Below are positions 1 through 40,421 of a stretch of DNA of 40,421 nt, piece after piece. The position numbers and the translations under genes are program-made. The stretch is taken from positions 1 to 40,421 of IMG/VR virus record IMGVR_UViG_3300020450_000044; one strand, written 5' to 3'. Within the stretch, counting starts at the first letter, position 1; each line of letters opens with the position of its first letter. The stretch is from a virus. Under the pieces are notes generated by a model. It was given only the letters and a program-made list of their open reading frames with translations. It had not been told where the DNA came from and did not search any database.

Positions 1-348
1 GATATATGTAAATACTGGAGATTTAAAACACCAGATATTGCAACACAATCAGCGAACAAGATATATGATTTGTATTGTGATTACAGATTGAAAGATGATT
101 TTGTCGGTATGGATATGTGTAGAAAGTTTTTAGAAATGGGTTTCACTAGAGCGAGAAGATACGCTAATCATAAAGACGGAAGAAAGTATGATAGTAATGG
201 TAAAGTATTACCACAAGAGAAAGACGCATTGTATAGTGATAAGGCAAAGAGTGCTAGAATATTTAAGAATATAAGAGATAGAGTTTGTAATGACTTGACA
301 TATGTAAAAATGAGAAAGAAGTGGAAAGAATATGAAGAATATAATTAA
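1..348 (+). CDS. DUF4385-like conserved phage protein, 5' end outside window
   Basis: The reading frame is open from base 1, so the gene is cut by the window edge; the TTG at 70 is probably not the true start. The visible 115 residues carry the stretch 'FVGMDMCRKFLEMGFTRARRYANHK', split here as FVGMDMCRKFLEMGF then TRARRYANHK, which I recognise from the DUF4385 family common in marine T4-like phages and bacteria. Function is unknown. The C-terminus is rich in Lys, Arg and Tyr, and the gene overlaps the methyltransferase-like gene that starts at 332 by 17 bases, so the two are likely co-translated. Family assignment is from memory of the motif; the missing N-terminus cannot be judged. Confidence 0.75.
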   Translation, partial: DICKYWRFKTPDIATQSANKIYDLYCDYRLKDDFVGMDMCRKFLEMGFTRARRYANHKDGRKYDSNGKVLPQEKDALYSDKAKSARIFKNIRDRVCNDLTYVKMRKKWKEYEEYN

Positions 349-1024
349 TCAGTTTATACACGGAGACGCCTTTGATGTATTTAAACAAATGCCAGACCAG
401 AGTGTTAACTTAACATTTACTAGTTTACCAGATATATCACAAACGCCTTATGGTAAAGATGTTAAGAAGTATCAAGTATTACAAAATCAAGCGTGTGATG
501 AAATGGCGAGAACAACTAAAGATGATGGTTTCGTAGTTATATCACAAACAGATAGAAAGATAAATGGTGAGATACTACCTAATCATATTACATATTACAA
601 TGCAATGTTAAGAAACGGATATTGTCTAAAAGACTATAAGATAATGGTCAGAAACTATCCAGTAGATAAAAGAGATATGTACTATTTCAATTATCAACAT
701 TGTTTAGTATTTACAAAGAAAGGCACAATCAAAAGAAGTGGTGATTGGTTAAAGAACATATTAGTGTATGATACGAAAAGACTAGGTAATGTAAAAGGTC
801 CTTTCAACCTATATGTGTGGAACGACAACTTCATTAAATTAATAATAGAATACCTATCAAAAGAACAAGATATAGTATCTGACCCATTTGCAGGTTCAGG
901 TGTTGTGCCTTGGATTGCAAAAGAAATGAGAAGACAATATATAGGTATTGAACTAGATAAAGAGGTATATGAGAAATCGTACTTTAAAAGATTAGACCTG
1001 CTTGACAGGTTCGGGAAAGTATGA
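332..1024 (+). CDS. DNA methyltransferase-like protein with altered motif IV
   Basis: This 230-residue protein has the architecture of a beta-class amino-methyltransferase: catalytic region first, AdoMet-binding motif last. The AdoMet motif is clear (DPFAGSG at residues 184-190, followed by IGIELD at 204-209). The N-terminal catalytic motif, normally (D/N/S)PP(Y/F), reads TSLPD at 30-34, so the second proline and the aromatic residue that flips the target base are absent. It may therefore be a divergent enzyme with another substrate, or inactive. It overlaps the preceding gene by 17 bases. The last codons contain a sigma70-like promoter (1002-1030) for the small genes downstream. Related fold members at 2111 and 17586 keep canonical TSPPY. 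Confidence 0.8.
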   Translation: MKNIINQFIHGDAFDVFKQMPDQSVNLTFTSLPDISQTPYGKDVKKYQVLQNQACDEMARTTKDDGFVVISQTDRKINGEILPNHITYYNAMLRNGYCLKDYKIMVRNYPVDKRDMYYFNYQHCLVFTKKGTIKRSGDWLKNILVYDTKRLGNVKGPFNLYVWNDNFIKLIIEYLSKEQDIVSDPFAGSGVVPWIAKEMRRQYIGIELDKEVYEKSYFKRLDLLDRFGKV

Positions 1025-1030
1025 TAGCGT
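1002..1030 (+). promoter_or_regulatory. sigma70-like promoter inside methyltransferase 3' end
   Basis: TTGACA at 1002-1007, a 17-nt spacer and TAGCGT at 1025-1030. The same -10 variant, TAGCGT, is used with the same spacing at 3417-3445. Transcription would begin near 1037, so the ATG at 1031 would be upstream of or at the start site and the in-frame ATG at 1040 would be nearly leaderless. The -35 lies in codons for Leu-Asp-Arg, so chance is possible. Confidence 0.45.
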
Positions 1031-1228
1031 ATGAGTATTATGTTATTTGAAGAATTATTAGAAGACTTGAAAAAGCACAGAAACGATATGGTTGCTAGAA
1101 ACTATCCATTTCAACAACTATCAAATTTAATATTGAAGTATGAAGACAAAGCAAGAGAAGCGAAAGATACTCCACAAGAAGAGTGGTTAGAAGGATATAA
1201 TAAATGGCGAAAAGAACAAAACAAGTAA
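1031..1228 (+). CDS. small charged hypothetical protein
   Basis: A 65-residue, highly charged, probably all-helical protein with many Glu, Lys and Arg. I do not recognise a family. Two possible starts exist: ATG at 1031 and ATG at 1040 (MLFEELLEDL). If the promoter at 1002-1030 is active, the second is more likely. Neither has a good Shine-Dalgarno sequence. The 3' end overlaps the start of the next small gene at 1204 by 25 bases, which fits the compact small-gene cluster between two methyltransferase-like genes. It could be an early host-takeover peptide, but nothing in the sequence shows a function. Confidence 0.6.
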   Translation: MSIMLFEELLEDLKKHRNDMVARNYPFQQLSNLILKYEDKAREAKDTPQEEWLEGYNKWRKEQNK

Positions 1229-1374
1229 GACAAAAGATATACGAGAGGAACCCAAGTACAGGAGTTATTCGTTGGAGATATACAGACGAGCATCCTGATG
1301 ATTTCGGTTGGCCTAATTATGGCAGAATATTACAAGAGCGAAAACGGAAAAAGAACATTAATGGCATTAAGTAA
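1204..1374 (+). CDS. small basic hypothetical protein (56 residues)
   Basis: ATG at 1204, stop at 1372-1374. The protein begins MAKRTKQVRQKIYERNPST, continues GVIRWRYTDE and then HPDDFGWPNYGRILQ, and ends in a Lys/Arg-rich tail. The pattern 'TGVIRxR...NYGxIL' resembles a type of small basic protein I have seen in T4-like marine phages, so I favour a real gene over a shadow ORF. It overlaps the gene before it (end 1228) and the one after it (start 1319), each in another frame. The tail could bind nucleic acid, but that is only inferred from charge. Confidence 0.5.
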   Translation: MAKRTKQVRQKIYERNPSTGVIRWRYTDEHPDDFGWPNYGRILQERKRKKNINGIK

Positions 1375-1525
1375 AATAAAACAAGACAAACAAATTAAAG
1401 TTGATATTACAGATTATCAGGATATCGCAGATTGTATTAGAAGTGACCAAGTGCCTGCTAATCATATTGCACAATACTTTAATGATAAGAAATTTTATAG
1501 TTGGTACAAAAAGAAATATCTATGA
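1319..1525 (+). CDS. small hypothetical protein
   Basis: A 68-residue protein starting MAEYYKSENGKRTLMALSKI. A longer frame exists from ATG 1298, but the residues it adds (MISVGLI) look like read-through of the overlapping gene, so I prefer 1319. The middle has an acidic helix-like part and the end is rich in Tyr and Lys (FYSWYKKKYL). No family recognised. Its stop codon overlaps the ATG of the next gene (ATGA at 1522-1525), a typical translational-coupling junction, which supports both ORFs being real. Confidence 0.55.
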   Translation: MAEYYKSENGKRTLMALSKIKQDKQIKVDITDYQDIADCIRSDQVPANHIAQYFNDKKFYSWYKKKYL

Positions 1526-1800
1526 AGAAAGAAACAATAGAAGAGTTTTTAAAAAGAGGTGGCAAGGTTACTAAATGCAGACCTGGTTATCCTTTAGATG
1601 TAGGTAGTTTAGATAAATCAAAGAAACCTAGATTTAACAAATACGAAGTAGAAAGTGGCAAAGATAAAGGAACAGCACCTATGCCTGACTTAACAAGTAT
1701 AAGAAAACAAGAGGCAAGAGACGGCAACACGGTTACCTATTCTGATAAAGTACCAACAAATAGTAGAGGTACAGGAAAGGCAGATAGTCAAGGACAATGA
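1522..1800 (+). CDS. conserved small phage protein (KRGGKVTKC type)
   Basis: A 92-residue hydrophilic protein. I chose ATG 1522 because it overlaps the upstream stop as ATGA and gives the N-terminus MKKETIEEFLKRGGKVTKCRP; the 'EEFLKxGGKVTKC' segment recurs at the start of short proteins in many marine phages. The rest is Lys/Asp/Ser-rich and probably disordered. Function is unknown. It ends in another ATGA overlap with the membrane protein gene at 1797. Confidence 0.65.
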   Translation: MKKETIEEFLKRGGKVTKCRPGYPLDVGSLDKSKKPRFNKYEVESGKDKGTAPMPDLTSIRKQEARDGNTVTYSDKVPTNSRGTGKADSQGQ

Positions 1801-2111
1801 TTACATTAATTTTTATATTAGGTTATTTGACAATGGTCTTAAATGAAGGCTTTGTTATATTGCGTCATCTATCTAAAAAGATGGCAAAGAAAAGAGAAAA
1901 ACTAATTAAGAAATATGGCAAGAAGTGGCAGATATTTCATAGTGCAATGGATATAGTATGGGTATCGTTTGTTTCAATAGGTATTATATTTTCAGAATAC
2001 AGATGGTTCTTTCTAGGATTAGTATTAGGTTTCTGGATTATAGTATTCGTTGTAGTATACTTACCTAAATTATTAAAGATGAGAGCGAAGTTTAGACCAG
2101 ACGAGGAATAA
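1797..2111 (+). CDS. small integral membrane protein
   Basis: A 104-residue protein with three likely membrane segments: residues about 2-22 (ITLIFILGYLTMVLNEGFVI), about 49-66 (SAMDIVWVSFVSIGIIF) and about 70-92 (WFFLGLVLGFWIIVFVVVYL). A strongly basic loop (KKMAKKREKLIKKYGKK) lies between the first and second and would face the cytoplasm by the positive-inside rule. No family recognised. The start overlaps the previous stop (ATGA) and the end overlaps the next start, so it sits in an operon with the methyltransferase-like gene. It could be an envelope-acting takeover protein; a holin seems unlikely so far from the lysis genes. Confidence 0.7.
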   Translation: MITLIFILGYLTMVLNEGFVILRHLSKKMAKKREKLIKKYGKKWQIFHSAMDIVWVSFVSIGIIFSEYRWFFLGLVLGFWIIVFVVVYLPKLLKMRAKFRPDEE

Positions 2112-3259
2112 TGAAAAAGTTAACAGACATAAAAGGTAGTGCTAGTTTAGCAGCTTTTGTAGATATACAAGGTGAAGACTTAATCACTAGTAAAGGTAAT
2201 CTAAAAGGCGAGAAGGTTGATGAAACTGAACTAGAAAAGAACATAGACGAAGTTTATACTTTCTGGCAAACAAAAGGTTTTCCTTATTATAGTACAGATA
2301 AAACTTGGCGACAAGAGAAGATGGCTAAGTTAAGAGCAGTTGATTGCAAAAATCTATTGACTAAAGATAAAGTTATTAAACCACACCAAGAAGGTTTATC
2401 ATTGGCGTGGTCTTATATGCCACATAGTTTTGGTATTAGATGTGGTAAGATGAAGACACCTATGGAGATATTTGAGAGTGAAGAACACTTTAAGAAAGGT
2501 ATCAGAAAACTATTAACTGGTTCTTTCTTTGGCAAATACAAAGTAGACGATTTAAAACCTATTGCATATAATCTATATGGCGAAGAGACATATTCTTCTG
2601 CCGAAAGTAAACACAAAGCAGAAAGCACAATGAGAAGTCTATTAAGAAGATATACAGGAACTCAATGTGTATCTAACTTTAGACCTACAGCAGCTGCTTG
2701 TTTATATCAAAACTTTATGAAACCAGGCGAACTAGTCTGGGATATGTCTATGGGTTATGGTGGTCGTATATTAGGTGCGATTATATCAGGTGTTAATTAT
2801 GTAGGTACTGACCCAGCGACACTAACATTTAAAGGTTTAAAAGAGATTAAAGAAGACCACGCTAATCCAGATAATCATTACTTCTTAAATAAACAAGGTA
2901 GTGAAACATTTGTACCTAAAGCGAATAGTTTAGATTTCGCATTTACAAGTCCACCATATTTTAATTGGGAACAATATTCAGAAGACGAGGCACAATCATT
3001 TAATCAGTTTTCTACTAACGAAGACTGGAACGAAGGCTTCTTACGAAAGACTATACAAAATGTTAAAGTCGGTTTGAAGTCAGGTAAGTATATGGGTCTT
3101 AATGTAGCGAACATTAAATCACATAAGACATTTGAAGACGACACCGTAAGACTAGCAGTTGAAGAAGGTTTTGAACATACTGATACATACAAGTTGCAGT
3201 TGAGTAGTCAGGAGAGTGGTGCGAAATATGAGCCTGTGTTTATATTCAGAAAACCCTAA
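2111..3259 (+). CDS. DNA methyltransferase-like protein (TSPPY)
   Basis: A 382-residue protein with a C-terminal methyltransferase domain. DMSMGYGGR (211-219) is the AdoMet-binding motif I, VGTDPA (231-236) the acidic strand-2 end, and TSPPY (279-283) a canonical catalytic motif IV of amino-methyltransferases. The first 200 residues form an extra domain, which may recognise DNA and is expected to be phage specific. The gene at 17586 has the same order (extra domain, DTSCGWGDR, CDP, TSPPYF), so the two look like paralogues or distant relatives. Target specificity cannot be read from sequence. The gene closes the first operon and is followed by a 220-base non-coding segment. Confidence 0.8.
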   Translation: MKKLTDIKGSASLAAFVDIQGEDLITSKGNLKGEKVDETELEKNIDEVYTFWQTKGFPYYSTDKTWRQEKMAKLRAVDCKNLLTKDKVIKPHQEGLSLAWSYMPHSFGIRCGKMKTPMEIFESEEHFKKGIRKLLTGSFFGKYKVDDLKPIAYNLYGEETYSSAESKHKAESTMRSLLRRYTGTQCVSNFRPTAAACLYQNFMKPGELVWDMSMGYGGRILGAIISGVNYVGTDPATLTFKGLKEIKEDHANPDNHYFLNKQGSETFVPKANSLDFAFTSPPYFNWEQYSEDEAQSFNQFSTNEDWNEGFLRKTIQNVKVGLKSGKYMGLNVANIKSHKTFEDDTVRLAVEEGFEHTDTYKLQLSSQESGAKYEPVFIFRKP

Positions 3260-3396
3260 AATCCCTAGATACAATCTATCGTGGGACACTCACAATCGCC
3301 CTCCAGCGCCCTCCAGACCCGCCGAAAACCTACGATTTAAGGGTCAATAAGACTATATTATATAAAACCCTTATAAATCAACGCTAAAAAAAAGTT
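3260..3396 (+). other. non-coding segment with GC-rich islet
   Basis: This is the first half of a 220-base stretch without a gene. It opens with AT-rich bases, then a conspicuous C-rich islet at about 3297-3330 that contains a tandem 10-base repeat, then AT-rich sequence with TATAAATC at 3372-3379 (one base off the T4 late box). No ORF of note lies on either strand. The shared promoter block follows at 3397. Confidence 0.6.
3297..3316 (+). repeat. tandem 2 x 10-bp repeat in C-rich islet
   Basis: CGCCCTCCAG occurs twice head to tail (3297-3306 and 3307-3316) and is followed by ACCCGCCG. The complementary strand has several GG and GGG runs. This is the most GC-rich short stretch I noticed in an otherwise AT-rich window. 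Confidence 0.8.
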
Positions 3397-3445
3397 AAAA
3401 AATGCTCATTTTTTGCTTGACATATGTTTAAAAGTATGGTAGCGT
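3397..3445 (+). promoter_or_regulatory. shared promoter block, copy 1 (palindrome plus sigma70-type promoter)
   Basis: AAAAAATG-CT-CATTTTTT (3397-3414) is an inverted repeat. It is followed after GC by TTGACA (3417-3422), a 17-nt spacer and TAGCGT (3440-3445). The segment TGCTCATTTTTTGCTTGAC is identical in three places (here, 5841-5860 and 33172-33190). It drives the zincin-VWA gene; its Shine-Dalgarno AAGGA lies downstream. Confidence 0.8.
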
Positions 3446-3479
3446 ATGTATATAAATGATTAAAAAAGGACACAACACT

Positions 3480-5795
3480 ATGAACATCAACATTGATTCC
3501 AAATCACAACTAGCAAAATTACTTGCTACAGAAAATATTACTATTCAACATAACAATGTACAGACTGCTTCTTTTAATTTAGAAGACAGGGTACTTACTA
3601 TTCCAGTTTTCAAAAATCCTAAAGGTGCTGTTTACGATATGTTAATTGCACACGAAGTTTCACACGCTTTACATACTCCTGCTGATGAGTGGAAAAAATG
3701 TTTAGATGAAGGTCTATTAGAAATTAAAGACTATATAAATGTAATTGAAGATGTTAGAATTGACAAATTAATTCAAAAGAAATATCCTGGTGTTGTACAA
3801 GATTATAAAGATGGTTTCAATATTCTTTGGAATGATGATTTCTTCAATGTTAGAAATAAGAACTTAAATACAGAATTGATGTTGATTGATAAAATCAACT
3901 TATACTTTAAATCTTCAAAACAATTAGATGAGATTAACTTCTCTAACGAAGATAAGTTATTTGTAGACCTAGTAGATAGTTGTAAAACATTTGCTGATGT
4001 TGTTGAGGCTGCAAAAAAATTATCTGATTGGCAGAAGAAACAAAATGAAAATCTTAAAAAGTTACCAGACTTTGATAGTCACCCACTAACAAAGATGTAT
4101 GGTGAACAAGAAAAATCAGAAGAGGACGACAATGATAATTCACAATCAAATTCAACTTCTCAATCATCTGACCAGAATAACGAACAAGAGAAGAGTGAAT
4201 CCGATAGTCAAAACGAACCTGTTAAATCAGAAGACGCCTCAAACGAAAACGGCGACGGTTCAAAAGAGAGTGAAGACGGAAAAGAAAAAGATAAATCTGA
4301 AAGCATAAAAAATCAAACTGGTAATCCTGACGGTGCCGGTGGTAAAGATGTTAAGATTAATATGCCTATGAAATCTATTACTCAAAACAATATTGACAAT
4401 TCAATTCAGAAGAGATATGTAGATAGTGAAAGTAGAGGTTACAATTACTTTCAAATACCAGACGCCAATTTAGATAACATTATTTACTCTAACAAGAATT
4501 GGTTACAAGTTAATAATGATTATATGAACCAACACCATAGTAAAGTACATATTCAATCTAACTTTGAAGAATACAAAAAATTCAAAAGAGATAGTAAGGC
4601 AACTATTTCATACCTTGTTAAAGAGTTTGAAATGAAGAAATCTGCTGAAGGTTACAAGAGGCAGACTACTGACAAGACTGGAATTATTGACCCACTTAAA
4701 TTACACAAATACAAAATATCAGAAGACATATTTAAAAGACTATCAGTTATACCTGACGCTAAAAACCACGGAATGATTTTATTACTTGATTGGTCAGGTA
4801 GTATGTCAAATTGTATTGGCAAGACGGTTGACCAGTTATTACAATTAGTTTGGTTCTGTAAACAAATTAATATACCTTTCAAAGTATATTTCTTTTCAGA
4901 TAGAATATCAGACGCCACTTGGAATGAGAGAAGATTTGACGCCAAAGAGAATAAGAAATCTTGTTATAATTTCAAAGCAGGTGATAGTAGATTTGAAGCA
5001 TACAATCTAGTTGAGATTGCTAATCATACTTTGAAAAAACAAAAATTAGACCAATCATTATTTTACTTATATGCTTATGGTAAGTATTATAATGACCATT
5101 ATTCATATAGAAGAAGATTTGATGGTGAATATATTGAGAGATTATATCCGCCTAGTGAGTTTCATCTTTCTTCTACTCCTTTGAACGAGGCACTTGCTAC
5201 TATGTATAAAGTAATTCCTTTGTTTAAAACAAAGTATCAAGTGTCAAAACTTTCTTTAATTACTTTGACAGATGGTCATAGTAATAATAACAATAAAGGA
5301 AACTTTGCAACCGTTGATGGTAGACTAGTAGAATTGCCTGAAAGAGGTTATGGTTCGCAAGGTATCTTAAAATTATCTAAAGGTAAAGAAATTAAAAGTC
5401 AAGGCGGTACAACCGGTTTATTACTACAAGGACTTAAAAAGAAGTTTGGTATTACTACTATCGGTTTCTTTATTCTAAAGTCTGCTAGAAGATGGGAGTT
5501 TGATAGATACGCTTTATCTCAAAGACAACAAAAATTGACTTGGGATTTACAAGACCAAATTAAAATGAAGGTCAGACAAGAATATAATAAACACAAAGCT
5601 GCTTCAGTTGAAGCATATGGGTATAACGAATTTTATCTAATCAATGGTAAAGATATGGTAGTACAAAATGCCAACCTTGATGAGTTAAAAGAAGACGCTA
5701 AAAAAGGCGATATTAGAAGAGTGTTTAGTAAATCAATGAAACAAAGAACCGTTTCCAGAGTATTACTAAACAAATTTATCAGACAGGTCGCCTAG
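3480..5795 (+). CDS. zincin metalloprotease-like and VWA-domain protein (CobT-like partner)
   Basis: A 771-residue protein; I chose ATG 3480 because AAGGA lies 10 bases upstream and the promoter ends just before. Residues 58-62 are HEVSH, a zincin HExxH zinc motif, followed by ALHTP and an EDVRIDKL segment that could supply the third ligand. Residues of about 200-300 are an acidic, Ser/Asn/Glu-rich linker. The C-terminal half is a von Willebrand A domain with MIDAS motif DWSGS at 437-441 and a later TDGHS. The gene downstream encodes a MoxR/CobS-like AAA+ ATPase, the usual partner of VWA proteins. Marine T4-like phages often carry this pair, commonly annotated as cobaltochelatase subunits CobT and CobS. 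The protease-like N-terminus makes a protein-remodelling role as plausible; the substrate is unknown. Confidence 0.8.
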   Translation: MNINIDSKSQLAKLLATENITIQHNNVQTASFNLEDRVLTIPVFKNPKGAVYDMLIAHEVSHALHTPADEWKKCLDEGLLEIKDYINVIEDVRIDKLIQKKYPGVVQDYKDGFNILWNDDFFNVRNKNLNTELMLIDKINLYFKSSKQLDEINFSNEDKLFVDLVDSCKTFADVVEAAKKLSDWQKKQNENLKKLPDFDSHPLTKMYGEQEKSEEDDNDNSQSNSTSQSSDQNNEQEKSESDSQNEPVKSEDASNENGDGSKESEDGKEKDKSESIKNQTGNPDGAGGKDVKINMPMKSITQNNIDNSIQKRYVDSESRGYNYFQIPDANLDNIIYSNKNWLQVNNDYMNQHHSKVHIQSNFEEYKKFKRDSKATISYLVKEFEMKKSAEGYKRQTTDKTGIIDPLKLHKYKISEDIFKRLSVIPDAKNHGMILLLDWSGSMSNCIGKTVDQLLQLVWFCKQINIPFKVYFFSDRISDATWNERRFDAKENKKSCYNFKAGDSRFEAYNLVEIANHTLKKQKLDQSLFYLYAYGKYYNDHYSYRRRFDGEYIERLYPPSEFHLSSTPLNEALATMYKVIPLFKTKYQVSKLSLITLTDGHSNNNNKGNFATVDGRLVELPERGYGSQGILKLSKGKEIKSQGGTTGLLLQGLKKKFGITTIGFFILKSARRWEFDRYALSQRQQKLTWDLQDQIKMKVRQEYNKHKAASVEAYGYNEFYLINGKDMVVQNANLDELKEDAKKGDIRRVFSKSMKQRTVSRVLLNKFIRQVA

Positions 5796-5835
5796 TATAT
5801 GCAAAAAGCGTTGATATATATGACAAAAAAAGTTG

Positions 5836-5884
5836 AAAAAATGCTCATTTTTTGCTTGACATATGTATCAAAATATGGTAGCAT
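5836..5884 (+). promoter_or_regulatory. shared promoter block, copy 2
   Basis: AAAAAATG-CT-CATTTTTT (5836-5853), then TTGACA (5856-5861), 17-nt spacer and TAGCAT (5879-5884). Nearly identical to the copy before 3480, including TTGACATATGT and the ATGGTAGC around the -10. It serves the AAA+ ATPase gene at 5918, so both partner genes have their own copy. Confidence 0.85.
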
Positions 5885-5917
5885 ATATACATAAACTAAA
5901 AAAAGGAGAACTACATT

Positions 5918-7168
5918 ATGTTAACTTTGAACACTAAACAAAAAGAGTTTGTTGACGCTGCCCAAAAGATGTACAACAAACCTACTTTGAATAATGATGA
6001 GTTATTGAAAGTATCCAAGTCTCTTGGAATGAATTTCAAACCACAATGGTTGGTAAGAAATCCTGAATTGAGAGTTGGTAGAGGCGAATACAAATTGCCT
6101 TTAGACGGTATCCCTGCCGTTGAACCTGTATCTAATGACAAGGTATTGTCTGATACAAATTCTTCACCTAAAGTTGAAACTAAAAAAGAAGTTGTTTCTG
6201 AAAAAGTATCAGAAGCTGCTTATGTGATTTCATCTTTACAAGGCGATATCGTTCCACAAAAAGATGATGGCTTCGTATCATTTGGTAATCATCCAGATGT
6301 AAGAAGTATCGTTAAATCAAAAAGATTTTATCCGATATTCATTACTGGTCTTTCTGGTAACGGTAAGACTTTTTCTGTTGTTCAGGCTTGTGCCGAGAGT
6401 AAGAGAGAAATGATTAGGGTAAACATTACTATTGAAACAGACGAGGACGATTTACTCGGCGGTTACAGACTTAAAGATGGTCAGACCGTATGGCAAAATG
6501 GTCCTGTTATTGAGGCAATGGAGAGAGGTGCAATATTGCTCCTTGATGAGATTGACCTTGCTTCTAATAAGATAATGTGTTTACAACCAATCCTAGAAGG
6601 TAATGGTGTCTATGTTAAAAAGATAAACAAGTTTGTTAAACCTGCTCAAGGTTTCAATGTTGTTGCAACTGCTAACACTAAAGGTCAAGGTAGTGAAGAC
6701 GGCAAGTTTATCGGTACTAACATATTGAACGAAGCGTTCCTAGAAAGATTTCCAGTAACCTTTGAACAGAAATATCCTGCTGTAAAAACAGAGCAGAAAA
6801 TTCTTAACAACACTCTTGCTGCCGCTGGCAAAAGAGACGAAAAGTATGTTGAGAAGTTATCAACTTGGGCTGATGTAATCAGAAAAACCTACTTTGATGG
6901 TGGGGTTGATGAGATTATATCAACTAGAAGACTTGTCCATATCGTACAAGCATATTCAATCTTCGGTAATAAGATGAAGGCAATTGAATTGTGTACGAAT
7001 AGATTTGATGACGATACAAAAGCTTCTTTTGTTGACTTGTACACTAAAGTGGATGCTGGGGCAACTGCCGAAAGTATCGCTGAAGAACAAAAGGCTGAAG
7101 CCTTGAAAGCTCAACAAATGGAGTCCAATGATAGTGAGGACGAAGAAGACGAGGAAGACCTTGTCTAA
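5918..7168 (+). CDS. cobS: MoxR/CobS-type AAA+ ATPase
   Basis: A 416-residue AAA+ ATPase. Walker A is GLSGNGKT (144-151), Walker B is AILLLDEID (205-213), and an ATANT sensor-1 segment follows. About 135 residues precede the ATPase core, including 'KQKEFVDAA' and 'PQWLVRNPELRVGRGEYKLP', which I recognise from the CobS-annotated proteins of marine T4-like phages. The C-terminal 30 residues are strongly acidic (SEDEEDEEDLV). In bacteria CobS works with the VWA protein CobT to load cobalt into the corrin ring; more generally MoxR ATPases with VWA partners remodel or load cofactors into client proteins. The immediate upstream neighbour is the VWA partner. Shine-Dalgarno AAAAGGAGA precedes the ATG. 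The gene symbol follows phage annotation custom; cobalt insertion is not demonstrated. Confidence 0.85.
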   Translation: MLTLNTKQKEFVDAAQKMYNKPTLNNDELLKVSKSLGMNFKPQWLVRNPELRVGRGEYKLPLDGIPAVEPVSNDKVLSDTNSSPKVETKKEVVSEKVSEAAYVISSLQGDIVPQKDDGFVSFGNHPDVRSIVKSKRFYPIFITGLSGNGKTFSVVQACAESKREMIRVNITIETDEDDLLGGYRLKDGQTVWQNGPVIEAMERGAILLLDEIDLASNKIMCLQPILEGNGVYVKKINKFVKPAQGFNVVATANTKGQGSEDGKFIGTNILNEAFLERFPVTFEQKYPAVKTEQKILNNTLAAAGKRDEKYVEKLSTWADVIRKTYFDGGVDEIISTRRLVHIVQAYSIFGNKMKAIELCTNRFDDDTKASFVDLYTKVDAGATAESIAEEQKAEALKAQQMESNDSEDEEDEEDLV

Positions 7169-7196
7169 TTTAAAATCTATCCATAGTGTGGTCCTT

Positions 7197-7227
7197 GGAG
7201 AGGCGTGTAGTGGCGCCTCTCCTTTTT
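7197..7227 (+). terminator. rho-independent terminator after the AAA+ gene
   Basis: GGAGAGGCG (7197-7205) pairs perfectly with CGCCTCTCC (7214-7222) around an 8-base loop and is followed by TTTTT. A second outer pairing, AGTGTG (7185-7190) with CACACT (7230-7235), could extend or compete with it. It isolates the ATPase/VWA unit from the next operon. Confidence 0.92.
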
Positions 7228-7252
7228 ATCACACTCTAACTATGAGGACTAT

Positions 7253-7561
7253 ATGAAATACAATGAAGATAAAATACTAGACGAAATTAAAAGTTATATT
7301 GAAAAAACATATGGGCAACATTATTCATCTACTAAAGATGGATTTCAAGTCCAAGATATGTTAAGACATTTAAATATTGATAAAGATTTCTGTCAATCAA
7401 ATGCGATTAAATACCTATGTAGATATGGTAAGAAGTCAGGCAGAAATAAAATGGATTTATTTAAGGCGATACATTACATAGTATTGTTATTAGATAGTGA
7501 AAACAAGTCTAATGAAAAACCTGATATGGGTATTGATGTAGACGCTTTTAACGGGAGTTAA
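7253..7561 (+). CDS. DUF3310-like protein (T7 gp1.7-related family)
   Basis: A 102-residue protein. The segment 'NAIKYLCRYGKKSGRNKMD' followed by LFKAIHYIVLLLD matches the DUF3310 signature (KYL-R-GKK, then DL-KA-YI). That family includes T7 gp1.7, described as a nucleotide kinase; catalytic equivalence in short members is uncertain. The remaining sequence is polar. It starts after GAGGA and lies 25 bases past the terminator, with the next gene starting 2 bases after its stop. A role in nucleotide supply or modulation is an inference from the family. Confidence 0.6.
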   Translation: MKYNEDKILDEIKSYIEKTYGQHYSSTKDGFQVQDMLRHLNIDKDFCQSNAIKYLCRYGKKSGRNKMDLFKAIHYIVLLLDSENKSNEKPDMGIDVDAFNGS

Positions 7562-7563
7562 TT

Positions 7564-8214
7564 ATGAAATTTAAAGTGAGTATAAAAACACAAACATTAC
7601 GATACACTAGAAACCACGGTTTTGATATCGTAGCACATCCTGCCAAAGGTAGTCAAGTTGAAAGTTTACTTGGTGTCAGGTATGTTTACTTTCTAGGTTG
7701 TGGTGATTATAAGTTACCACAGACAATAAATCATCCTAGAGAAGGTGAGATTGTTAGGGCAAGTGGTCCTGCATTACACAACTGGTTAACTAAAGAACAA
7801 AGTTTACACTTTCAAAATCGTATGATTGTATATCCTAAAGGTTACAATGACCCCTGGTTTAATATACCTATAGGACATAAGGCAACTAAAGATTGGTTGA
7901 AAGTAATGGGTAAGATAACGAATAAAGACGACCTAGAACATTTAAGACATATGGGTAATGGTAAGTGGCGAACTTATAATGGTTATACAACTTATTCAAA
8001 AAACAAAAAGAACGATACAAATGTTATGGGTAAGAAAGGTACCATCGGCGAAGAGATTGTTAAGAGATACTTCTTATCACACGAAGGTGTTGAAGAGGTT
8101 ATATCAAGTGGTGATGTTTATGCCAAATGGGATTTACAAATTAGTTATAACAAACCTAACGAGGTTCCAGATACATATTTAAATGGTACTGACGGAGGAG
8201 TTTACTATGGATAA
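7564..8214 (+). CDS. hypothetical protein, 216 residues
   Basis: I do not recognise this protein. It is a soluble protein with a beta-rich first half (MKFKVSIKTQTLRYTRNHG, and YVYFLGCGDYKLP), a middle Lys/Asn-rich segment and a final part 'KKGTIGEEIVKRYFLSHEG' followed about 20 residues later by KWDLQIS. The GEE...D...WD arrangement is faintly reminiscent of PD-(D/E)xK nucleases, but no convincing motif is present. The protein ends with GTDGGVYYG. Its stop codon is immediately before the strong Shine-Dalgarno of the bS21 gene, so the two are co-transcribed. Confidence 0.6.
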   Translation: MKFKVSIKTQTLRYTRNHGFDIVAHPAKGSQVESLLGVRYVYFLGCGDYKLPQTINHPREGEIVRASGPALHNWLTKEQSLHFQNRMIVYPKGYNDPWFNIPIGHKATKDWLKVMGKITNKDDLEHLRHMGNGKWRTYNGYTTYSKNKKNDTNVMGKKGTIGEEIVKRYFLSHEGVEEVISSGDVYAKWDLQISYNKPNEVPDTYLNGTDGGVYYG

Positions 8215-8227
8215 GGAGGTAATGTAA

Positions 8228-8437
8228 GTGAGTATAACGGTCGTTGTAAGAAATAACAACTTGGAACAAGCAATGCGAGTACTTAAAAAGAAGGTACAGA
8301 AAGCAGGTATTGTTAAAGAGTTGAGACAAAGGCAATATTATGAAAAGCCTTGCGATAAAAGAAATCGTAAAAAGAAAGAAATGACTAGAGCTTGGATTAA
8401 GAAGCAGAAGAAATTAAAAGCTCAAAGAGGTTATTAA
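8228..8437 (+). CDS. rpsU: ribosomal protein bS21 (phage-encoded)
   Basis: A full-length 69-residue small-subunit ribosomal protein bS21. VVRNNNLEQAMRVLKKKV matches the conserved N-terminal helix, and YEKPCDKRNRKKKE the central S21 signature (YEKPSxKRxRxK); the tail is very basic and ends QRGY as in bacterial S21. The start is GTG, set by the perfect AAGGAGGT at 8213-8220 seven bases upstream; the ATG at 8222 is followed at once by a stop. bS21 is the last protein to join the 30S subunit and contacts the anti-Shine-Dalgarno region, so a viral copy could replace the host one and bias initiation. Viral bS21 genes are known in marine phages. The following 300 bases are non-coding and structured. 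Confidence 0.93.
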   Translation: MSITVVVRNNNLEQAMRVLKKKVQKAGIVKELRQRQYYEKPCDKRNRKKKEMTRAWIKKQKKLKAQRGY

Positions 8438-8440
8438 GGG

Positions 8441-8634
8441 TTTTACGCCGATATATATAATATGCTAGGCTGTTCGTAAGTCCTAGTTGAGGCGTAAAAG
8501 GTTGCCGCTACCAGATTTCAAAAATCAAATGCGGTGTCGCTGATGTTTGTTTGGGGTGTCCCTGTGGTTCAACATCTAAAAAAAGAACCTAAAGCGCTAG
8601 AGTTTTGGCTGTATACTCTTTAAAGAAACAGCCA
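8441..8634 (+). ncRNA. candidate structured RNA between bS21 and Hsp20 genes
   Basis: A stretch of 298 bases (8438-8735) has no ORF but much potential base pairing on the + strand. Stems I can see by eye: TTTTACGCC 8441-8449 with GGCGTAAAA 8491-8499, enclosing CTAGG 8465-8469 with CCTAG 8482-8486; CCGC 8505-8508 with GCGG 8531-8534, enclosing GATTT 8514-8518 with AAATC 8522-8526; GATGTT 8542-8547 with AACATC 8571-8576; and TGGCTGT 8606-8612 with ACAGCCA 8628-8634. GGTTC 8566-8570, in the loop of the third element, can pair with GAACC 8585-8589, which would make an H-type pseudoknot. It could be a free RNA, the 3' UTR of bS21, or a regulatory leader. No known RNA family recognised. Confidence 0.5.
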
Positions 8635-8659
8635 CTTGAATTTTATATAATAATGATTA

Positions 8660-8667
8660 TATAAATA
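8660..8667 (+). promoter_or_regulatory. T4-type late promoter box before Hsp20
   Basis: TATAAATA, the exact T4 late -10 sequence recognised by the gp55 sigma factor, in non-coding DNA 69 bases before the Hsp20 ATG. Predicted transcription starts near 8673, at the foot of the hairpin 8673-8692. Confidence 0.7.
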
Positions 8668-8672
8668 ATAAT

Positions 8673-8692
8673 GACACGCCTAATAGGGTGTC
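8673..8692 (+). other. 5'-terminal mRNA hairpin of the Hsp20 late transcript
   Basis: GACACGCC (8673-8680) pairs with GGGTGTC (8686-8692) across a TAATA loop, with one bulged G. It lies where a transcript from the late box at 8660 would begin, so it would cap the 5' end of the mRNA. Confidence 0.55.
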
Positions 8693-8735
8693 GTAATATA
8701 AAGAAAATAACTTTGCTTAATAAAGGAGGTTAGAA

Positions 8736-9176
8736 ATGACACATAAAGCACTATCTATTTTCAATCAATTAAGACCAGTATCAGTAGGATTTGATAATGT
8801 CTTTGACCATTTTGAACAAATGTTTGAAGGCGATATGTTATCAAGTATGCCTAGTTTTCCACATTACAATATTGTGAAAACTGATAAGAACAAGTACGAT
8901 ATAGAAATCGCTCTTGCTGGTTATTCAAAAAAAGACATTGAAGTAAACCTAGAAGAAGGTGTACTATCAATTAAATCTAAAAAAGAAGACAAAGAAGAAA
9001 CTAAAGATGGCGAAGTAATCCATAAAGGTATCGCTAAAAGGTATTTTTCTAAATCTTTCACAATCGCTGATGATGTAGAAGTCAAAGGTGCCGAGTTGAA
9101 AGACGGTCTTTTAAAGGTATCTATGGAAAGAATTATACCTGACCATAAGAAACCAAGAAATATTGCGATTAAGTAA
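8736..9176 (+). CDS. small heat-shock protein Hsp20 (IbpA-like)
   Basis: A 146-residue alpha-crystallin-domain chaperone. Residues about 45-140 form the domain: 'KYDIEIALAGYSKKDIEV' is the conserved N-terminal strand set, VLSIKSKK follows, and 'ELKDGLLKVSME' is the A-x-x-x-G-x-L signature region. The C-terminal IPDHKKPRNIAIK ends with the usual I-x-I-type tail. These chaperones hold unfolding proteins in the cytoplasm; marine T4-like phages often carry one. The Shine-Dalgarno AAAGGAGGT is strong and the gene has its own late box upstream and a UUCG hairpin downstream, so it looks like a single-gene transcription unit used late, perhaps in virion assembly. Confidence 0.95.
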   Translation: MTHKALSIFNQLRPVSVGFDNVFDHFEQMFEGDMLSSMPSFPHYNIVKTDKNKYDIEIALAGYSKKDIEVNLEEGVLSIKSKKEDKEETKDGEVIHKGIAKRYFSKSFTIADDVEVKGAELKDGLLKVSMERIIPDHKKPRNIAIK

Positions 9177-9187
9177 TATTAATAGAT

Positions 9188-9209
9188 AGTCTGGCCTTCG
9201 GGCCAGGCT
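9188..9209 (+). terminator. UUCG-loop hairpin after Hsp20
   Basis: AGTCTGGCC (9188-9196), a TTCG loop and GGCCAGGCT (9201-9209) form a 9-bp stem with one G-U pair and a C(UUCG)G tetraloop. There is no real U-run after it (ATTGACA follows), so it may act as an mRNA 3' stabiliser or weak terminator. The next promoter begins two bases later. Confidence 0.75.
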
Positions 9210-9210
9210 A

Positions 9211-9239
9211 TTGACAATCCCACCTCAATTTGATATATT
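9211..9239 (+). promoter_or_regulatory. sigma70 promoter for peroxiredoxin
   Basis: TTGACA (9211-9216), 17-nt spacer, TATATT (9234-9239): 11 of 12 consensus bases with ideal spacing. It starts directly after the UUCG hairpin and lies 39 bases before the gene. Confidence 0.85.
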
Positions 9240-9278
9240 AGTGAATTGATTTGTTAATTATAATATGGAGTAAACTAT

Positions 9279-9818
9279 ATGCAAGGTATGAAAATCCCAA
9301 AGGTTACATTTAGAGTTAGAACTGGTGACGAGGTTCCAACAGACGGCGGGTGTGCAATCGGTGGTGAGTGGAAGAATATGACGACAGACGATTACTTTAA
9401 AGGTAAGCGTGTTGTTCTTTTCTCTCTCCCAGGTGCATTTACGCCTACTTGTTCCTCACAACAACTACCAGGCTTTGAAAAAGAGTATGGTCAGATTAAA
9501 CTTCTAGCTGTAGATGATGTCTATTGCGTTTCAGTAAACGATAGTTTCGTTATGAACGCTTGGGCAAAGAGTTTAGGTATTGATAATGTCAAAATGATAC
9601 CTGATGGCTCAGGAAACTTTACACGATTTATGGGTATGCTTGTAGGTAAGAACCATCTAGGTTTCGGTAATCGTTCTTGGAGATATATGGCTGTTATCAA
9701 TGACGGAGTTATTGAGAAATGGTGGCAAGAACCTGGAATTAATAACGAAGGATTAGATGATGACCCTTACTTTGAGAGTACACCTAAAAATGTTATTGAC
9801 TATTTACGAAATAATTAG
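9279..9818 (+). CDS. peroxiredoxin (Prx5-like, AhpC/TSA superfamily)
   Basis: A 179-residue thiol peroxidase. FSLPGAFTPTCSSQQLPGFE (residues 48-67) is the Prx5-type active site, with peroxidatic cysteine C58 and conserved P51 and T55; 'VSVNDSFVMNAWAKSLG' follows as in the family. The C-terminal part contains GNRSWRYMAVINDGVIEKWW. The enzyme reduces hydrogen peroxide or organic peroxides in the cytoplasm with a thiol donor such as glutaredoxin or thioredoxin; no donor gene is seen here. It has its own sigma70 promoter and the clamp gene promoter follows at once, so it is probably an early stress-relief gene. Only C25 and C88 are other cysteines, leaving the resolving partner uncertain. Confidence 0.93.
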   Translation: MQGMKIPKVTFRVRTGDEVPTDGGCAIGGEWKNMTTDDYFKGKRVVLFSLPGAFTPTCSSQQLPGFEKEYGQIKLLAVDDVYCVSVNDSFVMNAWAKSLGIDNVKMIPDGSGNFTRFMGMLVGKNHLGFGNRSWRYMAVINDGVIEKWWQEPGINNEGLDDDPYFESTPKNVIDYLRNN

Positions 9819-9825
9819 TCGCCTA

Positions 9826-9854
9826 TTGACAAAGGACCCACACTATTATATAAT
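9826..9854 (+). promoter_or_regulatory. perfect-consensus sigma70 promoter for the clamp operon
   Basis: TTGACA (9826-9831), 17-nt spacer, TATAAT (9849-9854): all 12 consensus bases with ideal spacing, 27 bases before the clamp ATG. Likely a strong early promoter for the clamp and clamp-loader genes. Confidence 0.93.
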
Positions 9855-9880
9855 GAAAACAATTAAGGAGAAACTTTATT

Positions 9881-10546
9881 ATGAACCTATCTAACGATAC
9901 AATCGCAATCTTAAAAAACTTTGCGAATATTAATCAGAATATTCTGGTTAAACCTGGTGAGAAATTAAATACAATTTCTACTATGAAAAACATACTGGCA
10001 ACTGCTAGTATTAAAGAAAACTTTGAGCAAGAGTTTGCAATATATGACTTGCCTGAATTTTTGAGAACTTTAGATTTATTTGAAACTCCAACATTGAAGT
10101 TTAATGGTGGAACAAGTGTAGGTATATCTGGCAAAGATGGTAAGTCTGCTAGTAAATATACTTTCGCTGATAAATCAGTTATTGTTGCACCTACTAAAAC
10201 GATAACAATGCCTGATACTGAAATCGCATTTAAATTATCTAAAGACAACTTATCAAAATTAATGAAAGGTGTGGTTACTCTTAACTTGCCTGACATTGAA
10301 GTTATAGGTAACGGCAGTACAATTCAGTTAGTCGCTAATGACAGAAAAAACAAAGCGTCTAATAAGTTTAGTATTGATATCGGTACAACTGATAAGACTT
10401 TCAAAGCATACTTCAAGGCAGAAAACTTTAAAATGATTGAAGATGATTATGATGTTTCTGTTTCAAAACAGAAGATAAGTCATTTTGTTGGAAGACAAAA
10501 ACCAGTACAATACTGGATTGCATTAGAACCTGAAAGTGAATTTTAA
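9881..10546 (+). CDS. 45: DNA polymerase sliding clamp (T4 gp45-like)
   Basis: A 221-residue processivity clamp that trimerises around DNA and tethers the polymerase; in T4 it also activates late transcription. The N-terminus 'LSNDTIAILKNFANINQNIL' is characteristic of gp45 (LSKDTTALLKNFATINSGI in T4), and the length matches T4 gp45 (228). 'EFAIYDLPEFLRTL' and the C-terminal YWIALEPESEF also fit. It is first in the order clamp, gp44, gp62, regA, as in T4, and is driven by a consensus promoter with AAGGAGA as ribosome site. The T4-late boxes found elsewhere in the window make a dual role in late transcription plausible. Confidence 0.95.
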   Translation: MNLSNDTIAILKNFANINQNILVKPGEKLNTISTMKNILATASIKENFEQEFAIYDLPEFLRTLDLFETPTLKFNGGTSVGISGKDGKSASKYTFADKSVIVAPTKTITMPDTEIAFKLSKDNLSKLMKGVVTLNLPDIEVIGNGSTIQLVANDRKNKASNKFSIDIGTTDKTFKAYFKAENFKMIEDDYDVSVSKQKISHFVGRQKPVQYWIALEPESEF

Positions 10547-10566
10547 ATTGTGATGAGGTATATATT

Positions 10567-11511
10567 ATGGCAGATTTTTTATGGGTTGAGAAATATCGTC
10601 CCAAGAAAATTAGTGAGTGTATTCTACCAGAGGATATCAAAACTACTTTTCAAAACTTTCTAAAACAAGGTCAGATAAGTCACCTACTTCTATCAGGCAC
10701 AGCAGGCACAGGTAAGACAACCGTTGCTCGTGCTTTGTGTGAAGAGTTAGGTGTTGATTATATGGTCCTCAATGGGTCAGACGAAGGTCGTCAAATTGAT
10801 ACATTGAGAACTACAATCAAAAACTTTGCGAGTACCGTAAGTCTTACAGAAGATTCCCCACATAAAGTTATTATATTAGACGAGGCAGACTATACAAATG
10901 CTGATAGTGTGCAACCTGCGTTAAGAAACTTTATGGAAGAGTTTCATAAGAATTGTAGATTTATATTTACTTGTAATTTTAAAAGTAAAATCATACCTGC
11001 CTTACAATCAAGGTGTACGGTTATTGATTTTAAAGTTGTAAATGGTCAACGAAAGAAATGTGCTGACCAGTTATTAACAAGATTAACTAGTGTTCTAAAT
11101 GAAGAGAAGGTACCTTTTGATAAAAAAGTATTAGCAGAATTAATTATCAAACACTTTCCTGATTTCAGACGGACTATCAATGAACTTCAAAGATATTCAG
11201 TAAGAGGTAAGATTGATAGCGGGATACTATTTTCCATATCAGAAGCAAACAATAAAGAACTAATCGCAACATTAAAAGAAAAAAGATTTAATGATATGCG
11301 TAAATGGGTTATACAGAATATAGATAAAGAGCCTGTCTCTATGTTTAGAGCAATCTATGAGTTATTACATAAAGCACTAGACCCTAAATCTATACCTCAA
11401 TCTGTTCTTATTCTTGCAGGTTATCAGTACAAGGCGGCTTTTGTCGCAGACCAAGAAATTAATATGGTCGCTTGTCTAACCGAGATAATGGCAAATTGTA
11501 AGTTTAAATAA
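10567..11511 (+). CDS. 44: clamp loader ATPase subunit (T4 gp44-like)
   Basis: A 314-residue AAA+ ATPase that opens and loads the clamp. It begins FLWVEKYRPKKISECILP as in T4 gp44 and RFC small subunits. Walker A is LSGTAGTGKTT (about 43-53), Walker B VIILDEADYT (about 99-108), and LQSRCTVIDF carries the SRC arginine-finger motif. The C-terminal collar part contains HFPDFRRTINELQRYS. Length is close to T4 (319). It starts 20 bases after the clamp stop and its last base is shared with the start of gp62 (TAATG), matching the coupled gp44/gp62 translation known in T4. Confidence 0.96.
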   Translation: MADFLWVEKYRPKKISECILPEDIKTTFQNFLKQGQISHLLLSGTAGTGKTTVARALCEELGVDYMVLNGSDEGRQIDTLRTTIKNFASTVSLTEDSPHKVIILDEADYTNADSVQPALRNFMEEFHKNCRFIFTCNFKSKIIPALQSRCTVIDFKVVNGQRKKCADQLLTRLTSVLNEEKVPFDKKVLAELIIKHFPDFRRTINELQRYSVRGKIDSGILFSISEANNKELIATLKEKRFNDMRKWVIQNIDKEPVSMFRAIYELLHKALDPKSIPQSVLILAGYQYKAAFVADQEINMVACLTEIMANCKFK

Positions 11512-11906
11512 TGGCTTACGAACTCAAAGATTACCTGAATAGTATTAACTTCACTAAACAGGACTTGATGGCAGACGGAGATATATTCTGGGAGAAGAAG
11601 TACCCAGCGTATATTGTTAATCGTTGTCTATCTTATCACCACGATACCTTACCCATTGCAAATGAAATGAACGGGTATCATTTTCTTCCCAATCAGGTTC
11701 AATATTCGTTTTTACTAAATATTGTAAGAAAGAAAAAGCGATTTGCTCGTTGGGCAAAAGTTGAAAAACTTTCAAATTTAGAGTATGTAAAAGAGTATTA
11801 TGGTTATAGTAATGAAAAAGCAAAGACCGCTCTCAGCATATTGACTAAACAACAAATTGAACTTATAAAAAAATCCTTGCAAAAGGGTGGGAGAAAACAG
11901 AAATGA
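11511..11906 (+). CDS. 62: clamp loader small subunit (T4 gp62-like)
   Basis: A 131-residue protein, shorter than T4 gp62 (187), in the gp62 position directly after gp44. 'LKDYLNSINFTKQDLM', followed by FWEKKYPAYIVNRCLSYH and HFLPNQVQYSFLLN, is the family pattern (Y-P-x-Y-I-V-N-R-C). It contributes the non-ATPase arm of the loader pentamer. The shortened C-terminus ends in a basic tail (KKSLQKGGRKQK). It overlaps gp44 by one base and regA by four, so all three are probably translated together. Confidence 0.93.
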   Translation: MAYELKDYLNSINFTKQDLMADGDIFWEKKYPAYIVNRCLSYHHDTLPIANEMNGYHFLPNQVQYSFLLNIVRKKKRFARWAKVEKLSNLEYVKEYYGYSNEKAKTALSILTKQQIELIKKSLQKGGRKQK

Positions 11907-12352
11907 CAGATAGCGTTAACTGGTCGCCAGAAGATATGCTTGAGGTAACAATAAAGCAACCTGACGATTTTTTAAAAGTAAGAGAGACATTAACAAGAAT
12001 AGGCGTTGCAAGTCGTAAAGACAAGACACTATTTCAATCTTGCCATATACTTCACAAACAAGGTAAATACTTCATTGTACACTTCAAAGAACTATTTGCT
12101 TTAGATGGTAAGAAAGCAACATTAACTCAAAACGATATTCAAAGAAGAAATACAATCGCCGTACTACTACAAGATTGGAACTTAATATCAGTAGTTAAGA
12201 AAGAGGCAGCCGAAGATAAGGCACCTTTAAGTCAGATAAAAGTATTACCTTTTAAAGAAAAGAAAGAATGGAATTTGAGTGCTAAATATAATATTGGTAA
12301 GAAACTAGAAGACAAAAAGGAAGAGACCTCGGATGCAAGTACCAAAGTTTAA
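11903..12352 (+). CDS. regA: RegA-like translational repressor
   Basis: A 149-residue RNA-binding repressor. 'MLEVTIKQPDDFLKVRETL' then TRIGVASRKDKTLFQSCHIL and YFIVHFKELFALDGKKA align along almost the whole of T4 RegA (122 residues), and EWNLSAKYNIG matches its C-terminus. An N-terminal extension of about 12 residues and an acidic Lys/Glu tail are additional. In T4, RegA binds the start regions of many early mRNAs, including those of the clamp and clamp loader, and blocks ribosome binding. The conserved position after gp62 suggests the same feedback role. It overlaps gp62 by 4 bases and the RimK-like gene by 20. Confidence 0.93.
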   Translation: MTDSVNWSPEDMLEVTIKQPDDFLKVRETLTRIGVASRKDKTLFQSCHILHKQGKYFIVHFKELFALDGKKATLTQNDIQRRNTIAVLLQDWNLISVVKKEAAEDKAPLSQIKVLPFKEKKEWNLSAKYNIGKKLEDKKEETSDASTKV

Positions 12353-13820
12353 AGATTTCATAACAGAAAAGGTTGAACGAGAAGGCAAACCAATTACGAT
12401 TGCCGTTGTTACCAAGACTAATCCTAATTTAAAAAAGAGAAAAGTCGGTGGTAAAGAAGACAAAGAACTTACCGTAAAACTTATTAACGATACTTGCGAA
12501 GAATTAAATATCAAGTGTGTAGTTATTGAAACTAGACACGCTATCATTACAGGTAAAGACGAAGAGAAGAATACTCTAACAATCTATAACTATGATGGTA
12601 AAGATACTGAACATACATTTATAGGTAAAGATACCGTTTGTGTTACCAGAGCAGGTGCAGTAGAAGATGAAAGTGGATTATCAATTATATCTGCCTTTCA
12701 AAATTCAGGTGCGTTTATGTGTAATACTAGAAACGCTATGTTAACTTGTAATAACAAATTGACAACTGCTCTATTATTTGAGAAGTTTGGTATACCTACA
12801 CCTAGAACTGCTTTCGTTTCTAACGAGAAGAATATAGATGACGCAATGAAACTAATAGGTAATAAGTTTCCTGTTGTCTTAAAAACTCTAACAGGAACGC
12901 AAGGTATTGGTGTTGTAAAATTAGATAGTTATGAATCCCTAGTATCTACTATTCAGGCATTATGGAAACACGGTGCTGAATTGTTGATACAAGAATTTAT
13001 GCCTGTTAAGTTTGATGTAAGAACTTTCGTGGTAGACAATAAGATATTTGCAAGTACAAAAAGAATACAATCATCATTTGACTTTAGAACTAATACTCAT
13101 AGAGGTGCAGAAGCGAAACCTTATAAGTTAAGTGAAGAAGAAATTGAATTAGTATTAAAAGCAAGTAGAGTAAGTAAAGCATACCTAGTAGGAGTTGACC
13201 ATATAATCCACGATGGTAAACATTATCTATTAGAAGTAAATGGTTCGCCAGGTACTGGTGCAGATTACGAAGGTTATCTATATAAAGATTTACAAGGACC
13301 TACACCTGGGGGTGCAATATCAGGTAAGCAACTTGTTAAGAATTTTGTTAAGTATGTCATAGATAGAGACAACTGGGATAGACAATCACTACAAGAGGTA
13401 GGTTGGTTAGAGACTATTGAAGTTGGTGACATAGGTAAGATTAGAGCGAAGATGGATACAGGTAACGGTGCTCACGCTTGTTCAATGCACGCCGAAGATA
13501 TCAAAGTAAATGGTAAAACGGTAACTTGGAACTACAATGGCAAAAAATATTCGGCACCGAAGTACGGGGAGTCCAGAGTGTTTAGAGCAAACGCAGAAGG
13601 AGACGAACCATCAGAAGTAAGAACTACCGTACTATTAGATTTAACCTTTAATGGTTTCACATATAAAGATATAGAATTTGGACTAGACCAAAGACCTAGG
13701 GCGAGGTCCGATGTATTACTTAATAGAGAAGTTATCCGTATGTTCAATGCGTCTGTTAATCCTAACAGGACTTTTGTATTAAGTAAAAGGTTACCACCTA
13801 TTGACAAAAAGAAAAAATAA
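12333..13820 (+). CDS. RimK-type ATP-grasp ligase fused to RimB-type retropepsin-like protease
   Basis: A 495-residue two-domain protein. The first about 345 residues are a RimK/ATP-grasp ligase: TLTGTQGIGVV (phosphate loop), ELLIQEFMP, DVRTFVV and LLEVNGSPGTGADYEGY (metal ligands E and N). The last about 140 residues are a retropepsin-like 'ATP-dependent zinc protease' domain with catalytic-type motif MDTGNGAHACSMHAEDI around D375, plus KYGESRVFRAN and RPRARSDVLLNRE. In bacteria RimK adds glutamates to the tail of ribosomal protein S6, and RimB-like proteases are its genetic partners. The fusion with a bS21 gene in the same phage points to ribosome modification, by inference. The N-terminus MQVPKFKDFITEKV resembles a capsid-targeting peptide. 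Confidence 0.88.
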   Translation: MQVPKFKDFITEKVEREGKPITIAVVTKTNPNLKKRKVGGKEDKELTVKLINDTCEELNIKCVVIETRHAIITGKDEEKNTLTIYNYDGKDTEHTFIGKDTVCVTRAGAVEDESGLSIISAFQNSGAFMCNTRNAMLTCNNKLTTALLFEKFGIPTPRTAFVSNEKNIDDAMKLIGNKFPVVLKTLTGTQGIGVVKLDSYESLVSTIQALWKHGAELLIQEFMPVKFDVRTFVVDNKIFASTKRIQSSFDFRTNTHRGAEAKPYKLSEEEIELVLKASRVSKAYLVGVDHIIHDGKHYLLEVNGSPGTGADYEGYLYKDLQGPTPGGAISGKQLVKNFVKYVIDRDNWDRQSLQEVGWLETIEVGDIGKIRAKMDTGNGAHACSMHAEDIKVNGKTVTWNYNGKKYSAPKYGESRVFRANAEGDEPSEVRTTVLLDLTFNGFTYKDIEFGLDQRPRARSDVLLNREVIRMFNASVNPNRTFVLSKRLPPIDKKKK

Positions 13821-13829
13821 TGATAGTAT
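13801..13829 (+). promoter_or_regulatory. sigma70-like promoter abutting a start codon
   Basis: TTGACA (13801-13806), 17-nt spacer, TAGTAT (13824-13829), then GGAGATATT and the ATG at 13839. The uvsX gene has the same arrangement with the same nine-base distance to its ATG. Transcription would start about 2-4 bases before the ATG. Confidence 0.6.
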
Positions 13830-13838
13830 GGAGATATT

Positions 13839-14141
13839 ATGAAAAATATAAAGATAGTAAGATTAACAACTGGTGAAGATTTGATTGGTGAAGTAAAAGA
13901 AGGTTCTGGTGTTGTAAACATTAAGAAACCTTACATCATATATCCAACTTCTCAACCTAAACCTGGTGAGGCAATTAAGTTTGGTATGTTCACATATATA
14001 CCATATGCAGAAACAGACGATATTACTTTTGACGAGAAACATATATTAGTAATCGTTGAACCTAAACAAGATTTACTTGCTAGTTATAATCAAAGCGTAA
14101 GCAAAATAATACAGAAAACAGGACCTCAATTAATAACATAA
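13839..14141 (+). CDS. Sm/Lsm-like small phage protein
   Basis: A 100-residue protein with a predicted small beta-barrel: 'MKNIKIVRLTTGEDLIGEV' then VVNIKKPYIIYP resembles the Sm1 half of Lsm-like proteins (xVRLxTGEDVIGxV, ...KPxxI), a type repeatedly found in marine T4-like phages near the clamp-loader and polymerase genes. Sm-fold proteins usually bind RNA as rings, but the phage members have no established role. The ribosome site GGAG is nine bases before the ATG and lies between the -10 of the promoter and the start codon. The gene's last base is shared with the ferredoxin ATG. Confidence 0.65.
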   Translation: MKNIKIVRLTTGEDLIGEVKEGSGVVNIKKPYIIYPTSQPKPGEAIKFGMFTYIPYAETDDITFDEKHILVIVEPKQDLLASYNQSVSKIIQKTGPQLIT

Positions 14142-14503
14142 TGAGTGGTATAGAGTATAAAGAAACTCTAACAATTCATTTCGTTAATAAACAAGGTCAA
14201 GTGCAAGATGTTAGAGTACCGGTAGGTATGACATTGATGGATGCTGCTCGTGTGTATGCAGAACCTACTATTGATGAAGTACCAGGAGATTGTGGCGGCA
14301 ATCAAAGTTGTGGTACCTGTCATATTAATATTAAAGAGGATATTGACAAAGTTGGAATTGCAGACTATAATAGTTTAGAAACAGAAATTTTAGAACAACA
14401 ACCTGAATATGACCGTATGTATTCTAGGTTAGCGTGTCAGGTCGTATTAAGACCTAAACATAATGGTATGAAAGTGTATTTGAGAGACTATAATAATGTT
14501 TAA
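14141..14503 (+). CDS. 2Fe-2S ferredoxin
   Basis: A 120-residue adrenodoxin-type ferredoxin. Cluster ligands are C51, C57, C60 (GDCGGNQSCGTCH) and C99 (LACQV), the C-x5-C-x2-C...C pattern of this class; 'GMTLMDAARVYA' and 'DYNSLETEILE' are typical of the fold. It shuttles single electrons in the cytoplasm. Candidate partners are host reductases or a phage ribonucleotide reductase outside the window; the sequence does not tell. It overlaps both neighbours (13839 gene by one base, DNA polymerase by eight). A perfect consensus promoter sequence lies inside the gene at 14343-14371. Confidence 0.95.
   Translation: MSGIEYKETLTIHFVNKQGQVQDVRVPVGMTLMDAARVYAEPTIDEVPGDCGGNQSCGTCHINIKEDIDKVGIADYNSLETEILEQQPEYDRMYSRLACQVVLRPKHNGMKVYLRDYNNV
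14343..14371 (+). promoter_or_regulatory. perfect-consensus sigma70 promoter inside the ferredoxin gene
   Basis: TTGACA (14343-14348), 17-nt spacer, TATAAT (14366-14371): all 12 consensus bases at ideal spacing. It lies in ferredoxin codons (Ile-Asp-Lys ... Asp-Tyr-Asn) 125 bases before the DNA polymerase start and could drive the polymerase gene separately. Confidence 0.65.
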
Positions 14504-16991
14504 TTTTTACAAAGATGTAATAGAATATAAAGGCAACCTTTTAGTTAGAGGTGTACACGAAGGCGAAGAGTTTAGAGAGAAGGTAAACTTTAGACCTACT
14601 CTATTTGCAATCACACAAAACGAAACTAATCACAAAACATTACAAGGTCAGAATTTAAAACCTATCTCATTTGATAGTATATACAAGTGCCGAGACTTCA
14701 AAAGAAATTATACAAATTCTTCTGCTCCCTTATACGGAAACGACAGATATCATTTCCAGTATATCGCAAAGAACTACCCAGGTGATATTCAGTTTGATAA
14801 AAACTTAATTAAGATATTCACATTAGATATAGAGGTGACCGCTGAAAAAGGTTTCCCTGATGTTGAAAATCCTATTGAAGAGATTTTATGTCTTACTATC
14901 AAAAATCAATCAAATAAAAATATAATCACCTGGGGAACTAAACCATTCTTCACAAAGCGTCCAGATGTAACCTATATTGAGTGTCAATCAGAAAAACAAT
15001 TACTGATGGAGTTTTTTAAATTCTGGACTAAAAACTATCCTGATATTATCACAGGTTGGAATACTAAATTCTTTGACTTACCTTATCTATGTAATAGAAT
15101 AAAACATCTAGTAGGCGACAAAGTAATTAATAAATTATCGCCTTGGGGTTTGATAGAACACGAACAAATTACGGTAAGAGGTCGTGCCCAAACTGCTTAT
15201 GATATAAAAGGTATTACAATGTTAGATTACCTTGACTTGTATAAGAAGTTTATACCTGTTAGACAAGAGAGTTATAAACTAGACTATATCGCAAAAGTAG
15301 AATTAGGTAGCGATGGTAAAGATAGTAACCCATACGATACATTTAGAGAATGGTATACAAACGATTTTCAAAGTTTTGTTGATTACAATATTAAAGATGT
15401 TGAACTTGTTGACCAACTTGAAGACAAGTTAAGATTGATTGAACTTATCTTAACAATGGCCTATGAGGCAAAGATTAATTACCAAGATGTCTTTTCGGAA
15501 GTAAGACTATGGGATACATTAATCTATAATCATCTTCTTAAAGAGAATATACATTTACCGCCTAGAGGCGACAATGTAAAAGAAGAGAAATATACTGGTG
15601 CGTATGTTAAGACGCCACAAGTTGGTCAACACAAATGGATTGTTTCATTTGATATTAACTCACTATATCCTCATTTGATTATGCAATATAATATATCGCC
15701 TGAAAAAATGATAGGTGTAAAACCTCAAGGTATTAGTGTTAATAAAATGTTGCAACAAAAGACGCCTTTAGACTATCTGGAAACGGAGGGGTGTACGATT
15801 ACGCCTAATGGTGCTATGTTTAAAACAGATAGTCAAGGCTTCTTACCTAAACTTATGGAAAAGATGTATAATGACCGAGTGCATTTTAAGAAATTAGAGT
15901 TTGAAGCAAAGAAAGAATTTCAGAAAACAAAAGACCCAATGTATGAAAAAGAAATATCTCGTTGTCATAATATACAATGGGCAAAGAAAATATCATTGAA
16001 TAGTGCTTATGGTGCAATAGGTAATCAGTATTTTAGATTTTATAATGTTCACCAGGCGACAGCGATTACAACTGCTGGGCAGTTTATTATTCAGTATATT
16101 GAACAACAAGTAAACAAATATATGAACGATATATTACAGACTAAAGACCAAGTTGATTATATCGTTGCAAGTGATACCGATAGTATCTATTTGTGTTTAG
16201 ATAAACTTGTTGACAAAGTATGTAAAGATAAAACTAAAGAACAGAAGATAAACTTTATCAATAAAGTTGTAGAGAATAAACTTGAACCTTTTATTGATAA
16301 GTGTTTCAATGAACTTGCAAGATACACAAACGCATTTCAACAAAAGATGGTTATGAAACGAGAGTGTATCGCAGACAAAGGTATCTGGACTGCCAAGAAA
16401 AGATATATGTTAAATGTATTAGATGAAGAAGGTTTTAGATACGAAGAACCTAAACTAAAGATTATGGGCATTGAGGCAGTTAAATCTTCAACACCTGAAG
16501 TTTGTAGAGTTGCGATTAGAGAAGCGATTAAAATAGTTATGAATAAAGAAGAAACTGATTTACATAATTATATCGCAAAGTTTAGAGCAGAATATAAAGA
16601 CTATGAACCTGAACAGATTGCGTTTCCTAGAAGTTGTAATAATTTGAGAAAGTATTTCTCACCTAGCGACATTTTTATTAAAGGTACGCCGATACACATT
16701 AAAGGAAGTCTTATATATAATTATCATCTAAAAAATCAAAATTTAGATTACAAGTATCCTTTAATACAAGAAGGTGACAAGATTAAGTTTATATTATTAA
16801 AAGAACCTAATCCTTTCAAATTCAATGTGTGTAGTTATATCTCTACTTTACCTAGAGAGTTTAAACTAAAGGAATATGTTGATTATGATTTGCAGTTTGA
16901 GAAAACATTTTTAGACCCAATGAGATTTATATTGGGTGCGATTAATTGGACTGCTGAACCAAAAGCAAGTTTAGAAAGTTTTTTTGTATGA
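14496..16991 (+). CDS. 43: family B DNA polymerase (T4 gp43-like)
   Basis: An 831-residue replicative polymerase with intact proofreading and polymerising sites. Exonuclease motifs: FTLDIEV (Exo I), TGWNTKFFDLPYL (Exo II) and VDYNIKDVELV (Exo III). Polymerase motifs: SFDINSLYPHLIMQYNI (motif A), KKISLNSAYGAIGN (motif B) and YIVASDTDSIYL (motif C). Slightly shorter than T4 gp43 (898). The C-terminus ends with ASLESFFV, compatible with the clamp-binding tail of this family. It overlaps the ferredoxin by eight bases and its TGA overlaps the ATG of a tiny membrane protein. Likely transcribed with the preceding genes and perhaps from the internal promoter at 14343. Confidence 0.98.
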   Translation: MFNFYKDVIEYKGNLLVRGVHEGEEFREKVNFRPTLFAITQNETNHKTLQGQNLKPISFDSIYKCRDFKRNYTNSSAPLYGNDRYHFQYIAKNYPGDIQFDKNLIKIFTLDIEVTAEKGFPDVENPIEEILCLTIKNQSNKNIITWGTKPFFTKRPDVTYIECQSEKQLLMEFFKFWTKNYPDIITGWNTKFFDLPYLCNRIKHLVGDKVINKLSPWGLIEHEQITVRGRAQTAYDIKGITMLDYLDLYKKFIPVRQESYKLDYIAKVELGSDGKDSNPYDTFREWYTNDFQSFVDYNIKDVELVDQLEDKLRLIELILTMAYEAKINYQDVFSEVRLWDTLIYNHLLKENIHLPPRGDNVKEEKYTGAYVKTPQVGQHKWIVSFDINSLYPHLIMQYNISPEKMIGVKPQGISVNKMLQQKTPLDYLETEGCTITPNGAMFKTDSQGFLPKLMEKMYNDRVHFKKLEFEAKKEFQKTKDPMYEKEISRCHNIQWAKKISLNSAYGAIGNQYFRFYNVHQATAITTAGQFIIQYIEQQVNKYMNDILQTKDQVDYIVASDTDSIYLCLDKLVDKVCKDKTKEQKINFINKVVENKLEPFIDKCFNELARYTNAFQQKMVMKRECIADKGIWTAKKRYMLNVLDEEGFRYEEPKLKIMGIEAVKSSTPEVCRVAIREAIKIVMNKEETDLHNYIAKFRAEYKDYEPEQIAFPRSCNNLRKYFSPSDIFIKGTPIHIKGSLIYNYHLKNQNLDYKYPLIQEGDKIKFILLKEPNPFKFNVCSYISTLPREFKLKEYVDYDLQFEKTFLDPMRFILGAINWTAEPKASLESFFV

Positions 16992-17137
16992 CACAACTAG
17001 ATATAATCATCGCCTGGTTCTTATTGATATTTGCATTTAGATTAGGTGCAAATTTAGCGTTGACTAGATTGTCGTTTATACAACTATTAATTATTTGTGG
17101 TGCAATAAAATTTTTAGAGATTGCATATACAAGTTAG
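16988..17137 (+). CDS. tiny two-helix membrane protein
   Basis: A 49-residue ORF that begins with ATG overlapping the polymerase stop (ATGA) and ends six bases before the next ATG. MTQLDIIIAWFLLIFAFRLG and then LSFIQLLIICGAIKFLEIAY predict two membrane helices with a short polar turn. The exact fit into the gap and the coupling overlap support it as a real gene. No family recognised; position after gp43 says nothing clear about its role. Confidence 0.65.
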   Translation: MTQLDIIIAWFLLIFAFRLGANLALTRLSFIQLLIICGAIKFLEIAYTS

Positions 17138-17143
17138 GAGTTT

Positions 17144-17626
17144 ATGGATAAGTTGGATATTTTACAGAAACAAACAGAATTGGATCCTGAAAAAGTTGAT
17201 GTGGATCCAGTAAGACCTCATCTATCTATTGAGTTTAGAACTTCAAAAGGTAGAGAAATATATGGTCTTATGAATAGTGATATTAGTAGAGCAGATGGTT
17301 CTTTCGTAGATGTTCCTCTTGCGATATGTTGTGTAGCATATTGTACAGAAGTACCGAAGAACGAAGAAGAACTAGATAGGTTTTCTAATCCTGATGGTCA
17401 TATTGCAGTTGCATATACCGTATGGTCAACAGGTTGGCGTAAAGGTGCAGGTAGAGATATTATATTTGCAATACGAGACGATTTGAAAAACTATCCTAAT
17501 ATAAAAAGATTGGTGACTTTATCACCATTGACAGAAATGGCATATAAGTTTCATATAAAGAACGGTGCCTTTCTATTGAATAATAATGAAACGAGTTATA
17601 ACTTTGAATACGACCTTAAATCTTAA
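17144..17626 (+). CDS. GNAT-like acetyltransferase-type protein
   Basis: A 160-residue protein. 'AVAYTVWSTGWRKGAGRDII' contains RKGAGR, which fits the acetyl-CoA pyrophosphate loop (Q/R-x-x-G-x-G/A) of GNAT enzymes, and 'MAYKFHIKNGAFLL' fits the C-terminal 'A..FY.k.GF' element. The first 25 residues are acidic. The substrate is unknown; phage GNAT-like proteins near replication genes have been seen but not characterised as far as I know. Shine-Dalgarno GGAG is six bases upstream. The 3' end overlaps the next frame by 41 bases, unless that gene starts further in. Confidence 0.6.
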   Translation: MDKLDILQKQTELDPEKVDVDPVRPHLSIEFRTSKGREIYGLMNSDISRADGSFVDVPLAICCVAYCTEVPKNEEELDRFSNPDGHIAVAYTVWSTGWRKGAGRDIIFAIRDDLKNYPNIKRLVTLSPLTEMAYKFHIKNGAFLLNNNETSYNFEYDLKS

Positions 17627-18839
17627 AGATTACGCAGACGAAAACGGTTTGCCTATAATGGACACTATCCAGTTTGATAGATGGACAGAAGAGTTAGGCA
17701 AAGAACAATTTAGAGTTTTGTTGTCTCAATATATCGCAAATGAAAGACCGAAGTTTCCTTTGAAACAAATATCATATGCAGATATGAGAAAGAATATAAT
17801 TGATTTAAGTAAGTTTGATACATCTAAAATCTGTACACCTAAAGAACAGATAGAGAAAGAAGTATTTGAGAAGTATGATGATTACGAATATAACTTTAAA
17901 GATTATGGTCTAGGTATCATAGACGCTCCTTCAATATACAATGTATCATCTAATTACTTTCATCAACATTTAAGATTGAATTGTAGTAGTTATGGTTTCA
18001 AAGCACCTATTGATGTGTGGAATAATGGTGACGCAAAAGATGTATGGCGTTGTCTAGGTCCTATATGGCGTGGCATTAATACTGAAAGACATTTAAGAGA
18101 AGGTACATATATGAGTGCCTTTAGATTAGGTACATATATTGCAACACAATTTAAACCTGTCGTTGCGAAGACAATATATGATATGACAAAAGCGAACACC
18201 GTATTAGATACCTCTTGTGGTTGGGGTGATAGACTTGCAGGTTTCTTTGCTAGTAATGCAACTGAATATTATGGTTGTGACCCAAACCCTAACACATATA
18301 AACAATATATGAAACAGATTGAAGAGTATAGTAAATTCTTTCCTAATAAGAAAGTTAAGATATACAATTGTGGTGCAGAAAATTTACCTTATGATGAGTT
18401 ACCAGATATAGATTGTGCGTTTACAAGTCCGCCTTATTTTAGTACAGAAGAATATAATAAAGGTGGTGAACTAGAAGAAAATCAATCTTGGTTTAAATTT
18501 AATGAATATGAAAGATGGCGTGATGACTTCTATTTACCTGTCGCAGAAAAGACACTTTCTAAATCTAAATTTATGTTAGTAAATATAATGGATCCGAAAG
18601 TCAAAAATGTACGATACAGGTCAAGTGATGAATTAATAAATAGTAATAGAGACAAATTCATAGGTCAGATTGGTATGGTCATTATGCAAAGACCTCAAGG
18701 TAATGCAAAGTTTAAGACCAAAGAAGAACTGAATAAATTTATGGCAATGAAGTATATTGAAAATGTATGGTGTTTTGGTCCTAAAGATTACGACTTCTTC
18801 TCTTCAAGCAGAAGAGCGACATTGGAAAGTTTTCTATGA
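17586..18839 (+). CDS. DNA methyltransferase-like protein (TSPPY), second copy
   Basis: A 417-residue protein with the same plan as the gene at 2111: a 200-residue N-terminal domain, then AdoMet motif I DTSCGWGDR (208-216), YYGCDPNP (228-235) and catalytic TSPPYF (280-285). It is therefore an amino-methyltransferase-like enzyme, possibly for modifying phage or host DNA; the target is unknown. The frame opens at ATG 17586, inside the preceding gene and without a clear ribosome site; ATG 17658 (MDTIQFDRW) is an alternative start. Its stop overlaps the next ATG (ATGA). No cognate nuclease gene is adjacent. Confidence 0.8.
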   Translation: MKRVITLNTTLNLKDYADENGLPIMDTIQFDRWTEELGKEQFRVLLSQYIANERPKFPLKQISYADMRKNIIDLSKFDTSKICTPKEQIEKEVFEKYDDYEYNFKDYGLGIIDAPSIYNVSSNYFHQHLRLNCSSYGFKAPIDVWNNGDAKDVWRCLGPIWRGINTERHLREGTYMSAFRLGTYIATQFKPVVAKTIYDMTKANTVLDTSCGWGDRLAGFFASNATEYYGCDPNPNTYKQYMKQIEEYSKFFPNKKVKIYNCGAENLPYDELPDIDCAFTSPPYFSTEEYNKGGELEENQSWFKFNEYERWRDDFYLPVAEKTLSKSKFMLVNIMDPKVKNVRYRSSDELINSNRDKFIGQIGMVIMQRPQGNAKFKTKEELNKFMAMKYIENVWCFGPKDYDFFSSSRRATLESFL

Positions 18840-19162
18840 CACAACGGAGAGAAATGATAAAAAAATCAGAATACGAAAGCGACTTAAAACCTTATTACGA
18901 TTATCAACGGAAAGTTGCATACAATAAAGAAAAGATATTTGAAATGGCACATAAGTTTGATGGCCGTATGTTCAATACTCAATATGGTGAGGTTGCACCT
19001 AGCGACTTTGGTCAACACCTTTGGGATAGAATACCACCAGAAGAGTACGAAGAACCACCAGCAAGTTGGGTTCCCAAAGATGAACAATATCGGATAGAAG
19101 GCGAAGGCATTTCTACTGGTAGAAAAGTTGTGTTAAGAGCGAAACAGGCTGTTGACAAATAA
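18836..19162 (+). CDS. hypothetical protein, 108 residues
   Basis: A soluble, charged protein whose ATG overlaps the previous stop. 'MFNTQYGEVAPSDFGQHLWD' is the most distinctive part and a proline-rich EEPPASWVP segment follows. No family recognised. Its last codons (Val-Asp-Lys) contain the TTGACA of the uvsX promoter. An alternative start is ATG 18854 (MIKKSEYESD). Its place between a methyltransferase and uvsX suggests an early gene. Confidence 0.6.
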   Translation: MTQRREMIKKSEYESDLKPYYDYQRKVAYNKEKIFEMAHKFDGRMFNTQYGEVAPSDFGQHLWDRIPPEEYEEPPASWVPKDEQYRIEGEGISTGRKVVLRAKQAVDK

Positions 19163-19180
19163 GTTAAATTAGTATAGTAT
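19152..19180 (+). promoter_or_regulatory. sigma70-like promoter abutting uvsX
   Basis: TTGACA (19152-19157), 17-nt spacer, TAGTAT (19175-19180), then GGAGAAATT and ATG at 19190. Identical spacing and nearly identical -10-to-ATG sequence as at 13801-13838. Confidence 0.6.
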
Positions 19181-19189
19181 GGAGAAATT

Positions 19190-20209
19190 ATGACAAAAGA
19201 CTTTCTTAAAGACATTATTAAAGAGACTGGCAATGAATATGCTACACTAGCAAGTGAAGGCATAGACGCTGGCGATGTGACCAACTTTGTTGACACAGGT
19301 TGCTATTCTCTTAATGCGTTATTATCAGGCAGTATATATGGCGGTATGCCTGCTAATAAAATCACCGCTATCGCTGGTGAAAGTGCTACAGGTAAAACAT
19401 TTTTTGCTTTATCTATCTGTAAGAACTTTTTAGATATGGACAAAGACGCAGGTATCATTTACTTTGAAAGTGAGAGTGCAGTATCTAAAAATATGATTGA
19501 AGATAGAGGTATTGATAGTAAAAGATTTGTAGTTGTTCCTGTTGCAACCGTACAAGAATTTAGAACACAATCAATTAAAATCGTTGACAAGTACCTAGAA
19601 CAACCTGAAAAAGATAGAAAACCTATTATGTTTGTTTTAGATAGTTTAGGTATGTTATCTACTACAAAAGAAATGGAAGATACTGCCGAAGGTAAAGAGA
19701 CTAGAGATATGACAAGGTCTCAAATTGTGAAGTCAACATTTAGAGTATTAACATTGAAACTAGGTAAGGCAAATGTACCTATGATTATGACCAATCATAC
19801 TTATGATGTAATCGGTTCAATGTTCCCACAAAAAGAAATGGGCGGCGGCTCTGGTCTTAAATACGCTGCCTCATCAATCATTTATTTAGGTAAGAGAAAA
19901 GTCAAAGACGGCACAGAAGTTGTCGGTAATATTATTCATTGTAAAAACTACAAGTCAAGGTTGACAAAAGAAAATGCAATGATAGATGTACTTTTAACTT
20001 ACGAAAAAGGTTTAGATAAACATTATGGTTTAATTGAACTTGCAGAAGAGAGTGGTGTATTCAAAAAGGTATCTACTAGATATGAAATGCCTGATGGTAC
20101 TAAAGTCTTCGGTAAGTCTATAATGAACGAACCTGAAAAGTATTTTACAAAAGAAGTATTAGAAAAGATTGATGAACAAGCAAAAAGAAAATTCCTCTAC
20201 GGCGAATAA
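19190..20209 (+). CDS. uvsX: UvsX recombinase (RecA-like)
   Basis: A 339-residue strand-exchange protein. Walker A is GESATGKT (about 63-70), Walker [11 protein letters not shown], and MIMTNHTYD fits the L1/Q-motif region; '[19 protein letters not shown]' is the conserved L2-side segment of T4 UvsX. It forms filaments on single-stranded DNA for recombination-dependent replication and repair, with helicase gp41 nearby. It is shorter than T4 UvsX (391) by losing part of the C-terminus. Preceded by a promoter that nearly touches the ATG; the next gene starts inside its 3' end. Confidence 0.95.
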
Positions 20210-20492
20210 GAGATATGTCTATGTACAAAGAGACGGAGACGATTTTAGTAGTATAAAAATCGTTGAAGGCAAGTACAAAGATGTAATCTACAAATACGGC
20301 AAGGTGCAGTTTGGTAATGAAGAACAATCTGACGGCAATCTTCCTTTGCAGTTTCAATGGACTCTATTGAGAAAACCAGAAGAACTGGACTTGGATATTG
20401 ACCAACCTGCATTTATAAAGTATATTGGTGATATATTAGTTGAAATATTAGATGAAAGAATAAAGAATGGTACAATCCTTGATGACAAATAG
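20172..20492 (+). CDS. hypothetical protein between uvsX and gp41
   Basis: A 106-residue protein starting within the end of uvsX; ATG 20169 and 20172 are adjacent options. '[20 protein letters not shown]' then [18 protein letters not shown] looks like a conserved short protein found at this position in marine T4-like phages. Mixed alpha/beta, acidic. It overlaps the helicase gene by about 11 bases at the 3' end. Function unknown; co-translation with uvsX and gp41 suggests a replication or recombination accessory role. Confidence 0.65.
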
Positions 20493-21846
20493 AATAGAAG
20501 ACACAATACTAACAAACTTAATTTTTAATGAAGATTATTGTAGAAAAGTTTTGCCTTTTCTAAAAGATGATTACTTTGCTAATCGTACAGATAAAATTTT
20601 GTTTGACCAAATATATCAGTTTGTAGATAAATATAATAATCTTCCTACAAAAGAAACCTTGATTATAGAATTAGGAAATAGAAAAGATATTACCGAGGAA
20701 GAGTATAAGGCAATTAAACAAACTATAAACGGACTTTCTTACGAAGAGAACGAATTACAATGGTTGTTTGATACTACGGAGAAATTCTGTAAAGACAAGG
20801 CGGTAAACAATGCAGTACTTAACGGCATTAAAATCTTGGATGGAAAAGACAAGAAAAGAACTCCGGAGGCCATTCCTTCAATTTTATCTGAAGCTCTTGC
20901 TGTGTCTTTTGATAATCATATTGGGCACGATTACATTGATGACGCAGATGATAGATTTGATTGGTACCATAGAACTGAATTAAGATTACCATTTGACTTA
21001 CAATATTTCAATAAGATAACTAAAGGCGGTGTTCCGCAGAAGACTTTAAATGTTTGTCTTGCAGGTACAGGTGTTGGTAAATCTTTGTTTATGTGTCACC
21101 TCGCCGCCTCTAGTATACTTGAAGGTAAAAATGTATTGTATGTAACCCTAGAAATGGCTGAGGAAAGAATTGCAGAAAGAATAGACGCTAACCTATTAGA
21201 TGTTAGTACAGATGATTTACACGCTCTACCTAAAACAATGTTTGATGATAGAGTTGAAAGATTAAAAAGTAAGTCGCCTGGTAAATTAATCATTAAAGAA
21301 TATCCTACTGCTTCTGCTCATAGTGGACATTTCAAAGCATTGTTAAATGAACTTGCATTAAAGAAGAGTTTTAAACCTGATGTATTGTTTATTGACTATT
21401 TGAATATATGTGCCTCTAGTAGATTTAAAGGTGGTAATATATCATCTTATTTCTATATAAAAGCAATCGCAGAAGAATTACGAGGTCTTGCTGTTGAATT
21501 TAAATTACCTATATTCACGGCAACTCAAACCACAAGAAGTGGTTTTGTATCTACTGATATTGGATTAGAAGATACTTCAGAAAGTTTTGGTCTACCTGCT
21601 ACTGCTGATTTTATGTTTGCATTAATGACTAGTGAAGAACTAGATAGTCTTAATCAGATGAAAGTTAAACAACTTAAAAACAGATATAGCGACCCAGCAA
21701 TCAATCGTTCTTTTATAATCGGCGTTGATAGAAGTAAGATGAGATTGTATGATGTAGAGCAAAAAGCACAAAACATTGTAGACGCCAATCAGGAGAAAGA
21801 GATTGAAACTGACCCATACGATAAGTTTTCTGATTTCAAAGTTTAA
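20482..21846 (+). CDS. 41: replicative DNA helicase (T4 gp41-like, DnaB family)
   Basis: A 454-residue hexameric 5'-3' helicase. I prefer ATG 20482 ([20 protein letters not shown]) to ATG 20467 because it matches the T4 gp41 N-terminus. 'LNVCLAGTGVGKSLFMCHLA' holds Walker A; 'VLFIDYLNICASSR' is Walker B; 'LPIFTATQTTRSGF' is motif H3 and 'TSESFGLPATADFMFAL' matches T4 gp41. 'KQLKNRYSDPAINRSFIIG' gives the arginine-finger region. It unwinds DNA ahead of the polymerase together with a primase encoded elsewhere. It overlaps the preceding small gene. Confidence 0.96.
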   Translation: MTNRIEDTILTNLIFNEDYCRKVLPFLKDDYFANRTDKILFDQIYQFVDKYNNLPTKETLIIELGNRKDITEEEYKAIKQTINGLSYEENELQWLFDTTEKFCKDKAVNNAVLNGIKILDGKDKKRTPEAIPSILSEALAVSFDNHIGHDYIDDADDRFDWYHRTELRLPFDLQYFNKITKGGVPQKTLNVCLAGTGVGKSLFMCHLAASSILEGKNVLYVTLEMAEERIAERIDANLLDVSTDDLHALPKTMFDDRVERLKSKSPGKLIIKEYPTASAHSGHFKALLNELALKKSFKPDVLFIDYLNICASSRFKGGNISSYFYIKAIAEELRGLAVEFKLPIFTATQTTRSGFVSTDIGLEDTSESFGLPATADFMFALMTSEELDSLNQMKVKQLKNRYSDPAINRSFIIGVDRSKMRLYDVEQKAQNIVDANQEKEIETDPYDKFSDFKV

Positions 21847-21847
21847 T

Positions 21848-22111
21848 ATGCCTCGTAAAAAAAATATAACAAAAACAAGACAAGAAGGAACACGACCATT
21901 AGAAGAAGGTGAGAAATTACATTACACTAAATCTATGGTTAAGAAGAGAGGTAAGATATACTGGAGGGTTACTGAAAAACCTACCGGTACTATTATCAAA
22001 GACTACTTCTTTGAGAAAGACGCCAGAGCTCTTGTAAGATTTCAAAACAAACATAGAGTTTGGGAAGTCAATGGTGGTATTCCTCACTTTCTTTGTTCTT
22101 ATTACGACTAA
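21848..22111 (+). CDS. small basic phage protein
   Basis: An 87-residue basic protein. ATG 21848 follows the helicase stop by one base; the longer frame upstream lies inside the helicase. 'KSMVKKRGKIYWRVTEKPTG' then TIIKDYFFEKDARALVRFQNKH looks like a compact beta-hairpin-rich fold, with conserved-looking Trp and Tyr residues. I do not recognise a named family. It precedes the tRNA gene by 10 bases. Confidence 0.6.
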   Translation: MPRKKNITKTRQEGTRPLEEGEKLHYTKSMVKKRGKIYWRVTEKPTGTIIKDYFFEKDARALVRFQNKHRVWEVNGGIPHFLCSYYD

Positions 22112-22121
22112 CTTGGAAGAA

Positions 22122-22198
22122 GGCCTTGTAGCTCAACTGGATAGAGCACTAGTCTTCTAAACTAGATGTTGCAGGTTCAAGTCCTGCCAAGGTCGCCA
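22122..22198 (+). tRNA. tRNA-Arg (anticodon UCU)
   Basis: A complete cloverleaf. Acceptor GGCCTTG (22122-22128) pairs with CAAGGTC (22188-22194, one G-U); D stem GCTC/GAGC; anticodon stem CTAGT (22149-22153)/ACTAG (22161-22165) with loop CTTCTAA, anticodon TCT at 22156-22158; T stem GCAGG/CCTGC with TTCAAGT loop; discriminator G and genome-encoded CCA (22196-22198). It reads AGA, the arginine codon that dominates this window, so it would boost phage translation. It sits directly upstream of a sigma70-like promoter and is likely co-transcribed with the helicase operon. Confidence 0.97.
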
Positions 22199-22207
22199 AG
22201 TTTGTGC

Positions 22208-22236
22208 TTGACATAAGAATAAATATTGTCTAGTAT
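22208..22236 (+). promoter_or_regulatory. sigma70-like promoter after the tRNA
   Basis: TTGACA (22208-22213), 17-nt spacer, TAGTAT (22231-22236), 20 bases before the ATG at 22257, with AAAGGAGA as ribosome site between. Confidence 0.8.
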
Positions 22237-22256
22237 ACTCTTAAAGGAGAACTATT

Positions 22257-23675
22257 ATGGCAACATTAGGAAAAAACGATTTCATTAGAGACGGCAAAGC
22301 ATATGTCTCAAAGAATGGTAAGTACGCAGGCAAGACTAGATTTGCCATATGCGAACTTATGATTAAGAATAAAGAACGATTTGTAGAAGGTAAGACTTCT
22401 TCAGGTCGTAAACTTACAGGTATATCAATAGAAGGTAAACCTAATACCTATCCTTTCTCAATCGTTTGTAAATCAGATACAGGAAACAAAACAGAAGTTG
22501 TTCCTATTACGAAGATATATAAATCGCCACTCTTTGGAGGAGGTGGTGGTTCTGGTGGTGGTGCGGCTGTAACCGCAGTAACCGAGAGTGGTCAATGTTA
22601 TTATTGTTCACTTGCCTTTAATGTTAAGAGAGGACCTATAACTTCTTCTGATATTACAGATAAGAATATGGAGAAGGCCGCAAAGTATGTACAGGCAACC
22701 GTAGCATACAAAGCATTTAAAGATAGATGTCCTGAAGATTGGTTACAATCTGATACATTTATTAAGAGTGCAAACGCAGTATACAGAAAATATAAAAACA
22801 AAGTGCAAGGTGCAGTATACTTTCATAGAGGTAGTAATTTTATGAGTAAAGTATATCGTGCTAAAAAAGAAGTTGCAAGAATGGATAAAGCACAAGCACA
22901 AAAAGATGGTAAAATGCCACAGGCACCAGGTTCGTTTTCAGATGATAAATGGAATCCAGGTGATATATGGATGACAACAATGTCACCTGCAAGTGACCCA
23001 TTAAAAGAATTTACAAAAGATTGGTCTGTAATTAATCAGGCAGTATTAGATAAAGCAGGTCGTATAGGAAGTCCTAAAACATTTCTTTTAGGAATCTCAT
23101 TAAAGAAACTAGGCAATACGGTTTCTCTAAAAGAGTTTAACGAACCTACTAGAACAAAAGAAATAACACATACCTTTAAAGGTTTTACTTTTGGAAGAAA
23201 CAATGATTTCTTTTCAAGTGTTGATATGTACTTTAAGATAGGTACAGGTGAGGTACAATTCAGAGCATTTAATTCTACTTCAAGTTGGCAAGGTGAAATA
23301 AAAGGTGTGGCTGCTGCCGGTGGTAAGATTGGTGGTGGTAACCTAAACTTCTATTGTGAGAAACATATGAGAAGAAGTATAGGTGGTGGTCTCAAAGGTC
23401 AAGGTTGGCGAGAGACACCTAGTAATCAAGTGAAGTTAAACGATATGTATGTTTTATATAAAAAATATGCAAAGAATCCTGTTGATGTAAAGACATTTAT
23501 TGCAAAATGTTTAGAACTCAAAGGTGGTTTTATCTTCTCAAAGAATATGTGTCTACAATTTTTAGACACTTTTATGTCAGGCACAGGAGCACAAAGAAAC
23601 GCTATCGCTACTGATATTATCAGATATGCGGCTAGTAATACTGATTTATCTAGTTTCTTTGTAAAAGTGTCATAG
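22257..23675 (+). CDS. conserved large phage protein of unknown function
   Basis: A 472-residue protein. About 90 residues form an N-terminal domain (FIRDGKAYVSKNGKYAGKTRF...), then a glycine linker (residues about 94-102, GGGGGSGGG) and a larger C-terminal domain. Noticeable segments are CYYC (about 114-117), 'DKWNPGDIWM', LLGISLKKLG, FKIGTGEVQFRAF and 'WQGEIKGVAAAGGKIGGGNL'. I have seen similar 'KWNPxDIW ... WQGEIKGxxAxGGKxGGG' proteins in marine T4-like phages but know no function. It has its own sigma70-like promoter and a good ribosome site. The neighbour at 23754 has nucleotidyltransferase-like motifs, and the two may work together; that is inference only. Confidence 0.75.
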   Translation: MATLGKNDFIRDGKAYVSKNGKYAGKTRFAICELMIKNKERFVEGKTSSGRKLTGISIEGKPNTYPFSIVCKSDTGNKTEVVPITKIYKSPLFGGGGGSGGGAAVTAVTESGQCYYCSLAFNVKRGPITSSDITDKNMEKAAKYVQATVAYKAFKDRCPEDWLQSDTFIKSANAVYRKYKNKVQGAVYFHRGSNFMSKVYRAKKEVARMDKAQAQKDGKMPQAPGSFSDDKWNPGDIWMTTMSPASDPLKEFTKDWSVINQAVLDKAGRIGSPKTFLLGISLKKLGNTVSLKEFNEPTRTKEITHTFKGFTFGRNNDFFSSVDMYFKIGTGEVQFRAFNSTSSWQGEIKGVAAAGGKIGGGNLNFYCEKHMRRSIGGGLKGQGWRETPSNQVKLNDMYVLYKKYAKNPVDVKTFIAKCLELKGGFIFSKNMCLQFLDTFMSGTGAQRNAIATDIIRYAASNTDLSSFFVKVS

Positions 23676-23678
23676 TCT

Positions 23679-23686
23679 TATAAATA
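23679..23686 (+). promoter_or_regulatory. T4-type late promoter box within a palindrome
   Basis: TATAAATA at 23679-23686, inside the inverted repeat TCTTATA-AA-TATAAGA (23676-23691). It lies 68 bases before the ATG at 23754. Confidence 0.55.
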
Positions 23687-23753
23687 TAAGAGACGAAGTG
23701 AGTATTATATTGATGGATAGTTTATTTGTATATGGAAAAAATGAAGGACAAAA

Positions 23754-24971
23754 ATGTTTAGTTTTAAAGGATATTCAAGCTCAGGTACGAACACACACCT
23801 AGAGCATTTAGAAGATAGTATTATAAATGACGGCGCTAAAGGTGGTAGAAATGCGATTGCATTTTTAAAGTCTTTACAAAAAATGCTTGTAGGTAACTCA
23901 AGCAAGAAAGTAAATGTAACCGTTAAATGGGACGGTGCACCTGCCATAGTTTGTGGTATCAATCCTGAAAACAACAAATTCTTTGTTGGAACAAAATCTG
24001 TATTCAATAGAACTCCCAAAATCAATTATACCGTTTCAGACATAAACAGAAACCATAGTGGTCCTGTTGCGTCTAAACTTCAAGTCTGTTTAAGAGAATT
24101 AAAAAAGTTAGGTATAAGAGGTATCTTACAAGGCGATTTATTATTTACTAGTGAAGAAAAGAAAGTAGTAAACATAGATGGTCAATCTATGATTTCTTTT
24201 ACACCTAACACAATTACATATGCTTTACCAGTTGATAGTAGCGCTGGTAGAAAAGTTGCAAGAGCAAGACTAGGTATTGTATTTCATACTCAATATAATG
24301 GTAATGCAATGGATAGTTTAAATGCAAGTTTCGGTTATGTAAGAGGTATCAATTCTGCTAGTGTATTCGTACCATCGGCACAATACAAAGATACTAGTGG
24401 TAGTGCAACAATGAGTAGAGCAGAAGTTGCTAAGTTTAATGCACAATTAAGAATGGCAGAAGGTAGTTTACAGAAGGCAGGACCTTTGTTAAATCTATTT
24501 GATAGTAATGACCAGTTGTCAGTTGGTTTCAGACTAAAGACATTTTTCAATTCTGTCATTAGAGATAGTAAAGGTGGTATGGGTAGTGTTAGAACATTAC
24601 AAGATAGATTTAGAGATTACTATGAGAACTTTATACAAGCAGAAATAGATAGTAAGAAAACTGCTAGAGGTAAAGAGAAATATATAAATGCAAAAGATAA
24701 CAATTTAAAATTTATTGATAGAAACAAACAAGCACTATATTTTTCTATCGCAACATATATGACTTTGCAAACAGCGAAGAATACAATATTGCAGAAGTTA
24801 GCACAGATACAAAGTGTTGGTCACTTTATTAGAACTGATAGTGGTTATAGAGTTACCGCACCTGAAGGATTTGTTGCTACAGATAAGATAGGTAATGTAG
24901 TCAAACTAGTAGATAGATTAGAGTTTAGTAGAGCAAACTTTACTATCGCAAAAGATTGGGTAAAAGGATAA
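23754..24971 (+). CDS. protein with RNA-ligase/nucleotidyltransferase-like motifs
   Basis: A 405-residue protein. KWDG at residues 58-61 fits motif I (KxDG) of covalent nucleotidyltransferases, where the lysine accepts AMP. After it comes 'KFFVGTKSVF' (75-84), similar to the motif Ia region of T4 RNA ligase 1, LQGDLLF (125-131), similar to motif III/IIIa, and RLGIVFHTQYNG (172-183), similar to motif IV. Together these suggest a divergent RNA or DNA ligase or capping-type enzyme. I recall related proteins being listed as a DUF in cyanophages. The C-terminal third is helical and charged. It is preceded by a late box and GGACAAAA. It may repair or seal RNA, but no activity can be claimed from motifs alone. 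Confidence 0.6.
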   Translation: MFSFKGYSSSGTNTHLEHLEDSIINDGAKGGRNAIAFLKSLQKMLVGNSSKKVNVTVKWDGAPAIVCGINPENNKFFVGTKSVFNRTPKINYTVSDINRNHSGPVASKLQVCLRELKKLGIRGILQGDLLFTSEEKKVVNIDGQSMISFTPNTITYALPVDSSAGRKVARARLGIVFHTQYNGNAMDSLNASFGYVRGINSASVFVPSAQYKDTSGSATMSRAEVAKFNAQLRMAEGSLQKAGPLLNLFDSNDQLSVGFRLKTFFNSVIRDSKGGMGSVRTLQDRFRDYYENFIQAEIDSKKTARGKEKYINAKDNNLKFIDRNKQALYFSIATYMTLQTAKNTILQKLAQIQSVGHFIRTDSGYRVTAPEGFVATDKIGNVVKLVDRLEFSRANFTIAKDWVKG

Positions 24972-25102
24972 TGAAAAAATTTATAAAAGAAATATTAGAC
25001 TGGAAGTTTAATTTCATACACGAGCATCCTTTGAAGTCAGTATATCTGGCGTGGTTAGAAGGATTAGCAATCGGTATTTTAATAATGTATTTAATAGGAT
25101 AG
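24971..25102 (+). CDS. tiny membrane protein
   Basis: A 43-residue ORF that starts at the last base of the previous gene (TAATG). MKKFIKEILDWKFNFIHEHP is followed by one hydrophobic helix (AWLEGLAIGILIMYLIG). It is of the single-TM type with a basic, amphipathic N-terminus. The coupling overlap supports reality. It lies 34 bases before the adenylate kinase gene. No family recognised. Confidence 0.55.
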   Translation: MKKFIKEILDWKFNFIHEHPLKSVYLAWLEGLAIGILIMYLIG

Positions 25103-25136
25103 AAAGATTTTTTTAGAAACAGAAACAGGAGAAAGA

Positions 25137-25721
25137 ATGGTACAGACATTTGTTAATTTTTTAAAAGAAGCCAAGATGGTTCGTGTAGTCATTATGGGTG
25201 GTCCTGGTTCAGGTAAGTCAACCTATTCTGAATACATCATTAGACACTTTGGTATCAAACACATATACCCAGGTGGTTTATTGAGAAAAGAAATTGACAA
25301 AGGTGGTCCTGATGGTCAGAAGATTAAGAATTTATTAGACCAAGGTAAGTTTGCACCTAACGATATAGTTTTAAAACTTATTAGAAAAGAAGTTGCAAGT
25401 GCAACAAAAGGTTATGTACTAGATGGTTATCCTAGATATATGCAACAAGTTAGAGATATGGAAAAGTTTGGCATAGGTTATGATGTTGTTGTATTTTTAG
25501 ATGTGGATAAAGAAGAAGTAATTAGAAGATTGACAAAGAGAGGAAGAGCCGATGATAAACCAGATATTATATCTGATAGAATTGCCTTGTATAAAAAAGA
25601 AACAGGTCCAGCGATTGATTACTTCAAAAGACAACCAGGCTTTGTTAGTATTAAGGCACAAGGAAAAGAGCCTGGTGATATTGCGAAAGATATTATAAAG
25701 GAGATACAAAATGAACTTTAA
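25137..25721 (+). CDS. adk: adenylate kinase with N-terminal extension
   Basis: A 194-residue nucleoside monophosphate kinase (AMP + ATP to 2 ADP). Walker A is GGPGSGKS (21-28); GYVLDGYPRYMQQV holds the AMP-binding DG-PR motif; RLTKRGRADDKP and ISDRIALYKKETGPAIDYF are the LID and late arginine motifs of adenylate kinases with a short LID. A normal protein would start at the internal Met14 (MVRVVIMGG). Here 13 residues, MVQTFVNFLKEAK, precede it. These look like a T4 capsid-targeting peptide with a gp21-type cleavage site after LKE. It overlaps the MazG gene by 11 bases, which suggests a nucleotide-metabolism operon. Confidence 0.92.
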   Translation: MVQTFVNFLKEAKMVRVVIMGGPGSGKSTYSEYIIRHFGIKHIYPGGLLRKEIDKGGPDGQKIKNLLDQGKFAPNDIVLKLIRKEVASATKGYVLDGYPRYMQQVRDMEKFGIGYDVVVFLDVDKEEVIRRLTKRGRADDKPDIISDRIALYKKETGPAIDYFKRQPGFVSIKAQGKEPGDIAKDIIKEIQNEL

Positions 25722-26025
25722 TGATTATCAAGCATTAAGTATATCATCAGCAGTTTATCCTGCAAAAGATAAGATAACTTATCCTATGATAGGACTTTGT
25801 TCAGAAGTTGGCGAAGTTGCAGATAAAATTAAAAAGAATATGAGAGACGGTAACACTTTCTCAAAAGAAGATATTAAAAAAGAATTAGGTGATGTACTAT
25901 GGTATGTTAGTGCATTAGCAAACGATTTAGATATACGATTAGATGATGTAGCACAATCTAATATATTTAAATTACAGAAACGATTAGAAGAGGACAAGAT
26001 ACACGGTAGCGGAGATGACAGATAA
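25711..26025 (+). CDS. mazG: MazG-like NTP pyrophosphohydrolase
   Basis: A 104-residue single-domain MazG. 'MIGLCSEVGEVADKIKKNMR' carries the ExxE metal motif (E32, E35) and 'KKELGDVLWYVSALANDL' the second acidic pair (E58, D61), giving the EEXX12-28EXXD magnesium site. It hydrolyses (d)NTPs to monophosphates and pyrophosphate, and phage MazG proteins have been proposed to act on nucleotide pools or ppGpp; cyanophage MazG tests favoured dNTPs. It overlaps the adenylate kinase gene by 11 bases and the SET gene by 11 bases. Confidence 0.93.
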   Translation: MNFNDYQALSISSAVYPAKDKITYPMIGLCSEVGEVADKIKKNMRDGNTFSKEDIKKELGDVLWYVSALANDLDIRLDDVAQSNIFKLQKRLEEDKIHGSGDDR

Positions 26026-26305
26026 GTATAGACCTTTGCCTGATAATTTGACACTAAAGTTATCGCCCATAGAAGGTTACGGAGTTTTCGCAACAAAGAA
26101 GATTGACAAGTGGACAGACTTGGGTATAGGTTGGTTGAACTATGGAAGAGAATTATATAGAACGCCACTAGGTGGTTTCATAAATCATAGTGATAAACCA
26201 AATGTACAGAAGATAGAAGTTGATGGTAAGTTTTATGTACAAACATTAAAAGATATTAAAAAAGGAGAAGAGATAACTTTAAAGTATACTCTATATAAAG
26301 TATGA
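26015..26305 (+). CDS. minimal SET-domain protein (putative protein lysine methyltransferase)
   Basis: A 96-residue protein that is almost only a SET core. 'EGYGVFATKKIDKWTDLGIG' (20-39) is the N-terminal AdoMet strand motif; GGFINHSDKPNVQ (53-65) carries the NHS-x-x-PN motif; and 'TLKDIKKGEEITLKYTLYKV' (77-96) the GEE(I/L)t-Y motif with catalytic-type Tyr91. The usual pre- and post-SET cysteine clusters are absent. SET enzymes methylate lysines with AdoMet; viral single-domain SETs exist (vSET of chlorella virus). The target is unknown and may be a host or virion protein. It overlaps both neighbours. Confidence 0.8.
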   Translation: MTDKYRPLPDNLTLKLSPIEGYGVFATKKIDKWTDLGIGWLNYGRELYRTPLGGFINHSDKPNVQKIEVDGKFYVQTLKDIKKGEEITLKYTLYKV

Positions 26306-26979
26306 AACAATTTAAATCTATAATACAAGAAGGTGTTTACGACCCAGGAATATTCAAAGCATTTTTTCTTGCAGGTGGTCCTGGTTCTGGTAAGACTTAT
26401 GTAACCAATAGAACAACTTTAGGATTAGGTTTAAAGATGGTTAATTCTGATACAAGATTTGAAATGTATCTAAAGAAAGCAGGTCTATCATTGAAAATGC
26501 CTGATAATGAAGCAAGTGCTAGAGACCCATTGAGACAAAGAGCAAAACAGATTACAGGCGACCAGATGGACAGATACATTAGAGGTAGACTAGGTTTAGT
26601 TATAGACGCAACAGGTAGAGATTATAATGTAATTAATAAACAAAGAAGTATGCTACAGATGTTAGGTTATGACACTTATATGATATTTGTAAACACTAGT
26701 TTAGAAGTTGCATTACAAAGAAATAGAATTAGAACTAGAAGCGTGCCAGAAGATATTACTAGAAAGAGTTGGCAAACCGTACAAAATAATATCGGTAGAT
26801 TTCAAAATATGTTTGGTATGAGAAATATGATAGTCGTTGATAACAATGACGCAAAAGAAGATGAACTATTAAAAGTATTTAAACAAGTAAGGAGATTAAT
26901 TAGTGTTCCTGTACAAAATTATGTAGCGAAAAAGTGGATAGAAAAAGAACTACAATTAAAGAGAAGCAATGCCAGATAA
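26302..26979 (+). CDS. P-loop kinase (zeta-toxin/polynucleotide-kinase-like)
   Basis: A 225-residue kinase-like ATPase. FFLAGGPGSGKTYVTNRTT holds Walker A (25-32); 'LKMVNSDTRFEMYLKKAG' is a zeta-toxin-like substrate region; 'RLGLVIDATGRDYNVI' looks like the T4 Pnk/zeta 'hhDaTn' motif; and 'RNRIRTRSVPEDITRKSW' the arginine-rich lid. The substrate could be a nucleotide, sugar nucleotide or nucleic acid end. The N-terminus, MKQFKSIIQE-G, resembles a T4 capsid-targeting peptide with a cleavable (I/L)xE|G site. It overlaps the SET gene by 4 bases and the next gene by 11 bases. Confidence 0.75.
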   Translation: MKQFKSIIQEGVYDPGIFKAFFLAGGPGSGKTYVTNRTTLGLGLKMVNSDTRFEMYLKKAGLSLKMPDNEASARDPLRQRAKQITGDQMDRYIRGRLGLVIDATGRDYNVINKQRSMLQMLGYDTYMIFVNTSLEVALQRNRIRTRSVPEDITRKSWQTVQNNIGRFQNMFGMRNMIVVDNNDAKEDELLKVFKQVRRLISVPVQNYVAKKWIEKELQLKRSNAR

Positions 26980-29911
26980 TTTTCAAAACGCATATTATAG
27001 AAACTATGTGAAAGAACTTCTTAAAAGAAAGAAGATGGTTGACGAAGACCTAAATGATTTGACACACCCTAAAGTAGAACCTAAACCTGTACAGAATATA
27101 GATGGTAACTGGAAAGATATTGATGTAGAGACGCCACCAGAGAACGATAGTCCTGAAACTAAAGATGAAATGAACACTATGATAGAACTATTTAAGAGTA
27201 GAAATAGTGATATAGAAAAAAGTGTAGAGAACCACGACCAAGAAACTTTTTATGGTATAAAAAAATACCTAGATGAAAACAATTTAGAATACAAAGATAG
27301 TGATATAAGCGAGATTAAAAAAGCAGGTAGTGGTGTTGTTAGATATTACAAGAATAAATTTCAAAGACCTAGACCATATGAACTTGCAGACGCAATGAAT
27401 TTAAAGTTTGATAGTATGGAATTAATTTCTGATACTATGAAAACTCCTGCGTATCCATCAGGTCATAGTTTGCAAAGTAGATTACTTGCAGAATACTATG
27501 GTAAATTATATCCTAAACATAAAGATAATCTTATTGAACTTGCTGACGAGTGTGGTTATGGAAGAGTTATTGCAGGTTGGCATTATCCTTCTGACCACGA
27601 GGAAAGTGTTAAGATTGCTAAAAAATTAATCAATATGGTTAATATTCAGGAAAGTATTATAGATATTCCTAGAAAGAGATATGCACCTGGCGTATTTGAT
27701 GACGCAGAAACAAACAATCCTAAATTAAAAAAAGTTGTGAAAGATATGATAGACGCACAACTAAAACAATTTGCACAATATCACCCAATCAAAAAGTATT
27801 CATTAATCGGTTCTATCTTAACAAAGAGATATAGAGAAGACGCAGATTTAGATATTAATATATTGTTTGATGTCAAAGAAGAAGAAAGAGAAGCTGCGTT
27901 AGAGGCATTAAGAAAGAACTTAAAAGATGTAAATGGTAAACTAGTACCAGGTACTAAACACCCAATCAATTATTTTGTAATAGTAGACCCTGCTGTCAAA
28001 GAGAAAAATGATAGTATGGCAGATGGCGTATTTGATGTAGAGAATAATAAGTTTGTCAGAAGACCAGAGAAAGAAGAGTTTGACAAAGACAAATATATGG
28101 ACGACTTCGGTAAGAAAGTTATGGAGTTAGATGTTGTCAAAGGCGAACTAGTAAGAGATATAATTGATTACAAAGAATTAAGAGGATTATCAAATGATGA
28201 TGTTGACAATCTACAATCTATGATAAGAAATAAATTAGATGAGATTGAAGATAGTATACAATCTATCATTGATACAGGCGACCAAGTTATACAAGACAGA
28301 CAAGCTGCATTTCAAAGTGATATGTCGCCAGAAGAAATTAGAGAGTTTGGTAAGAAACACAAACTTCCTAAAAATGTTATCTATAAAATGTTAGAGAAAT
28401 ACCATTACTTAAAATTCTATAAGAAGTGTAAAGATATTTTAGATGATGGTAATATAACAGATAGAGAAATAGATAGTTTAAAAGAAGCAACAGGTACACC
28501 TAAAAAACATATTGCATTTACCTTTGGTAGATTTAATCCACCAACAATAGGACACGAAAAACTTATTAATAAAGTTGCGAGTGTAGGTGCAAATGATTTT
28601 ATTATAGTACCTAGTGGTTCTTTTGATAGTAAAAAGAATCCATTAAAAGTTGATGACAAAATTAGAATTATGAAATCAATGTTTCCTAGATATGCTAGTA
28701 AGATAAAACAAATACCTGGCGCTAGAACAGCGATTGAAGTTATCAATAAACTAAATGGTAAAGCAAACGAAATAACAATGGTAGTTGGTTCAGATAGAGT
28801 AAGAGAATTTGAAACACTACTAAACAGATATAACGGCGTAAAGGCAAGAGGTACTGATTACGAGTACGATAAAATTAATGTTGTAAGTGCTGGCGAAAGA
28901 GACCCAGACGCTGAAGGTGCAACAGGTATGAGTGCAAGTAAGATGAGAGACGCAGCCGCAAAAGATGATTTTAAATCTTTTCAAAGAGGATTACCTACTT
29001 CATTTAGAGACAAACAGAAGTTGTTTGGTCTAGTTAGAAAAGGTATGAACTTACAAGCGAATATGCAATCTCACGGATTAGGTACTATGAAACCTATATC
29101 TTCTATTGAAAACTTTACTCAATGGCAGGTAAGAGACCTTTACATAAGAGAACAATTATTTAAACAAGACGATATAGTTGAAGACCAAAAACAAGATGTT
29201 TCTGGTAAAGTAGTAAGAAGAGGAACAAATTACATTGTATTAGAAGATAACAATTCTAACTTACACAAATGTTGGATATGGGATTGTATTCCTACACCAC
29301 AAGTAGATGAAGTTAGAATACACGAACACGATTTAAATGTAGATTATGGTTTTGAAGCTATGTCCGAGAAAGAAATAGATATGAAACTAAAAGAAGCATA
29401 TGGTAAGAAGTTACCACAAGATAAAGATGTCAAAAAGAAAGACGGAACACAACCTAAAAAATACTATAAAGATTTGAAAAAAGGTGAAAAAGAAAAGAGA
29501 GCAAGTCATTTCTCTAAACAGAAGTATAGTAAATCAGACAAAGATAGTGATTACAAAGCTGCCCCAGGTGATAAAGGTGCAAAGACTAAAACATCTAAAC
29601 ACACAAAGAAATTTAACCAGATGTACGGCAAAGAAGCATACGAAATAGGTGCTGATTATGCCAATCATACTAAAGAAATCACGCCTGGACAGACGCCAAA
29701 TGAGAAATCAGTAGACACTAAAAAGCGTGCTGAACAAGCACCAGAGAAGATTACCACAGAAGATATAAAAGAGTGGGCTGCTTCAAGTGAGACTATTGAT
29801 AAATATAAGAAACGATACGGCGAAGAGTATCAAAAAGAGATTGACGAAGCTGTGAAAAAGATGGAGGAACGGTTGAAAGTGCAATCGTTTAAAGAGTATG
29901 TTAAGATTTAG
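26969..29911 (+). CDS. multi-domain nucleotide enzyme: PAP2 phosphatase, pol-beta-type NTase, NMNAT-like
   Basis: A 980-residue mosaic. Residues about 115-225 carry all PAP2 acid-phosphatase motifs: K128-x6-R135-P136, PSGH (163-166) and GR-x5-H205-x3-D209. Residues about 255-400 look like a pol-beta nucleotidyltransferase: GS (281-282) then DADLDIN (291-297), and VIVD as third acidic site. Residues about 513-690 are an NMNAT/cytidylyltransferase domain: FTFGRFNPPTIGHEKLI (517-533), MVVGSDR (604-610), and GMSASKMR (653-660) as the ISSTxxR-type motif. Residues about 740-775 may be a small beta domain, and about 820-890 is a Lys-rich phage domain ('GDKGAKTKTSKHTKKF'). It lies in the adenylate kinase/MazG/kinase operon. 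NAD or phosphate-ester chemistry is likely; the true substrates are unknown. Confidence 0.8.
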   Translation: MPDNFQNAYYRNYVKELLKRKKMVDEDLNDLTHPKVEPKPVQNIDGNWKDIDVETPPENDSPETKDEMNTMIELFKSRNSDIEKSVENHDQETFYGIKKYLDENNLEYKDSDISEIKKAGSGVVRYYKNKFQRPRPYELADAMNLKFDSMELISDTMKTPAYPSGHSLQSRLLAEYYGKLYPKHKDNLIELADECGYGRVIAGWHYPSDHEESVKIAKKLINMVNIQESIIDIPRKRYAPGVFDDAETNNPKLKKVVKDMIDAQLKQFAQYHPIKKYSLIGSILTKRYREDADLDINILFDVKEEEREAALEALRKNLKDVNGKLVPGTKHPINYFVIVDPAVKEKNDSMADGVFDVENNKFVRRPEKEEFDKDKYMDDFGKKVMELDVVKGELVRDIIDYKELRGLSNDDVDNLQSMIRNKLDEIEDSIQSIIDTGDQVIQDRQAAFQSDMSPEEIREFGKKHKLPKNVIYKMLEKYHYLKFYKKCKDILDDGNITDREIDSLKEATGTPKKHIAFTFGRFNPPTIGHEKLINKVASVGANDFIIVPSGSFDSKKNPLKVDDKIRIMKSMFPRYASKIKQIPGARTAIEVINKLNGKANEITMVVGSDRVREFETLLNRYNGVKARGTDYEYDKINVVSAGERDPDAEGATGMSASKMRDAAAKDDFKSFQRGLPTSFRDKQKLFGLVRKGMNLQANMQSHGLGTMKPISSIENFTQWQVRDLYIREQLFKQDDIVEDQKQDVSGKVVRRGTNYIVLEDNNSNLHKCWIWDCIPTPQVDEVRIHEHDLNVDYGFEAMSEKEIDMKLKEAYGKKLPQDKDVKKKDGTQPKKYYKDLKKGEKEKRASHFSKQKYSKSDKDSDYKAAPGDKGAKTKTSKHTKKFNQMYGKEAYEIGADYANHTKEITPGQTPNEKSVDTKKRAEQAPEKITTEDIKEWAASSETIDKYKKRYGEEYQKEIDEAVKKMEERLKVQSFKEYVKI

Positions 29912-30434
29912 TGATTACGCAGAAAAGATAACGAAGTCGTTGCATTATCACATAGAGAATAACATACCTCTAGCGAATAACATCTATCGTATTCATAGTG
30001 AAGAATTTTATGCCTTGTTTAGAGAGGCAAGAGATATGTATAATGAAGGTCTATTAGAAGTAGATAGTGCTTGGGATAGAGAATTACTATCAACTGATAT
30101 AGGTGAGTTTGGTATATACGAAGAGCAAAATGTGCCTTTAGATATACCGATTGCAGAAGAGGAAAAGAATCCTCCTTTGAACAAACCTAAAAGAGGTGGA
30201 CCTAAAAAGTTTTATGTATTCGTCAAAGACGGCGATAAGATTAAGAAGGTGACTTGGGGAGATACAACAGGATTGAAAGTGAAACTAAACGACCCCAAAG
30301 CTAGAAAGTCCTTTGCAGCTAGACATAGATGTGCTAGTCAAAAGGATAAAACAAAGGCGTCATATTGGGCTTGTAATTTGCCTAGATATGCAAAGAGTTT
30401 AGGACTTGGCAATGGTGGAAACTTCTTTTGGTAA
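29898..30434 (+). CDS. conserved phage protein with C-terminal 'ARHRCASQKDKT' domain
   Basis: A 178-residue protein that starts 14 bases inside the end of the previous gene. The C-terminal 70 residues contain 'KKFYVFVKDGDKIKKVTWGD', then 'NDPKARKSFAARHRC' and 'ASYWACNLPRYAKSLGLG'. This is a domain I recognise from structural or structural-adjacent proteins of many marine phages, often with two conserved cysteines (here C143 and C158 by rough count) that could bind metal. The N-terminal half is helical and acidic. A virion or prohead-associated role is likely but not shown. The ORF overlaps the next start by 29 bases. Confidence 0.7.
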   Translation: MLRFSDYAEKITKSLHYHIENNIPLANNIYRIHSEEFYALFREARDMYNEGLLEVDSAWDRELLSTDIGEFGIYEEQNVPLDIPIAEEEKNPPLNKPKRGGPKKFYVFVKDGDKIKKVTWGDTTGLKVKLNDPKARKSFAARHRCASQKDKTKASYWACNLPRYAKSLGLGNGGNFFW

Positions 30435-30705
30435 ACCGTATACTGATTTTAAAACAAATGGTATACACCAGAGAGTTTTCAATAATGACATTGAAGACAA
30501 AGAACTAATTTGGCATAGAGACAAGTTAGATAGAAAGATTAAGATTGTCTCTGGTGTTAATTGGAAACTTCAAATGGATAATCAGTTGCCTGAAGAGTTA
30601 AAAGTAGGTAGTGAGTATTATATACCTAAAATGGTGTATCATAGATTACACAAAGGTGAAGGTAGATTAATAATAGACATTAAAGAATACGAGGAAAAAA
30701 AATGA
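30406..30705 (+). CDS. cupin-like small phage protein
   Basis: A 99-residue protein; ATG 30412 (MVETSFGKPY) is an alternative start. 'LIWHRDKLDRKIKIVSGVNW', followed by LQMDNQLPEELKVGSEYYIP and YHRLHKGEGRLIIDI, reads like the short cupin fold (H-R-x, G-W-x-L-Q, P-x-x-x-Y-H-R). Two histidines could bind a metal. No specific function recognised. It overlaps the previous ORF and shares 4 bases with the next gene (ATGA). Confidence 0.6.
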   Translation: MAMVETSFGKPYTDFKTNGIHQRVFNNDIEDKELIWHRDKLDRKIKIVSGVNWKLQMDNQLPEELKVGSEYYIPKMVYHRLHKGEGRLIIDIKEYEEKK

Positions 30706-32861
30706 CAAGATACAAAAAGACAATGGCAGAAGCAATCGCTGAAGTCTGGGCAAACGATATACAGCTAGACGAAGGTAAGATGAAAACAATTGCCACTATG
30801 TTCGCAGGTGGTTCATCACCTGAAGAGATAGCAAAGAAGATGAAACTTCCGTTGTCTACGGTTAAGTCAATACTAGGTGAGGAAGACTTACCTGAAAGTA
30901 TGTTGTGGGAGTTTACAGACGCACAAATACAGAAACTTAAAAAAGAATATTCAGGACTTAAAGGTGCAAGAATTTCACTTGCAAGAGCTAATCAATTAAG
31001 AAACATCTTTGACAAAATTACAAATTCACAACTACCTAAACTTTACAAAGCAGACATTCCTTTTCTTTCAGCGATGGCTGCTAGTCGTATGATACAGAAA
31101 GGTATTCAAGTACCTAAAGGAGTTAAGTTATCTGCTTTTGAAAATAAATCTTGGGAAGAGATTACAGAAACACATACTAGTGACCACGGCGCTAAAGGTA
31201 TTCAAAAGAAAAAGACAGACGACTATAAAGATAATAATACAGAAACTAATGAGAACGCTCCGTCAGAAGCAGACATAGACAGATTAAAAAAACAAGGTAT
31301 GAAACCTACTAAAGAAGAGACTATGAAATTAAGAAATGGTACAAAAGTTTTAGATAAGGTTTATCCTAATATGACAATGGCAAGAAATGCCGCTAGTGCT
31401 TATATGCAATCAAACAAAGGTGCTAAAGCAGACGGTTATCAATCACCATTTAACAATAGATTTTATGTAAGAATTAGAGAAGAAAACGAATTAAAAGAAT
31501 ATGCAGAATACATTGAATATATGTGTAAGAACTCATCACAAGCAAAACAAGTTGCCAATATGTTTAAAGGTAAGATTGGTGGTGGTGAACTATCAGCTTC
31601 TGGTTCAGAAGTAAGAGTTGATAGTGCAAAAGATATAGAGAACATACACAAACAAGTTGTCGCAAAGTTTGGCGATGATGTAAGAGTTATGCAGAAAGAA
31701 GAATATGTAGCAGAAAACGCTGCCGTAATGAAAGGCGTTGATGATTACATTAAGATAGGACAAGACAAGATTAAAAATCATCCTAGTTTCAAAGGTCTAT
31801 ATGCAAAACAAAAAAGAGATTTAATGAAAACGGTAGGTCCTAAATACATTAAGATACACGATACAGAAAACGGACAGAAGAGAAGTATACACGCTTTCAT
31901 AGATAAGAATACAGGTGACTTATTTAAACCTGCTGGTGTTAATGCTCCTGCCAAAGGTGCAAGAGGTAATGTAACCAACAAAGACTTTATGAATAAGTTA
32001 AAAACTAGATTTGATACACACGGCGGTCACTTATATGCAAGAGACCCATACGCTAGAATATTTGGTAGTATGTTTGAACAAGAACAAGAACCAGAGGAAA
32101 AAATGAAATTAAAAGATATGTTAAAAGGTAAAGACGAAGATAAGTCTAAAGAGAAAGAAGATAAATCTAAAGAGAGTATCGCTGCTCTAAAAGACCAAGT
32201 CGCATTACTTAAACAGAAATTAGAAATAGAAAAGAATAAAGCTGTAAAACCTGAACCTAATCCAGATACAGGTGAGGTACCATTATCAATAGGTCTCGCA
32301 AACAAATTATTAAGAGACAAAGAAATGAAGAAAGAAGATTTAGATAGTAAAGATAAACCTGCTGTAAAAGATGTTATCAAACAATTGAAAGGTGCAGTTA
32401 AGGCACATACTAAACAAGCAAAAGATTTAGAGAAGGCACTTAAAACTGAAGCTGACCTATCTAAAAAACAAATAAAAATGGTACACAAAGTTGCTGATGA
32501 CTTACCAAAGAAATCATTTAGAGATAGATATGGTAAAGAAAAAGGCGATGATGTCAGATACGGTACCGCAACTAATATGGTAAAGAAAAAAATGAAAGTA
32601 GAAAACAAAAATCATCCTGCTAAAATGACTTATGAAAGTATTAAAGCAGTAAGAAACAAAGCTGATAAGACAGGTATGCCGTATTCTATTTTAAAGAAAG
32701 TTTATGATAGAGGAATGGCTGCGTGGAAAGGTGGTCATAGACCAGGTGCTACACAACAACAATGGGCACTTGCTAGAGTAAACTCTTTTGTAACCAAATC
32801 AAGTGGTACTTGGGGCGGTGCAGATAAAGATTTAGCAAAGAAAGTTAGAGGAAGTAAATAA
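30702..32861 (+). CDS. large mosaic phage protein (HTH, cross-family phage domains, coiled coil)
   Basis: A 719-residue mosaic. Near the N-terminus is a helix-turn-helix-like segment (SSPEEIAKKMKLPLSTVKSI, residues 38-57). In the middle there is 'GPKYIKIHDTENGQKRSIHA', then FIDKNTGDLFKPAGVNAPAK and GARGN, which is a small protein domain found alone in many marine phages. Residues about 465-515 are a Lys/Glu coiled coil. The C-terminus, 'SILKKVYDRGMAAWKGGHRP' then GATQQQWALARVNSF, is another phage domain I recognise. IQLDE-G near residue 25 could be a prohead-protease site. It may be an internal head or ejected protein. Function unknown. Confidence 0.65.
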   Translation: MTRYKKTMAEAIAEVWANDIQLDEGKMKTIATMFAGGSSPEEIAKKMKLPLSTVKSILGEEDLPESMLWEFTDAQIQKLKKEYSGLKGARISLARANQLRNIFDKITNSQLPKLYKADIPFLSAMAASRMIQKGIQVPKGVKLSAFENKSWEEITETHTSDHGAKGIQKKKTDDYKDNNTETNENAPSEADIDRLKKQGMKPTKEETMKLRNGTKVLDKVYPNMTMARNAASAYMQSNKGAKADGYQSPFNNRFYVRIREENELKEYAEYIEYMCKNSSQAKQVANMFKGKIGGGELSASGSEVRVDSAKDIENIHKQVVAKFGDDVRVMQKEEYVAENAAVMKGVDDYIKIGQDKIKNHPSFKGLYAKQKRDLMKTVGPKYIKIHDTENGQKRSIHAFIDKNTGDLFKPAGVNAPAKGARGNVTNKDFMNKLKTRFDTHGGHLYARDPYARIFGSMFEQEQEPEEKMKLKDMLKGKDEDKSKEKEDKSKESIAALKDQVALLKQKLEIEKNKAVKPEPNPDTGEVPLSIGLANKLLRDKEMKKEDLDSKDKPAVKDVIKQLKGAVKAHTKQAKDLEKALKTEADLSKKQIKMVHKVADDLPKKSFRDRYGKEKGDDVRYGTATNMVKKKMKVENKNHPAKMTYESIKAVRNKADKTGMPYSILKKVYDRGMAAWKGGHRPGATQQQWALARVNSFVTKSSGTWGGADKDLAKKVRGSK

Positions 32862-33166
32862 TGGGAAAAAGATATTTAGATATTAAACCAGGTTCGTTAG
32901 AAGACGCAATCTCTAAAGTAAATGAAAAGTTAACACCTAAACAAAAGAAATTAGATGTTAACAAGAACGGTAAAATAGATGGTTCTGACCTTGCAAAATT
33001 AAGAGCAAAGAAAGAAGACCATTCTGGTGATACGGTTCTACCTAAAAATGCAGTAGAGAAAGACCCTTTAGACATTAAATCAAAGGCACCTGAAAAGAAA
33101 TTAACAGATAACAAAACAAAGTCAGATAAGGTAGAAGTAAACCCTAAAATAGACTATCAAGTGTAA
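32861..33166 (+). CDS. small protein with a dockerin/EF-hand-like calcium motif
   Basis: A 101-residue polar protein beginning at the last base of the preceding gene. 'KLDVNKNGKIDGSDLAKLRA' (about 30-49) is the single-loop dockerin/EF-hand type: D-x-N-x-N-G-x-I-D-x-x-D-L. Only one loop is present, while true dockerins have two, so calcium binding would need dimerisation or a partner. The rest is Lys/Asp/Pro rich. It is followed by the third copy of the shared promoter block. A structural role in the particle is possible; seawater is rich in calcium. Confidence 0.65.
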   Translation: MGKRYLDIKPGSLEDAISKVNEKLTPKQKKLDVNKNGKIDGSDLAKLRAKKEDHSGDTVLPKNAVEKDPLDIKSKAPEKKLTDNKTKSDKVEVNPKIDYQV

Positions 33167-33214
33167 AAAATTGCTCATTTTTTGCTTGACTTTTGCTAGA
33201 AAATGTGTAATAAT
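33165..33214 (+). promoter_or_regulatory. shared promoter block, copy 3
   Basis: AAAAAATTGCTCATTTTTT (33165-33183) with TTGACT (33186-33191) and a TAATAAT -10 region near 33208-33214. The 19 bases TGCTCATTTTTTGCTTGAC are identical to copies 1 and 2; the palindrome has one inserted T. The A-run includes the stop codon of the preceding gene. It serves the HAD gene at 33241. Confidence 0.75.
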
Positions 33215-33240
33215 AAAGCATAATGAGACAAGGAAACACT

Positions 33241-33825
33241 ATGAAGTTTAAAGAATTAAGACAAGATGTTATCTATCAGGTAAAAAACCTAAACGAGTAT
33301 TCTCTCGTTGACAAAAAACTACCTAGAATTTATTGTGATATGGACGGAGTCCTGTGTAATTTTGAACAGGCTGCAGAAAGAGCAGTTGGTATGCCTATGT
33401 CCCAATGGGCAAAAGAACCTAGAACAAAATTTAAGACAATAAGAGATAAGTGGAAACCAATTATGAATACTCCTAACTTCTGGAGTAATCTACCTTGGAA
33501 TCCAGGTGGTCAAAGACTATGGTCATTTATTAATAAGTATGACCCACACATATTATCTGCTTTCGTAGAACAAACTACTGACCCTAATTGTATACCTGGC
33601 AAAAGTAAATGGGCTAGAACAAGATTAGGTATGTCTGGTGCAAAAGTTAATCTAGTAAAAAGAAGAGAGAAACAAAACTTTGCTAAAGTAGGAGGTATGC
33701 CTACTATACTGATTGACGACTATTCAAAGAACATATCACAATTCAAAGCAAGAGGCGGTATCGGAATACTACACACCTCTACTTCCAACACTATATCCCA
33801 ACTCAAAAAACTAGGTTTCAAATAG
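33241..33825 (+). CDS. HAD-family 5'(3')-deoxyribonucleotidase-like protein
   Basis: A 194-residue protein. I chose ATG 33241 since AAGGAAACACT precedes it and the frame from 33223 adds only MRQGNT. YCDMDGVLCNFEQAAE (31-46) is HAD motif I with the two catalytic aspartates (D33, D35); 'GKSKWARTRLG' supplies the lysine region and 'MPTILIDDYSKNI' motif IV. The cap and spacing fit the 5'-nucleotidase C type that dephosphorylates (d)NMPs. About 27 residues precede the core and may be a targeting or regulatory extension. Its promoter is the same type as that of the zincin-VWA and AAA+ genes, so it is probably expressed with them. Confidence 0.85.
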   Translation: MKFKELRQDVIYQVKNLNEYSLVDKKLPRIYCDMDGVLCNFEQAAERAVGMPMSQWAKEPRTKFKTIRDKWKPIMNTPNFWSNLPWNPGGQRLWSFINKYDPHILSAFVEQTTDPNCIPGKSKWARTRLGMSGAKVNLVKRREKQNFAKVGGMPTILIDDYSKNISQFKARGGIGILHTSTSNTISQLKKLGFK

Positions 33826-33826
33826 T

Positions 33827-33834
33827 TATAAATA
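33827..33834 (+). promoter_or_regulatory. T4-type late promoter box
   Basis: TATAAATA in non-coding DNA, 61 bases before the ATG at 33895. Transcription is predicted to start close to 33841, at the foot of the hairpin 33842-33858. Confidence 0.75.
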
Positions 33835-33841
33835 ATAACGA

Positions 33842-33858
33842 AGATTAGATTAATCTTT
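33842..33858 (+). other. 5'-terminal mRNA hairpin after a late promoter
   Basis: AAGATTA (33842-33848), a 3-base loop GAT and TAATCTT (33852-33858): seven perfect pairs. It falls at the expected 5' end of the late transcript. Confidence 0.6.
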
Positions 33859-33894
33859 AAGCTTAAAAATTAATTTAGAAATAGGAGAACAACT

Positions 33895-34389
33895 ATGAGT
33901 GCGTGGGGAAACAAGGACTCTAAAACAGCTTCAGGAACGGTAGCAATCAGCTCTGCTGGTGCGGTTACTGGTTCTTCAACTGCTTTAACAACACAAGCAG
34001 CTGTTGGAGACTATATTAGAGTTGCAAGCGAAGATTACTTAATTACTGCTATTGCTAGTGATACTTCAGCAACGGTTGTTGCTGGTGTACCTGGTGCAAC
34101 ATTAACAGCAGTAGGAAGTGCTACAGCATACACTTTATCCGAAAAACCTAAATCGGTAACAACTTCTGAAAGTGCCAATTCATCTGGTACTCAAGGAGAC
34201 CCGACAAAAGTATTCGGTGTTGACACTACTGAACAAGGTGTTGGTACTACAAAAACAGCACACGCTGGTTGGGTACGAAGAGTAGCCGGTTCTGGTGGAA
34301 GAAGTGGAAGAGTGCAGACAGAAGTACTAGTTGCTATGTCATCTATCGCAGGTGACCAAGGTGACGATACAGAATTTGCAGACGCTTAA
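33895..34389 (+). CDS. probable virion structural protein
   Basis: A 164-residue Ala/Thr/Ser/Gly/Val-rich protein. 'MSAWGNKDSKTASGTVAISS' at the N-terminus, 'SEKPKSV', GDPTKVFGVDTTE and 'HAGWVRRVAGSGGRSGRVQTE' are segments I recognise from an abundant marine myophage structural protein (tail or neck-region type). It has its own late promoter, a 5' hairpin, AGGAGA as ribosome site and a terminator after it, so it is a single-gene unit, which suggests high expression late. The beta-rich, low-charge composition fits a virion protein. Exact location in the particle is unknown. Confidence 0.75.
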   Translation: MSAWGNKDSKTASGTVAISSAGAVTGSSTALTTQAAVGDYIRVASEDYLITAIASDTSATVVAGVPGATLTAVGSATAYTLSEKPKSVTTSESANSSGTQGDPTKVFGVDTTEQGVGTTKTAHAGWVRRVAGSGGRSGRVQTEVLVAMSSIAGDQGDDTEFADA

Positions 34390-34416
34390 TAAGTAAAAAT
34401 TCAAATATAATAATTA

Positions 34417-34441
34417 GGGGATCCTTTGTGGTCCCCTTTTT
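34417..34441 (+). terminator. rho-independent terminator
   Basis: GGGGATCC (34417-34424), loop TTTGT, GGTCCCC (34430-34436) and TTTTT. The stem has one bulged T. It ends the 33895 unit and the next late box begins six bases later. Confidence 0.9.
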
Positions 34442-34446
34442 GTTTG

Positions 34447-34454
34447 TATAAATA
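34447..34454 (+). promoter_or_regulatory. T4-type late promoter box
   Basis: TATAAATA directly after a terminator, 67 bases before the ATG at 34521. The predicted transcript starts near 34460 and contains a hairpin at 34465-34483. Confidence 0.78.
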
Positions 34455-34464
34455 GTGTATATGG

Positions 34465-34483
34465 TCATTGTATAATGCAATGA
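34465..34483 (+). other. 5'-proximal mRNA hairpin after a late promoter
   Basis: TCATTG (34465-34470), loop TATAATG, CAATGA (34478-34483): six perfect pairs, close to the expected 5' end of the late transcript. Confidence 0.5.
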
Positions 34484-34520
34484 GTAGTTTACCGTTAACT
34501 CGGAATTATAGGAGAATAAA

Positions 34521-34970
34521 ATGGCAGATAAAAAAATCACAGCCCTAGACGACCTAGGTAAATCATTAGCAAGTGGAGATTTATTTCATATTGTTGATGA
34601 TGTCCAAAATACACCAATCAATAAAAGAGTTACCGCAAAAGATGTTTTTGAAAACATTCCTACTTTCGTAGGTTTGAAACAAGCGTCTGAAGCGTTAACA
34701 CATACAGATACAGCAATTGATACATCTTCAGCAATAACTGAAGTTGACCAAAGTGCTGGTGTAGCTGCATTATCATTACAAGATGGTGCTGATGGACAAC
34801 AAAAAGTAATTATCGCAACAGGAACAGCTTCTAATGCGATAACAATAACACCAACAAATTTAAGAGGTGGTTCAACTATCACTCTTAATGCTGAAGGTGA
34901 AACCGTTGTATGTTTATTTAAAAATTCTAAATGGAATGTAATAGGCGGACACGGTTTTGTAGTTGCGTAA
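34521..34970 (+). CDS. probable virion protein (tail-fibre-like N-terminus)
   Basis: A 149-residue protein. 'MADKKITALDDLGKSLASGD' then LFHIVDD is a common N-terminal attachment-type module in marine phage fibre or baseplate-attached proteins ('KITALTALT..dlLhIVDDp.gtp.nKk'). The second half is a beta-strand-rich Thr/Gly region that ends with WNVIGGHGFVVA. It has a late promoter and GGAGAA ribosome site. Its shortness suggests a head-fibre or decoration protein, or a truncated fibre. It is followed by three small genes likely in the same transcript. Confidence 0.65.
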   Translation: MADKKITALDDLGKSLASGDLFHIVDDVQNTPINKRVTAKDVFENIPTFVGLKQASEALTHTDTAIDTSSAITEVDQSAGVAALSLQDGADGQQKVIIATGTASNAITITPTNLRGGSTITLNAEGETVVCLFKNSKWNVIGGHGFVVA

Positions 34971-34991
34971 TTTATATAATAGGAGAACATA

Positions 34992-35228
34992 ATGAGTTTA
35001 AGTATAGGTGTCGTTGAGAAAGAATATAATCAACTTCTTGGCGAAAGAACAAAACTACAAGAATCCGTACAAAGACTTGAAGAAGACTTAGCAAAGTCCA
35101 GAGCAAGTTTAAACGCCGTTCACGGTGCAGTACAGATACTTGAAAAGTTGATGAGAAAAGAAGAAAGCGATTTGACATTGAGAAGCGCTGAACAACAACT
35201 TAAAAAAGAAGATAAAAAAGATGGTTAA
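34992..35228 (+). CDS. coiled-coil small protein
   Basis: A 78-residue protein with a continuous heptad pattern from about residue 8 to 70 ('EKEYNQLLGERTKLQESVQR' and LEEDLAKSRASL), so a coiled-coil dimer or trimer is likely. GGAGAACAT precedes the ATG. It overlaps the next gene by 8 bases. Location in a late operon suggests a virion or assembly role. No family recognised. Confidence 0.65.
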   Translation: MSLSIGVVEKEYNQLLGERTKLQESVQRLEEDLAKSRASLNAVHGAVQILEKLMRKEESDLTLRSAEQQLKKEDKKDG

Positions 35229-35430
35229 GTCGTTCACAAAGTTTAACGAAGACGAAGAGTTGAAAGACTTTGAAGAAGATTTAGTAAATGAGAAAGCGCC
35301 TAATACTGCTGACGCTATGAAGCGATACAAAGCAGGTAAGGCAGGCTTTACAGATAAGGCTCATCTAAAAGCAAAAGGTATGATACCTAGAGCAGATGGT
35401 TCTAAAGTAAAGTCGGACAAATATAAGTAG
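35221..35430 (+). CDS. small conserved phage protein (YKAGKAGF-HLKAKGMIPRADG)
   Basis: A 69-residue protein. 'NTADAMKRYKAGKAGFTDKA' then HLKAKGMIPRADGSKVKSDKY is a motif I have seen in many marine T4-like phages. The N-terminus is acidic (NEDEELKDFEEDL) and the C-terminus basic. Function unknown. It overlaps the coiled-coil gene by 8 bases and is 10 bases from the next. Confidence 0.7.
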   Translation: MVKSFTKFNEDEELKDFEEDLVNEKAPNTADAMKRYKAGKAGFTDKAHLKAKGMIPRADGSKVKSDKYK

Positions 35431-35439
35431 GAGAAAAAA

Positions 35440-35895
35440 ATGAAAACTTTTAAAGAACATTTAAAAGAAGGCAATGTGAAATCAAATGCTATCAAATATG
35501 GTGCCGCTACAACTGGTACTTCTACAAGTAATGCAGTTGAAGATGGTTCATTAGGAACAGCAAATTTGAAAGACCCAAGCGTTCTTAAAAGAGTTAATGC
35601 TTTTGTAGGTAGTGTAGCCGATATGGAATACATTAAACCACAATACGCAGTTGACAAATTAAGAGAAAATCTAATGAGAATAGGATTAGATATTAGTCCT
35701 GTTAAATTAGAAGGTGACGCTGGTACGGTTACTGCTGAAGTAAAACAATTCGGTGGTACATATGGTAAAACAACTGAAACTAAACCTGAAGATGTGGTAG
35801 TAGATAATGGTCCTGGAATTGATAACTTGAAATTAGAGGTTAAGTTTGAAACATTGTCTAACGGTTCATCAAAGGTTTACGCTAAATTAGTGTAA
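35440..35895 (+). CDS. hypothetical protein with T4 capsid-targeting-like N-terminus
   Basis: A 151-residue protein. Its first residues, MKTFKEHLKEG, closely resemble the T4 IPIII capsid-targeting sequence MKTYQEFIAEA, including a (L/I)-x-E|(G/A) site for the gp21 prohead protease. The remaining 140 residues are a beta-rich domain with 'VDKLRENLMRIGLDISP' and 'NGPGIDNLKLEVKFETL'. I do not know the family. It is a good candidate for an internal head protein that is packaged with the DNA. AGGAGAAAAAA precedes the ATG. Confidence 0.65.
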   Translation: MKTFKEHLKEGNVKSNAIKYGAATTGTSTSNAVEDGSLGTANLKDPSVLKRVNAFVGSVADMEYIKPQYAVDKLRENLMRIGLDISPVKLEGDAGTVTAEVKQFGGTYGKTTETKPEDVVVDNGPGIDNLKLEVKFETLSNGSSKVYAKLV

Positions 35896-35900
35896 ATTAG

Positions 35901-36263
35901 ATGTTCAAACAGATAACCAAAGATAATTGGTTGTTGTATGCACAAAAGCATTACGACAATCCGACATTTGAAACTGAAAAAGAATTTTGGGATGATATAA
36001 AGAGATTTAAATATCTCAAAAGGTTATTCAGAAAATATGAAACAACTGGTTCTATAAAGATTAGACTTGTTGTAAATCATATTGTAGTGTTGCAAAATGT
36101 ATTTGGTATAGACGCTTGTATTACATTGTTGTTATATAAAAATGACACAAAATACTGGCCGATATTAAAGTCTGTTTTTACATATTTGGATTACTTGTAT
36201 CCGAAAGAGTTAATCGCTTTAACGGAAGACGAGTTAATAAAAAGAGAGTTAGAGAAACTATAA
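35901..36263 (+). CDS. hypothetical conserved phage protein, 120 residues
   Basis: A helical protein. 'DNWLLYAQKHYDNPTFETEK' followed by EFWDDIKRFKYLKRLFRKYE and 'RLVVNHIVVLQNVFGIDACI' recurs in cyanophage and other marine T4-like phages, as far as I recall, without assigned function. The C-terminus ends in an acidic/basic helix (EDELIKRELEKL). The ATG is 6 bases after the upstream stop, and its stop overlaps the next ATG. Confidence 0.65.
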   Translation: MFKQITKDNWLLYAQKHYDNPTFETEKEFWDDIKRFKYLKRLFRKYETTGSIKIRLVVNHIVVLQNVFGIDACITLLLYKNDTKYWPILKSVFTYLDYLYPKELIALTEDELIKRELEKL

Positions 36264-36850
36264 TGGCAACAAGAGCAATTGATTTATTGATAGCGTATAG
36301 AGTAGTGAAGATGTTGGTAACACCTTTTAACAAGCAACCTGCTTTTAAATTAGGTATTATTGATGAGAAAGGTAAAGTATTAAAGAAATTTTTATCTTTG
36401 AAAACTACAAAAGAAAAGAACGCCTACACAATGCTACATAGATTTGTATTCAATCTGAAAAGAATATTAAGTAAAGTAGGATTAGGTGGTCGTATAGGTA
36501 GTTTTGCAACTGCTTTAACTCTATTAGTAAAAGAAGATAAAGATTACTATACTGAACACGGTAACAATTTAGAGAGTACCTGTGTTAAGTATTTAAAATC
36601 TGTTGACGAGTTTAAGTATACACAGGAACTAAACGAAGAGTATTTTGAGAATAGAACTTTAGTACCTGGTCTGTATCAATTAAAAGAAAGTGTATTTGAT
36701 GGTGAAGAGTTTTTACCTGCAGGCACACCTTTTGATGTAGAGAACGAAGTAAAACCAACAAATACAGCGTTCGGTATGGACATATATACTTTAGAGACAG
36801 ATAATAGAGAGGTATTAATACCTGGAGATTATTTAAATGCGAGATATTAA
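36263..36850 (+). CDS. hypothetical conserved phage protein, 195 residues
   Basis: The N-terminal half includes 'KLGIIDEKGKVLKKFLSLKT' and 'NAYTMLHRFVFNLKRILSKV', followed by a Gly-rich GLGGRIGSFAT. Residues about 130-195 are beta-rich (YQLKESVFDG, FLPAGTPFDVE). I recognise it as a family present next to the 120-residue protein in T4-like marine phages but know no function. It shares one base with the previous gene and overlaps the next by 14. Confidence 0.65.
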   Translation: MATRAIDLLIAYRVVKMLVTPFNKQPAFKLGIIDEKGKVLKKFLSLKTTKEKNAYTMLHRFVFNLKRILSKVGLGGRIGSFATALTLLVKEDKDYYTEHGNNLESTCVKYLKSVDEFKYTQELNEEYFENRTLVPGLYQLKESVFDGEEFLPAGTPFDVENEVKPTNTAFGMDIYTLETDNREVLIPGDYLNARY

Positions 36851-37898
36851 AACATTTAAAGATGTATGGGAAGCCTGCTGGACAGGTTACAAACAAGTAG
36901 GTATGAAAAAGAAAGGCAATAAACAAGTGCCTAATTGCGTACCTGAAGAAAACATAACTGAAAAGAAAGTTAAGATTTCAAAGAACGGAAAAGAAAGACT
37001 TGTTTGGGATGCTGAATTAAGAACTTATTTACAAATGGGTTGGAAGGTAGTCAAAGAAGACGCCCCAGCAAATGCTGTCGCACACGGCGGTGTAGATATG
37101 AACCCTAACGGAATGCACCCATTATCTAAATCACATAAAAAGTACAAAGACGAAAATGAAGCTGAGAAAGCTTTACGACAACTTATAATGAAAAAGTTTA
37201 GTACAACCGTCAAAGAAAATAAAGAAACAAACTCTACAATGATGAAGTCTATACTAGACCAGTTAGATAGACTAGATGTTATTGTTGATAATAAAACTTA
37301 TGGTAAAACAGAAATTGAGTTTGTTGAAGAACCTAGAAAGAAAACGATTTTAGAAAAAGCAAAATTAAAAGAATACGGTGCTGGTGGTGTTGGACCATTA
37401 GGCAGTATTGGTTTAGGTGGTGGCAGTTATGGTGCAATGCACCCAATCGCCAGTCTAGGAGATACACCACCTAAAGGAAGACATAGAACTATGCGAAGTG
37501 TAGGACTAATGTCGCAAAAGGATGCTAGACACGGCATTGACCAAAGTAAGAAAGACCACAATCTAAAAGTAGTAGCGAGAGAAGCAGACGCTAGAATACC
37601 TAGAAAGAAAGGTCAGAAAGCTGGGTCAGATAAACATAGTGATTTGTATACAGATGAAAATCCTAAAGGTACAATTCACGGTTTAGGTTTTACAGATAAA
37701 CAAAAAGCAACTCAATCTGTAAACAAAATTAAAAATTCTGGCAAGACACACGCTCATAAGATACAGGCTGCAATTGCAATGGGACAAAGAGCAAAAGTAG
37801 CAAGTCAAAGAGCGAAGGATCCTGAAAAGAAAAAGGATTTAGGTCAAGCAAGTAAAGTCTACCAGAACTTTATTGACAAAAACAAAAAAGGTAAATAA
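36837..37898 (+). CDS. mosaic phage protein (CWTGYKQVGMKKKG start, HAHKIQAAIAMGQRA end)
   Basis: A 353-residue polar protein. Its beginning carries 'CWTGYKQVGMKKKGNKQVPN' with CVP, a Cys-containing motif that starts many marine phage proteins; the middle has AHGGVDMNPNG and a Gly-rich 'GAGGVGPLGSIGLGGGSYGA'. The end has 'DLYTDENPKGTIHGLGFTDK' and 'SGKTHAHKIQAAIAMGQRAK', another widespread phage/metagenome domain. Probably a structural or ejected protein; no enzymatic motif seen. It overlaps the previous gene by 14 bases. Confidence 0.65.
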   Translation: MRDIKTFKDVWEACWTGYKQVGMKKKGNKQVPNCVPEENITEKKVKISKNGKERLVWDAELRTYLQMGWKVVKEDAPANAVAHGGVDMNPNGMHPLSKSHKKYKDENEAEKALRQLIMKKFSTTVKENKETNSTMMKSILDQLDRLDVIVDNKTYGKTEIEFVEEPRKKTILEKAKLKEYGAGGVGPLGSIGLGGGSYGAMHPIASLGDTPPKGRHRTMRSVGLMSQKDARHGIDQSKKDHNLKVVAREADARIPRKKGQKAGSDKHSDLYTDENPKGTIHGLGFTDKQKATQSVNKIKNSGKTHAHKIQAAIAMGQRAKVASQRAKDPEKKKDLGQASKVYQNFIDKNKKGK

Positions 37899-37904
37899 AA
37901 ATAT

Positions 37905-38387
37905 ATGAGTAGATTTAATGGACTGCTAGACGCTATATTCTTGCCACCGAGGAATTGGGTGTTAAACAACAAGTTAACATTTTTAGCAGACTTATCGGAT
38001 GACGAAAAAGCAAAATTAATTGAGTGTGGTGTTTCAGTAAAAGACACAGGTGAAGTAACCGTACCTAAAGGATACATTACTGACCTTGCAAGTGTACCGA
38101 GAGCGGCGTGGGCATTTATTGCTCCGTTTGATATCGCTAGAGGTGCAGTAGTACACGATATATTATACGAAAAAATAAATGGTGCATTTAAAGATGGTGT
38201 TATACCTACGAAAAAAGCCAGAGAGATATATAGAAGTATAGCGGATAAGATATTCTTACAAGGTATGCAATACGCTGAACCTTCTGTTCCTAAGTGGAAA
38301 ATTAAGTCCGCTTATTATAGTGTAAGATTGTTTGGTCGTTTCGCTATAAACTCATCAGCACCTAGAGGAGCGAAACCTACGAAGTAA
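37905..38387 (+). CDS. DUF1353-family protein
   Basis: A 160-residue protein. 'TVPKGYITDLASVPRAAWAF', followed by APFDIARGAVVHDILYE and 'AREIYRSIADKIFLQGM', is the DUF1353 signature (vP.Gf.tDLaSvPr.....gay..aavlHDyLY). Such proteins are common in phage late regions, often near lysis or tail genes, and their function is unknown; a hydrolase role in lysis has been suggested by location only. It has an N-terminal extension of about 45 residues before the core. No good Shine-Dalgarno is visible (AAATAAAAATAT). Confidence 0.85.
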   Translation: MSRFNGLLDAIFLPPRNWVLNNKLTFLADLSDDEKAKLIECGVSVKDTGEVTVPKGYITDLASVPRAAWAFIAPFDIARGAVVHDILYEKINGAFKDGVIPTKKAREIYRSIADKIFLQGMQYAEPSVPKWKIKSAYYSVRLFGRFAINSSAPRGAKPTK

Positions 38388-38388
38388 T

Positions 38389-38658
38389 ATGTATTTCTTT
38401 TTAGTAAAAGCAATCGCAGGTGCAATTATAGGTCAATCAACTAACGCTTGGTTTAAGAAAACTAAAATGGGCGTATGGTTTTATAAGAAAGTTGACAGAT
38501 GTTATAATTGGGCAGCGAAAAGATATGATTTAGATGTTTTGACAAAAGAGGAAAAGTTAATTAAAAAGTTTCCTATGTTATCAAAACGAATAAATAAATT
38601 AGAAGACGAGATAGCAAAAATAAAAGTAGAACAAGTAAAATTAAGAGGTAAAAAATAA
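38389..38658 (+). CDS. small membrane-associated coiled-coil protein
   Basis: An 89-residue protein. The first about 22 residues (MYFFLVKAIAGAIIGQSTNA) are moderately hydrophobic and could be a membrane anchor; the C-terminus (about 55-86) is a Lys/Glu coiled coil. One base separates it from the previous stop and its stop overlaps the next ATG. By position (before a tiny membrane protein and the spanin-like pair) it may be part of the lysis cassette, but I cannot assign a function. Confidence 0.6.
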   Translation: MYFFLVKAIAGAIIGQSTNAWFKKTKMGVWFYKKVDRCYNWAAKRYDLDVLTKEEKLIKKFPMLSKRINKLEDEIAKIKVEQVKLRGKK

Positions 38659-38771
38659 TGTTTATTACAATCGGTTTTATAATTGGTGTAGTTGTTGGTT
38701 GGTATGTTAACGAGAAGTGCGAAGATTTAGTTAAACTACTTAACAAACTATACTTTTGGAAAAAGAAGTAA
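38658..38771 (+). CDS. tiny membrane protein in lysis cassette
   Basis: A 37-residue ORF starting at the last base of the upstream gene (TAATG). MFITIGFIIGVVVGWYV is a single hydrophobic helix, followed by NEKCEDLVKLLNKLYFWKKK, a basic amphipathic tail. The size and place suggest a pinholin- or antiholin-like peptide, but this is only inference from topology. Confidence 0.55.
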   Translation: MFITIGFIIGVVVGWYVNEKCEDLVKLLNKLYFWKKK

Positions 38772-38781
38772 GAGAAATTAA

Positions 38782-39261
38782 ATGATATTTGGTGGCGTAA
38801 AAATGGTTATGGTTGGTGTGCTTGTGGCAGCTATCGCTGGTGCAGGTATATATGTTATGAAGTTGCAAAGAGATAATGCAATTCTAAAAGAAAACCAAAT
38901 CAAACTAGAAGCAAGTGTAGAAAGTCAAAAGAAAGTCATAGCACAACAAGCTGAAGACTTTGGTAAGATACTTGCGGCCAACGAAAAGATGAACAAGTTA
39001 GTTAATGCTTTGAAGAAAGACATTAATGATTTAGACAAAAGGTTTAACAAAGGCGGTAGAGACTTCGGTAAAGTCGCAAAAGAGAAACCTAAAGTCATAG
39101 AAAGAATAATTAACAAAGGTAGTGATAATGCGTTGCGTTGTTTAGAAATTGCAATGGGTGCTGAACTTACCGACAAAGAGAAGGCTGCTACAAAGAAATC
39201 GGAAATCAATAGAGAGTGTCCGAGTATAGCAAATCCAAGTTATGTACCGTACAATAATTAG
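38782..39261 (+). CDS. i-spanin-like inner membrane protein
   Basis: A 159-residue type II membrane protein. Residues about 8-26 (MVMVGVLVAAIAGAGIYVM) are one transmembrane helix; about 30-100 is a long coiled coil (QRDNAILKENQIKLEASVES, and LAANEKMNKLVNALKKD), then a periplasmic tail with two cysteines. This is the plan of an inner-membrane spanin such as lambda Rz. The next gene is a small lipoprotein that overlaps this one by 20 bases in another frame, which is the usual Rz/Rz1 arrangement. Together they would fuse the inner and outer membranes at lysis. Sequence similarity among spanins is low, so the call rests on topology and neighbours. Confidence 0.75.
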   Translation: MIFGGVKMVMVGVLVAAIAGAGIYVMKLQRDNAILKENQIKLEASVESQKKVIAQQAEDFGKILAANEKMNKLVNALKKDINDLDKRFNKGGRDFGKVAKEKPKVIERIINKGSDNALRCLEIAMGAELTDKEKAATKKSEINRECPSIANPSYVPYNN

Positions 39262-39604
39262 TATACTATTTGTCGCAGTATTATTATCAGGCTGTTCGTC
39301 TGTTAAGAAACTAGATATTTTTACGACAGAAGTTGAGAGACAACCTCTAAACTTAAAAACACCTACGCCACCACAATTAGAAAAACTTAAATGGGTTATC
39401 ATAACTTCTGATAACGCAGAAGAAGTTATGGCAAAACTAGAGGAACAAGGTATAGACCCAGTCCTCTTTGGATTAACTGACAAAGATTTTCAGTTGATTG
39501 CAAAAAACTTTGCTCAGATAAGAGCACATATGAAAAAACTTGACGATATAGTTTCAGAATATCAGAATTATTACGAAGCTGAAGAGACTACTCCAACTAA
39601 ATAA
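39242..39604 (+). CDS. o-spanin-like outer membrane lipoprotein
   Basis: A 120-residue protein with a lipoprotein signal peptide: MYRTIISILFVAVLLSGCSS, lipobox LLSGC with lipidated C18. The mature part has a Pro-rich stretch (LKTPTPPQLEKLKW) and 'GIDPVLFGLTDKDFQLIAKN', then a helix with YQNYY. Position and frame overlap with the coiled-coil membrane protein support an o-spanin role. It is longer than lambda Rz1, so another periplasmic role is possible. Confidence 0.75.
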   Translation: MYRTIISILFVAVLLSGCSSVKKLDIFTTEVERQPLNLKTPTPPQLEKLKWVIITSDNAEEVMAKLEEQGIDPVLFGLTDKDFQLIAKNFAQIRAHMKKLDDIVSEYQNYYEAEETTPTK

Positions 39605-39631
39605 TAGCATATAAAAAACAGGAACCTAACT

Positions 39632-40411
39632 ATGGATAGATTATATAAATCTATTTTGTTATGTTTCATTATGATTGGACTCTCACTAGGTCCAGTTTGG
39701 GCTGACACTACAAACAGCGGAGCGACCACTAATTCCCAGACAAACACTTCTGGCTCTAATACTACAATTAGCGGAGGATACTCCCAGGAATCAACTACGA
39801 CTTATGAAAGTGGGTCTAGTAGTAGCACCACAAGTACGACTAATTCTACCACAAACAACAATTCAAATATAAGAGACCAACAAAACACAGCGTCAGCACC
39901 ATCAATGAGTGCAATGTCGCAAGATGTTTGCGTTATGGGATACTCTGGTGGTTTACAATACCCAGGTATAGGTTTGTCTCTAGGTGCTCATATTAAAGAC
40001 GAGAATTGTGAAAGAATTAAATTAAGTAAAGTATTAAACGATTTAGGTATGAAGGTGGCCGCTGTGTCAATTTTATGCCAGGATCCAAGAGTGTTCTTTG
40101 CAATGGAACAATCTGGTACACCTTGTCCATTTGAAGGTAAGATTGGTGCAGAAGCGAAGACACAATGGAAGAAATACGATAAGTTAAGACCTGATTATGA
40201 TATGTATGTTGAGAAACTTAAAGTAATTGAGAAGAAAGAAAAAGAACTAGCAAAAGGTGAAGAACAAGAGAAATCTTTAAAATATAGCTTAACTGAACAA
40301 ACTGCTATCGCTAACGAGATAAGAAAAGAGAATAAGAAGTTAGATGATTACGCAAAGAAATTAGAAAAGAAAATAGAAAGAATAGAGAAAAAGAATAAGA
40401 AAGATAAGTAA
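39632..40411 (+). CDS. exported protein with Ser/Thr/Asn-rich region and coiled coil
   Basis: A 259-residue secreted protein. The signal peptide MDRLYKSILLCFIMIGLSLG is followed by PVWA, with cleavage likely after A24. Residues about 25-85 are low-complexity Ser/Thr/Asn/Gly. Then comes a domain with four cysteines (about C100, C126, C149, C165): 'DVCVMGYSGGLQYPGIGLSL' and 'AVSILCQDPRVFFAMEQSGT', probably forming disulfides in the periplasm. The C-terminal 70 residues are a Lys/Glu coiled coil. I recall similar exported proteins next to lysis genes of marine phages. It could be a periplasmic lysis helper or virion protein. AGGAACCTAACT precedes the ATG; its stop overlaps a further ATG at 40411. 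Confidence 0.7.
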   Translation: MDRLYKSILLCFIMIGLSLGPVWADTTNSGATTNSQTNTSGSNTTISGGYSQESTTTYESGSSSSTTSTTNSTTNNNSNIRDQQNTASAPSMSAMSQDVCVMGYSGGLQYPGIGLSLGAHIKDENCERIKLSKVLNDLGMKVAAVSILCQDPRVFFAMEQSGTPCPFEGKIGAEAKTQWKKYDKLRPDYDMYVEKLKVIEKKEKELAKGEEQEKSLKYSLTEQTAIANEIRKENKKLDDYAKKLEKKIERIEKKNKKDK

Positions 40412-40421
40412 TGGAATTATT
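40411..40421 (+). CDS. start of a further gene, cut by the window end
   Basis: An ATG at 40411 overlaps the preceding stop (TAATGG), the junction style used throughout the window, and the frame (Met-Glu-Leu) runs off the end. Only three codons are visible. Confidence 0.3.

Follow-up and report, generated by a model that had tools for sequence, protein, structure and literature searches.

Short ROSE-like elements of Pseudomonas are defined by a motif opposite the Shine-Dalgarno (SD) sequence together with hairpin I (PMC3669281). The manA RNA, a structured marine phage leader, has been reported upstream of ibpA in T4-like cyanophages (PMC2864571). The bS21-Hsp20 neighborhood is already known (PMC9723584), and one survey reported these phages to be without riboswitches (PMC7029224). 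In the open-licence papers that we searched, we found no mention of an RNA between bS21 and Hsp20, no phage ROSE element, and no description of an RNA with the P2 hairpin and pseudoknots presented below.

The window is a virus record of 40,421 bases whose relatives are the Pelagibacter myophages Mosig and HTVC008M. It carries, in order, genes for a CobS-like ATPase, a 216-aa ORF, and bS21, then the gap studied here, then genes for Hsp20 and a redoxin. We read the gap as a 5' regulatory leader with two promoters that serves the phage hsp20 gene, combining a ROSE-type thermometer with P2 and pseudoknots, and put the probability of this reading at roughly 0.68. The conclusion best supported by our analysis is that the gap mainly belongs to hsp20, not bS21.

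Composition of the bS21-hsp20 gap

The features of the region, from 5' to 3', are as follows.

8228 to 8437, plus strand: bS21 (rpsU-like) gene, 5' of the leader (Pfam PF01165, 2.2e-19; PHROG 21469)
8441 to 8449, plus strand: P1 5' arm, TTTTACGCC, pairing with 8491 to 8499
8452 to 8459, plus strand: promoter-like box 1, TATATATA, enclosed by P1; sequence box conserved across loci
8465 to 8486, plus strand: P2 hairpin, CTAGGC-TGTTCGTAA-G(T)CCTAG, with loop UCRUAAG; covariation in alignment A4
8491 to 8499, plus strand: P1 3' arm, GGCGTAAAA, pairing with 8441 to 8449
8500 to 8540, plus strand: pseudoknot 1, GGT (8500-8502)/ACC (8510-8512) crossed with GCCGC (8504-8508)/GCGGT (8531-8535)
8542 to 8589, plus strand: pseudoknot 2, GATGTT (8542-8547)/AACATC (8571-8576) crossed by GGTTC (8566-8570)/GAACC (8585-8589)
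8599 to 8634, plus strand: pseudoknot 3 (terminal, conserved), AGAGT (8599-8603)/ACTCT (8615-8619) crossed with TGGCTGT (8606-8612)/ACAGCCA (8628-8634)
8636 to 8667, plus strand: second promoter-like stretch, TTGAAT, 18 nt, and the T4-late-type box TATAAATA at 8660-8667; read from sequence
8673 to 8692, plus strand: ROSE hairpin I, GACACGCC-TAATA-GGGTGTC, with bulged G8678; covariation
8709 to 8731, plus strand: ROSE hairpin II, AACTTTGCTT-AATA-AAGGAGGTT, predicted to sequester the SD; U(U/C)GCU facing the SD
8736 to 9176, plus strand: gene for the small heat shock protein Hsp20, proposed to be under control of the leader (PF00011, 9.9e-18; PHROG 432)

An earlier note on this DNA had described the gap as one candidate for an undescribed structured RNA, possibly pseudoknotted, without an ORF. 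The gap indeed holds no plus-strand ORF of at least 40 aa, and the structures that the note named are present at the positions it gave: its 9-bp stem is P1, its 7-bp stem is one half of pseudoknot 3, and its pseudoknot is the middle one of three H-type pseudoknots in tandem. The idea of a single element gave way to a composite of three parts (8441-8634, 8636-8667, and 8673-8731). Novelty holds for 8441-8634, where a search of Rfam 15 with the window and 26 related loci gave nothing credible for P2 or the pseudoknots, and fails for the 3' third, which has a subthreshold match to RF02523 and is ROSE-like, a known kind of RNA. The note had also considered the density of stems to exceed chance. 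Folding energy bears this out weakly, with a pseudoknot-free minimum free energy (MFE) of -71.3 for the plus strand versus -63.0 in shuffles (z = -1.77; 11 of 200 shuffles as good); the minus strand gave z = -3.06. Given that the plus-strand excess is modest, the case for structure rests on comparison across relatives, which was decisive: double changes exceeded those in shuffles for P2, ROSE, and the terminal pseudoknot, and compensatory changes in P2, ROSE, and the pseudoknots bear out a structured, pseudoknotted RNA. A tRNA or tmRNA in the gap was ruled out, the only such match in the window being a tRNA-Arg at 22122. A simple scan marked a terminator-like hairpin on the minus strand, CTGGCCTTCGGGCCAG, at 9191-9206, 3' of hsp20.

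The comparative set came from two IMG/VR scans with Hsp20 and bS21 and one with the P2 motif, together with the isolates HTVC008M, Mosig, and Melnitz, and provided more than 100 bS21-hsp20 gaps, mostly of 220-340 nt. Side by side, these gaps share P1, an AU-rich box, P2 with UUCRUAAG, at least one H-type pseudoknot, a second promoter, and a two-hairpin leader. In most loci bS21 lies directly 5' of the element; in HTVC008M, a 111-aa ORF stands between bS21 and P2. A clade without detected bS21 (locus L170 and its relatives) has TTGACT, 17 nt, TATATATA, P2, one pseudoknot, ROSE, and hsp20 within about 200 nt, with no second promoter ahead of ROSE and hsp20. Mosig and contigs of the L177 type have other genes between P2 and hsp20, or hsp20 out of reach; in L177, L182, and L226, P2 and a pseudoknot lie ahead of a small ORF (MNEVRMKYNEDQIINEIKAYVGL...), with hsp20 not within reach. 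In Mosig (L003), a 972-bp gene of unknown function (2007-2978) separates the pseudoknot region from the ROSE leader, and the gap is enlarged in much the same way in L014. Two small ORFs annotated in Mosig, Mosig_00014 and Mosig_00015, overlie the structured RNA (L003:1595-1843); these are probably not real genes.

P1, P2, and the tandem pseudoknots

P1 was tested by exchanging its arms between loci. The helix reached -10 kcal/mol or lower in 40 of 42 non-redundant loci, versus 47% with swapped arms. Box 1 comes after the 5' arm, so that P1 would form only in read-through RNA. Of 138 distinct loci, 134 have a box of the form [TCA]ATA[AT]ATA in the 45 nt ahead of P2, versus 2.7% of shuffles; TTGAnn precedes this box by 16-17 nt in Melnitz and in the clade lacking detected bS21. 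The distance from box to hairpin would put the start of transcription near the base of P2.

The P2 loop is invariant (C, UCRUAAG) while its stem varies among AU, UA, GC, and CG pairs. Among 34 distinct sequences, 92.4% of cells were paired, with 60 double-changed cells versus 20.5 in shuffles, and 5 of the 7 stem pairs were compensated; the P2 profile comprised 110 distinct 26-nt windows. A strict pattern search found P2 once in each of five of eight genomes and not in the other three. In a scan of bacterial genomes, none of the matches listed lay near bS21 or hsp20, and we therefore treated these matches as chance.

Pseudoknot 1 contains an inner hairpin at 8514-8526 followed by a conserved GTCGC; it scored -16.1 kcal/mol in the window (5 of 50 shuffles as good), and its architecture recurs with different sequence in about 20 other leaders. 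Compensatory versions of pseudoknot 2 were seen by inspection in L005 (GTTGT/ACAAC with TGTTC/GAACA) and L096 (AGAG/CTCT with GGTTC/GAACC). Pseudoknot 3, with a U-rich loop 1 and an A-rich loop 3, scored -22.2 kcal/mol (2 of 40 shuffles as good). An H-type pseudoknot detector applied to 90 leaders returned a mean of -19.8 kcal/mol versus -12.5 in dinucleotide shuffles, and the best pseudoknot reached -18 kcal/mol or lower in 74% of leaders versus 9% of shuffles. An alignment of 22 terminal pseudoknots (A2) had 27 double-changed cells versus 12.4 in shuffles, with 7 pairs changed on both sides; in A2, helix 2 is off by one column in about half of the rows, which makes its count an underestimate. 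Among phages the sequence varies and the layout is constant: stem 1, a U-rich loop, stem 2 beginning UGG or UGC and ending UUU, and an A-rich loop. This layout would fit a major-groove triplex. A module, CACTTATAGATATTCACTAGG...CCTAGTGAATTTCTATAAGTAGGGTTGACA, recurs verbatim or nearly so in the otherwise differing leaders of L131, L134, L080, and L044, which suggests cassette exchange.

The T4-late-type box TATAAATA occurs four times in the window, in every case on the plus strand, intergenic, and followed 68-76 nt later by a start codon; strand and position are as expected of a late-type promoter, and we take it as a candidate one. A simple sigma-70 scan did not detect the stretch at 8636-8667. 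In Mosig and L014, a hybrid sequence, CCCCATATAAATA, stands ahead of ROSE.

The ROSE-like element upstream of hsp20

The two-hairpin element at 8673-8731 lies immediately 5' of hsp20, a placement that it keeps in all relatives read. Across 51 relatives, 92.8% of cells were paired, with 70 double-changed cells versus 15.7, and 6 of the 8 pairs in hairpin I were doubly changed. U(U/C)GCU stands opposite the hsp20 SD in all 51 leaders; in hairpin II of the window, TTGCT (8713-8717) faces AAGGAGG (8723-8729). By every testable feature of sequence and structure, the 3' third of the gap thus appears ROSE-like, a known kind of thermometer leader.

A model built from the 51 leaders, R1, scored 72.5 bits at 8659-8744 in the window, which is part of its training set. 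Outside that set it matched before hsp20 in Syn19, ACG-2014d, AG-345-E15, the podophage HTVC115P, and Melnitz, and weakly in P-SSM2, with at most one match per phage genome. Run on 289 alphaproteobacterial genomes, R1 gave another 11 matches, mostly in genomes of 1.2-1.6 Mb that are presumably SAR11, with Hsp20 encoded just downstream at 10 of the 11 loci; some of these contigs could be phage-derived. No P2 motif was found within 600 nt at these loci, and the pseudoknots were likewise missing ahead of the host hsp20 genes that we examined. ROSE is thus shared between phages and hosts, whereas P2 and the tandem pseudoknots appear to be phage-specific. A sigma-32-like promoter (CTTGAA, about 13 nt, CCCCAT) lies upstream of host hsp20 in L406, L407, and L410.

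The Rfam family RF02523 (ROSE_3) scored 14.6 bits in the window, 34.1 at Melnitz hsp20, and 28.6 at one host hsp20 locus, none of which reached the gathering cutoff of 43 bits. At 20°C, mean SD accessibility was 0.24 in the 51 leaders versus 0.54 for 26 other SDs. In nearest-neighbor folding, a model that omits the noncanonical pairs of ROSE, hairpin II of the window did not melt from 5 to 45°C (accessibility 0.35-0.45 throughout), and the 51 leaders showed almost no melting by 40°C. By analogy with described ROSE elements, the hsp20 leader would sense temperature.

The proposed hsp20 leader and its alternatives

We propose that box 1 starts a long RNA, or that processing yields one, with P2 at its 5' end. 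The compact triplex-type H pseudoknots that follow would most likely shield the 5' region of the mRNA against RNases and keep the downstream fold insulated; this protective role, for P2 as well as the pseudoknots, is our best guess and the least certain step. The late-type promoter at 8660 would give a short RNA with a leader of about 65 nt, both starts being read from the boxes. Both RNAs would end in the ROSE-like thermometer, in which hairpin II would hide the hsp20 SD when cool and free it on warming, so that chaperone output would track temperature through translation. Given that similar ROSE elements precede hsp20 in alphaproteobacteria with genomes of SAR11-like size, phages probably captured hsp20 together with ROSE, host to phage being the direction that we infer, and replaced the host sigma-32-type promoter. 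More tentatively, and at somewhat less than an even chance, P2 and the tandem pseudoknots may form a class of RNA, so far undescribed, in marine T4-like phages. In it, the invariant UCRUAAG loop of a hairpin at the 5' end would bind a specific phage or host factor, and coupling of this hairpin to modular triplex pseudoknots and to the ROSE thermometer would let infection signal and temperature jointly set chaperone output.

We considered whether 8465-8634 could be a separate small noncoding RNA that is transcribed from box 1 and acts in trans, which would leave only 8668-8735 as the hsp20 leader. In the bS21 clade, box 1 lies just before P2 and the terminal pseudoknot abuts the second promoter, and the lack of variation in the P2 loop hints at a specific partner. 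However, no terminator-like site was seen 3' of the pseudoknot on the plus strand, and the clade without detected bS21 runs in an unbroken series from promoter to hsp20 with no second promoter. Because of that series, 8441-8634 and 8673-8731 are best read as one hsp20 leader, and we regard a separate small RNA as unlikely. The same clade bears on the idea that P1, P2, and the pseudoknots form a bS21 autoregulatory element, which the earlier note had suggested, and on that of a bS21 3' UTR. The position directly 3' of bS21 in most loci and a P1 that would form only in transcripts reading through from bS21 speak for this idea, but P2 and a pseudoknot remain before hsp20 where bS21 is undetected, and the HTVC008M ORF intervenes between bS21 and P2, making the idea improbable.

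The pseudoknot array might be a decoy mimicking type III (ToxI-like) antitoxin RNAs, which have the same H-type layout, loop 1 being rich in U and loop 3 in A; pseudo-ToxI repeats have been documented in phages (PMC3475682). In ToxI, however, a unit of 36 nt is repeated, whereas the present pseudoknots vary in sequence within and between phages, and no tandem repeats were found at 8300-8800, so that we rejected a ToxI-type array and consider a decoy very improbable. Chance structure or a DNA-level signal (an origin, or the packaging signal that the earlier note had also raised) draws on the modest plus-strand MFE excess; it is hardly credible against compensatory changes unexpected by chance, RNA-type covariation, promoter boxes, and a single internal copy per genome.

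If the ROSE part of the hsp20 leader works, a chaperone gene is fitted with an RNA thermometer in cyanophages and in phages that infect some of the most abundant bacteria of the ocean, and cultures (HTVC008M or Mosig on HTCC1062, Melnitz on H5P1) could be used to test temperature control of infection. The leader with its pseudoknots is an RNA structure that 138 distinct P2 contexts support well and that has no Rfam match.

Among known systems, manA (RF01745) was rejected as the identity of the gap RNA, with no match in the window or three other long contigs and a different structure; in P-SSM2, hsp20 follows manA at a distance of about 450 nt, and in Mosig the two are about 100 kb apart. ToxI and pseudo-ToxI arrays are likewise phage series of triplex-type H pseudoknots, whereas those described here are heterogeneous nonrepeats before hsp20 with no toxin gene known nearby. 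The glutamine riboswitch (RF01739) of pelagiphages and Melnitz is another structured RNA carried by phages of streamlined marine hosts, but it is a separate element and resembles neither P2 nor the pseudoknots. Two pelagiphage contigs carry glutamine riboswitches above the Rfam cutoff just downstream of hsp20 (L052:1734-1785 and L138:1071-1119). Compared with ROSE_3 (RF02523) and the short ROSE-like ibpA thermometers of Pseudomonas (PMC3669281), the present element is phage-borne and subthreshold in Rfam, with phage-type boxes in place of the sigma-32 promoter, and it has in common with them the pair of hairpins immediately ahead of a small heat shock gene, the SD-blocking U(U/C)GCU, the bulged G in hairpin I along with the closing pairs of that hairpin, and the spacing to the AUG.
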